The position numbers and the translations under genes were made by a program. From positions 62,001-126,000 of the forward strand of contig JAIUNY010000002.1 in NCBI GenBank assembly GCA_020161505.1: DNA of 64,000 bases. Direction: 5' to 3'. The stretch is from Armatimonadota bacterium (GTDB lineage Bacteria; Armatimonadota; Fimbriimonadia; Fimbriimonadales; Fimbriimonadaceae). The notes under the pieces are model-generated. The model was not told the origin of the DNA. It ran no database searches and saw nothing but the letters and a program-made list of their open reading frames with translations. How positions within the stretch are numbered: position 1 is the stretch's first letter; every line of letters starts with the position of its first letter. Shown here piece by piece: positions 1 through 64,000 of this stretch.

Positions 1-1
1 C

Positions 2-823
2 TTCAACTTCACCCGAGACTTCAACGTGCTCCTTGGCACCTATTCGCAATCGGCCGATCAGCTGACGCGATTCATTGGTGGCGTGCGATTCAGCCCCGCC
101 TTCAAGGGCGACAAGGGTGGCCGCAAGCCGATCGAGAACATCGACGGAGCCAAGCAAAAGGCCGCTCTCAATCAGATCATGAAGATGATCTTTGCCGAGG
201 ATTCCTTCGCGTTTCCGAAGCACTACTACCAAATGCTCGCGGGGAATCCCAAGGCGAGCCTGATCGAGGGCATTCTGACCGCAACCGATGATCGACCGAT
301 GTTCGATCGCTTCGCGGGGATCCAGAGCCAGACCCTGAGCAGCCTGATGAATCCGGACACCTTGCGCCGCGTCGCGAACCAAGAGTTCGAAGCGGACAAG
401 CCGGAGTCCACTCTGAGACTGATCGATCTGTTCGAGGCCGTGCGCGGCAATGTGTGGTCGGAACTCGCTACGGCGAAATCAACGAGCATGCTCCGCCGGC
501 AACTCCAACGCGAGCACGCCGACGCCCTCATTCAGATGGTTCTGCAAAAGTCGGTGGTGACGGCGGAAGCCCGCGCCATCGCTTGGTCGCAGCTCCGCGC
601 ACTCAAGACCAGCCTGGAAGCGCAGTCCGTGAAGACGACCGACAAGGTGACGGCTCTGCACTGGGCCGAGACTGCGGCCCGGATCGGTCGCGCCCTGAAC
701 GCAGAGGACACAATCGGTGCTCAAGGCGGCGGTGGCGGCGGCAGCCTCCTCGACATGCTCCTGGGCGGCGCGCAGGGTGGCGCCAGCCAGTCGGGTACAG
801 GCAAGTCGGGCGGACGCGGCTAA
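2..823 (+). CDS. Zinc-dependent metalloprotease (DUF4953/DUF5117 type), C-terminal part
   Basis: The frame is open from the window edge, so the start lies upstream; 273 residues are visible. The fragment matches the C-terminal region of large exported zinc metalloproteases of the DUF5117/DUF4953 family: an early YSQxADQLTRFIGG stretch, a short segment leading into helical repeats, and an RRQLQREHADALIQM segment that corresponds to the conserved RRxLQRxY helix. The HExxH catalytic region would be upstream and cannot be seen. The protein ends in a low-complexity tail rich in Gly, Ser and Gln (about 35 residues), which looks like a disordered end. A strong intrinsic terminator follows. The family call rests on helical motifs only. 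Confidence 0.65.
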   Translation, partial: FNFTRDFNVLLGTYSQSADQLTRFIGGVRFSPAFKGDKGGRKPIENIDGAKQKAALNQIMKMIFAEDSFAFPKHYYQMLAGNPKASLIEGILTATDDRPMFDRFAGIQSQTLSSLMNPDTLRRVANQEFEADKPESTLRLIDLFEAVRGNVWSELATAKSTSMLRRQLQREHADALIQMVLQKSVVTAEARAIAWSQLRALKTSLEAQSVKTTDKVTALHWAETAARIGRALNAEDTIGAQGGGGGGSLLDMLLGGAQGGASQSGTGKSGGRG

Positions 824-845
824 GTCTCGTTCCCCTCAAAACCAG

Positions 846-880
846 CGCCCCGGAGATCGTTCTCCGGGGCGTTTTTCTTT
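846..880 (+). terminator. Rho-independent terminator of the metalloprotease gene
   Basis: A perfect 10-bp stem, CGCCCCGGAG with CTCCGGGGCG, a 6-nt loop, then TTTTTCTTT. It lies 23 bp after the stop codon. Confidence 0.92.
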
Positions 881-924
881 TCAGACCGGTTGGTCCGGTT
901 GGGTCGTGCAACTCTTGTGGCTTA

Positions 925-940
925 TAGACCGTCCTGTCTA
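925..940. promoter_or_regulatory. NemR-box-like operator in front of the TetR gene
   Basis: TAGACCGTCCTGTCTA is a 16-bp inverted repeat, one base away from the NemR-type pattern TAGACC-N4-GGTCTA. It ends 3 nt before the ATG of the TetR-family gene, where bound repressor would block transcription. Autoregulation by the adjacent regulator is inferred. Confidence 0.6.
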
Positions 941-943
941 AAT

Positions 944-1537
944 ATGGCCGGCCGACCCCGTACCTTCCAGGAATCTGATGCGCTCGAACGCGCAATGCAC
1001 CTGTTTTGGGCGCAAGGGTACGAGGCTACGGGTCTCACACAACTGCTCGACCATATCGGCATGGCCCGTCAGAGCATGTACAACGTGTTCGGCGAAAAAC
1101 GATCGCTCTATCTGAAAGCGCTGCGACTCTACTCAGAGAAGTCCCTCGGCAAGCTCACGGCCAAGCTCGGGAGCGGCACGGGAACCTCGTACGACAGGCT
1201 GTGCGACGTGCTTTTGACCTTTGCCGACGATCCGGCAGAGGGGGAACCAACAGGCTGCTTGATCGTGAATGCGGCGTGCGAATTTGGCACAAAGGATCAG
1301 GAGATTGCCGCCGTGATCCGGCTCCATTGGAGCGAGGTTGAGGCCAAGCTCCTGGCTGGAGTGGAGGCGGCGATGCGTGAGGGCGATCTGCCGCCTGGCC
1401 TTGACCCCAACCGAGCCGCTCTCTTCCTTTCCCAAGTCCTCAACGGTCTGGCCGTGATGCAGAAGGCGGGACGCTCGCGTTTGGATCGCCGAGAAACCGC
1501 TACAGCGGCTCTGGAAGGCCTTCCCGTCAACGTCTGA
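944..1537 (+). CDS. TetR/AcrR-family transcriptional regulator
   Basis: 197 residues. The N-terminal helix-turn-helix spans roughly residues 8-55 (AMHLFWAQGYEATGLTQLLD, followed by ARQSMYNVFGEKRSLYLKAL), the classic TetR DNA-binding fold. The C-terminal ligand domain has the TGCLIVNAACEF block typical of the AcrR/NemR-like branch. The ATG at 944 is preferred over upstream in-frame starts because the HTH begins right after it. A NemR-like palindrome sits immediately upstream, which suggests autorepression and a reactive-electrophile or drug-type inducer. The regulated partner genes are not obvious: EF-G2 follows in the same direction after 186 bp. Confidence 0.85.
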   Translation: MAGRPRTFQESDALERAMHLFWAQGYEATGLTQLLDHIGMARQSMYNVFGEKRSLYLKALRLYSEKSLGKLTAKLGSGTGTSYDRLCDVLLTFADDPAEGEPTGCLIVNAACEFGTKDQEIAAVIRLHWSEVEAKLLAGVEAAMREGDLPPGLDPNRAALFLSQVLNGLAVMQKAGRSRLDRRETATAALEGLPVNV

Positions 1538-1723
1538 GGGAGCCGCTCTTGGGCCCCGAGGGAGCAAAGAGGGAGCATTTCTCATCGTGACTTGACCGAG
1601 GTATCTGGAAACTTTTGTCACGGTTTGGTATCAGGGTCAAGAAGTGTTAAGCTGAAGATCAGGGATCGACGCTCCCTCGTTTTAAGCGATCGAGCGCCGG
1701 GAATCCCAACGGAGGGATATTCG

Positions 1724-3790
1724 GTGAAACAATATGCACCTGAACTTATTCGTAATGTGGCCATTGTAGGCCACGGCGGCTCGGGCAAAACCATGCTGGT
1801 CGAGCACATGCTCTACACCGCAGCCGCCGCAGACCGGGTTGGATCCGTCGAAGCTGGGAATACCCAAAGCGACTACGATCCACTCGAAATTCGACGCAAA
1901 ATCAGCGTCTCCGCCAGCGTTCTCCCCCTCGAATACCACGGCCACAAGATCAACTTGATCGACGTTCCTGGCTACCCCGATTTTATCGGTGAACTTCATG
2001 CCATCGCCGAGGTTGTGGACTCCATGATCATTGTTTGCGAAGCCAAGCGCGATCTGGATGTTGGATTTGACCTCGCCTGGGAAGTCGCCGAGCAGCACGG
2101 ACTCGCGAAGTGCATCTTTATCAACAAGCTGGAGCGGGACAACGCGGACTATGAGGGCTTGATCGACACCCTGCACCAACGCTACGGCAAGCGCATTGTG
2201 AACGTGCAGATTCCTATCGGTCACCAAGCCGCCTTCTCCGGCGTGCTCGATCTGGTGCAGATGAAGGTTTACAAGGGCAAGGATCGTGGCGAGGAGATTG
2301 AAGAAATCCCGACCGGATTCGCGGCTGAAGCCGAAGAACGCCACGACAAAATGATGGACGCCGCCGCCGAGGGTGACGACGACCTGATGGTGAAGTATCT
2401 CGAAGGCGAACAGCTCACTCTCGAGGAGGTTGAGCACGGTTTGCTCGAAGGCACCCGACAGGGCAAGGTCGTCCCCGTTTTGCTGGGCTCCGCCCAAAGC
2501 GGAATCGGTGTCGCGACGCTCCTCGATCGCATCATCGGCGAGCTCCCTTCCCCGCTTTATCACCCCGTCGATATCGACGGCAAGCACTTTGAGGAAGACC
2601 CCAACGGACCGCTGGTCGCCTATGTCTTCAAGACCACTGCCGACCCCTACGTCGGCAAGATCAACTATCTCCGCATTTTCAGCGGCACGATCAAAGCGGA
2701 CGACCATGTTCTGAACGTGAATCGTGAAAACGATGAGCGACTGCACAACCTGTTCTTCCCTCATGGCAAGACTCAGGAGAACGCAACCGTGGTCGGTGCG
2801 GGCGACATCTGCGCCGTGGCGAAGCTTCAAGACACTCACACCGGCGACACTCTCTGCTCCGCCAAAGAGCGGGTGATGTTCCCGCCGCCGAAGTTCCCCG
2901 ATCCCATCTATCGCGTGGCGATTCGACCAAAGACCAAGGCCGACGAAGACAAGCTCGGCAACGCGATTGCGCGGTTGCTGGAAGAAGATCCCACGCTGCG
3001 GTATTCCCGCGAGGCGGAACTCCATCAGGAACTCCTCGAAGGCATGGGCGATATCCACATCGAAACCGCGATTGAGAAGCTCAAGACTCGGTTCGGCGTG
3101 ACCGTGGAAATCGAAGAGGCCCGCGTGCCGTATCGTGAGACGATTCGGTCGAAGGCCAAGGCTCAAGGTAAGTTCAAGCGCCAAACCGGCGGCAAGGGTC
3201 AGTACGGCGATTGCTGGCTGGAAATCGAACCTCTTGCGGGCGGCGAGGGCTTTGTCTTCGAGAACAAGGTTGTCGGAGGCGCGATCCCCAAGAACTACAT
3301 CCCTGCGGTGGAGAAGGGCGTCATCGAGACGATGAAAAAGGGCTTCCTTGCCGGGTATCCGGTGGTGGACGTGAAAGTCACGGTCACCGATGGCTCCTAT
3401 CACGACGTTGATTCCAGCGAAATGGCCTTTAAGCAAGCGGCAACCATTGGCTTCCGCGCAGCCGCCGAACAGGCTCGACCTGTACTGCTGGAACCGGTTC
3501 TCAAGGTCGAAATCATCGTTCCGGACGATTGTGTCGGCGACGTGGTCGGCGATCTGAATACGCGCCGGGGGCAAATGCAAGGCATGGAGCCGGCAGCGGC
3601 GGGCAAGACTCTGATCAACGCTCAGGTTCCGATGGCCACGATGATGCGCTACGCGCTCGATCTGCGCTCACTCACCAAGGGCCGCGGTTTCTTCCGTACC
3701 GCGTTTGATCACTACGCAGACGTTCCCTCTCACGAGGCGGATGGTCTCATCAAGCAGTTCAAGGAACTGCAGACGGCTGAAGCTCACTGA
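1724..3790 (+). CDS. Elongation factor G-like GTPase (EF-G2 type)
   Basis: 688 residues, close to full-length EF-G. It carries a translational GTPase G domain with P-loop GHGGSGKT (16-23), switch II DVPGYPDF (80-87) and NKLERD (134-139), followed by domains II-V. The altered P-loop (GSGKT instead of DAGKT) and DVPGYPDF instead of DTPGHVDF mark the EF-G2 paralogue group (as in mycobacterial FusA2 and Thermus EF-G-2), not the housekeeping translocase. The GTG at 1724 is chosen because GGAGGG lies 7 nt upstream; a longer in-frame start at 1592 has no support. The canonical fusA is presumably elsewhere in the genome. The paralogue's role, translocation under special conditions or ribosome binding, is unsettled for the family. 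Confidence 0.9.
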   Translation: MKQYAPELIRNVAIVGHGGSGKTMLVEHMLYTAAAADRVGSVEAGNTQSDYDPLEIRRKISVSASVLPLEYHGHKINLIDVPGYPDFIGELHAIAEVVDSMIIVCEAKRDLDVGFDLAWEVAEQHGLAKCIFINKLERDNADYEGLIDTLHQRYGKRIVNVQIPIGHQAAFSGVLDLVQMKVYKGKDRGEEIEEIPTGFAAEAEERHDKMMDAAAEGDDDLMVKYLEGEQLTLEEVEHGLLEGTRQGKVVPVLLGSAQSGIGVATLLDRIIGELPSPLYHPVDIDGKHFEEDPNGPLVAYVFKTTADPYVGKINYLRIFSGTIKADDHVLNVNRENDERLHNLFFPHGKTQENATVVGAGDICAVAKLQDTHTGDTLCSAKERVMFPPPKFPDPIYRVAIRPKTKADEDKLGNAIARLLEEDPTLRYSREAELHQELLEGMGDIHIETAIEKLKTRFGVTVEIEEARVPYRETIRSKAKAQGKFKRQTGGKGQYGDCWLEIEPLAGGEGFVFENKVVGGAIPKNYIPAVEKGVIETMKKGFLAGYPVVDVKVTVTDGSYHDVDSSEMAFKQAATIGFRAAAEQARPVLLEPVLKVEIIVPDDCVGDVVGDLNTRRGQMQGMEPAAAGKTLINAQVPMATMMRYALDLRSLTKGRGFFRTAFDHYADVPSHEADGLIKQFKELQTAEAH

Positions 3791-3808
3791 GCTCATCAGC
3801 TCCGACTC

Positions 3809-3846
3809 GCCTTCCCTTCCCATCACCTGGCGGAGGGAAGGCCATT
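3809..3846. terminator. Possible bidirectional terminator between convergent genes
   Basis: GCCTTCCCT (3809-3817) pairs with AGGGAAGGC (3834-3842) across a 16-nt loop in the gap between the EF-G2 gene and the oppositely oriented MarR gene. The following T-run is weak (ATTT). Confidence 0.4.
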
Positions 3847-3868
3847 TCGCCCTTCCGGCAGAGACCTC

Positions 3869-4342
3869 TCAGTTCCCTTCTGGTTGCTCCTCCACCGGCA
3901 GATTGCAGCGGTGCAAGAGCGAGTGGAGTACACGGTTTGTGGCGATCACATCCTCTGCTGGGAGTCCCGAAAAAAGACTCGCGGCGTCACGTTCCAACCG
4001 AGGGATCACACGGAGCATCAGCTCGCGTCCCTCGGAAGAGAGTTTGAGGACGGTGGCCCGTTGATCTTGGGCTGACTTTTCTCGAGTGACGTACCCGCGC
4101 ACCACCAGCTGCTCCACAAAGCGAGTCACGGTCGTTCGGTCTTTCAGCATCACGTCAGCCAGTTTCGTCACGCTGTCCACGTTAAAGGACATGATCATTC
4201 GCATTGTCATGGCCTGCTCCGGTGTCAGATCTGCCCCCTCCAGTTCAAGGAGCCTCGCGAGCCGGAGATGGATCGCGTTGGAAACCCGTGTGACGAGGGG
4301 AAGAAGAGCTGCCTCTGGGCGAAAAACAAAAGAAGGATCCAC
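3869..4342 (-). CDS. MarR-family transcriptional regulator
   Basis: 157 residues. It has the winged-helix core of MarR: DRTTVTRFVEQLVVRGYVTR recognition helix, then a wing with the DQRATVLKLSSEGRELM signature. Dimerisation helices lie at both ends. Translation starts with GTG at 4342; a TAGACT hexamer ends 6 nt upstream, so the transcript is probably leaderless. The gene diverges from a small gene at 4460, and a 15-bp palindrome lies between them, which fits a regulator controlling itself and its neighbour. The ligand cannot be read from the sequence. Confidence 0.85.
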   Translation of the reverse strand: MDPSFVFRPEAALLPLVTRVSNAIHLRLARLLELEGADLTPEQAMTMRMIMSFNVDSVTKLADVMLKDRTTVTRFVEQLVVRGYVTREKSAQDQRATVLKLSSEGRELMLRVIPRLERDAASLFSGLPAEDVIATNRVLHSLLHRCNLPVEEQPEGN

Positions 4343-4348
4343 ACCGCC

Positions 4349-4354
4349 AGTCTA
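4349..4354 (-). promoter_or_regulatory. -10 hexamer of the MarR gene (leaderless type)
   Basis: TAGACT on the minus strand, 6 nt before the GTG start. No clear -35. Confidence 0.45.
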
Positions 4355-4378
4355 CACCCCGCCACCTCATGAAATAAT

Positions 4379-4393
4379 CGTGTAGAATACACG
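4379..4393. promoter_or_regulatory. Palindromic operator candidate between MarR and the divergent gene
   Basis: CGTGTAGAATACACG has perfect 6-bp arms around a 3-nt centre. It lies 36 bp upstream of the MarR start and 66 bp upstream of the divergent gene. On the plus strand it contains TAGAAT, on the minus strand TATTCT, both plausible -10 elements. Confidence 0.45.
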
Positions 4394-4459
4394 CACATGC
4401 ACCGATACTTTTAACAGGGTGGTTCACAAACGGGTCCACCTGACGAAAGGAAACAGGTT

Positions 4460-4861
4460 ATGAATATCTCAGCAAGCTACGGATCAAACCCAATGGCGGG
4501 GATGAGCGTGGATCAAATGAAAGAGAAATTTGCTTCGATGAAGGAGCAGATGAAGTCTCGAAATCCCGAAATGGCCAAAAAGATGGAAGCCTTCGAGTCG
4601 AAGGTCAAGTCTCTCACCGACGGAGGCGTTTCGGCGAAGGATGCCGCCAAGCAGGTGGCCGGGGAAATGGGGCTCCCGGACTTTGAGTCGGTGATGAAGA
4701 AGATGCAGTCGGGGCAAACGAAGGGCGGATTCGGGATGCCGAAGTCATCGGATGATGACTCCTCGAAGTCCTATCAGGCTCCGCGCACGTTGAACTACTC
4801 CTTCAATGGCCAAGCTCAACAGAGCGCGGCCCTGCAAGGTTTGCTCGATATGCTCGGCTAG
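4460..4861 (+). CDS. Small hypothetical protein, Met/Lys-rich helical
   Basis: 133 residues, not recognised. The N-terminal two thirds are strongly helical and charged, with a DQMKEKFASMKEQMKSR segment and a second block, SAKDAAKQVAGEMGLPDFES, that looks like a small helical hairpin. The tail is Ser/Asp-rich and then ends with a helix. No signal peptide or membrane segment. The start is supported by AGGAAACAGG just upstream. It is divergent from a MarR regulator and may be its target. Confidence 0.7.
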   Translation: MNISASYGSNPMAGMSVDQMKEKFASMKEQMKSRNPEMAKKMEAFESKVKSLTDGGVSAKDAAKQVAGEMGLPDFESVMKKMQSGQTKGGFGMPKSSDDDSSKSYQAPRTLNYSFNGQAQQSAALQGLLDMLG

Positions 4862-4926
4862 TCGGACTGGGGTTGGTTCCTCGCTCAGACCCCACGAGCA
4901 GGTGCCGCGCCCCAGCCGGACCGCAA

Positions 4927-4953
4927 AGGGCTCCCAGTCACGCTGGGGGCCCT
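4927..4953 (+). terminator. Hairpin downstream of the small hypothetical gene
   Basis: AGGGCTCCCAG pairs with CTGGGGGCCCT with one mismatch and a 5-nt loop. Only a pyrimidine-rich stretch follows, not a clean T-tract, so termination is uncertain. Confidence 0.4.
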
Positions 4954-5034
4954 CTCCCTCTGTGTCTTTCAGCGCTCGACATCCCGGAAAACCGGGGAAC
5001 GATTTGATCGCGGTGTTGCGGTACACCGTATCCG

Positions 5035-5379
5035 ATGCGCCTGGGACATATCGAACTGTTTTGTCGAGACCAAGCAGCCACCCAAGCCTTCTATGTCGAT
5101 GTTCTCGGATTTGAGGAGACGGAGATTCAAGGGGGAAATGTGACGTGGTTGAGGCTGGACGATGCGGATATTCTGCTGAGACCCGGGCGAAAGAAGGCGA
5201 CCGACGCCTCCTACACCGACTCTTCGCAGGCCCTGGTGTTCTACTGTGACGATCTCCTCGATTTGATGGAGCGACTCGAAAACAGCGGGACAAAGCTCGG
5301 GGAGCCCGATGGAGCCCCAGATTGCCTGACGTTCCAAGATCCGGATGGGCGCTGGATCCAAGCGGTTGAGAAGTTCTGA
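5035..5379 (+). CDS. VOC-family (glyoxalase/bleomycin resistance-like) protein
   Basis: 114 residues, a single VOC module: LGHIELFCRDQAATQAFYVDVLGFEE at the start, and LTFQDPDGRWIQAVE near the C-terminus, where the Glu of the metal site would lie. The His in GHIEL and the final Glu are the expected metal ligands. Enzymes of this family open rings, isomerise hemithioacetals or bind antibiotics, so the substrate is open. A GGTACACC hexamer ends 7 nt before the ATG, possibly a weak leaderless promoter. An aldo/keto reductase follows in the same direction. Confidence 0.8.
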   Translation: MRLGHIELFCRDQAATQAFYVDVLGFEETEIQGGNVTWLRLDDADILLRPGRKKATDASYTDSSQALVFYCDDLLDLMERLENSGTKLGEPDGAPDCLTFQDPDGRWIQAVEKF

Positions 5380-5482
5380 AGCAGCTCCACAGGTCCTTGC
5401 TTCGATCAAGCAAGCCCAAACCCAGGTAGCGTAGGAACACGCGTGCGGAACGTTTCGACCAACCCGCACAGGAGATCTGACC

Positions 5483-6466
5483 ATGCAATACACCACCCTG
5501 GGACGCACTGGACTTTTGGTGAGCCGGCTCTGCCTCGGCACCATGAACTTTGGGCCAAACACCACCAAGGAAGATTCCTTCCGCATCATGGACGAGGCCC
5601 TGGAACTCGGGATCAACTTCTTCGATACCGCCGACGTCTACGGCTGGAAGCAGGGCGAGGGGATCACCGAGCAGATCCTGGGCGAGTGGTTTGCTCAAGG
5701 CGGCAATCGAAGGGAGAAAGTGGTTCTCGCGACCAAGCTCTACAATCCCATGGGCTACGGCGACATGGCGGAGTGGCCAAACACTCGCTACGTCAGCAAA
5801 CTTCACATCCGCCGTGCGTGCGACGCGAGTCTGCAGCGGATGAAGACGGACTACATTGACCTCTATCAGATGCACCATATCTACCGGGCCGCACCGTGGG
5901 AGGAAGTGTGGGAAGCATTTGAGGTTCTGCAGGCACAGGGCAAGATTCTCTATGTGGGGAGCAGCAACTTTGCGGCGTGGAACATTGCGCAGGCGAACGA
6001 ACGAGCCGCCAAGCGCAACAATCTCGGCCTGGTGAGCGAGCAGAGCAAGTACAGCCTGATCCAACGCGACATCGAACTCGAAGTCGCTCCGGCATGTGAG
6101 AGCTATGGCGTGGGGATCATTCCCTGGAGCCCGCTTGGAGGCGGAGTTCTGGCTGGCGTGATGAAGGGTCAGGGAGGCGAGCGACGCTACGGTGATTGGA
6201 CGAAGCACATCATCGAGACCCAGGGTGAAAAGCTGCAAGCCTGGGAAGATTTCTGTGCGGAACTCGGCGAAGAACCGGCGGATGTAGCTCTGGCGTGGAC
6301 GATCAGCAAGAAGTACGTCACGGCGCCGATCATCGGCCCCCGTACCAGCGAGCAGCTGAAGGGATCACTCCGGGCTCTGGAGATCGAGCTCACCGAGGAG
6401 CATCATGCAAAAATCGATGCGATCTTCCCGCCGTTCAAAACAGCTCCCGAGCACTACGCTTGGTAA
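5483..6466 (+). CDS. Aldo/keto reductase
   Basis: 327 residues, full-length (beta/alpha)8 oxidoreductase using NADPH. The catalytic tetrad is visible: Asp48 and Tyr53 in FFDTADVYGW, Lys85 in VLATKL, and His131 in YQMHHIYR. The cofactor part includes PWSPLGGGVLAG and IIGPRTSEQLKGSL. The sequence resembles the YajO/AKR11-13 type, general aldehyde and ketone reductases. Start supported by AGGAG upstream of the ATG. A strong terminator directly follows. Confidence 0.92.
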   Translation: MQYTTLGRTGLLVSRLCLGTMNFGPNTTKEDSFRIMDEALELGINFFDTADVYGWKQGEGITEQILGEWFAQGGNRREKVVLATKLYNPMGYGDMAEWPNTRYVSKLHIRRACDASLQRMKTDYIDLYQMHHIYRAAPWEEVWEAFEVLQAQGKILYVGSSNFAAWNIAQANERAAKRNNLGLVSEQSKYSLIQRDIELEVAPACESYGVGIIPWSPLGGGVLAGVMKGQGGERRYGDWTKHIIETQGEKLQAWEDFCAELGEEPADVALAWTISKKYVTAPIIGPRTSEQLKGSLRALEIELTEEHHAKIDAIFPPFKTAPEHYAW

Positions 6467-6493
6467 TTTGAGACTGCTTAGTCTTATCTGTTC

Positions 6494-6528
6494 ATCCCAG
6501 GGCGATCACTCGCCCTGGGATGTTTTTG
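6494..6528 (+). terminator. Rho-independent terminator of the aldo/keto reductase gene
   Basis: A perfect 12-bp stem, ATCCCAGGGCGA with TCGCCCTGGGAT, a 4-nt TCAC loop, then GTTTTTG. The right arm encodes the last codons of the opposite pyrD gene, whose stop codon lies in the loop. Confidence 0.92.
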
Positions 6529-7519
6529 TGGGGAGCTTCGCGTCGCGGATTCCCTCAGCGATCTCGGCGGGCCATTCCGGGCCGCCGTAGACCCATCCGG
6601 AATAGACCTGAACCAGATCAGCCCCGTTTTGGAGTTTCTCGATGGCGTGCTCGGCCGAGGTGATGCCGCCCACCCCGATGACCACAGTTTCAGCGGAGAC
6701 GCGCTCTCGGATCCAGCGAAGCATTTGATTGCTGAGATCGCGTACTGGGGCGCCGGAGAGTCCGCCCTGCTGCCCTGGGTCGCTTGGCAGCATGGAGCGC
6801 TGGATCGTGGTGTTAGTGGCGATCACACCGGTCAGGCCGAAGTCCTCGACCACGCTGGCAATATCGTCCACCGCTTCTTCAGTGAGATCGGGGGCGATTT
6901 TCACAAAGAGAGGCTTGCGGGAGTCAATCTCCCGGAGTCGCCAGAATATTTTGACTAGATGATCTTTATCTTGGAGCTCCCTGAGCCCCGGAGTGTTCGG
7001 CGAGCTGACGTTGACGACGAAGTAGTCGCCCATCTCCTTGAGGAGCTTGTAGGAGTACGCATAGTCTTCGGCGGCGTCTTCCAGCTCAGTAACCTTTGAC
7101 TTGCCCAGGTTGATTCCCAACGGAATCCCCGGCTGAGCGGCCTCAATCCTCTTGGCGATGGCATCCGCCCCATCGTTGTTAAAGCCCATTCGGTTGATGA
7201 GAGCTTTTTGATCGGGCAGTCTAAAGAGGCGTGGTCGCGGATTTCCAGGCTGAGCATGACGGGTGATCGTCCCCACCTCCACAAAACCAAAGCCGAAATC
7301 TTTCCATCGGTCGAGGGCCAAGGCGTTTTTGTCAAACCCCGCCGCCAGCCCCACGGGATTCGGAAAATCCACACCAAAAAGCGTCCGTTTGAGGCCTGCT
7401 CCCTCGACCCGACGACCTTTCACCCAGCCTTTGGAGATCGCGGTCATGCCGAGGTGATGCGCCGTTTCTGCGTCCATCCGGAAGAGCAACGGCTTTAAGA
7501 CCGATTGGTAAAGATTCAC
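6506..7519 (-). CDS. pyrD: Dihydroorotate dehydrogenase (quinone), class 2
   Basis: 337 residues. Oxidises dihydroorotate to orotate in pyrimidine synthesis, passing electrons to membrane quinones. Class 2 features: an N-terminal helical membrane-association segment (YQSVLKPLLFRMDAETAHHLG), FPNPVGLAAGFDKN for FMN/orotate binding, and the serine of NVSSPNTPGLR (about 172-173) as catalytic base. The start is GTG, overlapping the TGA of the upstream 46-residue peptide gene (GTGA), so translation is probably coupled. Confidence 0.95.
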   Translation of the reverse strand: MNLYQSVLKPLLFRMDAETAHHLGMTAISKGWVKGRRVEGAGLKRTLFGVDFPNPVGLAAGFDKNALALDRWKDFGFGFVEVGTITRHAQPGNPRPRLFRLPDQKALINRMGFNNDGADAIAKRIEAAQPGIPLGINLGKSKVTELEDAAEDYAYSYKLLKEMGDYFVVNVSSPNTPGLRELQDKDHLVKIFWRLREIDSRKPLFVKIAPDLTEEAVDDIASVVEDFGLTGVIATNTTIQRSMLPSDPGQQGGLSGAPVRDLSNQMLRWIRERVSAETVVIGVGGITSAEHAIEKLQNGADLVQVYSGWVYGGPEWPAEIAEGIRDAKLPTKTSQGE

Positions 7520-7656
7520 TTACTCACCGGCTTTGCTTTCTCAACCGTCACTTCTCGCTCGCCTTCCAGGGCTGGCACGACCCAAAAGGCGATGATCCCG
7601 ACAATCAGGATCACCAACGGAATCCAGGGAAATGAGTTTTTGCGTTCCGTCGCCAT
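7516..7656 (-). CDS. Single-pass membrane peptide, 46 residues
   Basis: A 46-residue protein with a charged N-terminus, one hydrophobic helix (about 10-30, FPWIPLVILIVGIIAFWVV) and a charged, Lys/Glu-rich tail. Not recognised. Its stop overlaps the GTG of pyrD, so the two are co-translated. The ATG at 7656 is preceded by CATAAT 10 nt upstream. Because class 2 PyrD works at the membrane, a role in that location is possible but speculative. Confidence 0.65.
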   Translation of the reverse strand: MATERKNSFPWIPLVILIVGIIAFWVVPALEGEREVTVEKAKPVSK

Positions 7657-7691
7657 GCCGAGTCGAATTATGCCCGAAGCCGCGCCTCCGG

Positions 7692-7697
7692 TATCAT
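7692..7697 (+). promoter_or_regulatory. -10 hexamer of mlaE (leaderless type)
   Basis: TATCAT within GGTATCATTGCGGGCATG, 7 nt before the ATG; no Shine-Dalgarno. Confidence 0.5.
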
Positions 7698-7704
7698 TGC
7701 GGGC

Positions 7705-8499
7705 ATGTCCGTCGCTCCTCGATCTGCCTCCAGTTGGCTGGATCAACCCGCGACGTGGCTCTACGAGAGCCTCACCTTCGTCGGCGAGTGCTTCCTTCTC
7801 TTTCTCGATGCCCTGAAAAGACTCCTCAGCCACCCGCGCGAAATCGGTGAGACGCTCAATCAAATGGCCTTCATCGGGGTTTCCTCGGTGCCCATTGTCG
7901 CCCTGACCACCTTTAGTTCGGGCGCGGTGATTGCACTCTATACATCGCAGATTCTCATCCAGTACGGAGCAACGAGCCTGGCGGGGGGAACCGTAGCGCT
8001 CGCGGTTACCCGCGAAATCGCGCCGGTTCTCGCCGGAATCATGGTCGCCGCGCGATGCGGCTCCGCGATGGCCGCGCAGATCGGTACGATGAACGTCACC
8101 GAGCAAATCGACGCCCTGCGCTCCCTCAACGTGCATCCGACGAACTTTCTCGTCATCCCCCGATTGGTCGCGGGGCTGACGATGCTTCCGATTCTTGCCC
8201 TAGTCGGGATGTACACGGGAATCCTGGGAGGCTATCTGGTCGCGGTGCCGGTCAGCGGAATCTCCTCGGGGAGCTTCATGCGATCTCTGGAGCAGTTCAT
8301 TGCGACCTCGGATGTCTTTGGGGGAATGATCAAAACCGTCGTGTTCGGGCTCATCGTGAGCCTGGTGGCGTGTCAGCAGGGCCTCAGAACGCAGGGAGGC
8401 GCGGTGGGTGTCGGCCACGCAACAACGCGCACGGTGGTCATCACGATGGTGCTGATCTACGTGGCGAACTACTTCCTCACGGCAGCCCTCTTCACTTAA
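7705..8499 (+). CDS. mlaE: MlaE-family ABC lipid-transport permease
   Basis: 264 residues, about five membrane helices. The diagnostic EQIDALRSL segment (133-141), which contacts the ATPase, and the AARCGSAMAAQIGTM loop are present. MlaE permeases move phospholipids between the membranes with MlaF (ATPase) and MlaD (MCE lipid-binding) subunits. Neither partner is adjacent here, so the gene stands alone and its partners must be elsewhere. Divergent from the pyrD operon with only 48 bp between. Confidence 0.9.
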   Translation: MSVAPRSASSWLDQPATWLYESLTFVGECFLLFLDALKRLLSHPREIGETLNQMAFIGVSSVPIVALTTFSSGAVIALYTSQILIQYGATSLAGGTVALAVTREIAPVLAGIMVAARCGSAMAAQIGTMNVTEQIDALRSLNVHPTNFLVIPRLVAGLTMLPILALVGMYTGILGGYLVAVPVSGISSGSFMRSLEQFIATSDVFGGMIKTVVFGLIVSLVACQQGLRTQGGAVGVGHATTRTVVITMVLIYVANYFLTAALFT

Positions 8500-8580
8500 G
8501 TCCCCCCATCGCTCAAGCAATCCCCAGATTCTCGGGGACGATTTCTCGGTGGTGCGCAACGATTTCCGGGCGGATTCTTG

Positions 8581-8586
8581 TATCTT
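8581..8586 (+). promoter_or_regulatory. -10 hexamer of the gene at 8593 (leaderless type)
   Basis: TATCTT, 6 nt before the ATG, followed by the same GCGGGC that precedes mlaE. Confidence 0.45.
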
Positions 8587-8592
8587 GCGGGC

Positions 8593-9663
8593 ATGGAATC
8601 GCGTTTGGCTGGGGGATTGCTTGTCGCCTGCGTCGTTGCTGTCGGCGCGGCGGGGCTCGCCTTCTACTCGGCCCAGCCCACTCCCGCGAAACTGGCGGAG
8701 CAGATCGCATCGCTGGATCTTCGGGAGAACAACCAGTTTTCTTCCGCCGAGTTGACGGGCCGCATGAAGGCCCTGGTGACTCTGAAAACGAAGTTCCCCA
8801 CGGATCGAACGGTCGGCCCCTTTGCGGCGGAGACGATTTCCCGATTGCGCGAGTTAGGGGCCCCGGCCCAGGAAGTCTTCGACACCATCCAAACCCTGGA
8901 TCAGTTCGACTGGGAGCAAGATGACCGGGATCGACTGGACTCAGAAGCCTGGTTTGCGCTCATCTCGCTCCGACGCGAAAACACGAGCCTGCCTGATCCG
9001 GTGGATTCGATGGTCATCGACTTCTCCCGCCGCCTCGCCATGAGATATGAACTCACTGATTTCCGGATCATTGATGTGCTCTCCACCGCCGTCGGATGGA
9101 AACCGGATCGCGCGTGGCGGGAGGAAAAGGTCAAGGAGATTGCGACTTGGCGCCGCGAGCCGGACTATTTAGATCTCATTCCTTACATGGAGCTGGGTTT
9201 ACGCCATCAGGAGAATCCGCTGAGCCTGAGGGGGTCAGATTGGCTCTCAAAGTCATCCGTCGCCCTGACTCAACCGGGAAAGAAGATCGTGATCCGGCTG
9301 AACAAAGACTTGGACGAAAAAGACGAACGCGAGAACTATTGGGGGCCCTTGGCAGAAATCACCAAAAACGCGGGGGCTCTCCTCGTGATCGCGAGCGAAT
9401 CCGAGCCCAAGTCCGACCTGATTATCCAGGAAGCCGAAGGTGACCATGTGCGGTTCGCGAAAGTCGACTGGCCCGCAGGGGTGCCTGATCTCCCTCCCGC
9501 ACTCGATGGTTACTTCCTTGTGCTGGACGAAGGAGCCCATCCCCACAGTGCAACCGCTTCACTTGTCCAGCTGCAGGCCATTCTGCAGCAAGGCAGCGCT
9601 CCTCTCGCGCCCCCCGAAGCACCCCGTGCGCAGGGACTCAAGGGCAATCCCCGCACCCGCTGA
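8593..9663 (+). CDS. Membrane-anchored protein of unknown function
   Basis: 356 residues. One N-terminal membrane helix (about 6-27) works as signal anchor; the rest is soluble and probably extracytoplasmic. The middle is helical and acidic. From about 230 on there are beta strands alternating with helices (KIVIRLNKDL, GALLVIASESE, HVRFAKVDW, DGYFLVLDEG), a Rossmann-like pattern. No family recognised. An earlier TTG at 8578 is in frame, but the TATCTT hexamer before the ATG favours 8593. The next gene has the same architecture. Confidence 0.7.
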   Translation: MESRLAGGLLVACVVAVGAAGLAFYSAQPTPAKLAEQIASLDLRENNQFSSAELTGRMKALVTLKTKFPTDRTVGPFAAETISRLRELGAPAQEVFDTIQTLDQFDWEQDDRDRLDSEAWFALISLRRENTSLPDPVDSMVIDFSRRLAMRYELTDFRIIDVLSTAVGWKPDRAWREEKVKEIATWRREPDYLDLIPYMELGLRHQENPLSLRGSDWLSKSSVALTQPGKKIVIRLNKDLDEKDERENYWGPLAEITKNAGALLVIASESEPKSDLIIQEAEGDHVRFAKVDWPAGVPDLPPALDGYFLVLDEGAHPHSATASLVQLQAILQQGSAPLAPPEAPRAQGLKGNPRTR

Positions 9664-9718
9664 TCGCAGGATCGCAAGTGTAACGTCAGTCGGCTGGTTC
9701 GGAATCTAAATCGTCAAG

Positions 9719-10930
9719 GTGGAACGAAGAACAGCGGGACTGATCGTCGTTTGCTCGGTCGTGGCCATGGCGGCGGGCGGGGCTTTCCTGATGGACCGTC
9801 TCCAGAATCGAGACGAGGTGTTTCGGGAGATCGAAGGATGGCCGGTTTCGACGAGTGAGATTTCAGGCTATCGCCCGTTTCGCACATACGATGCGGCCCA
9901 ACTCGAACAAGCAGTCTCGGCGATCGAGCGTGCCGCCCGAAATGGCGTGTCGACGGACAGACTGGCCTACCTGACCAACTCGCTTCCCCAGACCATTGAG
10001 ACACCGTTCAGCGAACTATTGAACGCCTACGTGAAGCTCCGGGGGCTACCGTGGCAACCCGTGGAGGAGTCGATGTTTCTCTCGACGGCTCTCGATTCTC
10101 TGCTTGCGTATGCAGGATCACCCTCGCCGACAGAGGCAGAGCAAGCGGAGGTCGTGGCCATGGTTCTGCGCCAGTCCGAGCTTAGAGATGTCGCGGATCG
10201 ATGCTTGATCCTGAGGCATCTTGCTGCCCTTGACCAGTGGGAAAAACACCACAAGCTACCAAGAACCCTGCAGCGGGAGGATCTCCCTCGAGATGTGCGC
10301 CGGTACGCCGCGTTCGCTCGCTATGTCCGGGAACATCAGATGGAAATGGCCCACGAGCTGGATCGCCGCAACGAATGGACTCCGGACTTTCGGAAACAAG
10401 AGCCGATGACGCTCGCGATGTTCTGCGGCCGGCGACTCGCCAACGATCCGAGCGCCACCGAATGGCGCGATCTGCGGCGTACCGCAGTGATTCTGAACGC
10501 GATTGTCGTGCCCGTGGTCGCGGACGTGCGCGACGCCGAGTCGATGCGGGCCTGGGTGAACGAGAGGATCGAACCTGCGGTTGTCTTGAAAGGCGCCAGC
10601 CGCGATCTGCTGGGGAGTGAGGTCGAGGGGCTTGTGCTTGCCTGTAACCACAAGGGGATCGCGGTACTCCTGGCGGAGATCGGCCCTGAGCTCAGGGGGT
10701 CTCGATCCCGGCTCTGGCCAGCGTATCAGAGCAATACACCCACGTTTGAGCGCATCAACGCTGACCCACCGAAGCCCATGGAGGCATCGAGCTCTCAACC
10801 GCAAACGCTGAGAGGATCGCCGAGACTCGGAGGCGGAATGACCCCACGAACTGATCTTGACCGGGTTCCGAGAAAGCCGGATGAAACGAACTGGGGGCTG
10901 CCGATTCCGGAAACTGCTTTTGGCCCCTGA
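9719..10930 (+). CDS. Membrane-anchored protein of unknown function, similar layout to its neighbour
   Basis: 403 residues starting with GTG. An N-terminal membrane helix (about 6-25), a long helical domain, then a strand/helix portion (VILNAIVVPVVADV, EPAVVLKGASRD, VEGLVLACNHKGIAVLLAEI) and a Pro/Ser-rich disordered tail. The order of elements mirrors the gene at 8593, which suggests ancient duplication; primary sequence identity is low. Separated by 55 bp from it in the same direction. Not recognised. Confidence 0.7.
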   Translation: MERRTAGLIVVCSVVAMAAGGAFLMDRLQNRDEVFREIEGWPVSTSEISGYRPFRTYDAAQLEQAVSAIERAARNGVSTDRLAYLTNSLPQTIETPFSELLNAYVKLRGLPWQPVEESMFLSTALDSLLAYAGSPSPTEAEQAEVVAMVLRQSELRDVADRCLILRHLAALDQWEKHHKLPRTLQREDLPRDVRRYAAFARYVREHQMEMAHELDRRNEWTPDFRKQEPMTLAMFCGRRLANDPSATEWRDLRRTAVILNAIVVPVVADVRDAESMRAWVNERIEPAVVLKGASRDLLGSEVEGLVLACNHKGIAVLLAEIGPELRGSRSRLWPAYQSNTPTFERINADPPKPMEASSSQPQTLRGSPRLGGGMTPRTDLDRVPRKPDETNWGLPIPETAFGP

Positions 10931-10933
10931 GGG

Positions 10934-11848
10934 CTATCGACGCCGGTAAAGGACTTCCTGGCTCGCAATCGGATGATGCGGGTCGATGTCGAGCGCATGA
11001 CGGAAGGCGATCAGAGCGTTTTCTTCGTCTCCACTTCGGCGAAGCACGACACCCATCAGGGCGTAAGCCTCGCTGTAATCGGGATTGATCGCAATTGCAT
11101 GCTGGAAGGCTTGGGTGGCACTGTGCAGCTCGCCGAGTTCCATGAGTGCTTGCCCGTGACGGCAGCGCACATCCGCATAGCTCGGAGCAATTTCCAGAGC
11201 CGCGCGGTAGTGGGCCTCGGCTTGCTTCCAATCACCCTTTTTGGCGTGGTGATCGCCCGCTGCGACGAGATCGTTGGCGTCATCGCCATGCGGCTTGATC
11301 TGCAAAAGCTCTTCGTAGGCTTTGTCGAAATCGCCGGCTTGGTGAGCCGCTTGCGCAACCTCCCAGGCCTTTCCGGCAAGCCGATGGTCAAACGCGACGG
11401 CCCGGTGGACGTCGCTCAAGCCCTCAGCATGTTGTCCGGTTTTATAAAGGAGAGTGCCGCGTAGGGCGAGGCCTGCACTGTAGTTCGGGTTGATTTCCAA
11501 GGCCTTTTCGACATCGGCCATGGCTTGAACGCGATTGCCCAGAGCGCGGCGCACTTGAGCGAGTGAGAGCCAAAGATCGGCGAATCCTGGGCGGACATCA
11601 ATCGCTTCGATCAGATACTTCTCTGCGTCCTCAAAGTCGCGATGATTCATGCTCTCGCGCGCGAGCTTGCCCAGGCAGCCCGCCACGTAAGATTTGGCCC
11701 GCTCGCGAACGGCGAGATCTTGGGCATGACTCAGAGAATCGCGGAAGCGACCAAGGGCATCGGCAAACGAACGCTTTTCGTAAGCGCGAATCCCATCGTC
11801 GAAGGCTTGATCCTTGCCAAACCCGAACCACTTCCCGACAAAACTCAT
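10934..11848 (-). CDS. TPR-repeat protein
   Basis: 304 residues made of about seven tetratricopeptide repeats. Examples: DAEKYLIEAIDVRPGFADLW, QAMADVEKALEINPNYSAGL, QAEAHYRAALEIAPSYADVR, SATQAFQHAIAINPDYSEAY and NALIAFRHALDIDPHHPIAS. The N-terminus has no signal peptide, so it is probably a cytoplasmic scaffold. Start supported by a GGGAGGACAGGGA region upstream. Convergent with the preceding gene with a 3-bp gap, and divergent from tal. Confidence 0.85.
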   Translation of the reverse strand: MSFVGKWFGFGKDQAFDDGIRAYEKRSFADALGRFRDSLSHAQDLAVRERAKSYVAGCLGKLARESMNHRDFEDAEKYLIEAIDVRPGFADLWLSLAQVRRALGNRVQAMADVEKALEINPNYSAGLALRGTLLYKTGQHAEGLSDVHRAVAFDHRLAGKAWEVAQAAHQAGDFDKAYEELLQIKPHGDDANDLVAAGDHHAKKGDWKQAEAHYRAALEIAPSYADVRCRHGQALMELGELHSATQAFQHAIAINPDYSEAYALMGVVLRRSGDEENALIAFRHALDIDPHHPIASQEVLYRRR

Positions 11849-12110
11849 GAGTTCCCTGTCCTCCCTCTCCTTTTGTCCGAACGATCTGCGGCGCGAGGAG
11901 CGACTCTCTCAATATCGGCAGATCTTTGGAGTTTCTGCCGTCCTTGGCCCTCGCCCGCCATTCCTTTGGCCATCTTTCCAGACGGAGAATGTGGAAAAGA
12001 AGCCGCAGTTCCCTGAGGAGAATCGCAACATTTCTTCGTCTAGCCTGGCCTTGGGGCAGATTGGCCCCTGCGGAGACCTCCTGCCGCTACAATAAGGGCG
12101 AGAGATCGCC

Positions 12111-13199
12111 ATGAATTCCCTGCAGCTTCTTCACACTCTTGGTCAATCGCCGTGGCTGGATTTTATCCGCCGAAACTACATCCAGGACGGCAGCTTGCAG
12201 AAGCTGATCGACCAAGGAATCCTCGGCGTGACAAGCAATCCGGCGATCTTCGAAAAAGCGATTGCGGGAAGCACCGATTACGACCACGATATCGTGATGC
12301 TCACCGGCGAGGGCCTCTCTGCCGAGCAGATTTACGATCACCTCTCGATTGCCGATGTGGGAATGGCGGCCGATCTCTTCCGACCGGTATGGGAACGCAC
12401 GAACGGGATTGATGGCTATGTCAGCCTCGAAGTCTCGCCGGAACTGGCGCACGACACCGAAGCCACGATTTCTGAAGCGCGCCGTCTGTGGGATGCGCTC
12501 AATCGCCCGAATGTGATGATCAAGGTTCCAGCAACCGAAGCAGGGATTCCGGCGATCCGGACGCTGATTGCCGACGGGATTCCCGTGAACGTCACGCTTC
12601 TTTTCAGTGTCGAGAGGTATCGGGCCGTGGCTCTCGCATACCTGGAGGGTCTGGAAGCACGGGCGGCGAAGAAGCTGCCGTTGCAGATCTCGAGCGTGGC
12701 CAGTTTCTTCGTGAGCCGAGTGGACTCGCTGCTGGATCCGGTCTTGGAATCCAAAGCTCCCGAGCTGCAAGGCAAAATCGCAATTGCCAACAGCCTCGCC
12801 GCCTACGATGTCTATCTGGAACTCTTCCGATCGCCGAGGTTCGCTGAACTTGCCGAGCAAGGGGCGATTGTCCAGCGTCTGCTTTGGGCGAGCACGAGCG
12901 CAAAGAATCCGGCCTATTCTCCGATTCTCTACATTGAAGAGTTGATCGCGGAAGACACCGTGAACACGATGCCGCTCGAAACCATCGAGGCCTACCTGGA
13001 GAGCGGCGACCCGATGGAGAGGGTTTCGGGACATTTGGAAGAGGCCCGGCACGAGCTGGAGACCCTCGCCGATGCGGGAGTCAGCCTGGACGAAGCGGCT
13101 GCCGAGCTCGAGCGCGATGCGGTGGAGAAGTTTGTGGTTCCGTTCCGAAAGTTGCTGGAAGCCATTGATGCCAAGCGCGAATCGGTGGTGGCGAGTTGA
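12111..13199 (+). CDS. tal: Transaldolase
   Basis: 362 residues. Transfers a dihydroxyacetone unit between sugar phosphates in the non-oxidative pentose phosphate pathway. The Schiff-base lysine is Lys138 in NVMIKVPATEAGI; the TSNPAIFEKAI motif near the N-terminus is conserved. Length fits the longer mycobacterial/cyanobacterial type. A TACAAT hexamer lies 17 nt before the ATG. Its stop overlaps the TTG start of pgi. In several other phyla these two enzymes are fused into one polypeptide in the same order. Confidence 0.95.
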   Translation: MNSLQLLHTLGQSPWLDFIRRNYIQDGSLQKLIDQGILGVTSNPAIFEKAIAGSTDYDHDIVMLTGEGLSAEQIYDHLSIADVGMAADLFRPVWERTNGIDGYVSLEVSPELAHDTEATISEARRLWDALNRPNVMIKVPATEAGIPAIRTLIADGIPVNVTLLFSVERYRAVALAYLEGLEARAAKKLPLQISSVASFFVSRVDSLLDPVLESKAPELQGKIAIANSLAAYDVYLELFRSPRFAELAEQGAIVQRLLWASTSAKNPAYSPILYIEELIAEDTVNTMPLETIEAYLESGDPMERVSGHLEEARHELETLADAGVSLDEAAAELERDAVEKFVVPFRKLLEAIDAKRESVVAS

Positions 13200-14824
13200 T
13201 CAACCTCGCCGCGATCCGGAGCGAAGCGCGCGCTCTGTGCGAGTCGCAGTTCCGCGACTTTGGCGCGCGTCTGCTTGCAAAGGATGGAACGCTTTTCAGT
13301 TCTGACCCCGCCACGATTGAGTTCATCAATCGCTTTCTCGGCTGGGTCGATTCACCCCGTCGCACCCTGACCCAACTCCCGGAAATCCGTGGTTTTGCCG
13401 CTGAGGCGCGGGAGGCCGGGTTTACGGATGCGGTGGTCTGTGGCATGGGAGGATCGAGCCTGAGCTCCCTCGTGTGGGCAACCGTGTTTTCCGGACGCCA
13501 AGGTCTGAAGCTCCACGTTTTGGATTCCACCCATCCCGGCGAGATTGCGCGGGTGCTCAACGGTGTGGATCATGCCAAAACGCTCTGGATCATTGCCAGC
13601 AAGAGCGGCACCACCGTCGAGCCGCTGGCGATGGAAAATGCGGTCTGGGAAGCTCTGGGCGGCGACGCGAGCAAGATCGTGGCGATCACCGATCCTGGGT
13701 CCGAGATGCACCAGCGGGCAGAGGCGCGCGGCTACCGAAAAGTCTTCCTCGGTGAGCCGGAGATTGGGGGACGATTCAGCGCGTTCAGCGTGTTTGGCAT
13801 TGTGCCAGCCGCTCTTGCGGGGCTCGATGTCGAAGCACTCTTGATGGGCGCGGTCGACAATCTAGAGACTTTGAACGATGCCGACCGGCATGAACCGGGG
13901 GGCCTGATTGCCGTGGCGGCGAAGTCCGGCGTTGACAAGTTGACCCTCCTCACCTCGCCGCAGCTCGATGCGCTCGGCCTCTGGCTGGAGCAGCTGATTG
14001 CGGAAAGCACCGGCAAGGGCGGATTCGGCGTGCTTCCGCTGGCCACCGAGCCGAAGGGCAAGAGCGAAGATTACGGCGACGACCGGTTCCTGTGGTTCCT
14101 GGGCACGAGCGATGCCTCACTCACCGAGGAGCACCTGCACTTGACATCCACCGCCCTGGCGGGAGACTTCTCCGAGCGCGACCTGGGTCGCGTGATGCAC
14201 GAAGCGTTTGTGAGCACGGCGGCGATGGGCAAAGTGCTTGGCGTCAACCCGTTTGATCAACCCAATGTTCAAGAGGCCAAGGATATCGCTCGGGCTGAAC
14301 TTGCCAAGGTTCAGGCATCGGGCACGATTGTTCTCCCGACTGCCGATGCAAGCGACGATTCCGCCGCAGTTGCCGGAGCGGAAGGAGATTCCCCATCACT
14401 CGCTCTCGCAGAGTTCTTGAATCACGCGATGGCGGGCGATCATGTCGCTTTTCTGGCGTACCTGGTGGAATCGGACGAGGTCACGGGGATCGTGCAAGAG
14501 TTCCGCAAGGATCTGCGACATCGACTCGGCGTCGCGACCAGCTTCGGCTACGGGCCGCGCTACTTGCACTCCACCGGGCAATATCACAAAGGCGGCCCGA
14601 ATCATGGTCACTTCGTGGTCATCAGCCAGGAGATCGGGGAGGATCAGGCGATTCCGGAAATGGGAGTGAGCTTCGGTCAGCTGTGCACCGCTCAGGCCCT
14701 GGGGGATCTCGGGGCTTTGAAGGCCAATGATCGTCGGGCTCTGCATGTCCACCTGATGGGGGATGCTGTCGAGTCGCTGCGCGGGTTGTTCGAGGGTGCT
14801 CTCCGGGGGGCTGCGGCGCTCTGA
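13196..14824 (+). CDS. pgi: Glucose-6-phosphate isomerase
   Basis: 542 residues. Interconverts glucose-6-phosphate and fructose-6-phosphate. The double SIS fold is visible: VVCGMGGSSLSSLVW, ASKSGTTVEPLAMENA for phosphate binding, and a C-terminal AFLAYLVESDEV / GVATSFGYGPRYLHSTGQYHK region that carries catalytic residues. It resembles the C-terminal half of the bifunctional transaldolase/phosphoglucose isomerase more than the E. coli enzyme. The start is TTG within TTGA, overlapping the tal stop by 4 bp, so translation is coupled. Confidence 0.93.
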   Translation: MINLAAIRSEARALCESQFRDFGARLLAKDGTLFSSDPATIEFINRFLGWVDSPRRTLTQLPEIRGFAAEAREAGFTDAVVCGMGGSSLSSLVWATVFSGRQGLKLHVLDSTHPGEIARVLNGVDHAKTLWIIASKSGTTVEPLAMENAVWEALGGDASKIVAITDPGSEMHQRAEARGYRKVFLGEPEIGGRFSAFSVFGIVPAALAGLDVEALLMGAVDNLETLNDADRHEPGGLIAVAAKSGVDKLTLLTSPQLDALGLWLEQLIAESTGKGGFGVLPLATEPKGKSEDYGDDRFLWFLGTSDASLTEEHLHLTSTALAGDFSERDLGRVMHEAFVSTAAMGKVLGVNPFDQPNVQEAKDIARAELAKVQASGTIVLPTADASDDSAAVAGAEGDSPSLALAEFLNHAMAGDHVAFLAYLVESDEVTGIVQEFRKDLRHRLGVATSFGYGPRYLHSTGQYHKGGPNHGHFVVISQEIGEDQAIPEMGVSFGQLCTAQALGDLGALKANDRRALHVHLMGDAVESLRGLFEGALRGAAAL

Positions 14825-14859
14825 TCGGTCGGTCGCCGACGTTTTGCCGGACTGATTGA

Positions 14860-14885
14860 TCCCGACCCTGAAGGGATCGGGGCAC
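14860..14885 (+). repeat. Dispersed intergenic repeat, copy 1
   Basis: A 26-bp sequence with core CCCTGAAGGGATCGGGGC. Its exact reverse complement occurs at 19168-19193, and a 24/26 match in the same orientation at 19268-19293. It lies between the end of pgi and a terminator. Confidence 0.8.
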
Positions 14886-14893
14886 CAAGAGGC

Positions 14894-14933
14894 AAAAAAG
14901 AATCGGCCTGGCTCGGATAAGCCAGGCCGATTC
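14894..14933 (-). terminator. Rho-independent terminator of the outer-membrane protein gene
   Basis: A perfect 14-bp stem, GAATCGGCCTGGCT with AGCCAGGCCGATTC, loop of 6 nt. On the minus strand it is followed by a run of six T, so it serves the leftward gene. Confidence 0.9.
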
Positions 14934-14954
14934 CTGTTACTCCCGTCACTAAGA

Positions 14955-15500
14955 CTAGAACTTCGCGAGGCCGTAGCGAAGCGAAACGCTGAGGCCGTCG
15001 AAGCTGTAGCCGTCGTGCTTGGAGTTCACATCGTATCGGACGCTCAGATTCAAGCGGTCGCCAAAGAGGATGCCAAGCTCAGCGTTTGCGTTATATCCCA
15101 CGCGCTTGCCCGAATCCCGGTTGATCCCGACGCCGATGGCGTAGTCGATGTAGCTGACGCCGGCGCGGGCAGCGAAGTAAGGTCGGCTGGAATTGCGCTG
15201 ACGGCCATCGCCGAACGGTTGGAACAGGCCAATGCTGTAGCTGCCGATGAAAACCTTGTTGCCATTCTTGGCTTGGGTCACGAAGTTCATATTCGTGCCC
15301 GTGTTGGAGCGGCGGAGGTCGCCTTGCTTCATCGTAGAGATTCCAACGCTGAACCACTGATCACCCAGGGCGGTCTTCAGGGCACCGTCTGTCGGAAGGA
15401 AGACACCGAACTCAGGTCCGGCATAGGAGGATTGGGCAAGGGCGAATCCGGGAAACAGAACCGCGGCGAGAACAGTCGTGCTGAGAAGGCAACGTCGCAT
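14955..15500 (-). CDS. Outer-membrane beta-barrel-type protein
   Basis: 181 residues. A clear signal peptide (MRRCLLSTTVLAAVLFPGFALA, cut before QSSYAG). The mature part alternates hydrophobic and polar residues and has strand-like stretches (KVFIGSYSIGLF, RPYFAARAGVSYIDYAIGVGI, LNLSVRYDVNS, LSVSLRYGLAKF), with a terminal Phe as in outer-membrane barrels. Size fits an 8-stranded OmpA/OmpX-like barrel. Specific function unknown. A TACCTT hexamer sits 7 nt before the ATG. Confidence 0.75.
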   Translation of the reverse strand: MRRCLLSTTVLAAVLFPGFALAQSSYAGPEFGVFLPTDGALKTALGDQWFSVGISTMKQGDLRRSNTGTNMNFVTQAKNGNKVFIGSYSIGLFQPFGDGRQRNSSRPYFAARAGVSYIDYAIGVGINRDSGKRVGYNANAELGILFGDRLNLSVRYDVNSKHDGYSFDGLSVSLRYGLAKF

Positions 15501-15507
15501 ACCCCTA

Positions 15508-15513
15508 AAGGTA
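15508..15513 (-). promoter_or_regulatory. -10 hexamer of the outer-membrane protein gene
   Basis: TACCTT on the minus strand, 7 nt before the ATG, preceded by GGG; leaderless type. Confidence 0.4.
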
Positions 15514-15535
15514 CCCGCTTGCCGCAGTTGCCGTT

Positions 15536-16282
15536 TCAGCGACCTTGCAACGATATTCCGTGGCTGAGGGAGGAAAGGGCCTGGGTCAAACCTTCCACCG
15601 CTTCATCGAACAGAACCTTGCCCTTGTTCGCGCTCGCGTGGGTGGCGTCGCCGAAGCTCCCGGCTTCCGTGCACTCGTCAAAGAAGAAGACCATTCCTGG
15701 CACCGGCGGATCGACCTCAAGGCCATCATCCCGACGCTTCTCGAGGCGCACCAAATGGGGGTGCAGATGCATCATCAGACTGGTTTCGGCTTCACACGCA
15801 TGACGGATTCCCTTGATGGATCCGGTCAGGATGGCGTCGTAGGTGGCCTGGGTCAAGAACGCAAAGTAGCCCGAGTGGCCGATGACGATCTCCGGATGTC
15901 GGGATTTGAGCTTGCGACAGACAATCCCGTTCGGTTCGGTGTTTCCGCCGTGGCCATTCACAATGTAGAACTTGTGGAATCCGTGGGCGTGGAAGTTCTC
16001 GACGATCTGAATCAGAGAATCTTCGTACCCCTCAAAGCTGGCGCTGAGGGATCCGGCGAAGGCCAGGTGGTGCCCGCTGGCGCCGAGCCACACCGTCGGC
16101 GTGAGAAGGATCTTTTCTGAAAGGCGAGCCTCGACAGCCTCCATCACCGAAGTGACGAGGAGAGAATCCGTGGCGAGGGGGAGATGCGCGCCGTGCTGCT
16201 CGATCGATCCCGTGGCAATCACCACGACGGTGGATCGATCGAGCGCATCAACTTCGGGCCAAGTGAGTTCGGCGAGCTTCAC
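15536..16282 (-). CDS. Creatininase-family amidohydrolase
   Basis: 248 residues. The metal-binding core of creatininase/FAPy deformylase-type enzymes is present: GSIEQHGAHLPLATD near residue 25, GASGHHLAFAGSLS, and YIVNGHGGN. These provide the Glu, His and Asp ligands for two metal ions. The family hydrolyses cyclic amides or formamides; the substrate here is undetermined, and no neighbouring gene points to one. The start is GTG at 16282, with TAAACT 6 nt upstream. The end of dnaA lies 9 bp beyond the start, on the same strand. Confidence 0.85.
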   Translation of the reverse strand: MKLAELTWPEVDALDRSTVVVIATGSIEQHGAHLPLATDSLLVTSVMEAVEARLSEKILLTPTVWLGASGHHLAFAGSLSASFEGYEDSLIQIVENFHAHGFHKFYIVNGHGGNTEPNGIVCRKLKSRHPEIVIGHSGYFAFLTQATYDAILTGSIKGIRHACEAETSLMMHLHPHLVRLEKRRDDGLEVDPPVPGMVFFFDECTEAGSFGDATHASANKGKVLFDEAVEGLTQALSSLSHGISLQGR

Positions 16283-16288
16283 AGGGCT

Positions 16289-16294
16289 AGTTTA
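16289..16294 (-). promoter_or_regulatory. -10 hexamer of the creatininase gene
   Basis: TAAACT, 6 nt before the GTG, overlapping the end of dnaA; leaderless type. Confidence 0.45.
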
Positions 16295-17674
16295 GCCCTC
16301 GGGGTAAAGGTCGCGCATCAGCATTTTGATGCTGCTGTTCAGCTCACGGTCACGGTTCATCATTTCCCGGATCTTTTTGTAGCCGTGCATCATCGAGGTG
16401 TGGTCTTTGTTGCCAAAGAGCGCACCGATGTGCTTCCAGCTATCGCCTAAGATCTCGCGGGTCATGTAGACCGCCACGTGACGGGCATGAGCAATCGGGG
16501 CCTTGCGTGAGGTTCCCGTGATCTCATCCCGCTCCACTTGGAAGTGGCGCGACACGCTGCCGAGAATCTGGTCGAACGTCGGCTTCACCGTGATTTGGTT
16601 GGCGTAGTAGCGCTCCACGATGAGTTGAGCGAGTTCAAGATCGATCGGTCGATTTTCCATGCTCGCCTGAGCGGCGAGCTTGGTGAGAGCGCCTTCCAGA
16701 TTACGAACGTTGCCCGTGACTGCTTCGGCGAGAACCATCGCGGTGTCGTGGCTGAGGTTGAGACCATCGTTCTCGGCGCGCTTGAGAATGATTGCGCAGC
16801 GGGTCTCGGTGTCGGGAGTCTGAACGTCGGCCACAAGACCGCTCTCGAACCGCGAGCGCAGACGTTCTTCCATGAGCAGAAGATCGCGCGGCGGACGATC
16901 CGAGCAGATCACGATCTGCTTGCCGATGCCGTGGAGGTAATTGAACGTATGGAAGATCTCTTCCTGCGTCTTGTCTTTGCCGGCAATGAACTGGATGTCG
17001 TCGATCAACCACACGCTGACGCCCCGCTGGGCGCGGCGGAATCGGTCGATCCGGTTGTTCTTGAGGGCTTGCACGAAGTCCTCGGCAAACTGCGGCGCCG
17101 GAACGTAAGTGAGGGGGAAATTCGGGTCGTTGGCAAGGATCTCGTTGGCAATCGCGTGGAGAAGGTGCGTCTTGCCCGGTCCGGAGGGGCCATAGATGAA
17201 GAGCGGGTTGTATCGAGTTCCTGGGGCCGCTGCGACGGCCTTGGCTCCCGCCATCGCCAGCCGGTTGCTTTGACCAACCACGAAGTTGTCGAACGTCAGG
17301 CGAGGATTCGGGCGGAACCGACTCGGCTCCGAAGCCACCGGGGCGATACTTGCCACCGAGTGCGTCTGAATCGTGGCGACGGGCTTTTCCCGGGCTTGCA
17401 GGTGGAACTCAAGTTTGGTTGCCCGGCCCAGTTCTTCGGCGAGCATGGACTGGAGCTTTTCGGCGTACTTGTCCTTGACCCATTCGAGGACGAAGCGTCC
17501 GGGAGCGAGCACCTTCGCGGCATCGGTTTCGAGGCTGTGAGGCACGAGGGGCTGAAGAAATCGCAACATCACCGTCTCAGGAACTTGGCCCTCTAAACGA
17601 GTGAGCACCCGCTCCCAGGCGGACTTCAGTTGGACGAAATCTTCTCGGTCTTCGAATGAATACTGGTCTGTCAT
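16292..17674 (-). CDS. dnaA: Chromosomal replication initiator DnaA
   Basis: 460 residues. Binds DnaA boxes and melts the replication origin. Domain I about 15-90, AAA+ core with Walker A GPSGPGKT (162-169) and Walker B VWLIDDIQF (221-229), and a C-terminal helix-turn-helix ending in GDSWKHIGALFGNKDHTSMMHGYKKI, the DNA-binding signature. The Walker A differs from the usual GGVGLGKT but keeps all essential positions. The ATG at 17674 is chosen; a TTG 30 bp upstream (17704) in frame is the alternative. dnaN, recF and gyrB are not adjacent. The promoter overlaps a DnaA box. Confidence 0.95.
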   Translation of the reverse strand: MTDQYSFEDREDFVQLKSAWERVLTRLEGQVPETVMLRFLQPLVPHSLETDAAKVLAPGRFVLEWVKDKYAEKLQSMLAEELGRATKLEFHLQAREKPVATIQTHSVASIAPVASEPSRFRPNPRLTFDNFVVGQSNRLAMAGAKAVAAAPGTRYNPLFIYGPSGPGKTHLLHAIANEILANDPNFPLTYVPAPQFAEDFVQALKNNRIDRFRRAQRGVSVWLIDDIQFIAGKDKTQEEIFHTFNYLHGIGKQIVICSDRPPRDLLLMEERLRSRFESGLVADVQTPDTETRCAIILKRAENDGLNLSHDTAMVLAEAVTGNVRNLEGALTKLAAQASMENRPIDLELAQLIVERYYANQITVKPTFDQILGSVSRHFQVERDEITGTSRKAPIAHARHVAVYMTREILGDSWKHIGALFGNKDHTSMMHGYKKIREMMNRDRELNSSIKMLMRDLYPEG

Positions 17675-17983
17675 GTGGTCAACGAAAGCAGCCCAAATGG
17701 GCAAATGAAGTGGGGGGATTATACACAGCGATCCGGTCCGGATACTGGCAAGAAAACCGGGCGATTTTGAGGTCCGGCGGAGTACTGAACGTGGGGCGAA
17801 GAAAGGTGTTCCGGGCCTGGTTTACAAAGTGCGCTCTTGCGACGAGAAAACAAAAGATAATTCGTCATTCCCGGGCCTAGCCGAAATGTCCTGGGTCTGA
17901 ATGATATTTCTGATGGAATAAATTACACACATCTGAAATTTTGAATGGGCAAATATTTCGATCTGAGATAGACTTGAGGCCAG
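17675..17983. other. dnaA upstream region, possible replication origin
   Basis: A 309-bp gene-free stretch between divergent dnaA and the thiamine pyrophosphokinase gene. It holds one good DnaA box, TTATACACA (17719-17727), a perfect 13-bp inverted repeat ATCCGGTCCGGAT (17731-17743) and a distinctly AT-rich block at about 17890-17965, which could be an unwinding element. A weaker box-like TTACACACA lies within that block. One clear box is few for an oriC, so this remains tentative. Confidence 0.3.
17718..17727 (-). promoter_or_regulatory. dnaA: dnaA -10 element overlapped by a DnaA box
   Basis: TATAAT on the minus strand (17723-17718) is a perfect -10. The DnaA box TTATACACA (17719-17727) covers it, so DnaA binding would repress dnaA. 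Confidence 0.55.
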
Positions 17984-18634
17984 ATGGCTGTACGAATCCT
18001 GGGTGTCCTGGCAGGAACCGATCTTTCGGCTGACGAAGTGGTGGCTCTGGCGGGTCGATGCGAGCATGTTTACGCGGCTGATTCTGCGGCTGATGTTTGC
18101 CTCTCTGCCGGGCTCAAGCCGATTGTCGTGGGGGATCTGGACTCCATCCAGTCGCCGCTGGATGGGCTCGATGTCCGCCATGATCCGGACCAGAATTCCA
18201 CCGATGCCGACAAGATGCTCGTCGCGATTCGAGCCGATCATCCCACGCACCAGCTTCTGATCGCTGGCCTGGAGGGCGACCGGATCGATCATGTACTGAG
18301 TTCCCTCAGTTCGCTCATCCAGCATGGCGAGGTGATCCATCTTGCCTTTCGGCAGGGCTGGGGCCTCGTGGTGCCACCTCCGGCGTTTTTCCATGGCCGC
18401 GAAGTGGAGCTTCCTGATCTTGCGGGAGCCGAAATCAGCGTGATGCCCCTGGGGGCCGCCAAGGTGACTCTCACCGGGGTTGAATGGCCCCTCGACAAAG
18501 CCGAGATGAAGCTTGGCGGTTTGGTGAGTATCAGCAATCGTGCCCTCACCACCGTCACCGTGACTCTGCACTCCGGGTCTGTGCTCATCCGGATCTCGGG
18601 CCGAGAATGGAATTGGGTGCGTGCTTCGAGCTGA
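17984..18634 (+). CDS. thiN: Thiamine pyrophosphokinase
   Basis: 216 residues. Transfers pyrophosphate from ATP to thiamine, giving thiamine diphosphate. Family motifs: VVGDLDSIQ, the DQNSTDADKML segment, and GLEGDRIDHVLSSLSSL, which form the ATP/metal site, followed by a beta-rich thiamine-binding domain. It diverges from dnaA. A TAGACT hexamer lies 9 nt before the ATG. No other thiamine genes are nearby. Confidence 0.88.
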   Translation: MAVRILGVLAGTDLSADEVVALAGRCEHVYAADSAADVCLSAGLKPIVVGDLDSIQSPLDGLDVRHDPDQNSTDADKMLVAIRADHPTHQLLIAGLEGDRIDHVLSSLSSLIQHGEVIHLAFRQGWGLVVPPPAFFHGREVELPDLAGAEISVMPLGAAKVTLTGVEWPLDKAEMKLGGLVSISNRALTTVTVTLHSGSVLIRISGREWNWVRASS

Positions 18635-18659
18635 CGGCGGTACGCTCGCACCAAATATC

Positions 18660-18674
18660 AGACGGATGACGTCT
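18660..18674. promoter_or_regulatory. Inverted repeat before the FHA gene
   Basis: AGACGGATGACGTCT has 5-bp arms AGACG/CGTCT around a 5-nt centre, 14 bp before the ATG of the FHA-domain gene. It resembles a regulator half-site pair; no regulator is linked to it. Confidence 0.3.
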
Positions 18675-18688
18675 AAGAGGGTACGAGC

Positions 18689-19123
18689 ATGAACGAAGAG
18701 GCGCTGACTCAACACGAAGACATCGCGGCACCGCCGGTGATGGGAGACGAATCGGAAACCCCCGTTGCAGAAGAATCTGCAGTTGTGGAGGAAGCCGTCA
18801 CGGGGCCTCGGCTGGTTGTGAAGCGAGCTGGCGCGGAGACAGACATTGTTTTTGCCTTCACTGCACCGGCGTTGATCGGGCGGTTCGATGTCTCAGTCGG
18901 CCCGATTGATATCGACATGACCGGTCTGGAAGAGGGCGTCTACGTCTCGCGCAAGCACGCAAAAATCACTGAAGTGGATGGGGTCTACACTATCACCGAT
19001 CTGGGGTCTTCCAATGGCACGTTCGTCGCGAAAGATGGCGATTTTCAGAGGGTCGAAGAAGCAGTGATCGAATCCGGTACCGAAATTGCCCTCGGCAATG
19101 CCCGGTTCGTGTTCCATCTCTGA
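18689..19123 (+). CDS. FHA-domain protein
   Basis: 144 residues. An acidic N-terminal stretch of about 45 residues precedes one forkhead-associated domain: ALIGRFDVSVG, VSRKHAKITEVDG and DLGSSNGTFV, which give the Arg, Ser-x-x-His and Asn residues that hold phosphothreonine. Such proteins report on Ser/Thr kinase signalling or act as adaptors in secretion systems. No kinase or phosphatase lies nearby. The Glu/Ala/Thr-rich N-terminus could carry the phosphorylated site, as in GarA-like proteins; that is inference. Confidence 0.85.
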   Translation: MNEEALTQHEDIAAPPVMGDESETPVAEESAVVEEAVTGPRLVVKRAGAETDIVFAFTAPALIGRFDVSVGPIDIDMTGLEEGVYVSRKHAKITEVDGVYTITDLGSSNGTFVAKDGDFQRVEEAVIESGTEIALGNARFVFHL

Positions 19124-19167
19124 GTTGGATTTGCGGGCTTCCGCCGTGGGTGATTGACTGAACTTGA

Positions 19168-19293
19168 GTGCCCCGATCCCTTCAGGGTCGGGAAGTGCCA
19201 GGGTTGCGCCCCCTGCGAACACAAGCAACACCGAAGTGCCCGGGGTATCGGCGGCGAGTCGAATGCCTCCCGACCCTGAAGCGATCGAGGCAC
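19168..19293. repeat. Inverted pair of the dispersed repeat (copies 2 and 3)
   Basis: Copy 2 (19168-19193) is the exact reverse complement of 14860-14885. Copy 3 (19268-19293) is in the same orientation as copy 1 with two changes. Together they form 26-bp arms of an inverted repeat around about 74 bp, in the gap between the FHA gene and purM. Small reading frames across it are not credible genes. Confidence 0.75.
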
Positions 19294-19350
19294 TTGATTC
19301 TCAAGCTGCCCGGCGAAATCTGCCCAAGCGTCGGGAGCCAAGTGGGCTTC

Positions 19351-20394
19351 TTACACGATTTGGACGTCGCGTGAGCCTGTGCTCAGCTTCCCGATCTCGG
19401 CGGCGTAGACGCCGCTTTCAGAGAGAGCATTCAGCACCGAACCCGCTTCGTCCGCATCCACGACAATGACCATGCCGATGCCCATGTTGAAGGTTCGATA
19501 CATGTCGGCGTCATCCACCTTTCCAAGGGTTTGAATGGCCTCGAATATCGGCAGAGGCGTCCAGGATCGCTTGATGATCTTGGCTTGAACCTCGTACTGC
19601 AGCACGCGCGGGAGGTTATCGGTGAGTCCTCCCCCCGTGATGTGCGCCACCGCTGAGATACCGGGGAATTGCTGAATGAGGGGATAAACCGCGTTGAAAT
19701 AGCACGTGTGAGGGGCAAGAAGGGCGTCGGCGATCGTGAGATCTTCCGTGCCTGGCAGAGGGTCGCGGACAGAGAGACCAGCATGGTCAAACAAAACCTT
19801 GCGGGCCAGAGAGTATCCGTTGGTGTGAAGCCCGTTACTGGCAAGGCCGATGATGCGGTCCCCCGGCTTCTGGATTCCGCGCGGGAGCTTTTGCTCGGCA
19901 TCCACCACACCGACAATCGTGCCAACAATGTCGATCTCGCCATCGGTGTAAACCCCCGGCATCTCCGCAGTTTCTCCGCCAATGAGGACGCAATCGACGG
20001 CAGCGCAGGCTTCGGCCGCACCAATCACCACCGATTCAAAAGCTTCGGAATCGAGGTGACTGCAACCAAAATAGTCGAGAAAGAAGAGGGGTTTGGCACC
20101 CTGGCACAGGATGTCGTTCACGCAGTGGTTGACGATATCGCGGCCGAGGTTGGAATAGTCGCCCGCCATTTGGGCGACCTTGGTTTTGGTGCCCACGCCA
20201 TCGATGCTGCTCACGAGAACGGGCTTGGTCAGCTCCGGGAATTCGCCGGAGAACATGGCACCGAATCCGCCGATTCCGCCCAGAGTTCGGGCGTTGTAGG
20301 TGGCTTTCACGGCATCGGTGACGTTGCGCAGAGACCGTTGTGCGGCATCAATATCGACACCCGCCGAGGCGTAGCTGTGCCCTCGTTCGTCCAT
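19351..20394 (-). CDS. purM: Phosphoribosylformylglycinamidine cyclo-ligase
   Basis: 347 residues. Closes the imidazole ring of AIR in purine synthesis using ATP. Characteristic segments: YASAGVDIDAA at the start, SSIDGVGTKTKVA, NHCVNDILCQGAKPLFFLDYF and LIGGETAEMPG, plus the C-terminal half HITGGGLTDNLPR. Standalone, not in a pur operon. A TAAAGT hexamer lies 6 nt before the ATG. Divergent from tRNA-Lys. Confidence 0.96.
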   Translation of the reverse strand: MDERGHSYASAGVDIDAAQRSLRNVTDAVKATYNARTLGGIGGFGAMFSGEFPELTKPVLVSSIDGVGTKTKVAQMAGDYSNLGRDIVNHCVNDILCQGAKPLFFLDYFGCSHLDSEAFESVVIGAAEACAAVDCVLIGGETAEMPGVYTDGEIDIVGTIVGVVDAEQKLPRGIQKPGDRIIGLASNGLHTNGYSLARKVLFDHAGLSVRDPLPGTEDLTIADALLAPHTCYFNAVYPLIQQFPGISAVAHITGGGLTDNLPRVLQYEVQAKIIKRSWTPLPIFEAIQTLGKVDDADMYRTFNMGIGMVIVVDADEAGSVLNALSESGVYAAEIGKLSTGSRDVQIV

Positions 20395-20400
20395 GCCCTC

Positions 20401-20406
20401 ACTTTA
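20401..20406 (-). promoter_or_regulatory. -10 hexamer of purM
   Basis: TAAAGT within GGTAAAGTGAGGGCATG, 6 nt before the ATG; leaderless type. Confidence 0.5.
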
Positions 20407-20447
20407 CCTGCAGGGCCCCAAAAGGCCCCGGCTCGGTGCAAGGGCGG

Positions 20448-20453
20448 TATCAT
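20448..20453 (+). promoter_or_regulatory. -10 hexamer of tRNA-Lys
   Basis: GGTATCAT, 11 nt before the mature tRNA 5' end; no clear -35. Confidence 0.4.
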
Positions 20454-20464
20454 AGCGTGCAGGT

Positions 20465-20540
20465 GAGTCGTTAGCTCAGTCGGTAGAGCAACGCCCTTTT
20501 AAGGCGTGGGTCCAGGGTTCGAGTCCCTGACGACTCACCA
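20465..20540 (+). tRNA. tRNA-Lys (anticodon TTT)
   Basis: Complete cloverleaf with the 3' CCA encoded. The acceptor stem is GAGTCGT/ACGACTC, the D arm GCTC...GAGC, the anticodon stem ACGCC/GGCGT around CTTTTAA with TTT at the anticodon, and the T arm carries GGTTCGAGTC. A terminator follows at once. Confidence 0.97.
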
Positions 20541-20556
20541 AAATCTCAAAACGAAG

Positions 20557-20591
20557 CGCGGTTCGGATTCAGTGATCCGAACCGCGTTTTT
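20557..20591 (+). terminator. Rho-independent terminator after tRNA-Lys
   Basis: A perfect 12-bp stem, CGCGGTTCGGAT with ATCCGAACCGCG, loop TCAGTG, then TTTTT. Confidence 0.93.
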
Positions 20592-20711
20592 CGTAATCGA
20601 GGAGTTGCGTTCCGGAGACATGGGTGACACGTTTTGCAGAAAATTCGAGGAAGTTACAGGAATCCGCTAAGTTCCCTGAACTTCCCTTGCATGCGCTAAG
20701 TAGCCCACCAA

Positions 20712-20717
20712 TATGAT
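20712..20717 (+). promoter_or_regulatory. -10 hexamer of the lipoprotein gene at 20726
   Basis: TATGAT, 8 nt before the ATG; leaderless type. Confidence 0.45.
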
Positions 20718-20725
20718 GAAGCGTC

Positions 20726-21589
20726 ATGCGCGCTCTCAACTCACTCAAAGTTTCCCTTGGATTGACTTTCCTGGCGTCCTCGCTTGTCGGCTGCGCGACC
20801 GCACCGATTGCCCCAGGGTCAACACTCTTGAGCGAACTCGTCAGTCAATTTGGAAAGCCCGCCAAGAAGGATCCCGTCCAGGTCTTATCCTACGTCACTG
20901 CGAAACCCATCGGGAACCCGGTCGTCGCGTGGACGCTTAACGCGTCGGACGACCGAGGGGAAATTGTCTCGAAACTGGAACTCGGCAACCCGGTTTACGA
21001 GCGTAAACCTCATCAAACCGGGATGCTGAGCGGGTTCTCCCTGTTCGAGACTGGTAAGGCCTCAGTGATTTTCAACTCATCCGGTGTTGATATCGTGCCA
21101 AGTCATCTGCTTCCCAAGAAACCAACTGCCCCGAAAAAACTTGGAACCGGCCAGCTGCTCAAGGTTGCCGAAGGCACGCCAGCTGACTTGGATGCCGCCT
21201 TGGGAACCGGAGAGCCGATGATTCGGGACGAAACTCTCTCCTTCTCCTACCTAGGGATCGCCGATCAGCTAGGCATCTCATTCCGAACCGTAACGGTCTT
21301 CTATCCGCTCACGGCAAGTTCCGGTACCGTCAAGGCGCAGGCTCCGCTCATCAAGCTCACGTTTACCGACTTAAAAGGCAAGGCATTGCTCAGCCATGTC
21401 GCAGGGTTGACTGGAGCAAAGAGCCTCACTGCCGGGCAGGTTCTCAAAAAGGTGGGCAAGTCCAGCTTGGTTCAGATTACTGGGGCAAAGGTGAAAATCA
21501 CCGGAGTCCGATATGGTCAACAGGAGATGTCGATTGTCAACATCCACCGGAGTGACTTTGACCCAGAACTCCTGGCGATGAGCGGCTAG
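20726..21589 (+). CDS. Lipoprotein of unknown function
   Basis: 287 residues. A signal peptide with lipobox LVGC (Cys at about 23) predicts a lipid-anchored extracytoplasmic protein. Soon after the Cys comes TLLSELVSQFGKPAK, reminiscent of the SmpA/BamE-like start where a G-x-P turn follows a helix; the match is too weak for a family call. The rest is mostly beta. The bases look less GC-rich than in neighbouring genes, and the gene lies just downstream of tRNA-Lys, a common integration site. Confidence 0.75.
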   Translation: MRALNSLKVSLGLTFLASSLVGCATAPIAPGSTLLSELVSQFGKPAKKDPVQVLSYVTAKPIGNPVVAWTLNASDDRGEIVSKLELGNPVYERKPHQTGMLSGFSLFETGKASVIFNSSGVDIVPSHLLPKKPTAPKKLGTGQLLKVAEGTPADLDAALGTGEPMIRDETLSFSYLGIADQLGISFRTVTVFYPLTASSGTVKAQAPLIKLTFTDLKGKALLSHVAGLTGAKSLTAGQVLKKVGKSSLVQITGAKVKITGVRYGQQEMSIVNIHRSDFDPELLAMSG

Positions 21590-21723
21590 TCCGGCCTTGT
21601 TGAAGTTCCAGTGTCTGGAGCCGGACGCCCCTCATTTTGCGGAGGCCTGTCTGATTTGTGGCGGATGTAGCTGTAAGACCAAGTACTCTGACCCCTTGGC
21701 GGCTTTCTTCCCGAGGTGGTGAA

Positions 21724-21753
21724 TTGACCTGGGGAAGTTTAACAAAATATACG
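21724..21753 (+). promoter_or_regulatory. Possible sigma-70 promoter of the hydrolase lipoprotein gene
   Basis: TTGACC (21724-21729), 18-nt spacer, TATACG (21748-21753). Another TTGACA occurs 26 nt further on, without a matching -10. Confidence 0.3.
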
Positions 21754-21809
21754 TGTTTTCCGATAAGATCACTTGACAAGGCTGAAACTTATCCCGCAGA
21801 TTGCTATCA

Positions 21810-23054
21810 ATGAATCGTCAACGCCGCCGTTTTCCTTCTGTCTTCCTGGTAACTGCACTCCTCTCACCGACAGGGTGTAATTCCGCTCCGCCGCAAGCCG
21901 AAACCGGAGCAGGAAGAAAGACTGAGACATACATTGAAGTGCTCGTGTTCGACCGCGACGGAGTTGAGCGCCACATGTCTGCCTGGCCTATATCCAGCAC
22001 CAGTGATAAAGCTCGAAGTTTTTCGTCGCTCTCGATGGAAACAGCCTTTAGCGACGCAATCTTCAACCTGAGCACTGAACAGATGACGGGCGCGTACAGC
22101 GATCAAGCTTTTTCATACGAGCGCAAAGCCAAATGGCAAGATGAAGGAGACGGCGGAAAACTAATCCTCGGCCGACCACTTCGGTTTTTCGACAAAGTTC
22201 TACTCCGGTCTTTTTATCAAAGCTATACAGATCGGAACGGTGCGCCAACGCCTCTCGCATCTAGAGACCCTGGGATGTGGAACTGGTATTTGACGGAGCC
22301 ACGAGAGGAGGCAGGCGGTTGGTACCCGATGCAGAACATTGACAAGCAAATCGACTTATCCTTTTCTCGGTTGCCGAGCTCGAAGTATCAATACGGAGTT
22401 ACAGGTTCGGACTCCTTTGCCTATCGACTCGTCCAGGTTCACGACTGGAAAGTCGAAGTGACGAAGGTTTCTGCCACCACCAAAAAACTCCCCGAGATCA
22501 AAGACGTTGCGACAAGCTACGAACCAGGGAGTGTCAAGGGTTGGATCGTTGTCTTTTTCCAGCCGAAGCTCGCTACCTCGCTGAAAGCCTATGCGAAGGC
22601 CAACTCGCTTGGTATTAGCACTGTTTCAAGTGCTGGCTCGAACTGGGGTCGTCACAGTTTGGCGCTGCACAAACTCTCAGCGGCCCTGGAATCGCGGTAC
22701 GGGAAGATGGTGCCCATCGTTCCTGTTGGCTTTAGCGCTGGTGGGATCACCGCATGGAACAGCTCAAACTGGTTTCCAGAGTTCATCCCGGGTGCAGTGT
22801 GCGACGGCCATAGCGATCTTGGCGAAATGGATGGCTCCGAACCGAACATGTGGAGTATAAGGTCTATTCCCACGGCGCGAGTTGCTCTCCTGAGCGGCAC
22901 AAGAGACGGGAATCACCCGTGGGCAAAAGGGGCGCATGCCGCAGGACTCAGTCGGAAGCAACCACGGCTCTTCATCGAGCACCCCGGCGGGCATACCACG
23001 GCACCGCTGAAGGACTACACGACGGCTATTTCTTTCGTGCTGAAACTCAAGTGA
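21810..23054 (+). CDS. Exported alpha/beta-hydrolase-like protein, possible lipoprotein
   Basis: 414 residues. The signal peptide ends in SPTGC, an imperfect lipobox. The C-terminal half looks like an alpha/beta hydrolase: GWIVVFFQPK strand, nucleophile elbow GFSAGG, a candidate acid in ALLSGTRDGNH, and a candidate catalytic His in HPGGHTTAP. The N-terminal 200 residues are not recognised and may form a separate binding domain. The ATG at 21810 is used; a TTG 9 bp upstream is in frame. Esterase or peptidase activity is likely from the fold, but the substrate is unknown. Confidence 0.65.
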   Translation: MNRQRRRFPSVFLVTALLSPTGCNSAPPQAETGAGRKTETYIEVLVFDRDGVERHMSAWPISSTSDKARSFSSLSMETAFSDAIFNLSTEQMTGAYSDQAFSYERKAKWQDEGDGGKLILGRPLRFFDKVLLRSFYQSYTDRNGAPTPLASRDPGMWNWYLTEPREEAGGWYPMQNIDKQIDLSFSRLPSSKYQYGVTGSDSFAYRLVQVHDWKVEVTKVSATTKKLPEIKDVATSYEPGSVKGWIVVFFQPKLATSLKAYAKANSLGISTVSSAGSNWGRHSLALHKLSAALESRYGKMVPIVPVGFSAGGITAWNSSNWFPEFIPGAVCDGHSDLGEMDGSEPNMWSIRSIPTARVALLSGTRDGNHPWAKGAHAAGLSRKQPRLFIEHPGGHTTAPLKDYTTAISFVLKLK

Positions 23055-23103
23055 CTGATCGCTGGCCAGCACAGTGAAGTGAAGGCCAGCAACCAGATCA
23101 CTC

Positions 23104-24153
23104 TCAGTTCTCTTCGATCAGATACTCGGCGATGAGGAGTGAAGTGTCGCGGAGGGCGTCGAGGTGGGTGCGTTCGTAGCCGTGCGACGTATCGACCCCT
23201 GGCCCGATGAGGGCGACTTGGGCTCGGCCGCCGCTGCGCCAGTAGGCAGAGCCATCGGAGCCATAGTAGCGGTAGATATCCGGCTTCAGCACCACGCCCG
23301 CTTGACCGGCCAGAGTCAGCAGCTTTTCGCTGAGATCCTTGCTGTAGGGGCCGGAGCTGTCCTTCATGCAGATGGAGCAATGGTTTTCGTCGCCATTTTG
23401 ACCATCGCCGACGCAGGCCATATCGAGAACCACCATCTCGTAGAGATCTTCCGGTAGCCCATCCATGCCGCCGTGCCCCACTTCCTCGAAATTGCTGATG
23501 AGGATGTGGGTGCGCTGAGCCGGGCTGACTCCCGCATCGTGCAGAGCTTTGAGCGAGGCGAGAACCGCGGCCACGCATGCCTTGTCATCGAGGAATCGGC
23601 TGCGGATGAATCCGCTCGGATTGGATTCAAACCGGGGATCGAAGCTGACATAGTCGCCGACTTCGATGCCAAGAAGGCGCGTTTCTTCCGCCGAGTTCGT
23701 GCGCTCGTCGATGCGGACCTCCAGGGTCTCGGCGTTGCGAGGGGCGGTGCCCGCTTCTTTGTTCACGTGGGCCGCGCCATTGGTGAGCACGATTGAGCCG
23801 CGCACGCCAACGCCCGCACGGGTTCGGATCGTGACACCTTCGCTCTCGACCGTCGGCCAATTGACGCCGTTGAGGGCCGTCAGCCGCAAACGACCGTTCC
23901 CTTTGATCTCCGCGACCATCGCCCCGAGAGTATCAACGTGGGCGGTCAGGGCGCGCGGGCGATCATCGCGCAATCCGGGATAGTGGGCCACCAACGCCCC
24001 CTTTGCCGTTCGGAAGCATCGAACCCCCAAGCTTTCGAGCTCGTTTTGCACGAGACTCACCGCCCAATCAGTGTCTCCGGTGGGGCTGGGAGTTTCAATC
24101 AGATCCTTGAGCACGGTCACCAGGTAGTCCGTGTCGATGTTGAACCGAGGCAT
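23104..24153 (-). CDS. M42-family metallopeptidase (glutamyl/deblocking aminopeptidase type)
   Basis: 349 residues. Dizinc aminopeptidase of the M42 family, which trims small peptides in the cytoplasm. Visible metal-site parts: TAHVDTLGAMV, SRFLDDKACVAAV with the bridging Asp, NFEEVGHGG with the general base Glu, and VDTSHGYERTH near the C-terminus. A second, more distant M42 protein is encoded at 51688. A TAAAAT hexamer lies 6 nt before the ATG. Confidence 0.9.
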   Translation of the reverse strand: MPRFNIDTDYLVTVLKDLIETPSPTGDTDWAVSLVQNELESLGVRCFRTAKGALVAHYPGLRDDRPRALTAHVDTLGAMVAEIKGNGRLRLTALNGVNWPTVESEGVTIRTRAGVGVRGSIVLTNGAAHVNKEAGTAPRNAETLEVRIDERTNSAEETRLLGIEVGDYVSFDPRFESNPSGFIRSRFLDDKACVAAVLASLKALHDAGVSPAQRTHILISNFEEVGHGGMDGLPEDLYEMVVLDMACVGDGQNGDENHCSICMKDSSGPYSKDLSEKLLTLAGQAGVVLKPDIYRYYGSDGSAYWRSGGRAQVALIGPGVDTSHGYERTHLDALRDTSLLIAEYLIEEN

Positions 24154-24159
24154 AGACCT

Positions 24160-24165
24160 ATTTTA
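24160..24165 (-). promoter_or_regulatory. -10 hexamer of the first M42 peptidase gene
   Basis: TAAAAT on the minus strand, 6 nt before the ATG, preceded by GGGC; leaderless type. Confidence 0.5.
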
Positions 24166-24304
24166 GCCCTAACCTGTGGGAATTTCTGCTGTCTCGAAAC
24201 TCTTTGGAAACTCGCGCTGTACAATTGAAGATGAACCACTCGCCGCTGCGGCTAAGGTTCAAAACATCCGTATCCCAGCAATTTTTGCAATCAATGGAGA
24301 TTCC

Positions 24305-25255
24305 ATGAACAAAAAGGCCTTTACCCTTATCGAACTGCTGGTCGTGATTGCGATTATCGCCATCCTGGCCGCCATCCTGTTCCCGGTCTTTGCTCAAGCT
24401 AAGGTTGCCGCCAAGCGCACGCAATACCTTTCCCAAGCCAAGCAATCCGGAACCGCGATCATCATCTACATGTCGGACTACGACGACCTGTTCCCCCTCG
24501 GAACCGTCCCCGACCTGACCTCGGCTGTTCAACCGGCTTACCGAAACGCAGCGAACTACACCGCTACCCCGGCAAACTGGTGCAACCTCTCCGCACAACC
24601 GACCCTGCAAGCAGAATCGGCCGTGATGTGGGTGAACGCCACCGAGCCGTATCGCAAGAACTACGACATGCTCAACCCGGGCAATGACAAGCGTCAGTTC
24701 TCCAGCGGAACCCTGGCTGGCTGCTACGCCACCGCCGCGCGCGTTGGCACGCCGAAGGGCTCGAACATGACCTACAACGGCTTCCTGCAGGGCCTCAGCC
24801 AAACGAACATCGTTGCTGTCAGCAGCCTCACGATGATCTGGCCGGGCATGGGAACCTACACCTACGAAGGCTTCACCGCGACTTCGCCCCGACTCAACTG
24901 CCCCCTCGCTGGTGTGACCTGCACCTTCAATGGTGGCGGTCGTCCGCAAGGCGCGACCACGGGAAGCGCTTACAACATGGCGTTTGAAGTCGATGGTCCG
25001 AGCTACCACGCTTTCGGTCAAGGTTCTGTCCACGTGATGGCAGACACCTCGGCGAAGCTGGTGAACTACGGTCGAGGCAATAACTCGGCTGGCAACGCTC
25101 GCCTGATTGCTCAGCAACCCTGGCAATTCCTGAACGAGCGCGGTCAAGTGCCGAGCGTCCCTGGTGCATTCATCCGAGGATGGATCGCTGGCCCGACGTT
25201 CTATCCGGCATCCTTCGTCCCGGACAACCCATTCAACGGAAGCACCACGCCCTGA
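24305..25255 (+). CDS. Type II/IV pseudopilin-like protein with prepilin N-terminus
   Basis: 316 residues. Class III signal: MNKKA before FTLIELLVVIAIIAILAAI, with the conserved Glu5 and a single hydrophobic helix, cut and methylated by prepilin peptidase. The segment LFPVFAQAK after it is typical of the large Armatimonadota/Planctomycetota pseudopilin families (DUF1559-like). The mature domain holds a few Cys and ends in the FGQGSVHVMADTSAKLVNYG strand region common in these proteins. ATG at 24305 is supported by GGAG at a short distance. The lipoprotein gene that follows overlaps by one base. Confidence 0.88.
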   Translation: MNKKAFTLIELLVVIAIIAILAAILFPVFAQAKVAAKRTQYLSQAKQSGTAIIIYMSDYDDLFPLGTVPDLTSAVQPAYRNAANYTATPANWCNLSAQPTLQAESAVMWVNATEPYRKNYDMLNPGNDKRQFSSGTLAGCYATAARVGTPKGSNMTYNGFLQGLSQTNIVAVSSLTMIWPGMGTYTYEGFTATSPRLNCPLAGVTCTFNGGGRPQGATTGSAYNMAFEVDGPSYHAFGQGSVHVMADTSAKLVNYGRGNNSAGNARLIAQQPWQFLNERGQVPSVPGAFIRGWIAGPTFYPASFVPDNPFNGSTTP

Positions 25256-25500
25256 TGAAGAACTGGTCTGCTCTCTTGATCGGTGCCGTTTTGCTCGGCG
25301 CCCTTGTGGGATGCTCTTCGGAGCCGGCTCCGGCTGCTCCGGCGGCCGGTGGCGCTGCGACTCCGTCGGCTCCGGCTCCTGCGGATCCGAATGCGGGAGG
25401 CGGTGCCGCTGCTCCGGCTGACACCAGCTCGAGCACGAATGCCGACTCCTCGAACTCGGGGCTTCAGCAACTGCCTTCCGGTAGCTCCGGCGACTACTAA
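25255..25500 (+). CDS. Small Ala/Pro-rich lipoprotein
   Basis: 81 residues. The signal peptide ends at lipobox LVGC (Cys20), followed by a disordered tail rich in Ala, Pro, Ser, Gly and Asp with no recognisable domain. The ATG shares its first base with the last base of the pseudopilin stop (TGATG), so the two are co-translated and may work together at the cell surface. A strong terminator follows. Confidence 0.75.
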   Translation: MKNWSALLIGAVLLGALVGCSSEPAPAAPAAGGAATPSAPAPADPNAGGGAAAPADTSSSTNADSSNSGLQQLPSGSSGDY

Positions 25501-25518
25501 GCCTGGAAAAACCCAGCG

Positions 25519-25554
25519 CGGCCCGTGCGAGATCCCTCTCGCGCGGGCCGTTTT
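25519..25554 (+). terminator. Rho-independent terminator of the pseudopilin operon
   Basis: A 14-bp stem CGGCCCGTGCGAGA with TCTCGCGCGGGCCG (one G-U pair), loop TCCC, then TTTT. Confidence 0.88.
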
Positions 25555-25629
25555 GCTTCACCACGTTGCTCCGGCGTCGCTTGACGCACCCGGAGCGTTC
25601 GGCACGATTTCTGACACAATGACAACAGC

Positions 25630-27006
25630 GTGAGTGACAAGTCCGGAAATGTGCGCATCATCACCCTGGGTTGCGCGAAGAATGAGGTCGACAGCGAGGA
25701 GATCGCGGGCGTTTTGCGTCAGGCGGGATACTCCGTTTCTGGAGGCGACCGGGCCGACGTGACCATCATCAACACGTGCGGATTCCTTGAATCGGCGAAG
25801 CAAGAATCCATCGCGGCGATCAAGAAGGCAGTGGCTGAGAAGGGTGGGGGCAAAGTGATCGTTGCCGGCTGCTTGGCTCAGAGAATGGGCGAAGACTTGG
25901 CCCGATTGGCTCCTGGTGCAGATGGCTACGTAGGCGTCGGACAGATGGGCCGCTTTGACCAAGTGGTGGAGTCCGTCTTTGGCAGGAGTGCTCCCTTGAT
26001 GGATGTTGAGCCTCCTCATCACCGATGGGCAGATGTCCCCACGCGAGCTCGAACCGGTCGCCCTTGGAGCGCTTACCTCAAGGTCAGCGAGGGGTGTGAC
26101 CACCGATGCACGTTCTGCACGATCCCCAGCTTCCGAGGTGGTCATGCCAGCAAGCCCATGGAACGGGTCCTGGAAGAGGCTCACCATTTGGCGCGAACAG
26201 GATGCAAAGAGATCAATCTGATTGCGCAAGATGTCACGCAGTACGGATACGATCTCTACAAGGAATTCACGCTTCCGAAGCTTCTCCACCATTTGGGTGA
26301 AGTTCCGGGAATCGAGTGGATTCGTATTCTGTACTTTTATCCGAACCGCCTGACGGATGAAGTTATCGATGCGATGGCGAGCGTGCCCAACGTCGCCAAA
26401 TACATTGATATTCCGCTCCAACATGCCCATCCCGACACGCTGCGACGGATGAAGCGGCCCTGGGATGGAGAGCGGTACCTGAAGCTCTTTGAGAAGGTTC
26501 GCTCCCGCATTCCCGATGTGGCCATCCGGACGACGTTCATTGTCGGATTCCCGGGCGAAACGGAAGCAGAATTTAACTATCTGGTTGACTTTGTGCGAGA
26601 GGCCAAACTCGATCGGGTGGGAGCCTTCACTTTCTCTCGAGAACCAGGCACACCTTCGCACGATATGCCCGGGCAGGTTCCGTTCCGCACCAAAAGAGAG
26701 CGATATGACCGCCTGATGCGAGCGCAGTCCCCGATCTCCCTTGCCAAAAACAAGGCGTGGGAGGGTCAGTCGATTCGGGTCTTGGTGGATGAGAGCAAGG
26801 ACGGATGGATCGCCGGACGAAGTTACCGCGATGCACCTGAAATTGACGGCTGGGTGTACGCCCAAGGCGATGCCACCCCGGGCAGCTTTGTCACGGTGAC
26901 GGTGAGCGAGGGGAAAGAGCATGATCTGTATGGAAGCGTTGCCGGGGTAGGGCTGACCAATCGGTTGAGCCCACTCCGAATGGCCGCGCCGCGCGAACCA
27001 AGATAG
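25630..27006 (+). CDS. rimO: Ribosomal protein S12 methylthiotransferase RimO
   Basis: 458 residues. Adds a methylthio group to Asp of ribosomal protein S12 using radical SAM chemistry. Three domains: MTTase with Cys in TLGCAKNEVDSE, NTCGF and AGCLAQRMGE for the second iron-sulfur cluster; the radical SAM core with CDHRCTFC; and a C-terminal TRAM domain (about 375-440). The start is GTG at 25630. Confidence 0.95.
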   Translation: MSDKSGNVRIITLGCAKNEVDSEEIAGVLRQAGYSVSGGDRADVTIINTCGFLESAKQESIAAIKKAVAEKGGGKVIVAGCLAQRMGEDLARLAPGADGYVGVGQMGRFDQVVESVFGRSAPLMDVEPPHHRWADVPTRARTGRPWSAYLKVSEGCDHRCTFCTIPSFRGGHASKPMERVLEEAHHLARTGCKEINLIAQDVTQYGYDLYKEFTLPKLLHHLGEVPGIEWIRILYFYPNRLTDEVIDAMASVPNVAKYIDIPLQHAHPDTLRRMKRPWDGERYLKLFEKVRSRIPDVAIRTTFIVGFPGETEAEFNYLVDFVREAKLDRVGAFTFSREPGTPSHDMPGQVPFRTKRERYDRLMRAQSPISLAKNKAWEGQSIRVLVDESKDGWIAGRSYRDAPEIDGWVYAQGDATPGSFVTVTVSEGKEHDLYGSVAGVGLTNRLSPLRMAAPREPR

Positions 27007-27015
27007 CGTTAAATC

Positions 27016-27747
27016 ATGGCGATTTTTAACTACTTCGCCCGATTCCTGGATCGCCATCACCCTCTGCCTGGTTACACCGGGCTCATCGTCTGCGTTGCAG
27101 GCTTCGTACTCTGCGGTTTTATTGCGGTGAGGGCATTCCCGTCCGGACCAGAAACGTCACTGATCTCCACAATCCTTTGCCTGGCATTCGCCTCAGCAAT
27201 CGTGGCGCAGCTACGGATCCGAAGGCAGCTCGGGAAGCCGATTCCGATTCCCATCGATGTTCGGGCGGACATCCTTCGCCTGCAGGAGTTTCGTGAGCGG
27301 GGCGAGCTTTCTTCCCGGGCACATCCGATCGCGCTCCGCATTTTGGAAGACGCTGCGAGTACCAGGCACCGAGTGCTTAAGCTCTGCCAGTCCCCCAAGT
27401 GGAAGAATTCTCGCGCGAAAACAGCGCTTGGTGACGAGATTGAGGAGACCGTCACCACGGCGCTCCACGACCTGATCTCGTTGAGTAGGCCCCTGTTTCG
27501 TCCAAAAGGTGGAAGAACAGTTACTTGGGGCAACCGCTTCGCAGACCCTCGTTTTGGAGCCCGGCAGCTGGCGGCAATGGAGGATATCCTTGCAGAACTT
27601 CATGCACTGGAGGAGAGTCTCGCGCTACCTGAGGAGATGGGGACTTCCACGCTCGGGAAATTGCGTCAGCGGCTTGCGGAGACAGAGCGGGCCGAGGCGG
27701 AGCTGGGTTCTCCGCCCGATCTCTACTTGGACGAAACCCAATCCTAA
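27016..27747 (+). CDS. Membrane protein of unknown function
   Basis: 243 residues, not recognised. Two hydrophobic helices at about 20-40 and 48-66, then a long soluble helical part (about 80-235) with many Leu, Arg and Glu that could form a coiled coil in the cytoplasm. It follows rimO after 9 bp, so it is probably in the same transcript. Its stop overlaps the stop of the convergent rarA gene by 4 bp. Confidence 0.75.
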   Translation: MAIFNYFARFLDRHHPLPGYTGLIVCVAGFVLCGFIAVRAFPSGPETSLISTILCLAFASAIVAQLRIRRQLGKPIPIPIDVRADILRLQEFRERGELSSRAHPIALRILEDAASTRHRVLKLCQSPKWKNSRAKTALGDEIEETVTTALHDLISLSRPLFRPKGGRTVTWGNRFADPRFGARQLAAMEDILAELHALEESLALPEEMGTSTLGKLRQRLAETERAEAELGSPPDLYLDETQS

Positions 27748-29054
27748 CTCTGGCCTTTCCCGCGAGATTTCCGTCGCTCGCCCATCTTCGCCTCATAGCC
27801 GCGCTCGCTGGGTATGTAATATCCCCCCTGGATACCTTCGGGCAGATACCGTTGCGCTACCCAACCAGATGGATAGTCGTGAGGATAGAGGTAGCCCTTA
27901 CCTGCGCCCATTTCTTTGGCTCCGCGAGCCTGGGCACTTCTCAGATGCATCGGGATGGCCGGAATCTCTCCGCGTTTGACCTCGGCGATGGCGGCATTGA
28001 TGGCCTCGTAGGCGCGATTGCTCTTAGGAGCTTCGGCCAGGAAGGTCACGGCTTGCCCCAGAGTAATGCGAGCCTCGGGCATTCCTATTCGCTCGACCGC
28101 ATGAAAGGCGGCCATGGCGATAACAATGCCTTGCGGCTCCGCGTTACCGATGTCTTCGCTGGCAAGAATCACCAGTCGGCGCGCGATGAACCGAGGGTCT
28201 TCGCCCGCTTCCAACATCCGAGCCAGATAGTGAAGAGCCGCATCACTATCGCTTCCCCGCACGCTCTTGATGAAGGCACTGATCGTATCGTAGTGCTGAT
28301 CGCCCTGCCGATCATAGCGCACAGCAGGTTTCTGAAGCACTTGTTCCAAAACGACCAGGGAAATCTCACCACCTGGTTGAGTCATCAGTGCTGCGGTTTC
28401 TAGCGCGTTCAAGGCCGTGCGAGCATCCCCATTTGCCTGACGAACCAGAAACTCGACCGCTTCGCCTTGAATCGAGAGCTCATGGGCACCCAATCCCCTT
28501 TCTTCGTCCGTCAATGCACGCCGCAGAACCCCTTCCATCTCTTCCGGCGTCAGGGGGTGCAAAGGCAGAACCCGTGCCCGCGAGAGCAAGGCCGAGTTCA
28601 ACGCAAAGAATGGATTCTCCGTTGTCGCTCCCACGAGCTGAAAAGTCCCGTCCTCCAGATATCCAAGCAGAGCATCCTGTTGCGATTTATTGAAGTGATG
28701 AATCTCATCCACCAAAAGGATAGTCCTCACCTGGTTCATGGCGTAGCGAGATCGGGCTGCGTCCCCCAGGCGACGGACGTCTGCCACCCCAGCGGTCACG
28801 GCGGAGATCATCTCCAGGTGCGCGTTCATGTGGTTCGCGATCAAAATGGCGAGAGTAGTCTTGCCGCATCCCGGCGGAGCCCATAGAACAACGCTCCCCA
28901 GCTGCCCCGATTCAACCGCGCGACGAACCGGCAAACCTTCCGCCAAAAGGTGAGTTTGCCCGACATACTCCGCCAGGGTGCTCGGCCTCATCCGAGTTGC
29001 AAGGGGCTGAACCTCGCGCAGACCGTCGGGCGGCAAGTTGCCGAAAAGATCCAC
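27744..29054 (-). CDS. rarA: Replication-associated recombination protein A (RarA/MgsA)
   Basis: 436 residues. AAA+ ATPase that acts at stalled replication forks, related to clamp-loader subunits. Walker A PPGCGKTTLA and Walker B LLVDEIHHFNKSQQDALL are present, with a sensor motif GATTENPFFALNSAL. The C-terminal tetramerisation region has PQGIVIAMAAFHAVERIGMPEARI and the final YLYPHDYPSGWVAQRYLP. The start is GTG, placed 3 bp after nusB, with GAGGAG in the nusB end as ribosome-binding site. Confidence 0.95.
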   Translation of the reverse strand: MDLFGNLPPDGLREVQPLATRMRPSTLAEYVGQTHLLAEGLPVRRAVESGQLGSVVLWAPPGCGKTTLAILIANHMNAHLEMISAVTAGVADVRRLGDAARSRYAMNQVRTILLVDEIHHFNKSQQDALLGYLEDGTFQLVGATTENPFFALNSALLSRARVLPLHPLTPEEMEGVLRRALTDEERGLGAHELSIQGEAVEFLVRQANGDARTALNALETAALMTQPGGEISLVVLEQVLQKPAVRYDRQGDQHYDTISAFIKSVRGSDSDAALHYLARMLEAGEDPRFIARRLVILASEDIGNAEPQGIVIAMAAFHAVERIGMPEARITLGQAVTFLAEAPKSNRAYEAINAAIAEVKRGEIPAIPMHLRSAQARGAKEMGAGKGYLYPHDYPSGWVAQRYLPEGIQGGYYIPSERGYEAKMGERRKSRGKGQS

Positions 29055-29057
29055 CGA

Positions 29058-29708
29058 TCACTCCTCATCGTCGGCGGGAACGGGCACGAATCGCGGCTTC
29101 TCTTCCTCTTCTTGCTCCAAGGTTTCTACGCCAGCCGCGCCCGATCGAATCGTCCACCCTGCCGCAAGCAAACCTGGCTCGGAGGGGATCTCCTGCTCGT
29201 CGTCCTCCGGTTCGTCCGGCATGAGAGTCGGAATCGTCGGCTCCGGAGCATGATCCTCCATCGAGGGATCCCATTGTGCCTTGGGCGTGTGCGGCAAAAG
29301 CGAACCGAGGACACCGTTGACAAACCCGCCCGAGTGCTCCGATCCAAACCGCTTCGCCAAATCCACGGCTTCGGAAATCGAAACCTTGGGAGGAATGCCA
29401 GGAAAATGCAGAAGCTCAAACGCGCACAGCCTTAAAGCGGTGAGATCACTCGCCGCCAACCGGCTGAGACTCCAGCCTTCAGCCAGGTGTGGCTCAATGG
29501 CGGTATCCAAATCACTCTTGGTTGCGCCCACGCCTTCCACCAACTGGTGGAGGAATTTCTCCGATTCTTCCGCCAGGGGTTGTCGCGAGAGAACAACGCG
29601 GACGGCCGTTTCGGCAGTCGCTCCGCCAACGAGCATCATGTAGCAGGCCTGGAAAGCGGCCTCGCGTGCCAGGCGACGCGAATTCACCGCTCCCTTGGCC
29701 TCAGACAT
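29058..29708 (-). CDS. nusB: Transcription antitermination factor NusB with acidic tail
   Basis: 216 residues. NusB binds BoxA RNA with S10 and reduces premature termination in rRNA operons. The all-helical core is about 1-140: RRLAREAAFQACYM at the start, LEGVG-type hinge, and SISEAVDLAKRFGSEHSGGFVNGVLGSL, the RNA/S10 face. About 70 extra residues follow, rich in Glu, Asp and Pro, absent from typical NusB of 140-150 residues. The gene overlaps the end of accC by 8 bp. Confidence 0.92.
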   Translation of the reverse strand: MSEAKGAVNSRRLAREAAFQACYMMLVGGATAETAVRVVLSRQPLAEESEKFLHQLVEGVGATKSDLDTAIEPHLAEGWSLSRLAASDLTALRLCAFELLHFPGIPPKVSISEAVDLAKRFGSEHSGGFVNGVLGSLLPHTPKAQWDPSMEDHAPEPTIPTLMPDEPEDDEQEIPSEPGLLAAGWTIRSGAAGVETLEQEEEEKPRFVPVPADDEE

Positions 29709-31062
29709 GGGCCAGCTGCTCCTTCAAAAACCGACCAACAAAGGCCGTGCTCACTTCACCCTTCACGAAATCTGGGTGTCTAACCAACTTGCGGAGGAAC
29801 GGGATATTCGTCTGGATCCCCTCGACATTAAACTCATCCAGGGCAATGCCGAGCTTGTTGACGGCATCTGCGCGATCCTTACCCGTCACGATGAGCTTGG
29901 CGATCATCGGGTCGTAGAACGGCGAAACCGAGAAGCCTGCATAGACGTGGGTATCGAGCCGGACTCCACCGAACCCCGGAGCTTCCCACCGGGTGATTTT
30001 GCCCGTGCTCGGAGAGAAGTCATTCTCTGGATCCTGAGCCGTAATTCGGGCTTCAATCGCGTGCCCGCTCAGCACGATGTCCTCTTGTGAATACGGCAGC
30101 TTCTCGCCATTCGCGATACGGATTTGCCACTGCACCAAATCTAATCCGCTCACTTGCTCAGTCACTGGGTGCTCGACCTGAATCCGTGTGTTCATTTCCA
30201 GGAAATAGAACTCTCCGGCCGAGTCCAGGAGGAATTCCACCGTACCGGCATTGGTGTATCCCACATGTTTCGCCACGCGGACCGCTGCTTCGCCCATCGC
30301 CTTGCGCGTGGCTGGGTCGAGAATCGCGCAGGGGGCTTCCTCCACAATCTTTTGGTGGCGCAGGTTTTGAACGCTGCACTCGCGCTCGCCGATATACAGG
30401 CAATTGCCATGCTCGTCGGCCAGAATCTGGATCTCTACGTGGCGGGGCTCCACCACGCACTTTTCCACCAGCATCTCACCGGATCCAAAGCTGGCTTGGG
30501 CTTCTGCGCTCGCCATTTTGAACAACCGGCTCAGTTCGTCGGCATCATCGACCCGTCGAATCCCGCGTCCACCGCCGCCCGCAACGGCTTTCAGCAGCAC
30601 AGGGAAACCGATCTTTTCCGCCCAAACCGCAGCATCTTGCTCCGATTCCGCCGCGCCTTCGCTCCCCGGAACCACCGGGCAGTTGGAGGCGATCGCGGCT
30701 TCCTTCGCTTTGGCCTTATCTCCCATCGCCTCAATCGCCGAGACGGTCGGGCCGATGAACTTGATCCCCATCGAGCCCAGAGCTTCGGCAAATCGGGCGC
30801 GCTCGCTGAAGTATCCAAACCCCGGGTGAACAGCTTCGGCACCGCTGATTTCGCACGCCATCAGAACGTTTGCGAGATTCAAATAGCTGTCGGTGTTCGT
30901 CGCTTCGCCCACGCAAATCGACTCACGCGCCATGTGCACGTGACGACTCTCCGCATCGGCCTTGCTGTAGATCGCGACCGTATCCACACCCAGCTCATGG
31001 CAGGCGCGAATCACGCGGCAGGCAATTTCGCCTCGGTTGGCAATCAGAACTTTCTTGAACAT
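29701..31062 (-). CDS. accC: Acetyl-CoA carboxylase biotin carboxylase subunit
   Basis: 453 residues, standard length. ATP-grasp enzyme that carboxylates biotin on the carrier protein in fatty acid synthesis. Motifs: MFKKVLIANRGEIACRVIRAC, KAVAGGGGRGIR glycine-rich ATP loop, HVEIQILADEHGNCLYIGER, and EMNTRIQVEHPVTE with catalytic residues. Start ATG shares one base with the stop of the upstream pseudopilin-like gene. accA, accD and a biotin-bearing accB are not in the window. Confidence 0.96.
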   Translation of the reverse strand: MFKKVLIANRGEIACRVIRACHELGVDTVAIYSKADAESRHVHMARESICVGEATNTDSYLNLANVLMACEISGAEAVHPGFGYFSERARFAEALGSMGIKFIGPTVSAIEAMGDKAKAKEAAIASNCPVVPGSEGAAESEQDAAVWAEKIGFPVLLKAVAGGGGRGIRRVDDADELSRLFKMASAEAQASFGSGEMLVEKCVVEPRHVEIQILADEHGNCLYIGERECSVQNLRHQKIVEEAPCAILDPATRKAMGEAAVRVAKHVGYTNAGTVEFLLDSAGEFYFLEMNTRIQVEHPVTEQVSGLDLVQWQIRIANGEKLPYSQEDIVLSGHAIEARITAQDPENDFSPSTGKITRWEAPGFGGVRLDTHVYAGFSVSPFYDPMIAKLIVTGKDRADAVNKLGIALDEFNVEGIQTNIPFLRKLVRHPDFVKGEVSTAFVGRFLKEQLAHV

Positions 31063-31439
31063 CAGTATTTCTCGTGGCCCGCGTGGGGGCAGTTCACTTG
31101 ACCGGTGGTCGGATCATAGACATAGGCTTCGCCGCCGACCGGGCACTTATAAAATGTTGCGCCGAGACGAGTCTCTTCAATCGACTGAGGAAACGTGTTC
31201 TCAACGGGATCCGTGGCGATGCCGATCCCCTGACGCACCTGACCCAGGTTGGATCGACACTGCGTATCTTTCGCCTTGTAGATGCTCTTCCCGATCATCG
31301 TCTCGCCTTTACCATCGGGACGCTCTTCCACCTTTCCGCCGAGTATCTTGCCTCCGGTCACAAAGAAGAGGGTCGCCAGAATCACAATCGCCATCGCGAC
31401 CATCAGGCCGATCAGAGTGTTCCCCCGGCGGAGGTTCAA
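31062..31439 (-). CDS. Pseudopilin-like small protein inside the accC operon
   Basis: 125 residues. MNLRRG followed by NTLIGLMVAMAIVILATLFF looks like a class III prepilin signal: a basic leader, Gly at the cleavage position and a long hydrophobic helix. The usual Glu5 is Gly. The mature part has paired Cys positions (DTQCRSNLGQ, FYKCPVGG, VNCPHAGH), which suggest disulfides or a metal site. The start is TTG, overlapping the stop of the BCCP-like gene (TTGA). Its position between a BCCP homologue and accC is unexpected. Confidence 0.65.
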   Translation of the reverse strand: MNLRRGNTLIGLMVAMAIVILATLFFVTGGKILGGKVEERPDGKGETMIGKSIYKAKDTQCRSNLGQVRQGIGIATDPVENTFPQSIEETRLGATFYKCPVGGEAYVYDPTTGQVNCPHAGHEKY

Positions 31440-31843
31440 GAGCTCACCTCAACCATCGCCACCGGCTGACCATATTCCACCGCCTGACCATCTTCCACGA
31501 GCACTTCCGTGATCTTGCCTGAGACCTTGCTCGCAATCTCATTGGCGATCCCCAGTGCCAAAATTTCGCCGATGACATCGCCACTTGCGAGGGTCTGACC
31601 AACGGCCAGTTCGCCTTTCAACTTCAGATATCCCACCACGGGGGCCGTTACTGGCTTCAAAACCGGGCCGGAGTCCACCACGGCGTTCTCCGCTTCGAAG
31701 GGGAGAGCCACTTCGTGCTCCGCGCCTTCGGAAAGGACGGCGGAAAACATCTCGCCCTCAGATTCCAGTTTCACCACGCGGTATCCGTGCTCGCGAGCAA
31801 CGCGCAGGCTGTCGCGAATCACATCGGTTGGGAGTCCTGCCAT
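31436..31843 (-). CDS. BCCP-like protein lacking the biotinylation lysine
   Basis: 135 residues, related to AccB. The N-terminal helix and strand (DVIRDSLRVAREHGYRVVKL) and the biotinyl-lipoyl barrel are recognisable: PVVGYLKLKGELAVGQTLASGD and SGKITEVLVEDGQAVEYGQP. At the hairpin where carriers read EAMKMMNEI this protein reads LALGIANEI, so Lys is replaced by Gly (codon GGG). It cannot accept biotin by the normal route. It heads the operon with accC. Plant BADC proteins, BCCP homologues without this Lys, inhibit acetyl-CoA carboxylase; a similar role here is inference. It could also be a structural carrier substitute. Confidence 0.85.
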   Translation of the reverse strand: MAGLPTDVIRDSLRVAREHGYRVVKLESEGEMFSAVLSEGAEHEVALPFEAENAVVDSGPVLKPVTAPVVGYLKLKGELAVGQTLASGDVIGEILALGIANEIASKVSGKITEVLVEDGQAVEYGQPVAMVEVSS

Positions 31844-31851
31844 GACGCTTT

Positions 31852-31880
31852 AGTGTACCGCTCCAAGGTGAATCTCCCAA
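31852..31880 (-). promoter_or_regulatory. Promoter of the BCCP-like/accC/nusB operon
   Basis: TTGGGA (31880-31875), 17-nt spacer, TACACT (31857-31852) and 8 nt to the ATG. One of the few leaderless-type promoters here with a visible -35. Confidence 0.55.
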
Positions 31881-32398
31881 ACCCTTCGGCTCGTTTCCCT
31901 ACGGCTCACGCGAGCCTGAACAAGGGGCATCGGGCACTATGACCCGTCCGTGAAAGACCACCAACACTTTGCCTGGCTGAAGACGTCCAACTCTCGAATC
32001 CCCGCAAAAACAAGGGGCTTAAAGAAAAAAATGGGATACGACTGGAGAGGAGCAACGTCGCATCCCAAGTTTTGGGAGAAGTCGTTTGACCACGTCCTAC
32101 GACACAAACGGTCGCTGTCGTGGATTTCGACTTGTGGTTGATTGTAACCGAAAATGTTCGTTTTTGGAAGGGAGGAGCTTACTTTTTCCAGATTTTCGTG
32201 AGAACGTTCTGACAACTTAGGTTCAAAGCGTCTCCCCATGCTCGCAATTTCACTAGGGGGATTCCTGCTGGGACTATGGAATGACCTTCGCGGAGCTTTT
32301 CTCCCCTGAGTGAAGTCAGCGCATCCACATGCCGACTCTTTTACTCAAGCGTTGGCACGCTGGGAAGATTCGCCACTGGGAAGATCTGGAGCACGGGC
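31881..32398. other. Gene-free region before the chemotaxis operon
   Basis: About 520 bp with no convincing gene. It is less GC-rich than the flanks in places (31990-32220). Frames through it lack ribosome-binding sites and recognisable features. It probably holds the promoter and leader of the chemotaxis operon, and possibly a small RNA; I see no clear terminator. Confidence 0.5.
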
Positions 32399-33028
32399 AT
32401 GGCAGGGCAAACCTACGAATTCGATTTGATGCAGATGTCGGCAATCCGCGAGATGGCCAACATCGGACTGGGACACGCAACCACCGCTCTCGCAAACGTC
32501 ACGGGAAAATCCTTCAACATGGATATCCCCAACGTCGAGACGGTCTGCCTTGAAGAAGTCCCGATGATGATGGGGGATCCCTCCGACGTCTGCGTCGGGA
32601 TCTCAATGCCCATTGAAGGAGACGTCGAAGGCTACACCGCCTTCCTATTCCCGTGGAAGAGCGCGCAAGAGCTCTGGGGAATGCTCCTTGGATACAGCCC
32701 CGAAAGCCCCGAAGATGTGGATGACCTCCCAGCATCCGCGATGCTGGAAGTCGGAAACATCCTCTCCGCCAGCTTCATGAACGCCCTCAGCGACATGACC
32801 GGGCTCAAGATTCACGCGACACCCCCCATGGTCTCCATCGACCTGGCCTATACCATTGCCGCTTCCATCGTGGCGGAGGCCGAGCTCTCCGACGCGGTGG
32901 CCCTGGCAATCGAAACGCGACTGTTCGGCATGGAGAACCAGCAGACGACGGGATACTTCCTTTGTGTCCCCACTCTCGAAGGTTTGAACAAGTTGTTCGC
33001 GGCTCTGGGAATTCAGGGAGCTGCGTAG
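32399..33028 (+). CDS. cheC: CheY-P phosphatase CheC
   Basis: 209 residues, the same size as Bacillus CheC. Two copies of the phosphatase signature S-x3-E-x2-N are present: SAIREMANIGLGHATTALA near 14 and SAMLEVGNILSASFMNAL near 115. CheC dephosphorylates CheY-P and is stimulated by CheD. It opens an operon of seven tightly packed genes; the stop touches the ATG of cheD. Confidence 0.9.
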   Translation: MAGQTYEFDLMQMSAIREMANIGLGHATTALANVTGKSFNMDIPNVETVCLEEVPMMMGDPSDVCVGISMPIEGDVEGYTAFLFPWKSAQELWGMLLGYSPESPEDVDDLPASAMLEVGNILSASFMNALSDMTGLKIHATPPMVSIDLAYTIAASIVAEAELSDAVALAIETRLFGMENQQTTGYFLCVPTLEGLNKLFAALGIQGAA

Positions 33029-33553
33029 ATGGCCGCAGGGCAGGTTCTTGTCGGGATGGCCGAAATCAAGGTCATCAAAGGAACAGGGCAACTCACGTGT
33101 CTCGGCCTGGGCAGCTGCATTGGCCTTCTCGCCTACGATGCCGAATCCGGCGTCTGTGGGATGGCCCACATCATGCTCCCGGAAGCCTTTAAGGATAAAC
33201 CGGTCGACAAGCCGGGCAAGTTTGCCGACACCGGCGTTCCCGCCCTGCTCGCCGAAATCGAAAAGGCCGGAGGAAACATCCGACGACTGACCTGGGTCTT
33301 CACCGGCGGAGCACAAGTTTTTAAGTACGGAGCCGGCACGGCAAGCAAGCTCGATGTTGGAGCCCGCAACGGCGAAGCCGTGAACGCGCACCTTAAAAAG
33401 CTAGGCGCGCGGATTCTGGCTCAGGACATCGGAGGCACCAGTGGCCGCACGATGGTCGCCAATATCGAAACGGGAGAAGTGAGGGTTCGCACCGTCCAAG
33501 GGGGCGAAAAAACTCTTTGTCAACTCAAACGAGTGAGGGCGGAGGCAGCATGA
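33029..33553 (+). CDS. cheD: Chemoreceptor glutamine deamidase CheD
   Basis: 174 residues. Deamidates Gln in chemoreceptors and partners with CheC. Motifs: GLGSCIGLLAYD with the nucleophile Cys, GMAHIMLPEA with the catalytic His, and TGGAQVFKYG and ARNGEAVNAHL. It begins directly after cheC, and its stop overlaps the ATG of the HDOD gene (ATGA). Confidence 0.93.
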   Translation: MAAGQVLVGMAEIKVIKGTGQLTCLGLGSCIGLLAYDAESGVCGMAHIMLPEAFKDKPVDKPGKFADTGVPALLAEIEKAGGNIRRLTWVFTGGAQVFKYGAGTASKLDVGARNGEAVNAHLKKLGARILAQDIGGTSGRTMVANIETGEVRVRTVQGGEKTLCQLKRVRAEAA

Positions 33554-34413
33554 GCCATACCATCACGATTGAAGAGATCGTCAGCAAGACGACCGACCTG
33601 CCCACGATCCCCGCAGCCGCGATCAAGGTCATGCGCGAAACGCAGAACCCGGACTCATCGGCCGCCACGATCGCACGGATTCTTGTCACCGATCAAGCCC
33701 TGAGCGCGCGCGTTCTTCGCCTCGCCAACAGTGCCTACTACGGACTCGTCCGTAAGGTCACAGATCTCCAAGATGCCGTGGTCATCCTGGGCATGAAATC
33801 GGTGAAGAATCTCGCGCTGGTCGCCAGCACCTACCCGTGGATGCAGCGACCCATCACCGGCTACTGCCTCGGCCCAGAACAGATGTGGCAGCACGCTTTC
33901 GGTGCCGCCGTTGGTGCCCAACTCGTGGCCAGGATCAGCAAGAAGGCACCGGAAGACGTCGCCTTCACCGCAGGTCTGCTCCACGACATCGGCAAGGTTG
34001 CCCTGAGCGTCTGGCTCGAGAACAAAGTCGGAGCGATCCTCCTCTACGCCGGTCGAGAAGGCCTGAGCTTTGATGAAGCCGAGCGACGGATCCTCGGCTA
34101 CGACCACTGCCAAGTCGGATTCCACCTCGCCACCGAGTGGAACCTTCCCGAAGAAGTGGCTCACGCGGCCCTGTGGCACCACGACCCGGACAAGGCAAAA
34201 GAGGATCAATTCATCGTCGATTGCGTTCACGTCGGCGACTACATCTGCTCCAGCATGGGGTTTGGTCTCGGCGGAGATGGTCTTCTTTACAAATTCTCTG
34301 AAAACAGCCTGGAGCGGCTCGGCTTAAAGCCCGAAGATTTAGACCAGATCACGGACGAGTTCGTGATCCGGTACGAAGAGTACGAATCCCTGTTTCAGGA
34401 GCTTGCAGCATGA
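33550..34413 (+). CDS. HDOD-domain protein
   Basis: 287 residues. Begins with an HDOD core: LPTIPAAAIKVMRE, QALSARVLRLANSAYYG, DAVVILGMKSVKNLAL, and AGLLHDIGKVALSVW, in which the HD pair is retained. HDOD proteins act in signalling by cyclic nucleotides and in chemotaxis or motility regulation; they usually do not keep phosphodiesterase activity. It sits between cheD and cheB with 4-bp overlaps on both sides, so it is part of the chemotaxis output or adaptation module. Confidence 0.88.
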   Translation: MSHTITIEEIVSKTTDLPTIPAAAIKVMRETQNPDSSAATIARILVTDQALSARVLRLANSAYYGLVRKVTDLQDAVVILGMKSVKNLALVASTYPWMQRPITGYCLGPEQMWQHAFGAAVGAQLVARISKKAPEDVAFTAGLLHDIGKVALSVWLENKVGAILLYAGREGLSFDEAERRILGYDHCQVGFHLATEWNLPEEVAHAALWHHDPDKAKEDQFIVDCVHVGDYICSSMGFGLGGDGLLYKFSENSLERLGLKPEDLDQITDEFVIRYEEYESLFQELAA

Positions 34414-35447
34414 AAAAACAACGTGTGATGGTCGTCGATGACAGCGCCTTTATCCGGCGCATGCTCACCGACTGGATTCAGGGAACAAGCGATCTTGAAC
34501 TTGTTGGGGTGGCAAAGAACGGTGAGGAGGCCGAGGGCATGGCCCGCGATCTCAAGCCCGATGTCGTCACGCTCGATGTTGAAATGCCCGTGAAATCGGG
34601 CCTCGAAGCTCTGCCGGAGATCCTAAAAACTGGAGCCAAGGTGCTGATGGTCAGCAGTGTGACCAAACAGGGGGCGACCGCCACTCTTCAGGCTTTGGAG
34701 GCCGGGGCTTACGACTTCGTAACCAAACCAAGCAGCAGCTCCAGCCTCGCCTTCACCGGCTCCAAGGACGAAACGCTCGACAAAATCCGTGCCTCTCGGT
34801 ACGCACGTCACCGAGCGGTTCCCGCGAGCGGAAGTGCAATCAAGGTGTCTGCACCCACGCAGGTCGTGGATCGACTGGTGGTCATCGCCAGTTCCACCGG
34901 AGGCCCATCCACCCTCCGCACCCTGTGGGAGCAACTACCGAAGAACTTCCCCGCTCCGATTTTGGTCGTGCAGCACATGCCGGAAGGCTTCACCGCATCC
35001 CTTGCCAAGCGTCTCGACATGGCCGGAACCGTGCCCTGCCGCGAAGCAAAAGCGGGCGATAAGGTCGTCGCGGGGCAAGCTCTGCTCTGCCCGGGAGGCG
35101 TTCACATGATCGTCAAGCCCGACATGACGATCGCCTTCACCGACGAACCGAAGGTCCACGGCGTCAAACCCGCGGCTGACTACCTGTTCCATTCCGCCGC
35201 TCAGGTGAAAGGGAACAAAACCGTGGGTGTCGTCCTCACCGGGATGGGGCGCGACGGAGCCGACGGCGCAGTTGCCATCCGCAAAGTCGGCGGACGAGTT
35301 CTCGGCGAAAACGAGGAGAGCTGCGTGATCTACGGCATGCCCAAAGCCGCCAAAGATGCAGGCGGAATCGACGCAGAATTCCCGCTCGAAGAGATCGCTG
35401 GAGCAATCATCGCCAGTCTGGCGAAGAAGGTGCGCGATGCTGCCTAA
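34410..35447 (+). CDS. cheB: Chemotaxis methylesterase/glutaminase CheB
   Basis: 345 residues. Receiver domain with phospho-acceptor Asp56 (TLDVEMPVKSG), a linker of about 30 residues, and the methylesterase domain with Ser162 (IASSTGGPS), His189 (VVQHMPEGFT) and Asp282 (GMGRDGADG). Removes methyl groups from chemoreceptors when phosphorylated by CheA. No CheA is encoded in this operon. Confidence 0.95.
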   Translation: MKKQRVMVVDDSAFIRRMLTDWIQGTSDLELVGVAKNGEEAEGMARDLKPDVVTLDVEMPVKSGLEALPEILKTGAKVLMVSSVTKQGATATLQALEAGAYDFVTKPSSSSSLAFTGSKDETLDKIRASRYARHRAVPASGSAIKVSAPTQVVDRLVVIASSTGGPSTLRTLWEQLPKNFPAPILVVQHMPEGFTASLAKRLDMAGTVPCREAKAGDKVVAGQALLCPGGVHMIVKPDMTIAFTDEPKVHGVKPAADYLFHSAAQVKGNKTVGVVLTGMGRDGADGAVAIRKVGGRVLGENEESCVIYGMPKAAKDAGGIDAEFPLEEIAGAIIASLAKKVRDAA

Positions 35448-36246
35448 GCCAAGCGATTGGGTAACGTTCTACGCCAACGTCAAGCGCAAGGTCAATCTCG
35501 ACCTCGATCTCTACAAGGCCAACCAGCTTCAACGCCGCATCGTCTCAATGGCGGAGCAGAAGGACTGCAAGAGCCTGGATCAGTTTTGGACGTGGATCAG
35601 CCTGAGCCCGGCGAACATGGAATGGTTCCTCGATCGCCTAGCGATCAACGTCAGCGAGCTGTTCCGGAATCCGGAAAAGTGGCGAGAAATGGAGGCGAAG
35701 ATCCTCCCGGAGCTTCTTAAGAAGAGTTCACGGCTCAAGATCTGGAGCGCAGGATGCAGCTATGGAGCGGAAGCTCACACGCTCGCCGCGATCCTCGATC
35801 ACAAGTTCTCCGGAAGCCACAAGATTATCGGCACCGATATCGACACGGCAGCCCTGAACCAGGCGAAAGCCGGAACCTTCGGCCCAACGGACTTCAAAGC
35901 CGTGCCGAAGGAGTACGCCCAATACTTCCACGCCAAAGGATCGGACTACACCGCTGATCCTCGGCTCAAGAAGTACCTGGAGTTCCGCAAAGGCAACCTT
36001 CTCGCCGATCGATTCGACACGGGGTTTGACCTCATCATGTGCCGGAACGTGGTGATCTATTTCACCGAAGAGGCCAAAGCCGACCTCTACAAAAAGTTTT
36101 TCCAAGCCCTGAAGCCGGGAGGCATTCTCTTTGTGGGAAGCACCGAGCGGATCTTCAAGGCCGACGAAATTGGATATCAAACGGTCCTGCCGTTCTACTA
36201 CAAAAAACCCTTGCTGGGGGAAAAATCATGGCGAAACGCATCCTGA
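35437..36246 (+). CDS. cheR: Chemotaxis protein methyltransferase CheR
   Basis: 269 residues. Methylates glutamates of chemoreceptors from SAM. N-terminal helical domain, then the SAM fold with WSAGCSYGAEAHTLAA, IIGTDIDTAALNQA and CRNVVIYF. The ATG at 35437 is inside the end of cheB (11-bp overlap). A longer in-frame start at 35356 would only extend into cheB. Confidence 0.94.
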   Translation: MLPKPSDWVTFYANVKRKVNLDLDLYKANQLQRRIVSMAEQKDCKSLDQFWTWISLSPANMEWFLDRLAINVSELFRNPEKWREMEAKILPELLKKSSRLKIWSAGCSYGAEAHTLAAILDHKFSGSHKIIGTDIDTAALNQAKAGTFGPTDFKAVPKEYAQYFHAKGSDYTADPRLKKYLEFRKGNLLADRFDTGFDLIMCRNVVIYFTEEAKADLYKKFFQALKPGGILFVGSTERIFKADEIGYQTVLPFYYKKPLLGEKSWRNAS

Positions 36247-36593
36247 TCACAGATGACGCGCTCTTCATGCGCGTGACACTTAAGAACATCCTGACTCAGA
36301 ACGGGTACGAGGTTGTCGGTGAGGCTCAAAACGGAGCCGAAGCCGTCAAGCTCTACTCGGAACTGAAGCCCGACCTCGTGACAATGGACATCACGATGCC
36401 TGAGATGGACGGGATTGAAGCCCTCAAAGCCATCAAAGCAAGCGATTCCGGAGCCACCGTTATCATGTGCACCGCTATGGGGCAGAAGAACATGGTGGTC
36501 GAAGCGATCCAAGCTGGCGCGAAGGACTTTATCGTCAAACCGTTCCAGCCCGACCGTGTCCTGGAAGCTGTTGGAAAGCTCCTGGCGGCGTAA
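36228..36593 (+). CDS. cheY: Response regulator CheY
   Basis: 121 residues, a single receiver domain with Asp9/Asp10, phospho-acceptor Asp54 (VTMDITMPEMDG), Thr82 and Lys104 (FIVKPF). It overlaps cheR by 19 bp, and GGGGG lies 6 nt before the ATG. Output is presumably a flagellar motor or pilus; neither is encoded nearby. Flanked by CheC and CheX phosphatases in the same operon. Confidence 0.93.
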   Translation: MAKRILITDDALFMRVTLKNILTQNGYEVVGEAQNGAEAVKLYSELKPDLVTMDITMPEMDGIEALKAIKASDSGATVIMCTAMGQKNMVVEAIQAGAKDFIVKPFQPDRVLEAVGKLLAA

Positions 36594-36622
36594 GGCGAAG
36601 GTGAGAATGATGGAGGCACGCC

Positions 36623-37111
36623 ATGAAAGTTGAATATGTAACGCCTTTCGTGGCCGGTTCGGTGAGCGTCATCCAGACCCTCATCAACTCGACGCCGGAG
36701 AGAGGGAAGCTCTCGGCTCGCCCGCAAATGTTCACCTCGCAACAGGTCAACATCGTCTGCGGGATCACCGGCGACATCGAAGGTCAGGTCATCTACGGGA
36801 TGTCCTTGCTGACCGCCAATCGGATGGCCAGCAAGATGCTCGGTGGACAACCGGTTCCGCAGTTTGATCAACTCGCCGCCTCGGCGATCGCCGAACTCGG
36901 CAACATGATCAGCGGAAACTCGGTCACTCTGCTCGCGCAGCAGAGCTACACCTGCGACATTACGCCCCCCACCATTGTGAAGGGGAGCAACGTCAAAATC
37001 TCGACGCTGGATATTCCCGCGCTCGTCATCCCCCTCGTCGTCGCCGACGTCGGAGAAATTGAAATCAACGTCAGCCTGCAGCAACGCAAGGCCAAAGCTG
37101 AGGCCGCCTAA
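36623..37111 (+). CDS. cheX: CheX-like CheY-P phosphatase
   Basis: 162 residues. N-terminal KVEYVTPFVAGSVSVIQTL and one phosphatase motif ASAIAELGNMISGNSVTLLA near 90, the layout of CheX. It completes an operon with two predicted CheY-P phosphatases. A GAGAATGATGGAGGCACGCC stretch just upstream supplies GGAGG as ribosome-binding site. A strong terminator follows. Confidence 0.88.
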   Translation: MKVEYVTPFVAGSVSVIQTLINSTPERGKLSARPQMFTSQQVNIVCGITGDIEGQVIYGMSLLTANRMASKMLGGQPVPQFDQLAASAIAELGNMISGNSVTLLAQQSYTCDITPPTIVKGSNVKISTLDIPALVIPLVVADVGEIEINVSLQQRKAKAEAA

Positions 37112-37136
37112 CCGCGACCCACGCCCAGCAAGGAAA

Positions 37137-37182
37137 CAGGCCGATCACCGCTCGCTCGCGGGGATCGGCCTGAACGTTTTTT
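37137..37182 (+). terminator. Rho-independent terminator of the chemotaxis operon
   Basis: CAGGCCGATC (37137-37146) pairs with GATCGGCCTG (37163-37172); an inner CCG/CGG stem adds to it. TTTTTT follows at 37177-37182. Confidence 0.85.
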
Positions 37183-37191
37183 AACCGGACA

Positions 37192-38184
37192 TCAACGCCG
37201 ACGTCGCGCTGGAGCCAGGGCGGGTTGAGCCGGGCTCACCGAATAGGCTTCGACGGTATCGAAGCCATTGGTGCAAATCATAAACTTGCCGTCTCCCGTA
37301 AACGCCACCGGGCTGCCCACGTAGGAGCGATTCTCGATCTTGGCAACTTCCTTCCGGCTCGCCACATTCCACAGCCTGACCGTGCCGTCGATCGAGCTCG
37401 TACCCAGGAAACTGCCGGAAGGCGTGAAGTCCACCGCCGTCACATAGTCGGAGTGGCCAGCCATGGCCGCAAGCCTCGTGCGCTTCGTCAAATCGAATAG
37501 GGTTACCTGACCATCACGCCCTGCCGTGGCACCAAGAGTTCCGCGGCGATTCATCGCAAACCCGTTCGATCCCTGGCCCCCCGGAAGCGTGAATTTTGCT
37601 GCGGTGGATAACGTCTTCGGTGCAAGAAGTCGCAGCCCTTCCTTCTGCGTCCCCGTCCAAACCGATCCGCTGGAGGTGAAGAATGCGCCGTAGAAGTTCG
37701 TCGGTTCTCCCGTGATTTTCACCACCGGATGCCCACCGGAGAGGTTCCAAATCGCGATCGCATCGTCCTTACCCACCGTCAGAATCTGCTTTCCATCCGC
37801 CGAAAAGGTAATCGACTGAATGCCCCGCCCGTGCCCCTTCTCCCGAGGAAATTCGCGCACTTTGGCTCCGGTTTTGGCGTTCCACACAAAAATCTTCGCC
37901 TGTTCATCCCCCGTCACCACCGTCGCGCCGTCGGGAGAAAACGCTGCGGCATAGGCGGGCTGCACATGTCCGCTCAGGGTGACCGTCGCGATTTTGCCCG
38001 CCGCATCCATGATCCGAACCTGACCATTTTCCAAGCAGGCGATGAAACGACTGTCCCGAGGCGAAGCGGCCACCGCCACGGCACGCACGCCATCGTAAGT
38101 CTTGGTGCGGGTCAGTTTGACCGCACCCGATTGTCCGAGGGCCACAGGGGCGAGTGCTGAGGCGGCAAGAGTCGTGATGAGCAT
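37192..38184 (-). CDS. Exported WD40-repeat protein
   Basis: 330 residues. Signal peptide of about 17 residues (ends APVALG). About seven WD-type repeats follow; examples are SGHVQPAYAAAFSPDGATVV, KIFVWNAKTG, IQSITFSADGKQILTV, AIAIWNLSGG and SGSFLGTSSIDGTVRLWNV. Forms a beta-propeller for binding, no enzymatic motif seen. It ends with an Ala/Pro run and RRRR. Start preceded by GGAGATTTGATAGG. Confidence 0.85.
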   Translation of the reverse strand: MLITTLAASALAPVALGQSGAVKLTRTKTYDGVRAVAVAASPRDSRFIACLENGQVRIMDAAGKIATVTLSGHVQPAYAAAFSPDGATVVTGDEQAKIFVWNAKTGAKVREFPREKGHGRGIQSITFSADGKQILTVGKDDAIAIWNLSGGHPVVKITGEPTNFYGAFFTSSGSVWTGTQKEGLRLLAPKTLSTAAKFTLPGGQGSNGFAMNRRGTLGATAGRDGQVTLFDLTKRTRLAAMAGHSDYVTAVDFTPSGSFLGTSSIDGTVRLWNVASRKEVAKIENRSYVGSPVAFTGDGKFMICTNGFDTVEAYSVSPAQPALAPARRRR

Positions 38185-38248
38185 CCTATCAAATCTCCTT
38201 GGTGAAGTTACCAGGAGAACTGACGAATATCCCCCCGTGAGGGTTAGC

Positions 38249-39268
38249 TCAATTTGACTTTATTGTGGGAATCATGAAGTCTTTGGCTTCAAAAGTACCG
38301 CCGAATTTCCAGAATCCTTTCCAGAACATGCGGCGATTCTTGCCGTCCGCGTAGGTGACCTGAGCGCGCATTGTGACCGGAACATTCTTTTCCGAATCCA
38401 AAATCACCTCGATCACCGTGGCCTCCTTTCCTTTTCCGGATCGGTTGGCCACCAGACGATAGAACGGGCGCTCTTTGCCAACAGGCTTCGCCATCATCTC
38501 GTCGACCGTCACTTTGAATCCGCTAGCGGGATCCTTCAAACCCGCCACGAACGGCCCCCACACGCTCTGACCAGTGCCGTAATAGCGGAAAGCCTCCACC
38601 GGCATCCGCTGAACGAACGTATCAATCTCCTGCCGACTCATCTTCTGTCGAGCCGGGGCCGCCGCAACGGACTTCTTAACGTTGTTCTCAATGATCGCTT
38701 TCCCCCGACCATCGGAAACCAGCATGTTCACCGCCGACTTTGTTTCCGGCAGGCCATATTCAATCCGGAATCGCTGCTCGTCCTGAATCTTGAGAACGGG
38801 GCTCTGCTTCAAAATCGCCCCTCGATCTTCGATCTCCAAGGACACCTCGACCAAGGTTGGCTCCAGATTAGCGAGACCAGCATCCAAGTCGGCACCGAAC
38901 TTCGTGATTGCATCTGGCGACGATGTCGTCTTGTCCCACTGCCCTTCCCCCGGTTTTTGGATCACGTGCTCCTTCTCGGTCGGCTGAGAAATCCTCTCAA
39001 TCGCCTCGGTGCGAGCCTTTACCTCATCCGGCAGATCAAGCGGCTTCTCTGGATCGGCACCAGGAGTCGATGATCCTGCGCCTCCCGTGGATCCCGAAGC
39101 GCCTGCCTCCGAGCTTCCCGACGCGGTCGAAACCAACTCGGTTTTTTCCTTCGCGCACCCAGAGAGCAACAGAACCGCCATCAGGCTGAGTCCAAGAACA
39201 GAGGTCGTCACGCCACGCATCACATTGCTAGACGCATTCTCGGGGCGAATCTTCTGGGTCCTCCTCAC
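38249..39268 (-). CDS. Lipoprotein, possibly LolA/LolB-fold
   Basis: 339 residues. Lipobox LLLSGC, then a disordered Gly/Ser/Glu stretch to about 85. The rest has strands and the pattern of LolA-like lipoprotein carriers (RFRIEYGLPETKSAVNMLVSDG, PFYRLVANRSGKG, VTMRAQVTYADGKN), a concave half-barrel for lipids; this fold call is tentative. The GTG at 39268 overlaps the stop of the GH57 gene (GTGA), and AGGAGG is 10 nt upstream, so it is used; an ATG at 39220 would give a more typical signal peptide. Confidence 0.7.
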   Translation of the reverse strand: MRRTQKIRPENASSNVMRGVTTSVLGLSLMAVLLLSGCAKEKTELVSTASGSSEAGASGSTGGAGSSTPGADPEKPLDLPDEVKARTEAIERISQPTEKEHVIQKPGEGQWDKTTSSPDAITKFGADLDAGLANLEPTLVEVSLEIEDRGAILKQSPVLKIQDEQRFRIEYGLPETKSAVNMLVSDGRGKAIIENNVKKSVAAAPARQKMSRQEIDTFVQRMPVEAFRYYGTGQSVWGPFVAGLKDPASGFKVTVDEMMAKPVGKERPFYRLVANRSGKGKEATVIEVILDSEKNVPVTMRAQVTYADGKNRRMFWKGFWKFGGTFEAKDFMIPTIKSN

Positions 39269-40986
39269 GGACGGTAGGCCTCCTGAGGAGGCATCAGCGG
39301 ATAGTCCAGCTTCGCCCAGTCGTTCAGGTCAATCGTCTCCGGGAACGGAGCATCCTTTTCCTTGCAATCTTGGAAGAACAATTCCTCGTCCGCCGTCATC
39401 GTATGGCCGCCGTGAACCGCCTCGGCGAGAGCAGAAAGGCGATGGAATCGCTCAATGTGGTCATCAAACCGAGCCTCGGCATAGTCGCGCGCCGCCCAAG
39501 TCGAGATCAAGAACTGCCAGTCGCTCGCCTCCGCGAGGAGCATCTCGCGCGCGGCTTGCTCAACGATCTCCTTGGCTGGACCCTTGGCAAAGTTCTGCGC
39601 CATGTGCCGCATCCGCTTCTGCACCGGATACAGCTTCTCCCAGGTCCAGTGATTGTCCTCGTTCAGCCACACCGAGTGGTAACCACCTTCGCCCCAACTT
39701 CCCTCAGGGAGGTGGATCATGTGGCGGGCCGGGTCTTGATCGACGACATCGCCGCCGCTTGCCATCTGGATATCCGGGTCTTGGGCCATGCGCATGCCGA
39801 GTTCGTAAAGGAACTCCGGACCTTCCCACCACCAGTGGCCAAACAGCTCCGTGTCGTACATCGCCACGAGTGTGCCCTCGCGATTCGCTTGTCCGCGATA
39901 CTGGGCAAGCGTCGACTTCACAATCCCCACGAAATCCTGCGCGTGAGCCCCCACCAGTTCGTGAGCCTGCCACGGATCATAAGGCTGCTTCGCCCCAAGA
40001 TCGGCCTTGTCTGCCGAGATTCGCCAGTATCGGTGACGGCCCGGATACTGCTGCTTGTGGAACTCGAGGTAGTACTCGTTACCCGGGTAACCCACATCGC
40101 CCGACCACACCTTGACCGTACTCTGAGGGTCGCGAGCGAAGATCGTGACGCCATCCGGCACCAGGTAGTGCTCGTACTCGCTCCGGAATTCTTCGGGAGG
40201 CGTGAAGAGTTGTTTGGATCGCTGAAAGAGCTCTGCGAGCTGCGGGAATTTCTGCCAGTAAGTGCCCAGCGGTTCGCCACCGCGGATCATATGGCTATCG
40301 ACAAAGAAGTATTCGATGCCGTTTTCTTGGAGAAACTGCTCCACACCCTTGCGATCCCACACATGGGCATCATCACCCGCAGGAGCCCGCCACGGGTAGC
40401 TCGGACGATAGGCGCATTCCGGAAGCCAAATCCCGCGCGGTTTGAACCCAAATCGCTTCTCGTGGCTGCGAACGGCAAGCTTCACCTGGGCCTGAATCGA
40501 TTCATCCGTGCTCGTGAGCGGGAAATACCCGTGAGTCGCCCCGCACGTGATGAGCTCGATCAGCCCGTCCTCGTGCATGCTCTTGAATCCGCCCGTGATG
40601 GATCGGCCCCATTGATGCTTGAACTGGATCAGAGCTTTGGTGAACAGCCGCACCCACATCGCGGAGAGACCGGTCATCCAGAGCTCGCCCGCCGCCTCGA
40701 AATGCTCTTTGTCCTGCTGGGCGTAGCGGATTTTTTCTTCGCAATACTCCTCGAATCCGGCTTGGAAGGAAGGATCATCGAGCTGCTCGGCGAGGATCGG
40801 AGTCAGGTTCACCGTCCAGCGCGGCTTAACCCCGGCCTGGTTCATGCGGTCAAGGGCATCGAGGAGGGGCAGGTAGCACTCGACGGCCGCCTCAAACAGC
40901 CAGTCCGTCCCGTGCGGCGATTTGCCGTGGCTCAACACATACGGCATGTGCGTGTGGAGAACGAGCATGAATCGGCCAATCGCCAT
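39265..40986 (-). CDS. GH57 alpha-glucan branching enzyme-like protein (DUF1957)
   Basis: 573 residues. Family GH57 (beta/alpha)7 barrel with C-terminal DUF1957 helices. Conserved: VLHTHMPYVLSHG at the N-terminus, ATHGYFPL, nucleophile Glu190 in GIWLPECAYRP, and acid Asp378 in MYDTELFGHWWWEGP. Closest in layout to 1,4-alpha-glucan branching enzymes of Thermococcus/Thermus. It would introduce alpha-1,6 branches into glycogen or a similar polymer. Other glycogen genes are not adjacent. Confidence 0.9.
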   Translation of the reverse strand: MAIGRFMLVLHTHMPYVLSHGKSPHGTDWLFEAAVECYLPLLDALDRMNQAGVKPRWTVNLTPILAEQLDDPSFQAGFEEYCEEKIRYAQQDKEHFEAAGELWMTGLSAMWVRLFTKALIQFKHQWGRSITGGFKSMHEDGLIELITCGATHGYFPLTSTDESIQAQVKLAVRSHEKRFGFKPRGIWLPECAYRPSYPWRAPAGDDAHVWDRKGVEQFLQENGIEYFFVDSHMIRGGEPLGTYWQKFPQLAELFQRSKQLFTPPEEFRSEYEHYLVPDGVTIFARDPQSTVKVWSGDVGYPGNEYYLEFHKQQYPGRHRYWRISADKADLGAKQPYDPWQAHELVGAHAQDFVGIVKSTLAQYRGQANREGTLVAMYDTELFGHWWWEGPEFLYELGMRMAQDPDIQMASGGDVVDQDPARHMIHLPEGSWGEGGYHSVWLNEDNHWTWEKLYPVQKRMRHMAQNFAKGPAKEIVEQAAREMLLAEASDWQFLISTWAARDYAEARFDDHIERFHRLSALAEAVHGGHTMTADEELFFQDCKEKDAPFPETIDLNDWAKLDYPLMPPQEAYRP

Positions 40987-40994
40987 AGGGTTTT

Positions 40995-41000
40995 AGTTTA
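40995..41000 (-). promoter_or_regulatory. -10 hexamer of the GH57 gene
   Basis: TAAACT on the minus strand, 8 nt before the ATG; leaderless type. Confidence 0.45.
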
Positions 41001-41103
41001 GCTTGGGCTGAGTATGAATCGCTGTGAATCTTCCCATGCTCCGCCGACTGTCCCCCCGGTCCGGTTGCGATACACCCCCCCAAGGGTAACGTGCCAAACA
41101 ATC

Positions 41104-42390
41104 ATGGCAACGCTCAGGCCGTTTCGAGGAACTCGCTTCAACGTCGATGCAGAACGACTCGCTCGCATCGTAGCTCCCCCCTACGATGTCATCAGCCCCG
41201 AGCAGAGGGAAGGATATGCCGCCCAAGACGACCACAGCGTTGTCCTCTTGACCCTTCCCGAGCAAAACGACGACGACCGCAGCAAGTTCATCAAGTACGC
41301 CCGATCCGCCAGCCGCCTGGAAGAATGGAAGCGCGAAGGCACCCTCCACGTCGAGGATGTGCCGAGCTTCTACCGCTACACCCAGTCCTTCGAGGTTCCC
41401 GGCACTGGCCACGCTTTCACCCGAACCAAGCTCGTCGCAACCATCAAGGTCGAACCTTACGCCAACCAAGTCGTGCTTCCCCACGAGCAAACCTTCCCCA
41501 AGCACAAGGAAGACCGCAAGCGCATCCTGGAAGCCACCCGAAGCCACCTAGAGTGCATCTTTGGTCTCTATGAAGATGACGACCAAAGCCTGCACAACCT
41601 TGTGGTGAATGCCCCCGCTGATGATTCCCAAACCATCACGACCGAGGAAGACGGCATCGTCCACATCTTCGAGCGCATCTCTGACGAAGCCGCGATCAAG
41701 GCAATTGTCGAGAAAGCCGCCGAAAAGAAGGTCTGGATCGCCGACGGTCACCACCGATACGAGACCGCTCTGAGCTTCCGCGAAGACCTCGGCGAAAAGG
41801 ACGGCCTGATCCCCGAGGACTTCATGATGATGGCCCTTTGCAGCATCAGCGATCCTGGCCTTGTTCTCCTGCCCACCCACCGCATCCTCAAGAAGATGCC
41901 CATGGATGCAGATGGGCTGAAAGCACTCCTGGCGGAACACTTCGATGTCACCCCGGTCTCTAACAACCAACTGATGGCCACCATCGAGCAGATCAATAGC
42001 GAAGGCAAGCGCGCATTCGGCGTCGCCATGCCGGGTGGACAAGGAGTCGTCGCGCAAGTCCGCGATCTCGACGCCTTGGTCGCAGAAATCGCTGGCCCGG
42101 GGAGCGAAGATCTCAAGCGACTGGATGTCAGCATCCTCCACGGCTACATCTTCGCCAAGCTCTTGGGGCTCACTGGCCTCGATTTCTTCAGCTACACCCG
42201 CATCGAGCGCGAGGCTCTGCAGGCCGCAGAAGAGCAAGAGACGATTGCTTTCCTCATGAATCCTCCCACCGTGGATGACATGCGCACCATCGCGCTTGGC
42301 GGCGACTTCATGCCGCAAAAGAGCACCTACTACTATCCCAAGCTCCTCAGTGGCATGGTGATGTGGTCTCTCAAGGATTTCCAAGCGTGA
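41104..42390 (+). CDS. DUF1015-family protein
   Basis: 428 residues. Matches the DUF1015 family at the N-terminus: MATLRPFRGTRFNVDAERLA then VAPPYDVISPEQREGYA, plus KVWIADGHHRYETAL in the middle and DFFSYTRIEREAL near the end. The family is widespread and conserved but has no established function; a link to serine kinase-like SerK proteins has been noted for related sequences. The ATG at 41104 matches the usual DUF1015 start. Its stop overlaps the GTG of the next gene. Confidence 0.88.
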   Translation: MATLRPFRGTRFNVDAERLARIVAPPYDVISPEQREGYAAQDDHSVVLLTLPEQNDDDRSKFIKYARSASRLEEWKREGTLHVEDVPSFYRYTQSFEVPGTGHAFTRTKLVATIKVEPYANQVVLPHEQTFPKHKEDRKRILEATRSHLECIFGLYEDDDQSLHNLVVNAPADDSQTITTEEDGIVHIFERISDEAAIKAIVEKAAEKKVWIADGHHRYETALSFREDLGEKDGLIPEDFMMMALCSISDPGLVLLPTHRILKKMPMDADGLKALLAEHFDVTPVSNNQLMATIEQINSEGKRAFGVAMPGGQGVVAQVRDLDALVAEIAGPGSEDLKRLDVSILHGYIFAKLLGLTGLDFFSYTRIEREALQAAEEQETIAFLMNPPTVDDMRTIALGGDFMPQKSTYYYPKLLSGMVMWSLKDFQA

Positions 42391-43193
42391 ACATTCGGCT
42401 GCAAGGCACCGGCGGCGCGGACGGTATTCCCGCCTTCTATAGCGATTCGAGGGTGAGCGTTCACGCTCGCCAGCATCGAGGCAAGAACATTCGCACGCGT
42501 TCCGCGGCTCTCGTCGACGAGTGCCTGAAAATCGATCTCGGCCCGGACACCTGGCATCAAATGGTGCGTGATGGTCTGGACGCCCGTGACTGGACGGCCC
42601 TGATCTTCACCCACTCCGACGCCGACCATTTCGCCCCGGATGAGCTGATGTACGCGCTCTATCCGTTCAACGACTACGAATTCGCCGGGTTCATGCTCTA
42701 CGCCAACATGACGATCTGCCGCCGGATTCTGGAGAAGTATCCGGAGTGGCCGTTCGAGATGTTCACCACCAAGAGCTTCCAGTCGTTCGAGCACGGTGGC
42801 TACGAAGTCACGCCGATTCGCGCCCATCATAAAGAGGATGAAGACGCCCACAACCTGGTGATTCAGGATGGCAAATCCACCCTTCTCTACGGCACCGATA
42901 CCGGCGTTTGGGATCCCCCGACTTGGGAGTATTTGGAAGGAATCAAAGCCGACTGCTTGATTCTGGAGTGCAGCGAGGCCTTCGCGAGCACCAACTACGA
43001 CGGGCACCTGGATATCCAAGAGTTCGACATGGTTCTGGAGCGTTTGCGCAAGCACGGAACCGTTCACAGCGGCACCCAGATCTGGACCACTCACCATTCC
43101 CATCAAGGCGAAGGAACGCACGACGAGCTCTGCGCTCACCTCGAACCGCGGGGCGTAAACGTCGGCTACGACGGCGTCGTGATTGAGTTCTGA
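42387..43193 (+). CDS. MBL-fold metallo-hydrolase
   Basis: 268 residues. Metallo-beta-lactamase fold of the PhnP/RNase Z-like branch. The motif FTHSDADHFAPDEL carries the metal-binding His and Asp residues; AHHKEDEDAHNLVI, LLYGTDTGVW and TTHHSHQGEGTHDEL provide further ligands. Related enzymes hydrolyse cyclic phosphodiesters. The GTG start lies in GTGA with the DUF1015 stop, so translation is coupled. Confidence 0.85.
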   Translation: MNIRLQGTGGADGIPAFYSDSRVSVHARQHRGKNIRTRSAALVDECLKIDLGPDTWHQMVRDGLDARDWTALIFTHSDADHFAPDELMYALYPFNDYEFAGFMLYANMTICRRILEKYPEWPFEMFTTKSFQSFEHGGYEVTPIRAHHKEDEDAHNLVIQDGKSTLLYGTDTGVWDPPTWEYLEGIKADCLILECSEAFASTNYDGHLDIQEFDMVLERLRKHGTVHSGTQIWTTHHSHQGEGTHDELCAHLEPRGVNVGYDGVVIEF

Positions 43194-43211
43194 GTCAGGT
43201 ATCGCCGTCGG

Positions 43212-43217
43212 TATACT
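43212..43217 (+). promoter_or_regulatory. -10 hexamer of the lipoprotein gene at 43225
   Basis: TATACT within GGTATACTG, 7 nt before the ATG; leaderless type. Confidence 0.5.
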
Positions 43218-43224
43218 GTTTGGT

Positions 43225-43779
43225 ATGCGGTTCCTTGGGAGAGTTCTGATCGTCGGACTGGCGGGATTGGTTCTGGCGTCGTGCGAGCGAGCCGTGCAGT
43301 TGCCGTACAAAGAGGTCGACTACGCCAGCCGGCAGGCACCACCTGAATCGAGTACCGGGCTGGGGAGACGAATCTTCTCGGTGATTGGAGAAGAAATCGG
43401 CGTGGCCTCGCAAACCGTGCCTCGCGTCCAGAACCAAGGTGTTGAATCTTACGGATCCAGCAGCATGCTCTCGCCGTATGGAGTGACCATCGGCGTTTAC
43501 TGGCGAAATTGGGAATTCACAGCTTGGGAGAACAAGGGGACAGAGTTCCGCACCGATTTCGAACCAGGCCTGAGCCAGGATTCGCTCTTCAAACTCCTGG
43601 GTCTGAAGAAGGAGGACTGGAAGAGTGAACCAGGTGAGTCGGATAGCTTCTTCAGCTCTGGCGAAAGCACCCTCTATCGGTGGAATCGGTATCGCATTCA
43701 GATCTTTGGGCCCCCATCATCCGTCTACAGGATGCACATTTGGTACGAGTATCCAGAACCAGGTGCCTTCTTCAAGTAG
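43225..43779 (+). CDS. Lipoprotein of unknown function
   Basis: 184 residues. Signal peptide with lipobox VLASC (Cys about 20). The mature part is rich in aromatic residues (YWRNWEFTAWENKGTEFRTD, MHIWYEYPEP) and is probably beta-rich. No family recognised. ATG 43225 is chosen because the TATACT hexamer lies 7 nt upstream. Confidence 0.75.
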   Translation: MRFLGRVLIVGLAGLVLASCERAVQLPYKEVDYASRQAPPESSTGLGRRIFSVIGEEIGVASQTVPRVQNQGVESYGSSSMLSPYGVTIGVYWRNWEFTAWENKGTEFRTDFEPGLSQDSLFKLLGLKKEDWKSEPGESDSFFSSGESTLYRWNRYRIQIFGPPSSVYRMHIWYEYPEPGAFFK

Positions 43780-43813
43780 CTTCCGACGCGCTTTCTGCAT
43801 CTCCCGCGACATC

Positions 43814-44197
43814 ATGCCCCTTCGTGCCGCCAAAGCGACCCTGGCCTGCCTGTTGGTGCATGTCGTCGCTTTCATCGCGTCCAGCCAAGTGCGTGAGGGC
43901 CTCGCCCCGGATGCTCTTGCGGGGTACTACGCAGCCGTCCCTCTTGCCGGGCGATGCGTCATCGCCGGATTGCTCTTCATGTCGGTGGTTGGCCTCCTTG
44001 CGTGGTCGTATGAAGAACATCCGGTCGCAGCCGCCGTGAGCCAAGCCCTGATGTCTGCGGCGACTGTGCTCGGGCTCGCCGTCCTCGTGGGAGGCGTTCC
44101 CATGACCCCGATGATCCTGGCCGCGACGGGCGCGGTCGGCATCACCTCGGCCTATTTGGGATGGGTCATCCAAGCCGCCCCGGAGCAAGCTGCATGA
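43814..44197 (+). CDS. Small four-helix membrane protein, first of a paralogous pair
   Basis: 127 residues, four predicted membrane helices at about 6-24, 46-66, 74-94 and 98-118. Between helices 1 and 2 it carries SSQVREGLAPDALAGYY. Aligns over its whole length with the next gene: SQVREGLAPD/SQIRQGIARD, AGLLFMSVVGLLAW/AGLINMMLIGFFTW and MTPMILAATGAVGITSAYLGWVI/LTPAMVLAGTLVGASSAWLGWAI. Not recognised. The start lies 34 bp after the lipoprotein stop; the stop overlaps the next start (ATGA). Heteromer formation is inferred. Confidence 0.72.
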   Translation: MPLRAAKATLACLLVHVVAFIASSQVREGLAPDALAGYYAAVPLAGRCVIAGLLFMSVVGLLAWSYEEHPVAAAVSQALMSAATVLGLAVLVGGVPMTPMILAATGAVGITSAYLGWVIQAAPEQAA

Positions 44198-44559
44198 TCG
44201 CTTTTTTCGCTGGATTGGCCATTGTTGCCTGCAACGTCATCATGTTTCTTGGCACGAGCCAGATTCGCCAAGGCATTGCCCGGGATCGCTGGAAATCCTA
44301 CTACGAGCGCACCACCCGCACCCAACGCACGGTCGTCGCTGGGCTCATCAACATGATGCTCATCGGGTTCTTCACCTGGGCGTTTCAAGCTGGCCCGGCG
44401 GTGGCCTCGGTCGTTCAATCCATCATGGGTGCCCTCGTGGTGCTGGGGATGGCGGTCACCCTGGGGCGCAAACGACTCACCCCCGCGATGGTTCTCGCCG
44501 GAACCCTCGTCGGCGCCAGTTCCGCGTGGCTGGGCTGGGCGATCATGCAGGCGCAGTGA
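44194..44559 (+). CDS. Small four-helix membrane protein, second of the pair
   Basis: 121 residues, a paralogue of the preceding protein with the same helix count. The loop after helix 1 is TSQIRQGIARDRWKSYYERT, more basic than in its partner. Duplicated small membrane proteins made from overlapping genes often act as heterodimers, as in paired SMR transporters, but there is no sequence similarity to SMR proteins. A perfect hairpin follows the stop. Confidence 0.72.
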   Translation: MIAFFAGLAIVACNVIMFLGTSQIRQGIARDRWKSYYERTTRTQRTVVAGLINMMLIGFFTWAFQAGPAVASVVQSIMGALVVLGMAVTLGRKRLTPAMVLAGTLVGASSAWLGWAIMQAQ

Positions 44560-44563
44560 CTCC

Positions 44564-44586
44564 GATTCTTTGGTTTCCAAAGAATC
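44564..44586. other. Perfect hairpin after the membrane pair
   Basis: GATTCTTTGG and CCAAAGAATC with a TTT loop, beginning 4 nt after the stop codon. No T-run follows, so it may stabilise the mRNA end or act as a binding site. Confidence 0.5.
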
Positions 44587-44699
44587 CCCTATACCAATAC
44601 AGCCCACTCCCCAAACCCTCTCCCCTACCTGCTGCAAGTTCACGGCGACCTATCACTTTACAGAAATGTATAAGTTTAATCTGTATTGTTTCGTCATAT

Positions 44700-44730
44700 T
44701 TGAACTAAACCGAACCCAATCGCCTACAAT
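44700..44730 (+). promoter_or_regulatory. Possible promoter of the aldehyde dehydrogenase gene
   Basis: TTGAAC (44700-44705), 19-nt spacer, TACAAT (44725-44730). The leader to the ATG would be about 45 nt, unlike the leaderless genes nearby. The surrounding 44600-44720 is AT-rich. Confidence 0.4.
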
Positions 44731-44782
44731 AGCCGAACAAGTCGATGGATGACTTGACCCAAGGATCCAACGAAGGCGACCT

Positions 44783-46306
44783 ATGAACACTCTCGAAACC
44801 ACGAAATCGCATCACCTGTGGCCCGACTTTAAGCCGCAATACGAAAACTACATCGGCGGCAAATGGACCGCTCCGGTGGACGGGCAGTATTTTGAGAACA
44901 CCACCCCGATCAACAACACCGTCATCGCACGGATGCCGAGATCGAACGCCAAAGATGTGGATCTCGCCGTCGCCGCCGCGCACAAAGCTTTTCCGGCGTG
45001 GTCGCAGACCTCTGCCACCGAGCGCAGCAACCTACTCCTCCGCATTGCCGACCGAATCGAGGCCAACCTTGAACTCCTCGCCCGGGTCGAAACCGTTGAC
45101 AACGGCAAAGCGATCCGCGAGACGCGCGCCGCCGATCTCCCGCTCGTCGTTGATCACTTCCGCTACTTCGCCGGAGTCATCCGCGCCGAAGAAGGATCGG
45201 TCAGCGAGCTCGATGCGACCACCGTGTCCATGATCATCAAGGAGCCGATTGGGGTTGTCGCTCAGATCATCCCGTGGAACTTCCCGCTCCTGATGGCCAC
45301 GTGGAAAATGGCTCCCGCACTCGCCGCCGGATGCTGCGTCGTCCTCAAACCCGCCGAGCAAACCCCGACCTCCATCGCCGTACTGTTCGAGCTTATTGGC
45401 GACCTGATTCCCGATGGCGTGGTGAACATCGTTCACGGCTTCGGCCCCGAAGCGGGCAAGCCTCTGGCCCAGCACAAAGATATCGCAAAGGTCGCCTTCA
45501 CCGGAGAAACCACCACCGGGCGGCTCATCATGCAGTACGCCTCCGAGAACCTCATCCCGGTGACGATGGAACTTGGCGGCAAGTCGCCGAACATCTTCAT
45601 GCCCAGCATCGCGGACGCCGACGATGACTTCTTCGACAAGTGCGTCGAAGGCGCCGTGATGTTCGCCCTCAACCAAGGCGAAGTCTGCACATGCCCCTCG
45701 CGCATCCTTGTCCACGAATCGGCTTACGATCGCTTTATGGAGCGAGTCATCGCCCGCACCGAGCAGATCAAGATGGGTCACCCACTCGATGGCGATGTGA
45801 TGATGGGCGCTCAGGCCTCGAACGACCAGTTCGAGAAGATCCTCAGCTACATCGATATCGGCAAGCAAGAAGGAGCCCAGGTTCTCACCGGCGGCGGCGA
45901 AGCCAAACTCGGCGGAGACCTCGACAATGGTCACTACATCCAGCCGACGATTTTGAAGGGCGACAACAAGATGCGTGTCTTCCAGGAAGAAATCTTCGGC
46001 CCCGTGACCTCGGTGACCACGTTCAAGTCGGCGGACGAAGCTCTGAGCATGGCGAACGACACCCTCTACGGACTCGGCGCTGGACTCTGGACGCGCGATG
46101 CCCACGAGCTGTATCAAATGCCGCGCGCCATCCAAGCAGGACGGGTTTGGGTGAACTGCTATCACCACTACCCCGCTCACGCTCCGTTCGGTGGCTACAA
46201 GAAGTCAGGATTCGGCCGCGAAACCCACCTGATGATGCTGAATCACTACCGACAAACCAAGAACCTTCTCATCAGCTACAGTAAGTCGAAGCTCGGCTTC
46301 TTCTAA
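44783..46306 (+). CDS. Aldehyde dehydrogenase (ExaC/AcoD-type)
   Basis: 507 residues. NAD-dependent oxidation of acetaldehyde or similar short aldehydes to acids. Contains [27 protein letters not shown] with the general-base Glu, [11 protein letters not shown] with the nucleophile Cys, and [10 protein letters not shown]. The GEVCTCPSR form marks the AcoD/ExaC group. The DUF779 gene that follows is its usual genomic partner. Confidence 0.95.
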
Positions 46307-46367
46307 GCTGATGTGAACCTCCGAGCCGGCGAACAAGGGGTCGCCGGCTCTCCTCTTTTCTCAAGTC

Positions 46368-46736
46368 ATGTCTCGCGTCGATGCCACCCCCGAAGCCCTT
46401 GCCGTGATCGCCGATCTGCGGCGTATCCATGGCCCTCTCATGTTCCACCAGAGCGGAGGATGCTGCGATGGCTCTTCTCCTATGTGCTTTGCGGAGGGCG
46501 AATTCAAAGTCGGAGCCAGCGATGTCTGCCTCGGCGAGGTCGATGGTTGCCTCTTCTGGATGTCGGAATCCCAGTTCGCCTACTGGGAGCACACGCACCT
46601 CACGGTCGATGTCACGCCAGGCCGGGGTGCCTCCTTCTCGCTGGAGATTCCCCTCGGGATTCGGTTCGTGATCCGCTCGCGCGTGTTCACCGAGGAAGAA
46701 CGGGCGAATTTGCCTCCCGTCACTCGCGGGGAGTAG
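46368..46736 (+). CDS. DUF779-family protein
   Basis: 122 residues. FHQSGGCCDGSSPMCF near residue 26 is the conserved Cys-rich motif; further blocks are DVCLGEVDGCLFWMSESQFAYW and TVDVTPGRGASFSLE. DUF779 proteins are almost always encoded beside acetaldehyde dehydrogenase and may help its maturation or bind a metal; the function has not been established. It follows the aldehyde dehydrogenase by 61 bp. Confidence 0.9.
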   Translation: MSRVDATPEALAVIADLRRIHGPLMFHQSGGCCDGSSPMCFAEGEFKVGASDVCLGEVDGCLFWMSESQFAYWEHTHLTVDVTPGRGASFSLEIPLGIRFVIRSRVFTEEERANLPPVTRGE

Positions 46737-46819
46737 CTCTCCCGGAACTTTCTACGATGCTCCGGGCTCTCCGAACGCTCAGTGAGTGAAAGAGCGCATG
46801 CGAGTGAACGAACGCTGCC

Positions 46820-48349
46820 TCACCGCTCGCCGGGGAGCACGATGCCGCGCATGATGACCCGTTGGGCGAACAGAAACACGAGCAGAGTCGGCAGAGCCGC
46901 AATCGTCACCGCCGCCATCACCACTGCCTTCGGCGCAATCAGCTGAAGCTGATAGATGAAGACCATCAGAGTCCACATCTCTCGGTTTTGGGCGACGAGA
47001 AAGGCGTAAATGAACGCCCCATACGCTCCCATAAACGCCAGCAACGCCATGTAACCAAAAACCGGACGACTCAGCGGGAAGGCGATTTTCAGCATCATCT
47101 TCCACTCCGGAGCCCCGTCGATCTGGCCCGATTCGAACACCTCCTGAGGCAGGGAATCGAAGAATCCCTTGAGCAAGAAGATCATGTACCCGCTCGCCGC
47201 CGTTGGCAGAACAAGCGCGGCGAAGGTGTTCAGCAGGTTCAAATCCTTGAGCAGAAGGAAACTCGGGATCATCGCGACTTCCGCCGGGAATGCCATGGTG
47301 GCGAGCAGGAACAGCAGAATCTTGCCCGTCGCTTTCATCGGGAATCGGCTGAGCGCATAGGCCGCCAGGGGATTCACCGTCAGCTGCACCAAGATCACAA
47401 GCAGGCAGAACACTACCGTATTGACCACCGCGCGACCATTCAGCAGGATGTAGTCAATCACATACCGATAGTTGCGCCAGGTGAATTCGTGGCGAATCGT
47501 AGCGGCATTGGCACTCACGAACGCCTCGTTCTGCGCGGCGAGAGGCAACTCGCCACCGAATCGTGACTCCAAACTGGGCTTGCCTTTCAAGACTTCCGGA
47601 ATCCCTGTCGCCTCAAAATCGGCAACAAGGGGATCGACCGACGCACTCGCCGGGAGCACAATCTCCTCAAACGCCTTCGCCTCACCCACCAGAACCGGAG
47701 GGACATCGCCCAGTTGGTTCTTTGTCTTCACCCTCAGAAACTCTTGGAACAGCCTGCGGTGAGTTAGGGGCACACGGTATTCGACAGGCAAAGTCTCTTT
47801 AAACTCCATCCAGTCACGCCACTTCTGATCCCCTTTCGGCTTCCAACCGGGTTGATCGAGCCGTTCGGGTGGCGGCGTGACTTGCTGGTACGCGCCGTTG
47901 ATCTCGTTGAACGCCTCGTTGACCTCCTGGACCGTGGGGTACTTCGTTTTCAGCCAGTCTTGCCACCTCACATTCAGTCGGCTCGTGACATGGTTGCCCG
48001 GCATCCGGAAGGCTGCGATCCACACGGTGGGAGGAAGCTCGGAGAGCCACTTTTCGTACGTCTCCACATCGGCACCCTCGGGATTCGAGGCTGCTGCGTG
48101 GGCCATCCAACTCGCATCGCCCGAGTACTTGTCGTCGATGTATTTGGTCAGAAGTTCTTTCTGATCGCCCCAGAAAGCCGGAATGAGCTTGTTGTCGTTC
48201 TGATCGGTTGGCCCCTTGAACCCGGTCATCAGCATCATGCCGAAGGGGTACAGCGTGGTGAGGGCGCCAATGGTCAGCAAAAGATACACGATCGCCATCG
48301 CGAACCGTGCTCGGGGCCGTTTTCGCCCCACTTTGCCGACCAAGGACAT
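46820..48349 (-). CDS. MalG-type sugar ABC transporter permease with large periplasmic insertion
   Basis: 509 residues, nearly double the normal MalG length. TM1 is about 17-38. An insertion of about 250 residues (45-295) lies where the first periplasmic loop belongs. From 300 on comes the ordinary permease: TM helices and the ATPase-contact loop EVFESGQIDGAPEWKMML (403-420). The insertion includes VRWQDWLKTKYPTVQEVNEA, which resembles a segment of GH42-type glycosidases (a W-x-x-FL-x-x-KYGT-x-x-LN pattern). No binding protein, second permease or ATPase is adjacent. Similar long forms are known in Armatimonadota and Planctomycetota-like genomes. Confidence 0.85.
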   Translation of the reverse strand: MSLVGKVGRKRPRARFAMAIVYLLLTIGALTTLYPFGMMLMTGFKGPTDQNDNKLIPAFWGDQKELLTKYIDDKYSGDASWMAHAAASNPEGADVETYEKWLSELPPTVWIAAFRMPGNHVTSRLNVRWQDWLKTKYPTVQEVNEAFNEINGAYQQVTPPPERLDQPGWKPKGDQKWRDWMEFKETLPVEYRVPLTHRRLFQEFLRVKTKNQLGDVPPVLVGEAKAFEEIVLPASASVDPLVADFEATGIPEVLKGKPSLESRFGGELPLAAQNEAFVSANAATIRHEFTWRNYRYVIDYILLNGRAVVNTVVFCLLVILVQLTVNPLAAYALSRFPMKATGKILLFLLATMAFPAEVAMIPSFLLLKDLNLLNTFAALVLPTAASGYMIFLLKGFFDSLPQEVFESGQIDGAPEWKMMLKIAFPLSRPVFGYMALLAFMGAYGAFIYAFLVAQNREMWTLMVFIYQLQLIAPKAVVMAAVTIAALPTLLVFLFAQRVIMRGIVLPGER

Positions 48350-48357
48350 AGAACTTG

Positions 48358-48363
48358 ATTGTA
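48358..48363 (-). promoter_or_regulatory. -10 hexamer of the MalG-type permease gene
   Basis: TACAAT on the minus strand, 8 nt before the ATG; leaderless type. Confidence 0.5.
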
Positions 48364-48395
48364 GCTGATCCCCGCCCCTCTCGGCTTTGGACGCT

Positions 48396-48437
48396 CAAAA
48401 CAGAATCGCCCGAGCTGGAGAATCCAACTCGGGCGAT
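48396..48437 (-). terminator. metK: Rho-independent terminator of metK
   Basis: ATCGCCCGAG...CTCGGGCGAT stem of 10 bp with an inner TGGA/TCCA stem, loop GAA; on the minus strand it is followed by TCTGTTTTG. Confidence 0.8.
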
Positions 48438-48457
48438 GAACTTGGTGAGAAGCCAGA

Positions 48458-49612
48458 TCAGCCGCGCAGGGCGTCGGCGGGAGCCACGTTTTCCCACGGA
48501 AAATCGGCATGACCGAAGTGTCCGTTCTTTGCGGTTTGCAGATAGATCGGCTGGCGCAGACCCAGGTGATTCATGATTCCCTTCGGCGAGAGATCGAAAG
48601 TATCGCTCACGCGCTTGGCGATGACTTCCGGATCGATGGTTTCGGTGCCGAACGTTTCGATGTTCACGCTCACCGGTTGAGCCACGCCGATGGCGTAGGC
48701 CAGACCAACGACCACCTTCTCAGCGAGACCGGCCGCGACAATGCACTTCGCCACGTGACGAGCCATGTACGCCGCGCTTCGGTCAACCTTTGTGGGATCC
48801 TTGCCGCTGAAGGCTCCGCCACCATGCGGGCACATGCCGCCGTAGGTGTCCACGATGATCTTGCGACCGGTCAGGCCAGTATCGCCCGCCGGGCCACCTT
48901 TCACAAATCGACCAGTCGGGTTGTAGTGCTTCGTGATGTCGCCTTCCACGTAATTCATGTACCGAGCCAGCACCGGATCCACGATTTGGGTTTGGATCGA
49001 GTCGCGAATCGAGTCGCTCACGCGATCCTCGTGCTGCTGGCTGACCACGATCGTGTCAATCCGCTTGGGTCGGCCGTTTTCGTAGACCACCGACACCTGA
49101 CCCTTTGCGTCCGGTCGGAATCCAAGCTCGGGAGCAGCCTTGCGCACCGCGACGGACTGGCGCATCAGGGCATGGCTGATGCTGATCGGAAGCGGCATCA
49201 GCTCGGGAGTCTCCGTGCAGGCCATTCCGAACATCATTCCTTGGTCGCCCGCGCCGCCGGTGTCCACGCCCATCGCGATATCAGCGGATTGAGGCTGAAT
49301 GGCGACCAAAACGCCGCAGTTTTCGCCATCAAAGCCGATCTCGGAATCGGTATAGCCGATGTCCATGATCGTCTCGCGCACCACGCGCTGAACGTTGACA
49401 TACCCTTCGCTTGTCACTTCGCCGCTGACCACGGCCACACCGTGTGCGAGCATCGTTTCGATCGCCACGCGGCACCGCTTTTCGGCGGGGACATCGAGTT
49501 CAATATCCTGGCGGAGAAACTCGTCCAACAGAGCGTCAGAGATCTGGTCGGCAACCTTGTCCGGGTGCCCTTCACTCACGCTTTCAGAGGTGTAAATGTG
49601 CTCGTAGGCCAT
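48458..49612 (-). CDS. metK: S-adenosylmethionine synthetase
   Basis: 384 residues. Makes SAM from methionine and ATP. Contains TSESVSEGHPDKVADQISDA, GAGDQGMMFGMAC, and GGGAFSGKDPTKVDRSAAY with the ATP/phosphate residues. The ATG at 49612 gives the standard start MAYEHIYTSESV; longer upstream starts would run into the leader. No SAM riboswitch consensus was seen in the short leader. A TATCCT hexamer lies 15 nt upstream. Confidence 0.96.
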   Translation of the reverse strand: MAYEHIYTSESVSEGHPDKVADQISDALLDEFLRQDIELDVPAEKRCRVAIETMLAHGVAVVSGEVTSEGYVNVQRVVRETIMDIGYTDSEIGFDGENCGVLVAIQPQSADIAMGVDTGGAGDQGMMFGMACTETPELMPLPISISHALMRQSVAVRKAAPELGFRPDAKGQVSVVYENGRPKRIDTIVVSQQHEDRVSDSIRDSIQTQIVDPVLARYMNYVEGDITKHYNPTGRFVKGGPAGDTGLTGRKIIVDTYGGMCPHGGGAFSGKDPTKVDRSAAYMARHVAKCIVAAGLAEKVVVGLAYAIGVAQPVSVNIETFGTETIDPEVIAKRVSDTFDLSPKGIMNHLGLRQPIYLQTAKNGHFGHADFPWENVAPADALRG

Positions 49613-49663
49613 CGTCGATTGACGCAAAGGATACCGATCCCCCCAAGGGGGCGCAGGGTCCGC

Positions 49664-49702
49664 CAAACAGAACGCCCCTGCACCGTCGGGCGCAAGGGCG
49701 TT
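49664..49702 (-). terminator. Hairpin after the STN-domain gene
   Basis: AACGCCCTTGC pairs with GCAGGGGCGTT (one G-U) on the minus strand, with only CTGTTT behind it; a weak terminator between the STN gene and metK. Confidence 0.5.
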
Positions 49703-49722
49703 TGAATTCGGCGAGAAGGGAG

Positions 49723-50451
49723 TTAGTCGGCCTTTTCGATCTTGATCGTTTTGAACTCCGTGAGCGTCCACTTGAGCTTCGCCGCATCGCACACTACATC
49801 GAGCGCGTACTTCAGCGATGTGTCAATCAGGAAGGCATCAAGCTTGTAGTTCGGCACATTCTCCGCGACTTCCAGCTTCACCCCGGTTTGCTTACTGAAC
49901 TCCTCGAACACTTTGCGGATGTCCGTCATGCTCAGGCGGGTGGTGAGGCGCTTGTTCAGATCCGTCGTGGTCAGGCGACCAGCCGGGTTCGATTCCGGCT
50001 TCGGATTCGGCTTCGCTTCAGGCTTGGCTTCCGGCTTGTGCTCACCTGGCGTGGCGGGCTTGTGCTCCGGTTTGGCTTGCGGCTTCGATTCAGGCTTGGT
50101 CGTCGGCTTGGTGTCGGCGGGCGAAGGCTTTCGGTTGCGACCAATGTAGTAGATTCCGTTCTTCACTTCATACGAAATCTCCGCGTTCTTCATCACGATC
50201 TCAAGCGCTTCTTGGAACGAAACATCTTCGAGGTGGAGATAGAGAACGTATCGAACCCCGGCATCGAGCACGAAGTTCTTGTCGGTTTGACGGAAAAGCT
50301 CGTACAGCACGCTGCGGACGTCTTCGCCCTTGCTGCTGATCGTAACCTTCTCGCCCGACGTGGTGACGCCGGAATCGAGCGGGGTGGCGTGGCTCATCGC
50401 CCCCAGCAGTGTGAGGACACAGGCGCACAGGAGAGCGGTGGTTCGTTTCAT
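49723..50451 (-). CDS. Exported protein with two secretin/TonB short N-terminal (STN) domains
   Basis: 242 residues. Signal peptide (about 22). Two STN-like modules: first at about 28-100 (VRSVLYELFRQTDKNFVLDA, SFQEALEIVMKNAEISYEV, IYYIG), second at about 165-240 (DIRKVFEEFSKQTGVKLEVA, SLKYALDVVCDAAKLKWTL). A Lys/Pro/Glu repeat linker separates them. STN domains form the periplasmic part of secretins and FecA-type receptors; here the barrel itself is missing, so the protein may be a periplasmic sensor or adaptor. The gene lies 28 bp downstream of the anti-sigma-like gene. Confidence 0.75.
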   Translation of the reverse strand: MKRTTALLCACVLTLLGAMSHATPLDSGVTTSGEKVTISSKGEDVRSVLYELFRQTDKNFVLDAGVRYVLYLHLEDVSFQEALEIVMKNAEISYEVKNGIYYIGRNRKPSPADTKPTTKPESKPQAKPEHKPATPGEHKPEAKPEAKPNPKPESNPAGRLTTTDLNKRLTTRLSMTDIRKVFEEFSKQTGVKLEVAENVPNYKLDAFLIDTSLKYALDVVCDAAKLKWTLTEFKTIKIEKAD

Positions 50452-50479
50452 GATTCGTATTTCCTTTCCTTGAATGGGA

Positions 50480-51577
50480 TTAGTTGATCGGTTTGCCTTC
50501 GGAGTCGTAAACCCGAACTCCGCTGGGCTTAGAAGATGGCTTGGCTGCGGGCTTGCTTGCAGGCTTTGCGGCATTGCCGGTGCGACGCTTCGTCGAGCTG
50601 GTGCTTCGACGAGTGGTGGGTCGGCTCGCCGTGGTTTTCGGCGGCGAAGCAGGCTTTTTCACCGGAGCGGCCGCAGGTTTCTGCGTCGTGTGGCTCTCGC
50701 CGTGGCCCGATTCAGCTTTCGGAGCAGGCTTGGTTTCGGTTTTGGGGGCAGGCTTGGCTTTTTGCTCCCCGCCCACAATGATCAAATCGGATTGGTCGAT
50801 CGTCGGCTTGCCGGGAACCCTCGGGTCTTCCGTCATCGGGATACCGGTCTTGGGATCAACCTTGGTTTCGCCTTTCGGCTCGGTAGGGCCACCCTCAGAG
50901 TGGGACTCGGCCTTCGATTCATTGCCGTGAGATTCCTCGCCATGACCGTCGGCTGCCGGTTTTTCACCATGAGCATCGGCAGTTCCTTCCCCATGAGCAG
51001 CTTCATCGCCATGACCCGCCGCTTCCTCGCTGTGGGAGTCCTTGGTGCCGGATTCTTCGCCATGAGCACCTTTTTCGTCCTTGGACGATCCTTCGTCTTC
51101 CGCTTTCTCCTTCTCCGTATCGGTCGTCGAAGGAACCGGCTTGGCTTTCGGGCCAAGAACTGCGGTGGGGTCGCGCATGATCGTGCTCATTGCGATCAGA
51201 ACGCCTGCCAAGGCAAGCGAGAGCATCAAAACTTTCGGATTCTTGAAGGCCGCCAGTCCGGGAGCCGGAGTGTGGACGCTCGTCTGAGCGGCGTGCATCA
51301 GAGCCTCGCCGGGGTGAGAAGTGACAAATCCGCTCGCCGTGGCCGGTTGGCCAGAAATCTTGCCCATCCACGCCGCAACTCCGCGCTTCGGATTCTGCGG
51401 GCCATCGAGAATTTCCTCCAGCGAGACCTTTTCGTTATTCACGATCTCGCGGCAAGAAGGGCACACTTTCAGGTGCTTCTCCAAATCGTCCAGGAGCTCT
51501 TGGGGCAAATTGTCGCCATCCAAGAAGCGCTTCATCAGCACGGTTGATATCTGGCACTCGAGGTTTTGAACCGGCAT
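50480..51577 (-). CDS. Zinc-finger anti-sigma-like membrane protein with His/Glu-rich periplasmic region
   Basis: 365 residues. The N-terminus has the ZAS motif H-x3-C-x2-C: His35, Cys39, Cys42 in LEKHLKVCPSCREIV. One membrane helix at about 115-134 (VLMLSLALAGVLIAM). Outside lies a long disordered region with many His, Glu, Gly and Asp (about 155-225), which could bind metal ions, then Lys/Pro-rich low complexity to the end. ZAS proteins bind ECF sigma factors, but no sigma factor gene is adjacent. It is co-oriented with the STN gene. Confidence 0.75.
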   Translation of the reverse strand: MPVQNLECQISTVLMKRFLDGDNLPQELLDDLEKHLKVCPSCREIVNNEKVSLEEILDGPQNPKRGVAAWMGKISGQPATASGFVTSHPGEALMHAAQTSVHTPAPGLAAFKNPKVLMLSLALAGVLIAMSTIMRDPTAVLGPKAKPVPSTTDTEKEKAEDEGSSKDEKGAHGEESGTKDSHSEEAAGHGDEAAHGEGTADAHGEKPAADGHGEESHGNESKAESHSEGGPTEPKGETKVDPKTGIPMTEDPRVPGKPTIDQSDLIIVGGEQKAKPAPKTETKPAPKAESGHGESHTTQKPAAAPVKKPASPPKTTASRPTTRRSTSSTKRRTGNAAKPASKPAAKPSSKPSGVRVYDSEGKPIN

Positions 51578-51674
51578 TTCTGATAAATCCTGTGAGGGAT
51601 GGAGCCGAACCAAGGGTCAGCCCAGTAGGATTGTCGGTCTGAGTTCTGCGGAACTGGAGGGCGAATCGGGGCGG

Positions 51675-51680
51675 TAAAGT
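51675..51680 (+). promoter_or_regulatory. -10 hexamer of the second M42 peptidase gene
   Basis: TAAAGT within GGTAAAGTGACTTTCATG, 7 nt before the ATG; leaderless type. Confidence 0.5.
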
Positions 51681-51687
51681 GACTTTC

Positions 51688-52764
51688 ATGCGTCCCGAGT
51701 CGCTTGATTTCTTAAAAACCCTCTGCAACACCCCCTCGCCCAGCGGATACGAAGAGCGAGCGGCCGAGGTCTATCGCTCCTACACCAAAGATTTCTCCCA
51801 CACCGTCCGCACCGATTCCCACGGCAACACGACGGCGATCCTGAACCCCGACGCCGAGATGAAAATCATGCTCGCCGGACACATGGACGAGATCGGCTTC
51901 CAGATCCTGCACATTGATGACAAGGGCTACCTCTACTTCCGAGGCATTGGCGGTCACGACACAATGGTTCCCCTCGGAAACCGCGTGTGGATTCACGGCA
52001 AGGAACGAGTCGCCGGAGTCATTGGTCGCAAACCCATCCACCTTCTCGAAGGCGGAGAGAAAGACAAGCGCCCCGAACTCCACGACATGTGGATCGACAT
52101 CGGAGCAACCTCGAAAGAAGACGCGGAGAGCGTGGTCGGCATCGGCGACTGTGTGACCTATCAATGGGAGTTCGAAATCTTGCGTGGAGATCGCGCGGTG
52201 GCTCGCGGATTCGATAACCGCGTGGGATCAGTGGTCGTGGCAGAAGCGCTCCGGCTTCTCGCTGAGGAGGGCGGGCTTGATTCGGGCGTCGGAGTGTATG
52301 CCGTCGCGACCGTTCAGGAAGAGATTGGTCTGCGCGGAGCCCGAACGGCGGCTCATGCCATTGGCGCGCAGAGTGGTCTGGCCGTGGATGTCGATTTCGC
52401 CATTGATCACCCGGGCGTCAGTGCCACCCGATACGGCGCGCTGGATATCGGCAAGGGTCCGAGCATCACGCGCGGGGCGAACATCAATCCGATTGTCTTC
52501 CACCTGATGAAAACCGGTGCCGAGAAAGCCGGGATTCCCGTCCAAATCGCGGCGGAACCGGGCGGAACCGGCACCGATGCCAACGCCATGCAAATCGCTG
52601 GTTCCGGCATGGCGACAGGTCTCTGCGGAGTGCCCCTGCGCTACATGCACACCCCGTGCGAGTTGCTCTCTCTGACGGACGTGGAGAACTGTGCGAAGCT
52701 GATGGCGGAGTACTGCCGCCAGGTCACGCCGAGCACAGATTTCACGCCCCGCGTGGTGATCTAA
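51688..52764 (+). CDS. M42-family aminopeptidase
   Basis: 358 residues, the canonical M42 type. Metal ligands appear in AGHMDEIGFQI, ARGFDNRVGSVVVAEAL with the bridging Asp, TVQEEIGLRGAR with the general base Glu and its metal-binding neighbour, and VDVDFAIDHPG; PLRYMHTPCELLSL provides the final His. Cytoplasmic trimming of oligopeptides. An in-frame GTG at 51679 exists, but the ATG fits the leaderless promoter. Together with the first M42 gene and the tricorn-like protease it points to peptide degradation capacity. Confidence 0.93.
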   Translation: MRPESLDFLKTLCNTPSPSGYEERAAEVYRSYTKDFSHTVRTDSHGNTTAILNPDAEMKIMLAGHMDEIGFQILHIDDKGYLYFRGIGGHDTMVPLGNRVWIHGKERVAGVIGRKPIHLLEGGEKDKRPELHDMWIDIGATSKEDAESVVGIGDCVTYQWEFEILRGDRAVARGFDNRVGSVVVAEALRLLAEEGGLDSGVGVYAVATVQEEIGLRGARTAAHAIGAQSGLAVDVDFAIDHPGVSATRYGALDIGKGPSITRGANINPIVFHLMKTGAEKAGIPVQIAAEPGGTGTDANAMQIAGSGMATGLCGVPLRYMHTPCELLSLTDVENCAKLMAEYCRQVTPSTDFTPRVVI

Positions 52765-52851
52765 AACTCACCTGGGAACCAAACCCGCTCTACGGGACGT
52801 TACACGGGTCAGAGGCGGCGCAACCAATCGCCCCTGACCCGTGGAGATCCG

Positions 52852-53754
52852 ATGCGAAAAACGCCCCTCCTCCCTCTCGTCTACCTCGTCGTCGCACTTT
52901 TCGTCTTGATCGGATGCTCGGCACCTGAGGGAGCCCCCGGGGCCGCCAGATACGCGACGACATCCGAAGCCGGTTCGGGGGACATCAGCCTGTCCAAGGC
53001 CGCCAGTGAAGCAGCAGGCGAAGCGGCCCCGTCGTCCGCTTCGGCCCCTCAAGACGCCGTTCCACCGAACCTGATGGCGAATCGCCAGATCATCCGCAGA
53101 GGCAGCGTCACCGTGCGGGTCAAAGACATCGCCTCCAGCGAGAAGAAGGTCAACGCCCTCGTTGCCACCCTCGGAGGATACGTGGAGAACTCCTCCAGCA
53201 CCGGGCTCAACACCAACTATGCGAACGTCCAGACCACGGTGCGCGTGCCGGTGGCGAAGTTCGATCAACTCCTTGACTCGATGCCCCAATTCGGCGTCGT
53301 CACCGAGCGTTCGATCAACTCGGAGGACGTCACCACCCAAATCTTCGACCTCGATGCCAGGCTCCGCATGCTCCGCATCAAGGAAGAGAGGATGATCACT
53401 CTCCTCAAGCGCGAAGCCCGCATCAAGGAGATCATTGAGCTCGAAGGATCGCTGGCCAACCTGCGCACCGAGATCGAGCAATTGGATGCGAGCAAGCGCA
53501 ATCTCACCGGAGCGGCTTCCTACTCCACCCTTACGGTCACCTTGACCCAAGATGCGGTCGTCAGTGCCAAGAAAAGCGAAGAGCAAGGGTGGGCTCGCCA
53601 AACTTGGGGCCGGGCCGTCGAGAGCTCGATGGGACTCATGCGCAGCCTCGGCGCTCTCGCCATCTACCTCGCGGTCTTCGCTCCCTTCTGGGTGCCGGCA
53701 CTCCTGATCGGGTACTGGCTGGTCAAGCGAGTGAAAGCGAAGCCCAAGGCATAG
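52852..53754 (+). CDS. DUF4349 lipoprotein
   Basis: 300 residues. Lipobox VLIGC (Cys23), then a disordered Ala/Ser-rich stretch. The DUF4349 core covers about 75-250: RQIIRRGSVTVRVKDIASSE, LGGYVENSSSTG, TTVRVPVAKFDQLLDSMPQFG, a helical coiled-coil segment, and SYSTLTVTLTQ. A C-terminal membrane helix (about 272-292) is typical. Function of the family is unknown. Start after GTGGAG. A terminator follows. Confidence 0.9.
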   Translation: MRKTPLLPLVYLVVALFVLIGCSAPEGAPGAARYATTSEAGSGDISLSKAASEAAGEAAPSSASAPQDAVPPNLMANRQIIRRGSVTVRVKDIASSEKKVNALVATLGGYVENSSSTGLNTNYANVQTTVRVPVAKFDQLLDSMPQFGVVTERSINSEDVTTQIFDLDARLRMLRIKEERMITLLKREARIKEIIELEGSLANLRTEIEQLDASKRNLTGAASYSTLTVTLTQDAVVSAKKSEEQGWARQTWGRAVESSMGLMRSLGALAIYLAVFAPFWVPALLIGYWLVKRVKAKPKA

Positions 53755-53778
53755 CCTCGGGGCAATGGCACAAAAAGA

Positions 53779-53814
53779 AAGGCTCCTGGTTCGCACCGGG
53801 AGCCTTTTGTTTAA
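53779..53814 (+). terminator. Rho-independent terminator of the DUF4349 gene
   Basis: AAGGCTCCTGGT with ACCGGGAGCCTT (one G-U pair), loop TCGC, then TTGTTT. Confidence 0.82.
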
Positions 53815-53829
53815 GGGGATCACCCAAGA

Positions 53830-56800
53830 TTAACCGCGAGGCAGCTGCTTCAGAAGCTCTTGCACCGCTCGCTCAAGTTGAGTGTCGCGACCCTGAGTCG
53901 CCCAAGCCACGGGATCCCACGGGATGTCGATGTTCGGCTTGCGGCCGTTGCCTTCCAGATTCTCGCCATCCACGGCGAAGGCACCACTGGCGGGCATGCG
54001 GATCATTCCACCATCCCAGAGACCGAGAGAACTCGTTCCGATAACCCCCCCACCAGTCGGCTCCCCGATCACCGGACCGAGCTTCATGCGCTGGAAGCCC
54101 TCGGAGAAGATCTCCGCGTTGCTGAAGGAGTACTCGTTGGTCAAACACGCCGCCGGGAGCTCCAGGGCGTTACCGCGATACTGGTTCTCGCTCATGGACG
54201 AACCTGGCATCGAGCGCTCAGTGCGGATCAGCCACGGCGTCTTGCGCATGATGTTCAGGATGATGTGGCTCGTGAATCCTCCGCCGTTGTAGCGAACGTC
54301 CACGATCACACCTTTCTTACCTTCGAGGTCGGTCGCGATCTCCTTCAGGAAGACATCGAGACTCGGGGCGTCCATGCCTTCGATGTGAATGTAACCCAGC
54401 TGGCCCTTGCTCAGCTCATCGACCATTCTCTTGTTCTGATTCACCCAGTCCTGATAGCGGATGCTTCCCATCGCGCCGCTGGAAGTGGGCTTGATCGTCA
54501 CGGATTCGGTCGATCCTCCGCGGCTGATCGTGAGAACCACCTTTTTGCCCGCCGAACCGCGTATCAGTTCTGCGTAAGTCGTGCCTTTTCCGAGAGCGGT
54601 GCCGTTGACGTGAGTCACGACATCGCCGACTCTGAGACGCGATTCCGCGTGGTTTGCCGGAGTAAACGGCATGACGCTTGCCACCACGTAGCGACCCTTC
54701 TCGACCTGAGCCCAATCCCACTCGACGCCGATTTGACCGGTTTGCTCGCTGACTTCCGGTCGGAAGGTCTCGCTGGAGGTTGCGCCCTGGTGGGAGCTAT
54801 CCAGCCGCTCGACCATCTCGCCCATCAGGCTGTAGAAGTCCTCCCGGCTCGTGGCATGAGGCACGAGCGCAGCGAATTCTTTGCGGATGCCATCCCAATC
54901 CTTGCCATGCATCTTGGGGTCGTAGAAGAACCGATCAAGAGCCCACCAGGCTTCTTCAAAGAGCGCAAGCTCTTCTTCCGCCAGATTGATCCGCATCGTC
55001 GCGGAATAGCGAACCGGAGTCGCCCCTTGTGGGCTCAGAATGCTGATTCGGCCTTGCTGGTTGATGAAGGTGCGACCCTTGTGGATCAGAACATCATTGA
55101 CCGTGCCCGTCACTCCTGTCACCGGGCGAGTGGTTCCGGTAGCGAGGTCGACAATGCTGAAGACGCTGTCGATATTCGTGTAGACCGAGGCACCGCTCGC
55201 CATCGGCCAAAGCCCGAAAGCTTCGATGGGCAATCGGCGGCGACGCCAGTTGAGATCGACGTCGTCGATCGTCACCTTGACGGTCGGGGTCTCCTTCTTG
55301 GGCTCTTCATTGATCTTGTCGAGGTCGTCTTCCGTGAAAGTCAGCGGCGGAGGCACCAGATCCACAACGTAGATTGCCGAACTTCCGTCTCGAGCCTCGC
55401 TGTAATCCAGACCCTCGACGCCGCTGAAGACAAAGTGCTTGCCATCGGCGGAGAGAATCGGGGTGGTTGCGCCCTTGCCGGCCCGTGTGACCAAACGATT
55501 GGCCGAGCCATCCCGCTTGGCCACGTAGAGTCCCACGCTTCGCGAATCCTGCCGCTCGATCGCCAGCCACTCGGAATCGGGCGTCCAGGTAAACGACGGC
55601 CCGCCGCGCAAACCGAGCGCGAACCCGCCCTCGAAGACCTTCACCGGGGTGCCGCCCTCCTTCGGCATAACCATCAACGCTCGCTCGCCCTGGTGGAACG
55701 CGAGCCACTTTCCATCGGGCGAAAGGCTAGGTGATCCCACATCTTCGGCGTTGCGATAGAACTCCTTCACGGTGCCATCGAGCTTCACGGTTTGGAAGAA
55801 TCGGTGGCTGCCGTCGCCCGCCGCGACATGGAGAATCGTCTCGTCATCCAGCCAGATCGGATTGCTCTCAGGCCGGACGCTCGTGGTGAGCCGCTTGGTG
55901 GTTCCGCCCGCCGCGGGGAGAACGAAGATGTCGCCGCGAACCGTGATCGCCATGAGCTTGCCGTTAGGGCTCACCGACATGCCGCTCGCCCCGGTGGCGA
56001 GGTTGAGTTCCGTCGTCCCGAGACGCCGCGAATCGCTCGGAGCGTTGATCGTCACCGGCTTTGCCACGCCCGACTTCACGTCCAGCAGGTAAATCTCGGA
56101 GTCCTTTTGGAAAGTTGCCTTGCTTCCATCCGCAGAGACCGTCAGGGCGCGGATCGTGCCACTCGTGAACTTGGTGATCTGGGTCTTCGCGCCAGATTTC
56201 AGATTCAGGCGGTAGATGTTCTGCTGTCCGCCCTTGTTCGACATCAGCAGGGCCTCGTCGTTCGAGATCACCGCCGGGAACATGTCGAGCACATCGTCCT
56301 TGGTCAGCTGTTTCATGTTGCTGAGCGGAACGGTGTTGTCGGCGATCCAGATATCCGAGGTGTTCGCGCCGTTGTGGCCGGGCTTGCGCCAGTGTCCGGC
56401 GCTGCCCCCCGCGCAGAAAACAACCTTCTTGCCATCCGGACTCAAGCTGGGCAGGAACTCCATCTCCAGCGAGTGGCCGGTGAGGCGAATCACTTCGCCA
56501 CCGTTCGCGCCGACTTTGAAGAGGTCAGCGCGGCCAAATCCCGTCGTGTGGCCGTAAACATCGCCGTTCGGGCCAACTGCAACCGGGTAGTCGGCACCGC
56601 TTTCGTAGGTCAAACGCTTGAGATTTGTGCCGTCAGCAGAGACGCTGAACGCGTCGAGACTGCCAAAGCGGTTGCTTGAGAAGACGATGCTCTTCCCATC
56701 GCGTGACCAGACCGGGAAACTCTCTGAAGCCGGATGAACGGTGAGACGAGTGGCCATGCCACCAGCCGAGGGAACCGTCCACAGATCGCCTTGCCACTGA

Positions 56801-56925
56801 AAGGCAACGGTCGATCCATCGGGAGAAAGGGCAGGGTCGAGGGTTCGCTTGATTCCGCTCGACTGGGCGAAAACAGACATCGGGAGAGCCACGGCGAAGG
56901 CCGCGGCAGCTAGGCTCCAGCGCAT
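53830..56925 (-). CDS. Tricorn-type protease (S41 family) with beta-propellers and PDZ
   Basis: 1,031 residues. Signal peptide of about 20 (ends SVFA). Two propeller domains with repeated LSPDGxxVxF units cover about 30-640. Then a helical C1 domain (LALFEEAWWALDRFFYD), a PDZ domain (about 740-810, VVASVMPFTPANHAESRLRVGDVVTHVNG), and an S41 protease domain with catalytic Ser probably at 935 (NEYSFSNAEIFSEGF). Archaeal tricorn is cytoplasmic; this one is exported, as in many bacterial S41 tricorn homologues. It would release short peptides for the aminopeptidases encoded in the window, if they reach the cytoplasm. Confidence 0.92.
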   Translation of the reverse strand: MRWSLAAAAFAVALPMSVFAQSSGIKRTLDPALSPDGSTVAFQWQGDLWTVPSAGGMATRLTVHPASESFPVWSRDGKSIVFSSNRFGSLDAFSVSADGTNLKRLTYESGADYPVAVGPNGDVYGHTTGFGRADLFKVGANGGEVIRLTGHSLEMEFLPSLSPDGKKVVFCAGGSAGHWRKPGHNGANTSDIWIADNTVPLSNMKQLTKDDVLDMFPAVISNDEALLMSNKGGQQNIYRLNLKSGAKTQITKFTSGTIRALTVSADGSKATFQKDSEIYLLDVKSGVAKPVTINAPSDSRRLGTTELNLATGASGMSVSPNGKLMAITVRGDIFVLPAAGGTTKRLTTSVRPESNPIWLDDETILHVAAGDGSHRFFQTVKLDGTVKEFYRNAEDVGSPSLSPDGKWLAFHQGERALMVMPKEGGTPVKVFEGGFALGLRGGPSFTWTPDSEWLAIERQDSRSVGLYVAKRDGSANRLVTRAGKGATTPILSADGKHFVFSGVEGLDYSEARDGSSAIYVVDLVPPPLTFTEDDLDKINEEPKKETPTVKVTIDDVDLNWRRRRLPIEAFGLWPMASGASVYTNIDSVFSIVDLATGTTRPVTGVTGTVNDVLIHKGRTFINQQGRISILSPQGATPVRYSATMRINLAEEELALFEEAWWALDRFFYDPKMHGKDWDGIRKEFAALVPHATSREDFYSLMGEMVERLDSSHQGATSSETFRPEVSEQTGQIGVEWDWAQVEKGRYVVASVMPFTPANHAESRLRVGDVVTHVNGTALGKGTTYAELIRGSAGKKVVLTISRGGSTESVTIKPTSSGAMGSIRYQDWVNQNKRMVDELSKGQLGYIHIEGMDAPSLDVFLKEIATDLEGKKGVIVDVRYNGGGFTSHIILNIMRKTPWLIRTERSMPGSSMSENQYRGNALELPAACLTNEYSFSNAEIFSEGFQRMKLGPVIGEPTGGGVIGTSSLGLWDGGMIRMPASGAFAVDGENLEGNGRKPNIDIPWDPVAWATQGRDTQLERAVQELLKQLPRG

Positions 56926-56931
56926 ACGCGC

Positions 56932-56937
56932 GTTCTA
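56932..56937 (-). promoter_or_regulatory. -10-like hexamer of the tricorn-type gene
   Basis: TAGAAC on the minus strand, 6 nt before the ATG; a poorer match than the others. Confidence 0.3.
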
Positions 56938-57055
56938 CCGGATTCTCGCGCTAAAAGATTCGCCGATTTTTCACCATTCTCTGTGAGAGCAAGCATTGTC
57001 TGAACCGCTATGCTGACACCGACCTCCCGCACCCCGTACCGAAAAGGGTGGCTGG

Positions 57056-57061
57056 TACACT
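57056..57061 (+). promoter_or_regulatory. -10 hexamer of the prenyl synthase gene
   Basis: TACACT within GGTACACTG, 7 nt before the GTG at 57069; leaderless type, which decides the start. Confidence 0.5.
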
Positions 57062-57068
57062 GAATCTC

Positions 57069-57947
57069 GTGCCCGGTGAGGAGATGCTTGAAGACGCGCG
57101 CAGACGCGTCGATGCTCGATTAAGCGAGCTTCTGCCAAGCGAAGACGAGTCCCCGACTGAACTCCACGCCGCCATGCGCTACAGCGCCTTGGCCACGGGC
57201 AAACGACTTCGCCCCGCGCTCGCCATGGCGAGTAGCCTGGCTGTAGGAGGATCCGAAAACGCTGCCCTCGATGCAGGTTGCGCGATTGAGCTGGTTCATT
57301 GCTTCAGCCTGATCCACGACGATCTCCCCGCCATCGACAACGACGATCTGCGGCGCGGGCGACCAACCTGCCATGTCAAGTTCGGCGAAGCTATGGCGAT
57401 CCTCGCCGGCGACGCCCTTTTCGCTCTGAGCTTCGAAATCCTTGCTGGTTGCACTGACGATTCACGTAAGATCGCCGCGAGCGTCGGAGCTCTCGCCCAT
57501 GCTTCGGGTTCTCTCGGACTTGTCGGCGGCGAAGTGCTCGATATCCAGGCCGAGGAGCGCGGAGGCGACCAGGCCCACCTGCAAACGATCCATTCCCGAA
57601 AAACCGGGGCTCTCATCGGGGCCAGTTGCCGCATCGGCGGAATCCTCGGAGGAGGCGATGCCATCCAGTGCCAGCACCTCCAGGTCTTCGGCGAGAAAAT
57701 TGGGCTCGCCTTCCAGATTGCCGACGATATCCTGAACGAGACTTCCACGGCGGAGCAACTGGGCAAGGCCGTCGGCAGCGACCGAGCCCTCAACAAACTC
57801 ACCTATCCCGCCCTGATCGGGCTTGATCAAAGCATTGCGCTCGGACGAGAAGTCAGCGAGGAAGCACTCTCCCACCTCACCCACCTTCCGGGAGACACTT
57901 CGGCTCTGCGAACCTTGGCCAACTACGTGATCGATCGCCACTGGTGA
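57069..57947 (+). CDS. Polyprenyl diphosphate synthase (farnesyl/geranylgeranyl type)
   Basis: 292 residues. Condenses isopentenyl diphosphate with allylic diphosphates. First Asp-rich motif IHDDLPAIDNDDLRRGRPTCH, second motif QIADDILNET, in which the last Asp is Asn as in several bacterial homologues; GGKRLRP-like ATGKRLRPAL binds diphosphate. The GTG at 57069 is preferred because TACACT lies 7 nt before it. In-frame starts at 57048 (GTG) and 57084 (ATG) are alternatives. Chain length cannot be judged. Confidence 0.92.
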   Translation: MPGEEMLEDARRRVDARLSELLPSEDESPTELHAAMRYSALATGKRLRPALAMASSLAVGGSENAALDAGCAIELVHCFSLIHDDLPAIDNDDLRRGRPTCHVKFGEAMAILAGDALFALSFEILAGCTDDSRKIAASVGALAHASGSLGLVGGEVLDIQAEERGGDQAHLQTIHSRKTGALIGASCRIGGILGGGDAIQCQHLQVFGEKIGLAFQIADDILNETSTAEQLGKAVGSDRALNKLTYPALIGLDQSIALGREVSEEALSHLTHLPGDTSALRTLANYVIDRHW

Positions 57948-58016
57948 GCCCTAACTGATTGCCAAGTCACCCGGTCTCCAGTCGAGAGGCCCCGCCGTGC
58001 CAAAATAGAGGAATCT

Positions 58017-58763
58017 ATGGCAGGCCACAGTAAGTGGAAAAACATCCGGATTCGAAAGGGCAAGCAGGACGCGATTCGCGGCAAGCTCTTCACCAAGCTC
58101 TCGCGAGAGATTATCGTTGCAGCGAAATCAGGCGGCGGTGACCCCGATACCAACGCCCGACTCCGCGTGGCAATCGACAAGGCGAAGGAGAACTCGCTTC
58201 CCAAAGACAACATCGAGCGCGCGATCGCCAAGGGCTCCGGAGATGTGGAGGGCGAAAACTATGAGGAGATCGTCTACGAAGGCAAGGGCCCGGGCGGCGT
58301 AGCCTTTGTGGTCGAAGTCTACAGCGAGAATCGCAACCGAACAGTCGGTGAGCTTCGCCACGCCTTCACCAAGAACGGGGGTGCGCTCGGCGAAAACGGC
58401 AGTGTCATGTGGCAGTTCAAGTACTGCGGGCAGATCACCGTGAGCAAGGACATCACGGACGAGGAAACCCTGACTCTCACCGCGCTTGATGCAGGCGCAG
58501 AAGATGTCCGCGACGACGGCGAAACCTTCACGGTCATCACCGCCGTCGCCGATCTCCACGCGTGCAACGACGGGCTGAACAAGGCAGGCATTAAGACCGA
58601 AGATGTCGGGCTCACCTACATGGCCACCACCATGGCGAGCATTGATGACGACGACACCCTGCGCAAAGTTGTCAAGCTGATCGACGCGATTGACGATCTG
58701 GACGATGTGAAAGAAACCTACGTCAACGTCGAGATTCCCGAGTCGATCTTCGACGAAGAGTGA
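58017..58763 (+). CDS. yebC: YebC/PmpR-family regulator
   Basis: 248 residues, full-length. MAGHSKWKNIRIRKGKQDAIRGK at the start, followed by PDTNARLRVAIDKAKENSLP and the GPGGVAFVVEVYSENRNRT strand region. Three-domain fold conserved from bacteria to mitochondrial TACO1; in bacteria reported as DNA-binding regulator and recently as translation factor for polyproline stretches. Start after AGAGGAATCT. Confidence 0.95.
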   Translation: MAGHSKWKNIRIRKGKQDAIRGKLFTKLSREIIVAAKSGGGDPDTNARLRVAIDKAKENSLPKDNIERAIAKGSGDVEGENYEEIVYEGKGPGGVAFVVEVYSENRNRTVGELRHAFTKNGGALGENGSVMWQFKYCGQITVSKDITDEETLTLTALDAGAEDVRDDGETFTVITAVADLHACNDGLNKAGIKTEDVGLTYMATTMASIDDDDTLRKVVKLIDAIDDLDDVKETYVNVEIPESIFDEE

Positions 58764-58791
58764 GCGAGCGCCGAATGGCGGCGAGTGAACG

Positions 58792-59886
58792 ATGAGTAAT
58801 GGACAAAAGGTGCCCTGGGCAACGCTGAGCGTGATTGCGGTGTGCATCGCCGTCGCTTTCAGCGAGGCCCTCTCGCCGGGATTGACCAAGTCCCTTGCCC
58901 TGGTTCCCGGACAACTCACGCCTCTATCGTTCATCGGCAGTCCCTTCGCCCACGAGAACATCCTGCATCTTCTGGCCAACATGATCTTTCTCGCGGCGGT
59001 TGGGCCGCTCGTGGAGTTCTCCCGGGGGGCCTGGAGATTCCTGCTCCTCTACTTTGTCGGAGGCCTCGCCGGAACCTTGGGCCACCTCGCGATCGCGGCG
59101 GCGGCTGGATCCGGAACCCCTCTCCTTGGCGCCTCCGGGGCGGTCGCGGCCTGCGTGGGATACTGCGCGGTGCGATTCATGCGCACCAAAGTGCCAATTC
59201 TCCCCAACATCGGTGTCCCGGTCGGAGCAATTGCCCTTGTCTGGGTCGTGGTTCAGATCGCAGGCGGGCTCCTCAAAGTCGGGGAACTCGGCGGTGGCGA
59301 CATGAGCGGATCGGCGTTTTGGGCGCACATCGCGGGATTCCTCGCCGGGCTTGCGATGAGCGTCGTTCTGGGAGGTCTGAAGGAAGCTCGGCAGTCGTAC
59401 GGACACGAGGTGCTCGAGCGCATGAATCTTCGCGGACCTGCCGCCGTGCTGGCAGCCGCAGAAGAACACCTGAAGCTCCATCCCGGCGACAAAAAGGCCC
59501 TGCGAGAACGGGCCGAAGCTCTAGAAGAAATGCACGAGCCGGAGGCGATGTCGGCCTACCGCGATCTGCTGGCGGTTGCGAGCAGCGAGGAAAAGCCCGA
59601 GATCATCGCCGTTCTTGCCAAGGGTCGAGGATTTGACCGAATGCCCGTGGTGGAACGCCTGCGCCTTGCCGATTCTCTCGCCGAGCCCATCTCGAAGATC
59701 TCTGTGCTCAAGTCGATCACCGAGGGCGCGCCCGATGTCCGCACTCCGGATGCCCTCCTCAGCTTGGCTCTGGCGGCACGGGACAGCCAACCCGACCTCT
59801 TCAAGCGTGCTCTGGATCGTTTGACGACCGAGTTTCCGATGCACGATGCGACGGGGATCGCCCGTCAGAAAGGATTGATTTCATGA
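58792..59886 (+). CDS. Rhomboid-family intramembrane serine protease with soluble C-terminal domain
   Basis: 364 residues. Six membrane helices within 1-195. Catalytic dyad Ser115 (LLGASGAVAACVG) and His179 (FWAHIAGFLAG); Asn63 in HLLANMIFL matches the HxxxN part. The soluble C-terminus (200-364) is helical and looks TPR-like, probably a cytoplasmic docking domain. The stop overlaps the ATG of the next gene by 4 bp (ATGA). Substrate unknown. Confidence 0.9.
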   Translation: MSNGQKVPWATLSVIAVCIAVAFSEALSPGLTKSLALVPGQLTPLSFIGSPFAHENILHLLANMIFLAAVGPLVEFSRGAWRFLLLYFVGGLAGTLGHLAIAAAAGSGTPLLGASGAVAACVGYCAVRFMRTKVPILPNIGVPVGAIALVWVVVQIAGGLLKVGELGGGDMSGSAFWAHIAGFLAGLAMSVVLGGLKEARQSYGHEVLERMNLRGPAAVLAAAEEHLKLHPGDKKALRERAEALEEMHEPEAMSAYRDLLAVASSEEKPEIIAVLAKGRGFDRMPVVERLRLADSLAEPISKISVLKSITEGAPDVRTPDALLSLALAARDSQPDLFKRALDRLTTEFPMHDATGIARQKGLIS

Positions 59887-60575
59887 AAGCCTGGTGGCGC
59901 AGAGTGCGCCCTCATGTGTTGGCCGCCCCGCTCTTCTGGCTCGTCCGGCTGATCATGTCCACCGTCAAGGTGGAGACCCGAGGTTACGAAGAGACCAAGG
60001 CTCTGCCCGGCGGGAAGATCCTGGCTGGCTGGCACGGTCGCACGATGATCGGCACGAAAATCTTCTTCCGGCAAGGCGTCTGGACGATCATCAGCCAATC
60101 GCGCGATGGCGAGATGCAGAACAAGATTTTCACCAAGTTTGGGTTCAAAACCATCCGTGGCTCCACTGGGCGGGGGGGAATCCAAGCCCTCGCCGAATCG
60201 ATCCGCGTGCTGAAAGATGGCGAGACAATGGCCTTCACGCCAGACGGACCCCGCGGGCCCAGCGGTGTGATTCAAAGCGGCATGATGCTGATGGCGAAGA
60301 AGTCAGGTTGCTGGCTCGTGCCCTGCGGCGTCTCGGCGTCCAAGCGTTGGCTGGTCAAGAGCTGGGATCGCTACATGGTTCCCAAGCCGTTCAGCCGAGC
60401 CATCATGATCTGCGGCGAACCGATCCAGGTGCCGCCCAAGGTCTCGGACGAGGAGTTCGAGCAGATTCGCCAAGAGCTCGAACGCCGAATGCACGCGCTG
60501 GAGCGAGAAGCCGAGGCCCTCTACGGCCATCCCGCGCCCGATTGGCATTCCGCCGAAGCTCAAACCCGAGCATAA
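59883..60575 (+). CDS. DUF374 lysophospholipid acyltransferase-type protein
   Basis: 230 residues. Short acyltransferase of the LPLAT superfamily: ILAGWHGRTMIGTKIFF with the catalytic His (HGRTM instead of HxxxxD), FGFKTIRGSTGRGGIQAL and FTPDGPRGPSGVIQSGMMLMA. Likely transfers an acyl chain at the inner membrane, perhaps to a lipid A-like or lysophospholipid acceptor; the acceptor is unknown. Starts within the rhomboid stop. Confidence 0.9.
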   Translation: MKAWWRRVRPHVLAAPLFWLVRLIMSTVKVETRGYEETKALPGGKILAGWHGRTMIGTKIFFRQGVWTIISQSRDGEMQNKIFTKFGFKTIRGSTGRGGIQALAESIRVLKDGETMAFTPDGPRGPSGVIQSGMMLMAKKSGCWLVPCGVSASKRWLVKSWDRYMVPKPFSRAIMICGEPIQVPPKVSDEEFEQIRQELERRMHALEREAEALYGHPAPDWHSAEAQTRA

Positions 60576-60581
60576 TGGGCT

Positions 60582-61307
60582 ATGTCTGACGAGCGGCTTT
60601 TTCGCCTCTACAAGCTCCATCAAGTCGATGAGAAACTGCTCGCGATCAAGGCCCGCGCCGAGCACCTGGATGTCGGCAAACGCGAACTCGCCGTCGCCAA
60701 AAAACTCGCCACCGACAACGCTGATCTCCTCGCGGAAGCAAAGGCGACGAAGCAAAAACTAGCTGAACTCACCCTGAAAGAAGATCAGGCCAACGAAAAG
60801 CTCGAGAAGTTCCAGAAGCAACTCTACGACGGCTCGATCACGAGTTCGCGCGAGATTGCGCATCTCCAAGATGAAATCGAGATGCTCGAGATGCTCGTGG
60901 TCACCACCGATGACGAGCGCAAAGCACTCCTCATGAGTTCAAAGGAGTCCGCCGCCGCGGCGACAGAGATCGAAGAGAAAATCGCCAAGCTCAAAGAGCA
61001 AGCAGTGAAGAAGCGTGCTCACGCCGAGAAGGAGCATGCCGAACTCCAAGAGCTTTTCAAACAAACCGGAGCCACTCGCGCGTCCAAAGAATCAGAGGTG
61101 GAAAAGGAGTTGATAACCGCCTACAACAACGCGCGTAAACGCACGGGAAATACCGGATTGGCTCTCATCACGCCCAAGCAAGACTGTGGCAGCTGCGGCA
61201 TTGATATCCCCGAAAAGGTTCGAGAAGTCGTGCGCGATGGCAAAACCACGCCGTGCCTGAGTTGCGGGCGAGTCCTCTTCATCCACGCGCCAGGAGAGCT
61301 CGATTGA
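60582..61307 (+). CDS. Coiled-coil C4 zinc-ribbon protein (DUF164/CdsZ type)
   Basis: 241 residues. A long antiparallel coiled coil (about 10-180) followed by a C4 zinc ribbon: CGSCGIDI and CLSCGRVLFI, with four Cys. Members of this family are conserved in diderm bacteria and have been tied to RNA or chaperone roles; the precise function is not settled. CATAAT sits 5 nt upstream of the ATG. The stop overlaps the TTG of the next gene. Confidence 0.88.
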   Translation: MSDERLFRLYKLHQVDEKLLAIKARAEHLDVGKRELAVAKKLATDNADLLAEAKATKQKLAELTLKEDQANEKLEKFQKQLYDGSITSSREIAHLQDEIEMLEMLVVTTDDERKALLMSSKESAAAATEIEEKIAKLKEQAVKKRAHAEKEHAELQELFKQTGATRASKESEVEKELITAYNNARKRTGNTGLALITPKQDCGSCGIDIPEKVREVVRDGKTTPCLSCGRVLFIHAPGELD

Positions 61308-62008
61308 GGTTTCTTCCCCTGCTCCTTGCCCTTGCGCTCATCCCGGCGGGATGCGCCAAGTTCCCAACTGGCGGCGTGATTCCGGACAATAAGCGGATCG
61401 TTTTTAACCTGACCGTGGATGGTCAGCTGCGTACGGGAACGGGGCCGGGGCAATCCGGATTGCCCTACGTCTATCTCATCGCGCTCAACCTCTCAACGGA
61501 GGACAATCCGACCACAACAGGGCCGATTCCCGTGGTTGTTCCTGGCGGAAACGGGTTTGTCGCCGGGCAAGCCACGCACTTTATCCTGTGGGATCCCCTT
61601 GCTTCGCCGCAGTACCAGATCTTCAAGTTCCGCGATGGAACGCTCAATGAGTGGTTCCAGACCGGCGTCCCCGTGGTCAGCACCCCGACCGTCGAGGGCG
61701 ATGATCAGTTGAACTTCCAAATTGATCTGAGTCAGCTCGTATCGGCAGCTGACGTGCCGACGATTCGCAGCATTCAAGCCAACTTCCTCACGATGAACAA
61801 TCGGAATGTCAGCGGAGGAGGCCGGAATTGGGATGCCCTCGGCGACAGCAATCTGACGACTCAGATCAACTCGCCGTTCACCTTCCGGCTGAACACAAGC
61901 CAGACCTACAACAACTCGAACCAAATCCTGCGCGAGCCGGTGGGAGACACGTTGGATCCCAACCTCGACATCAGCGACTGGTCGATTGAAGTACGACTCC
62001 AGAACTGA
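61304..62008 (+). CDS. Lipoprotein of unknown function
   Basis: 234 residues. The TTG at 61304 lies in TTGA with the upstream stop and has AGGAG 8 nt upstream, so it is preferred to longer starts. Lipobox IPAGC (Cys17). The mature protein is mostly beta with many Asn, Thr and Gln, FNLTVDGQLRTGTG and VYLIALNLSTEDNPTT, typical of Ig-like or surface-exposed lipoproteins. No family recognised. Confidence 0.75.
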   Translation: MRFLPLLLALALIPAGCAKFPTGGVIPDNKRIVFNLTVDGQLRTGTGPGQSGLPYVYLIALNLSTEDNPTTTGPIPVVVPGGNGFVAGQATHFILWDPLASPQYQIFKFRDGTLNEWFQTGVPVVSTPTVEGDDQLNFQIDLSQLVSAADVPTIRSIQANFLTMNNRNVSGGGRNWDALGDSNLTTQINSPFTFRLNTSQTYNNSNQILREPVGDTLDPNLDISDWSIEVRLQN

Positions 62009-62069
62009 CCCTTCAACACTCACGCTGTACTGATTTCCGGCAATGACGCGGCATAATGGATGAGCTTCC

Positions 62070-63002
62070 ATGCCGCGTGTTTCGATTCTCCTGACCTGTT
62101 ACAACCACATCGCCTACCTCGAAGAAGCGGTGCGGAGCATCGAGGCGCAGACCTTCGCCGACTACGAAGTGATCGCGCTCGACGACGGATCCACCGATGG
62201 CACGCGCGAATGGCTTTCCGACTATTCGGTCAAGAATCCCGGGAAGATGCACCTGATCTTCAACGAGAAGAATCTGGGGACGTACGGCGCCCTCAACGTC
62301 GGGTTGAAAGCGGCAACCGGAGAATTCGTCGCCGTCTTCAACGATGACGACCTGTGGGAGCCCACCAAACTCGAAAAACAAGTCGCGATGATGGACCATC
62401 AGCCCAAAATCGGGCTCGTCCACACCGACGGATTCTTCATCGACGGCGCAGGAAAACGACGCACCGATTCCCCCCTGGGATTTGATTTTCCGCGTACCGA
62501 AACCGGCGACGTCCTTGCTGCGCTCATCTATGCGAACAGTATCATCGCCAGCGCGGTACTCGCCCGAAAGGTCTGCTTCGACCAGCTGGGCGGATTCAAC
62601 GAGCGATACTTTGGCAGCGGCGATTGGGAGATGTGGTACCGCGTTGCCGAGAAATGGCAGGTTGGCTATGTCGCCGAACCCCTCACGATGTACCGTGTGC
62701 ACGGAGAGAACGCCAGCCATAAGCTCGAACGCATCTGGCGCGACGACGAGATGCTCCGAACCTGGATCGCCGAGCGCATTGGCACGTATCGAGAGATCAC
62801 TCGGCTTCCCGAGGCTGTGCTCAAGAAGGCAGAGAGCCACAACTGGGCATGCCTCGGCACCGTCCGCACCCTCAATGGTCGCCCCTGCGAAGGCCGTCAG
62901 GCGTATTTAAGATCGTTCAGTATTGATCCCTCACGATGGAAGAGCCTGATCCGTTACGCTGCAACCTTCCTGCCCGCCAAGTCGTTCCGCAAGCTGCTAT
63001 GA
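62070..63002 (+). CDS. Family 2 glycosyltransferase
   Basis: 310 residues. GT-A fold: VSILLTCYNHIAYLEEAVRS, ALDDGSTDGTREWL, FNEKNLGTYGALNVGLKAA, and the DxD metal motif in FNDDDLWEP. The EMWYRVAEKWQVGYV segment near 195 matches GT2 enzymes of polysaccharide clusters. Membrane anchoring is not evident. Overlaps the start of the next glycosyltransferase (ATGA). Confidence 0.93.
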   Translation: MPRVSILLTCYNHIAYLEEAVRSIEAQTFADYEVIALDDGSTDGTREWLSDYSVKNPGKMHLIFNEKNLGTYGALNVGLKAATGEFVAVFNDDDLWEPTKLEKQVAMMDHQPKIGLVHTDGFFIDGAGKRRTDSPLGFDFPRTETGDVLAALIYANSIIASAVLARKVCFDQLGGFNERYFGSGDWEMWYRVAEKWQVGYVAEPLTMYRVHGENASHKLERIWRDDEMLRTWIAERIGTYREITRLPEAVLKKAESHNWACLGTVRTLNGRPCEGRQAYLRSFSIDPSRWKSLIRYAATFLPAKSFRKLL

Positions 63003-63862
63003 CGCCGCGCGTCGAATTCCTGATCCCGGCTTACAATCCAGGCGAGTTCTTGGAGCCATGTCTCGAGAGCCTGATCGCCCAAACCGAGTCAGATTGGCGA
63101 GCGGTTGTCCTAGATGACGGGAGTATCGAGTGGCCTTCCTGCCCGAGCCTCGATGATCCCCGAGTCACGGTGATCCGTACGGAAAACCGTGGAGTCAGCG
63201 CGGCCCGCAATCGCGCGTTCGCGGAGTCCTCAGCCGACTTAGTTTGCTTTCTCGATGCCGACGACCTCCTTGCTCCGACCTTTTCCCAGTCTCTGCTCGC
63301 GCCTTTGGACGACCCAAGGCTCGCCGGATCCTACTGCGATGGGCAGCTTCTCTGGATGTTCGACTCCCCCGAAGGCCATCAGACAGCCATGGTGTACGGC
63401 CCGACCGATGACCTCTTCGATACCCTCGCCACTCGACCGATGAATCTCGGCGCCATGGTCATTCGGCGACAAGTGGTGGAGCGAGCCTTGCCGTTTAGCA
63501 TCGAGATGTCGAGCGCGAGCGAAGACTGGGATTTCTTGCTCCGCGCCGCCTGGCAAACGCGCTGGCACTACGTCGCCGAGCCCCTATACACCTACCGACT
63601 CACCTCCGGAAGCTGGAGCCGCAACTACGAGAAGCTCTATGCGAAGAGCGCCGAGATGGTCGATCTGTATGCCAAGGCCACCGACGGCCCTCGGTTCTCT
63701 CCCGATCAATCGGCAAGGGCCAAACACCATCTGCGCAACTGGGCTGCCAGGGAGATGCGGAACCAAGCAAAATCCAACGGATCCTGGGGCAAAGCCATGC
63801 GCACCGTGGCGAAACACCCCGAACTCGCCTTTTGGTTTGCCCTCCGGCTCGTGAGGCGCTAG
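62999..63862 (+). CDS. Family 2 glycosyltransferase
   Basis: 287 residues. VEFLIPAYNPGEFLEPCLES, VLDDGSIEWP, ENRGVSAARNRAFAES and the DxD motif CFLDADDLLAP; SEDWDFLLRAAW near 170 places the acceptor-side Asp. Belongs with the preceding GT2 gene in a small polysaccharide or glycan operon; ATG at 62999 lies in its stop. Its stop overlaps the convergent gene's stop (CTAG). Confidence 0.93.
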   Translation: MTPRVEFLIPAYNPGEFLEPCLESLIAQTESDWRAVVLDDGSIEWPSCPSLDDPRVTVIRTENRGVSAARNRAFAESSADLVCFLDADDLLAPTFSQSLLAPLDDPRLAGSYCDGQLLWMFDSPEGHQTAMVYGPTDDLFDTLATRPMNLGAMVIRRQVVERALPFSIEMSSASEDWDFLLRAAWQTRWHYVAEPLYTYRLTSGSWSRNYEKLYAKSAEMVDLYAKATDGPRFSPDQSARAKHHLRNWAAREMRNQAKSNGSWGKAMRTVAKHPELAFWFALRLVRR

Positions 63863-64000
63863 TCGCGGATCTCGGGCTTGTCGCGGCCGTAACCGATGAA
63901 GAACGCCATCCAGGCGACAAACGCGATCAACGCAAACGCCGCTTTCGCCGCTTGGGGAACGGCGGGGTTGAAGCTGAAGAACCCCTCAATCGGCGCGGCG
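63859..64000 (-). CDS. C-terminal end of a membrane protein (partial)
   Basis: The last 46-47 codons of a leftward gene running out of the window. The visible end has one hydrophobic helix (KAAFALIAFVAWMAFFIGYG) followed by RDKPEIRD. Nothing else can be said; the start is outside. Its TAG stop shares bases with the stop of the convergent GT2 gene. Confidence 0.55.
   Translation of the reverse strand, partial: AAPIEGFFSFNPAVPQAAKAAFALIAFVAWMAFFIGYGRDKPEIRD

Follow-up and report, generated by a model that had tools for sequence, protein, structure and literature searches.

What does a homologue of the biotin carboxyl carrier protein (BCCP, AccB) do for the cell when the lysine that should carry biotin is missing, and its gene heads the operon for biotin carboxylase? 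The question is raised by a gene, here called accB1, in a member of the Fimbriimonadaceae (phylum Armatimonadota). The window, the whole stretch of DNA analyzed, is 64,000 nucleotides long, and the features under study are listed in Table 1.

A BCCP homologue without the biotinyl lysine heads the accC operon

The operon runs from accB1 through a pseudopilin-like gene and accC to nusB, and adjacent genes overlap by 1 to 8 bases. The first-pass annotation was right to place accB1 at the head of the accC operon, but it omitted the gene for the 125-aa pseudopilin-like protein that precedes accC. The pseudopilin-like protein has an N-methylation-type start and a C-terminal CP...YxYDPxTGxVxCPHPGH motif; in some members of the family its N-terminal segment instead resembles a lipoprotein signal. 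Upstream of the operon, on the plus strand, is a chemotaxis-type cluster (32399-37111) whose translations read as CheC/CheX, CheD, HDOD, CheB, CheR, and CheY-like proteins.

Table 1. Features of the accB1 operon (positions in the window)
Feature	Position	Strand	Description and basis
accB1 (AccB1)	31843-31436	minus	135-aa BCCP homologue without biotinyl lysine; ATG start; heads the operon
GGG codon, Gly98 at the biotinyl-lysine position	31552-31550	minus	ALGI instead of AMKM; sequence and alignments
N-terminal AccB module, residues 6-39 (helix 6-18, hairpin 23-36)	31727..31828	minus	Predicted structure and alignments
C-terminal biotinyl-type beta-barrel, residues 62-133	31445..31660	minus	Thumb shortened; predicted structure, Foldseek, alignments
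Pseudopilin-like membrane protein, 125 aa	31439-31062	minus	Between accB1 and accC; in 104/132 sampled loci
accC	31062-29701	minus	Biotin carboxylase subunit of acetyl-CoA carboxylase
nusB	29708-29058	minus	End gene of the conserved cluster

The C-terminal half of AccB1 matches the Pfam Biotin_lipoyl model at 34.6 bits (cut-off, 22.1), and the protein scores 45 bits against the NCBIfam BCCP model TIGR00531, which is below the equivalog cut-off of 115 bits. The top solved structure for a profile of the AccB1 family is Escherichia coli BCCP (4hr7; 4e-15). The first-pass annotation described an AccB homologue that aligns along its length and reads A-L-G-I, with GGG at the lysine position. The sequence bears out this motif (in full, E-I-L-A-L-G-I-A-N-E-I), and the description of the alignment is fair, since the N-terminal module aligns with AccB as well.

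An AlphaFold2 model built from 14 sequences (mean pLDDT, 78.9; pTM, 0.50) places a disordered, low-confidence linker (residues 40 to 57) between the N-terminal helix and hairpin and the barrel, which is confidently predicted (block pLDDT of about 90 to 93 over residues 61 to 130). Foldseek matches the model to E. coli BCCP (1bdo and 4hr7) and to Arabidopsis BCCP1 (9a87) with a TMt of about 0.8. The predicted fold of AccB1 is thus an intact biotinyl domain joined to an AccB N-terminal module, as in a functional carrier. What AccB1 lacks of such a carrier is the biotinyl lysine of the (E)AMKM motif and the full thumb, which is a segment of 17 residues versus 23 in all 97 proteins sampled of the second AccB (AccB2, see below). 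In the model, Gly98 caps the hairpin that strands 90 to 96 and 99 to 104 form, at the tip where a lipoyl domain or other acyl carrier would have its attachment lysine, and use of AccB1 as a lipoyl carrier is therefore ruled out. In biotinyl domains the lysine is located in a tight beta turn, and Gly, Asn, and Asp are frequent in such turns, which would account for their occurrence in AccB1 once the lysine had become dispensable.

The genome encodes an intact carrier and a complete carboxylase

The genome that contains the window (3.14 Mb, 99.9% complete) has ten Biotin_lipoyl matches. One of these is AccB2 (contig C30), which has an intact EAMKVFNE motif, and two others are small carriers that belong to other acyl-CoA carboxylases. 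There are two biotin carboxylases, one encoded by the accC of the window and the other on contig C29, and four carboxyltransferase matches, including two smaller ones near each other on contig C25 that we take as accD and accA. BirA is encoded on contig C19. Since accB2, accC, and carboxyltransferase genes are all present, the genome has a complete heteromeric acetyl-CoA carboxylase that does not need AccB1 for its carrier. AccB2 answers the call of the first-pass annotation for a search for a second accB with an intact motif, and it rules out the case of a genome that lacks another carrier. AccB1 is thus a BCCP homologue that lacks the biotinylation motif and coexists with an intact BCCP, as plant BADC proteins do.

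The glycine is conserved in the family and the gene is under purifying selection

AccB1 matches were detected in 83 of 85 genomes of the same family, nearly all of them full length. All 30 orthologues first aligned have Gly at the lysine position, as do all 39 tabulated AccB1 proteins of the Fimbriimonadaceae, so that none of these proteins has Lys there; the first-pass annotation had asked whether relatives share the residue, and they do. The order of pseudopilin-like gene and accC is retained in the family loci that we looked at.

For four close pairs with finite values, the dN/dS of AccB1 is 0.04, 0.07, 0.13, and 0.14, compared with 0.015 to 0.03 for AccC. AccB1 is therefore clearly under purifying selection, although this selection is weaker than that on AccC. 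The absence of the lysine and the faster evolution of AccB1 relative to AccC are what would be expected of a pseudogene in decay or of an isolated mutation, but the invariant glycine of the family, the dN/dS values, and reading frames that are intact in nearly all genomes listed rule this out for practical purposes, and we give it a negligible probability.

In two reduced genomes of the same family (G060 and G061, 1.5 Mb; loci L292 and L293) we detected no match to AccB1 or AccB2 and no accC of the window type. The biotin carboxylase that remains in them is closer to the second biotin carboxylase of the window's genome, which is of the acyl-CoA type (54% identity), than to accC (46 to 49%). 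The joint absence of AccB1, AccB2, and the window-type accC indicates that the subunits were apparently lost together, and it suggests that these two genomes have lost the whole heteromeric acetyl-CoA carboxylase.

AccB1 is kept across the phylum while its lysine has repeatedly been replaced

The AccB1 profile matches 284 of the 291 Armatimonadota genomes, most of them twice. About 200 further loci were retrieved, and the two paralogues were collected from genomes across more than 40 families, which gave 132 AccB1 and 97 AccB2 proteins, all within Armatimonadota; ten AccB1 proteins without an accC or pilin context were assigned by hand from their sequence. The residue at the lysine position of AccB1 (n = 132) is G in 63, K in 32, R in 23, T, H, D, and S in 3 each, and N in 2, whereas AccB2, which is encoded at an unlinked locus, keeps its Lys in all of the 97 genomes sampled. 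AccB1 lies upstream of accC in at least 116 of the 132 sampled loci, a lower bound because some loci stop before the position of accC. The thumb segment is 23 residues long in every one of the 97 AccB2 proteins and shorter than 21 residues in 100 of the 132 AccB1 proteins, including 24 that have Lys. In family f25, AccB1 is present with Gly (ETLGIREEI) beside another AccB.

Several families have an AccB1 with Lys (e.g., ESMKLMNE; loci L085-L087, L090, L092, L093, and others), mostly with a short thumb. Genomes of this kind may, judging from the motif, have two biotinylated carriers. In 78 of the 97 genomes sampled for accB2, the gene that follows it is that for homoserine dehydrogenase (e.g., L001:219-2061), a conserved pairing of genes for fatty acid and amino acid synthesis.

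A profile scan of genome contigs with a narrower alignment returned 14 loci, the titles of which name Fimbriimonadaceae, Fimbriimonadia, Armatimonadetes/Armatimonadota, or Chthonomonas. Matches of the accB type in other phyla were returned by a tblastn search of plasmids.

Mapped onto a tree of 116 AccC proteins, the residue at the lysine position of AccB1 requires at least 23 changes, and at least 13 changes between Lys and non-Lys, the latter count being from a quickly built tree in which many branches are weak; because parsimony was applied to an unrooted tree, gain and loss are not separable in these numbers. Recurrent loss is the natural reading, since Lys is the ancestral state of AccB. 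On a tree of AccB proteins, AccB1 and AccB2 are split by one branch (1 change versus 66 for shuffled labels), and Lys and non-Lys forms are intermixed within AccB1. This tree favors a single duplication behind the two paralogues, short of proof because the support of the branch is low (40). From these surveys we conclude that AccB1 is an old paralogue, kept across the phylum beside accC, in which the lysine has been replaced again and again.

AccB1 as a proposed structural subunit of acetyl-CoA carboxylase

We propose that AccB1 is a non-catalytic, non-biotinylated BCCP paralogue of the heteromeric acetyl-CoA carboxylase of Armatimonadota that has a structural role, a reading to which we assign a probability of about 0.6. 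By analogy, this role is most likely to build or stabilize the sub-complex of biotin carboxylase and BCCP, as has been proposed for plant BADC. AccB1 would be produced together with AccC, would bind it through its AccB-type N-terminal module and barrel, and would assemble or stabilize the sub-complex of biotin carboxylase and AccB2, while only AccB2 would shuttle with biotin from AccC to the carboxyltransferase and back. A lysine that a structural AccB1 no longer needed would then be able to drift, and the position could come to hold a residue, such as Gly, that is compatible with a hairpin turn.

Several observations lead us to prefer an assembly role. accB1 is translationally coupled to accC through the overlapping genes of the operon, a linkage that also lends indirect support to a putative BADC-like binding of AccB1 to biotin carboxylase and BCCP. 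Lys-bearing and Lys-less forms of AccB1 occupy the same locus, which indicates that the function that preserves the gene is independent of biotin. AccB1, AccB2, and the window-type accC are absent together from the two reduced genomes. In addition, the plant case is itself shifting from "inhibitor" toward "glue," according to recent work (PMC11926652), and the argument for assembly is drawn largely from this plant parallel. Two observations count against a structural reading: in f3 genomes AccB1 is located away from accC in 5 of the 6 sampled, and the rate at which AccB1 evolves, higher than that of AccC, is not that of a rigidly conserved structural component.

The first-pass annotation had put forward a BADC-like brake on the carboxylase, with a structural subunit as the main alternative. 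The resemblance to BADC stands, because neither a lone change in this genome (Gly in 39 of 39 family proteins) nor the lack of another carrier (intact EAMK accB in 97 of 97) was found. However, the structural alternative fits better than a pure inhibitor, given the coupling to accC, the co-conservation with the whole enzyme, and the Lys-bearing orthologues. As a negative regulator, AccB1 would compete with AccB2 for AccC and lower carboxylase activity, as was first proposed for BADC. AccB1 and BADC share the same defect and the same parent family, AccB1 would be expected to compete for the surface of AccC that AccB2 uses, and an inhibitor model is described for plants (PMC7712654 and PMC11926652). 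We nevertheless consider this unlikely. Coupling to accC would hold AccB1 at a fixed ratio to its target, which is a poor design for a switch; families with a Lys-bearing AccB1 retain the gene at the same place; and the inhibitor model is contested even for plants (PMC11926652).

Two further explanations look to the surroundings of the gene. AccB1 and its pseudopilin-like neighbor might together place AccC at the membrane, which would be in keeping with the presence of the pseudopilin-like gene between accB1 and accC in 104 of the 132 loci. C-terminal domains of the pilin type face out of the cytoplasm, however, which counts against such docking. Although small proteins do dock the plant carboxylase on a membrane (PMC7712654), several Armatimonadota families have accB1 and accC with no pilin-like match between them, and we regard membrane docking as very improbable. 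Slightly less credible still is a role outside acetyl-CoA carboxylase (e.g., in regulation or as a partner of another biotin carboxylase), in which the linkage to accC would be historical. The five f3 genomes in which AccB1 is apart from accC and yet keeps its Gly are what such a role would predict, but linkage to accC in 116 of the 132 loci and the apparent loss of AccB1 along with further subunits of acetyl-CoA carboxylase from the two reduced genomes speak against it.

Comparison with known systems and significance

In the plant literature, BADC is described as 25 to 30% identical to BCCP, without a biotinylation motif, and unique to the plant enzyme (PMC11926652); its competition with BCCP for biotin carboxylase (PMC7712654) is described alongside a role in assembly, and the inhibitor model is disputed in favor of an assembly "glue" (PMC11926652). 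AccB1 is like BADC in belonging to the same kind of multi-subunit carboxylase, in being a motif-less homologue of a coexisting intact BCCP, and in being a proposed non-catalytic subunit. In contrast to BADC, which is encoded by plant nuclear genes, AccB1 is a product of the accC operon of bacteria and has Lys-bearing orthologues in the same clade. The presence of these orthologues within the bacterial clade, on a tree built without plant sequences, makes a common Lys-less ancestor with BADC unlikely. AccB1 would work like BADC at most by analogy, and the pattern suggests that bacteria evolved a BADC-like non-catalytic subunit independently of plants.

AccB1 also shares with E. coli AccB (4hr7/1bdo) an N-terminal module, a linker, a biotinyl barrel, and a gene encoded with accC, but it differs in having Gly for Lys, a shortened thumb, and a second, intact AccB in the genome. 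The epsilon subunit (AccE/PccE) of actinobacterial acyl-CoA carboxylases is small and non-catalytic and aids assembly of the holoenzyme (PMC7835884). Help in assembly, which is described for AccE, is what we propose for AccB1; AccE/PccE, however, touch the carboxyltransferase of another carboxylase type and are by description a separate structural component rather than a BCCP homologue. In BC1 of Chloroflexus aurantiacus, a fused BC-BCCP protein, a hairpin of the BCCP that is away from the biotin site tetramerizes biotin carboxylase (PMC11077971). BC1 shows that oligomerization of biotin carboxylase can be driven by a part of BCCP other than the biotin site, although BC1 is biotinylated and fused to the carboxylase. 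We found no paper on AccB1 of Armatimonadota in the open-access literature.

Acetyl-CoA carboxylase catalyzes the committed step of fatty acid synthesis and is a target for drugs and for engineering. Non-biotinylated BCCP has been described as plant-only, and whether it serves assembly or inhibition is argued there (PMC11926652). The many independent losses of Lys, together with Lys-bearing orthologues in one phylum, are a natural experiment on this very question, and the AccB1 proteins are small and should be expressible in E. coli. With somewhat better than even confidence, we suggest that Armatimonadota equip their acetyl-CoA carboxylase with a BCCP subunit that is dedicated to a non-catalytic role and co-produced with biotin carboxylase, an independent counterpart of BADC from which biotin has been lost about a dozen times, and that assembly or tuning of the enzyme by a biotin-less carrier may be a recurrent solution.
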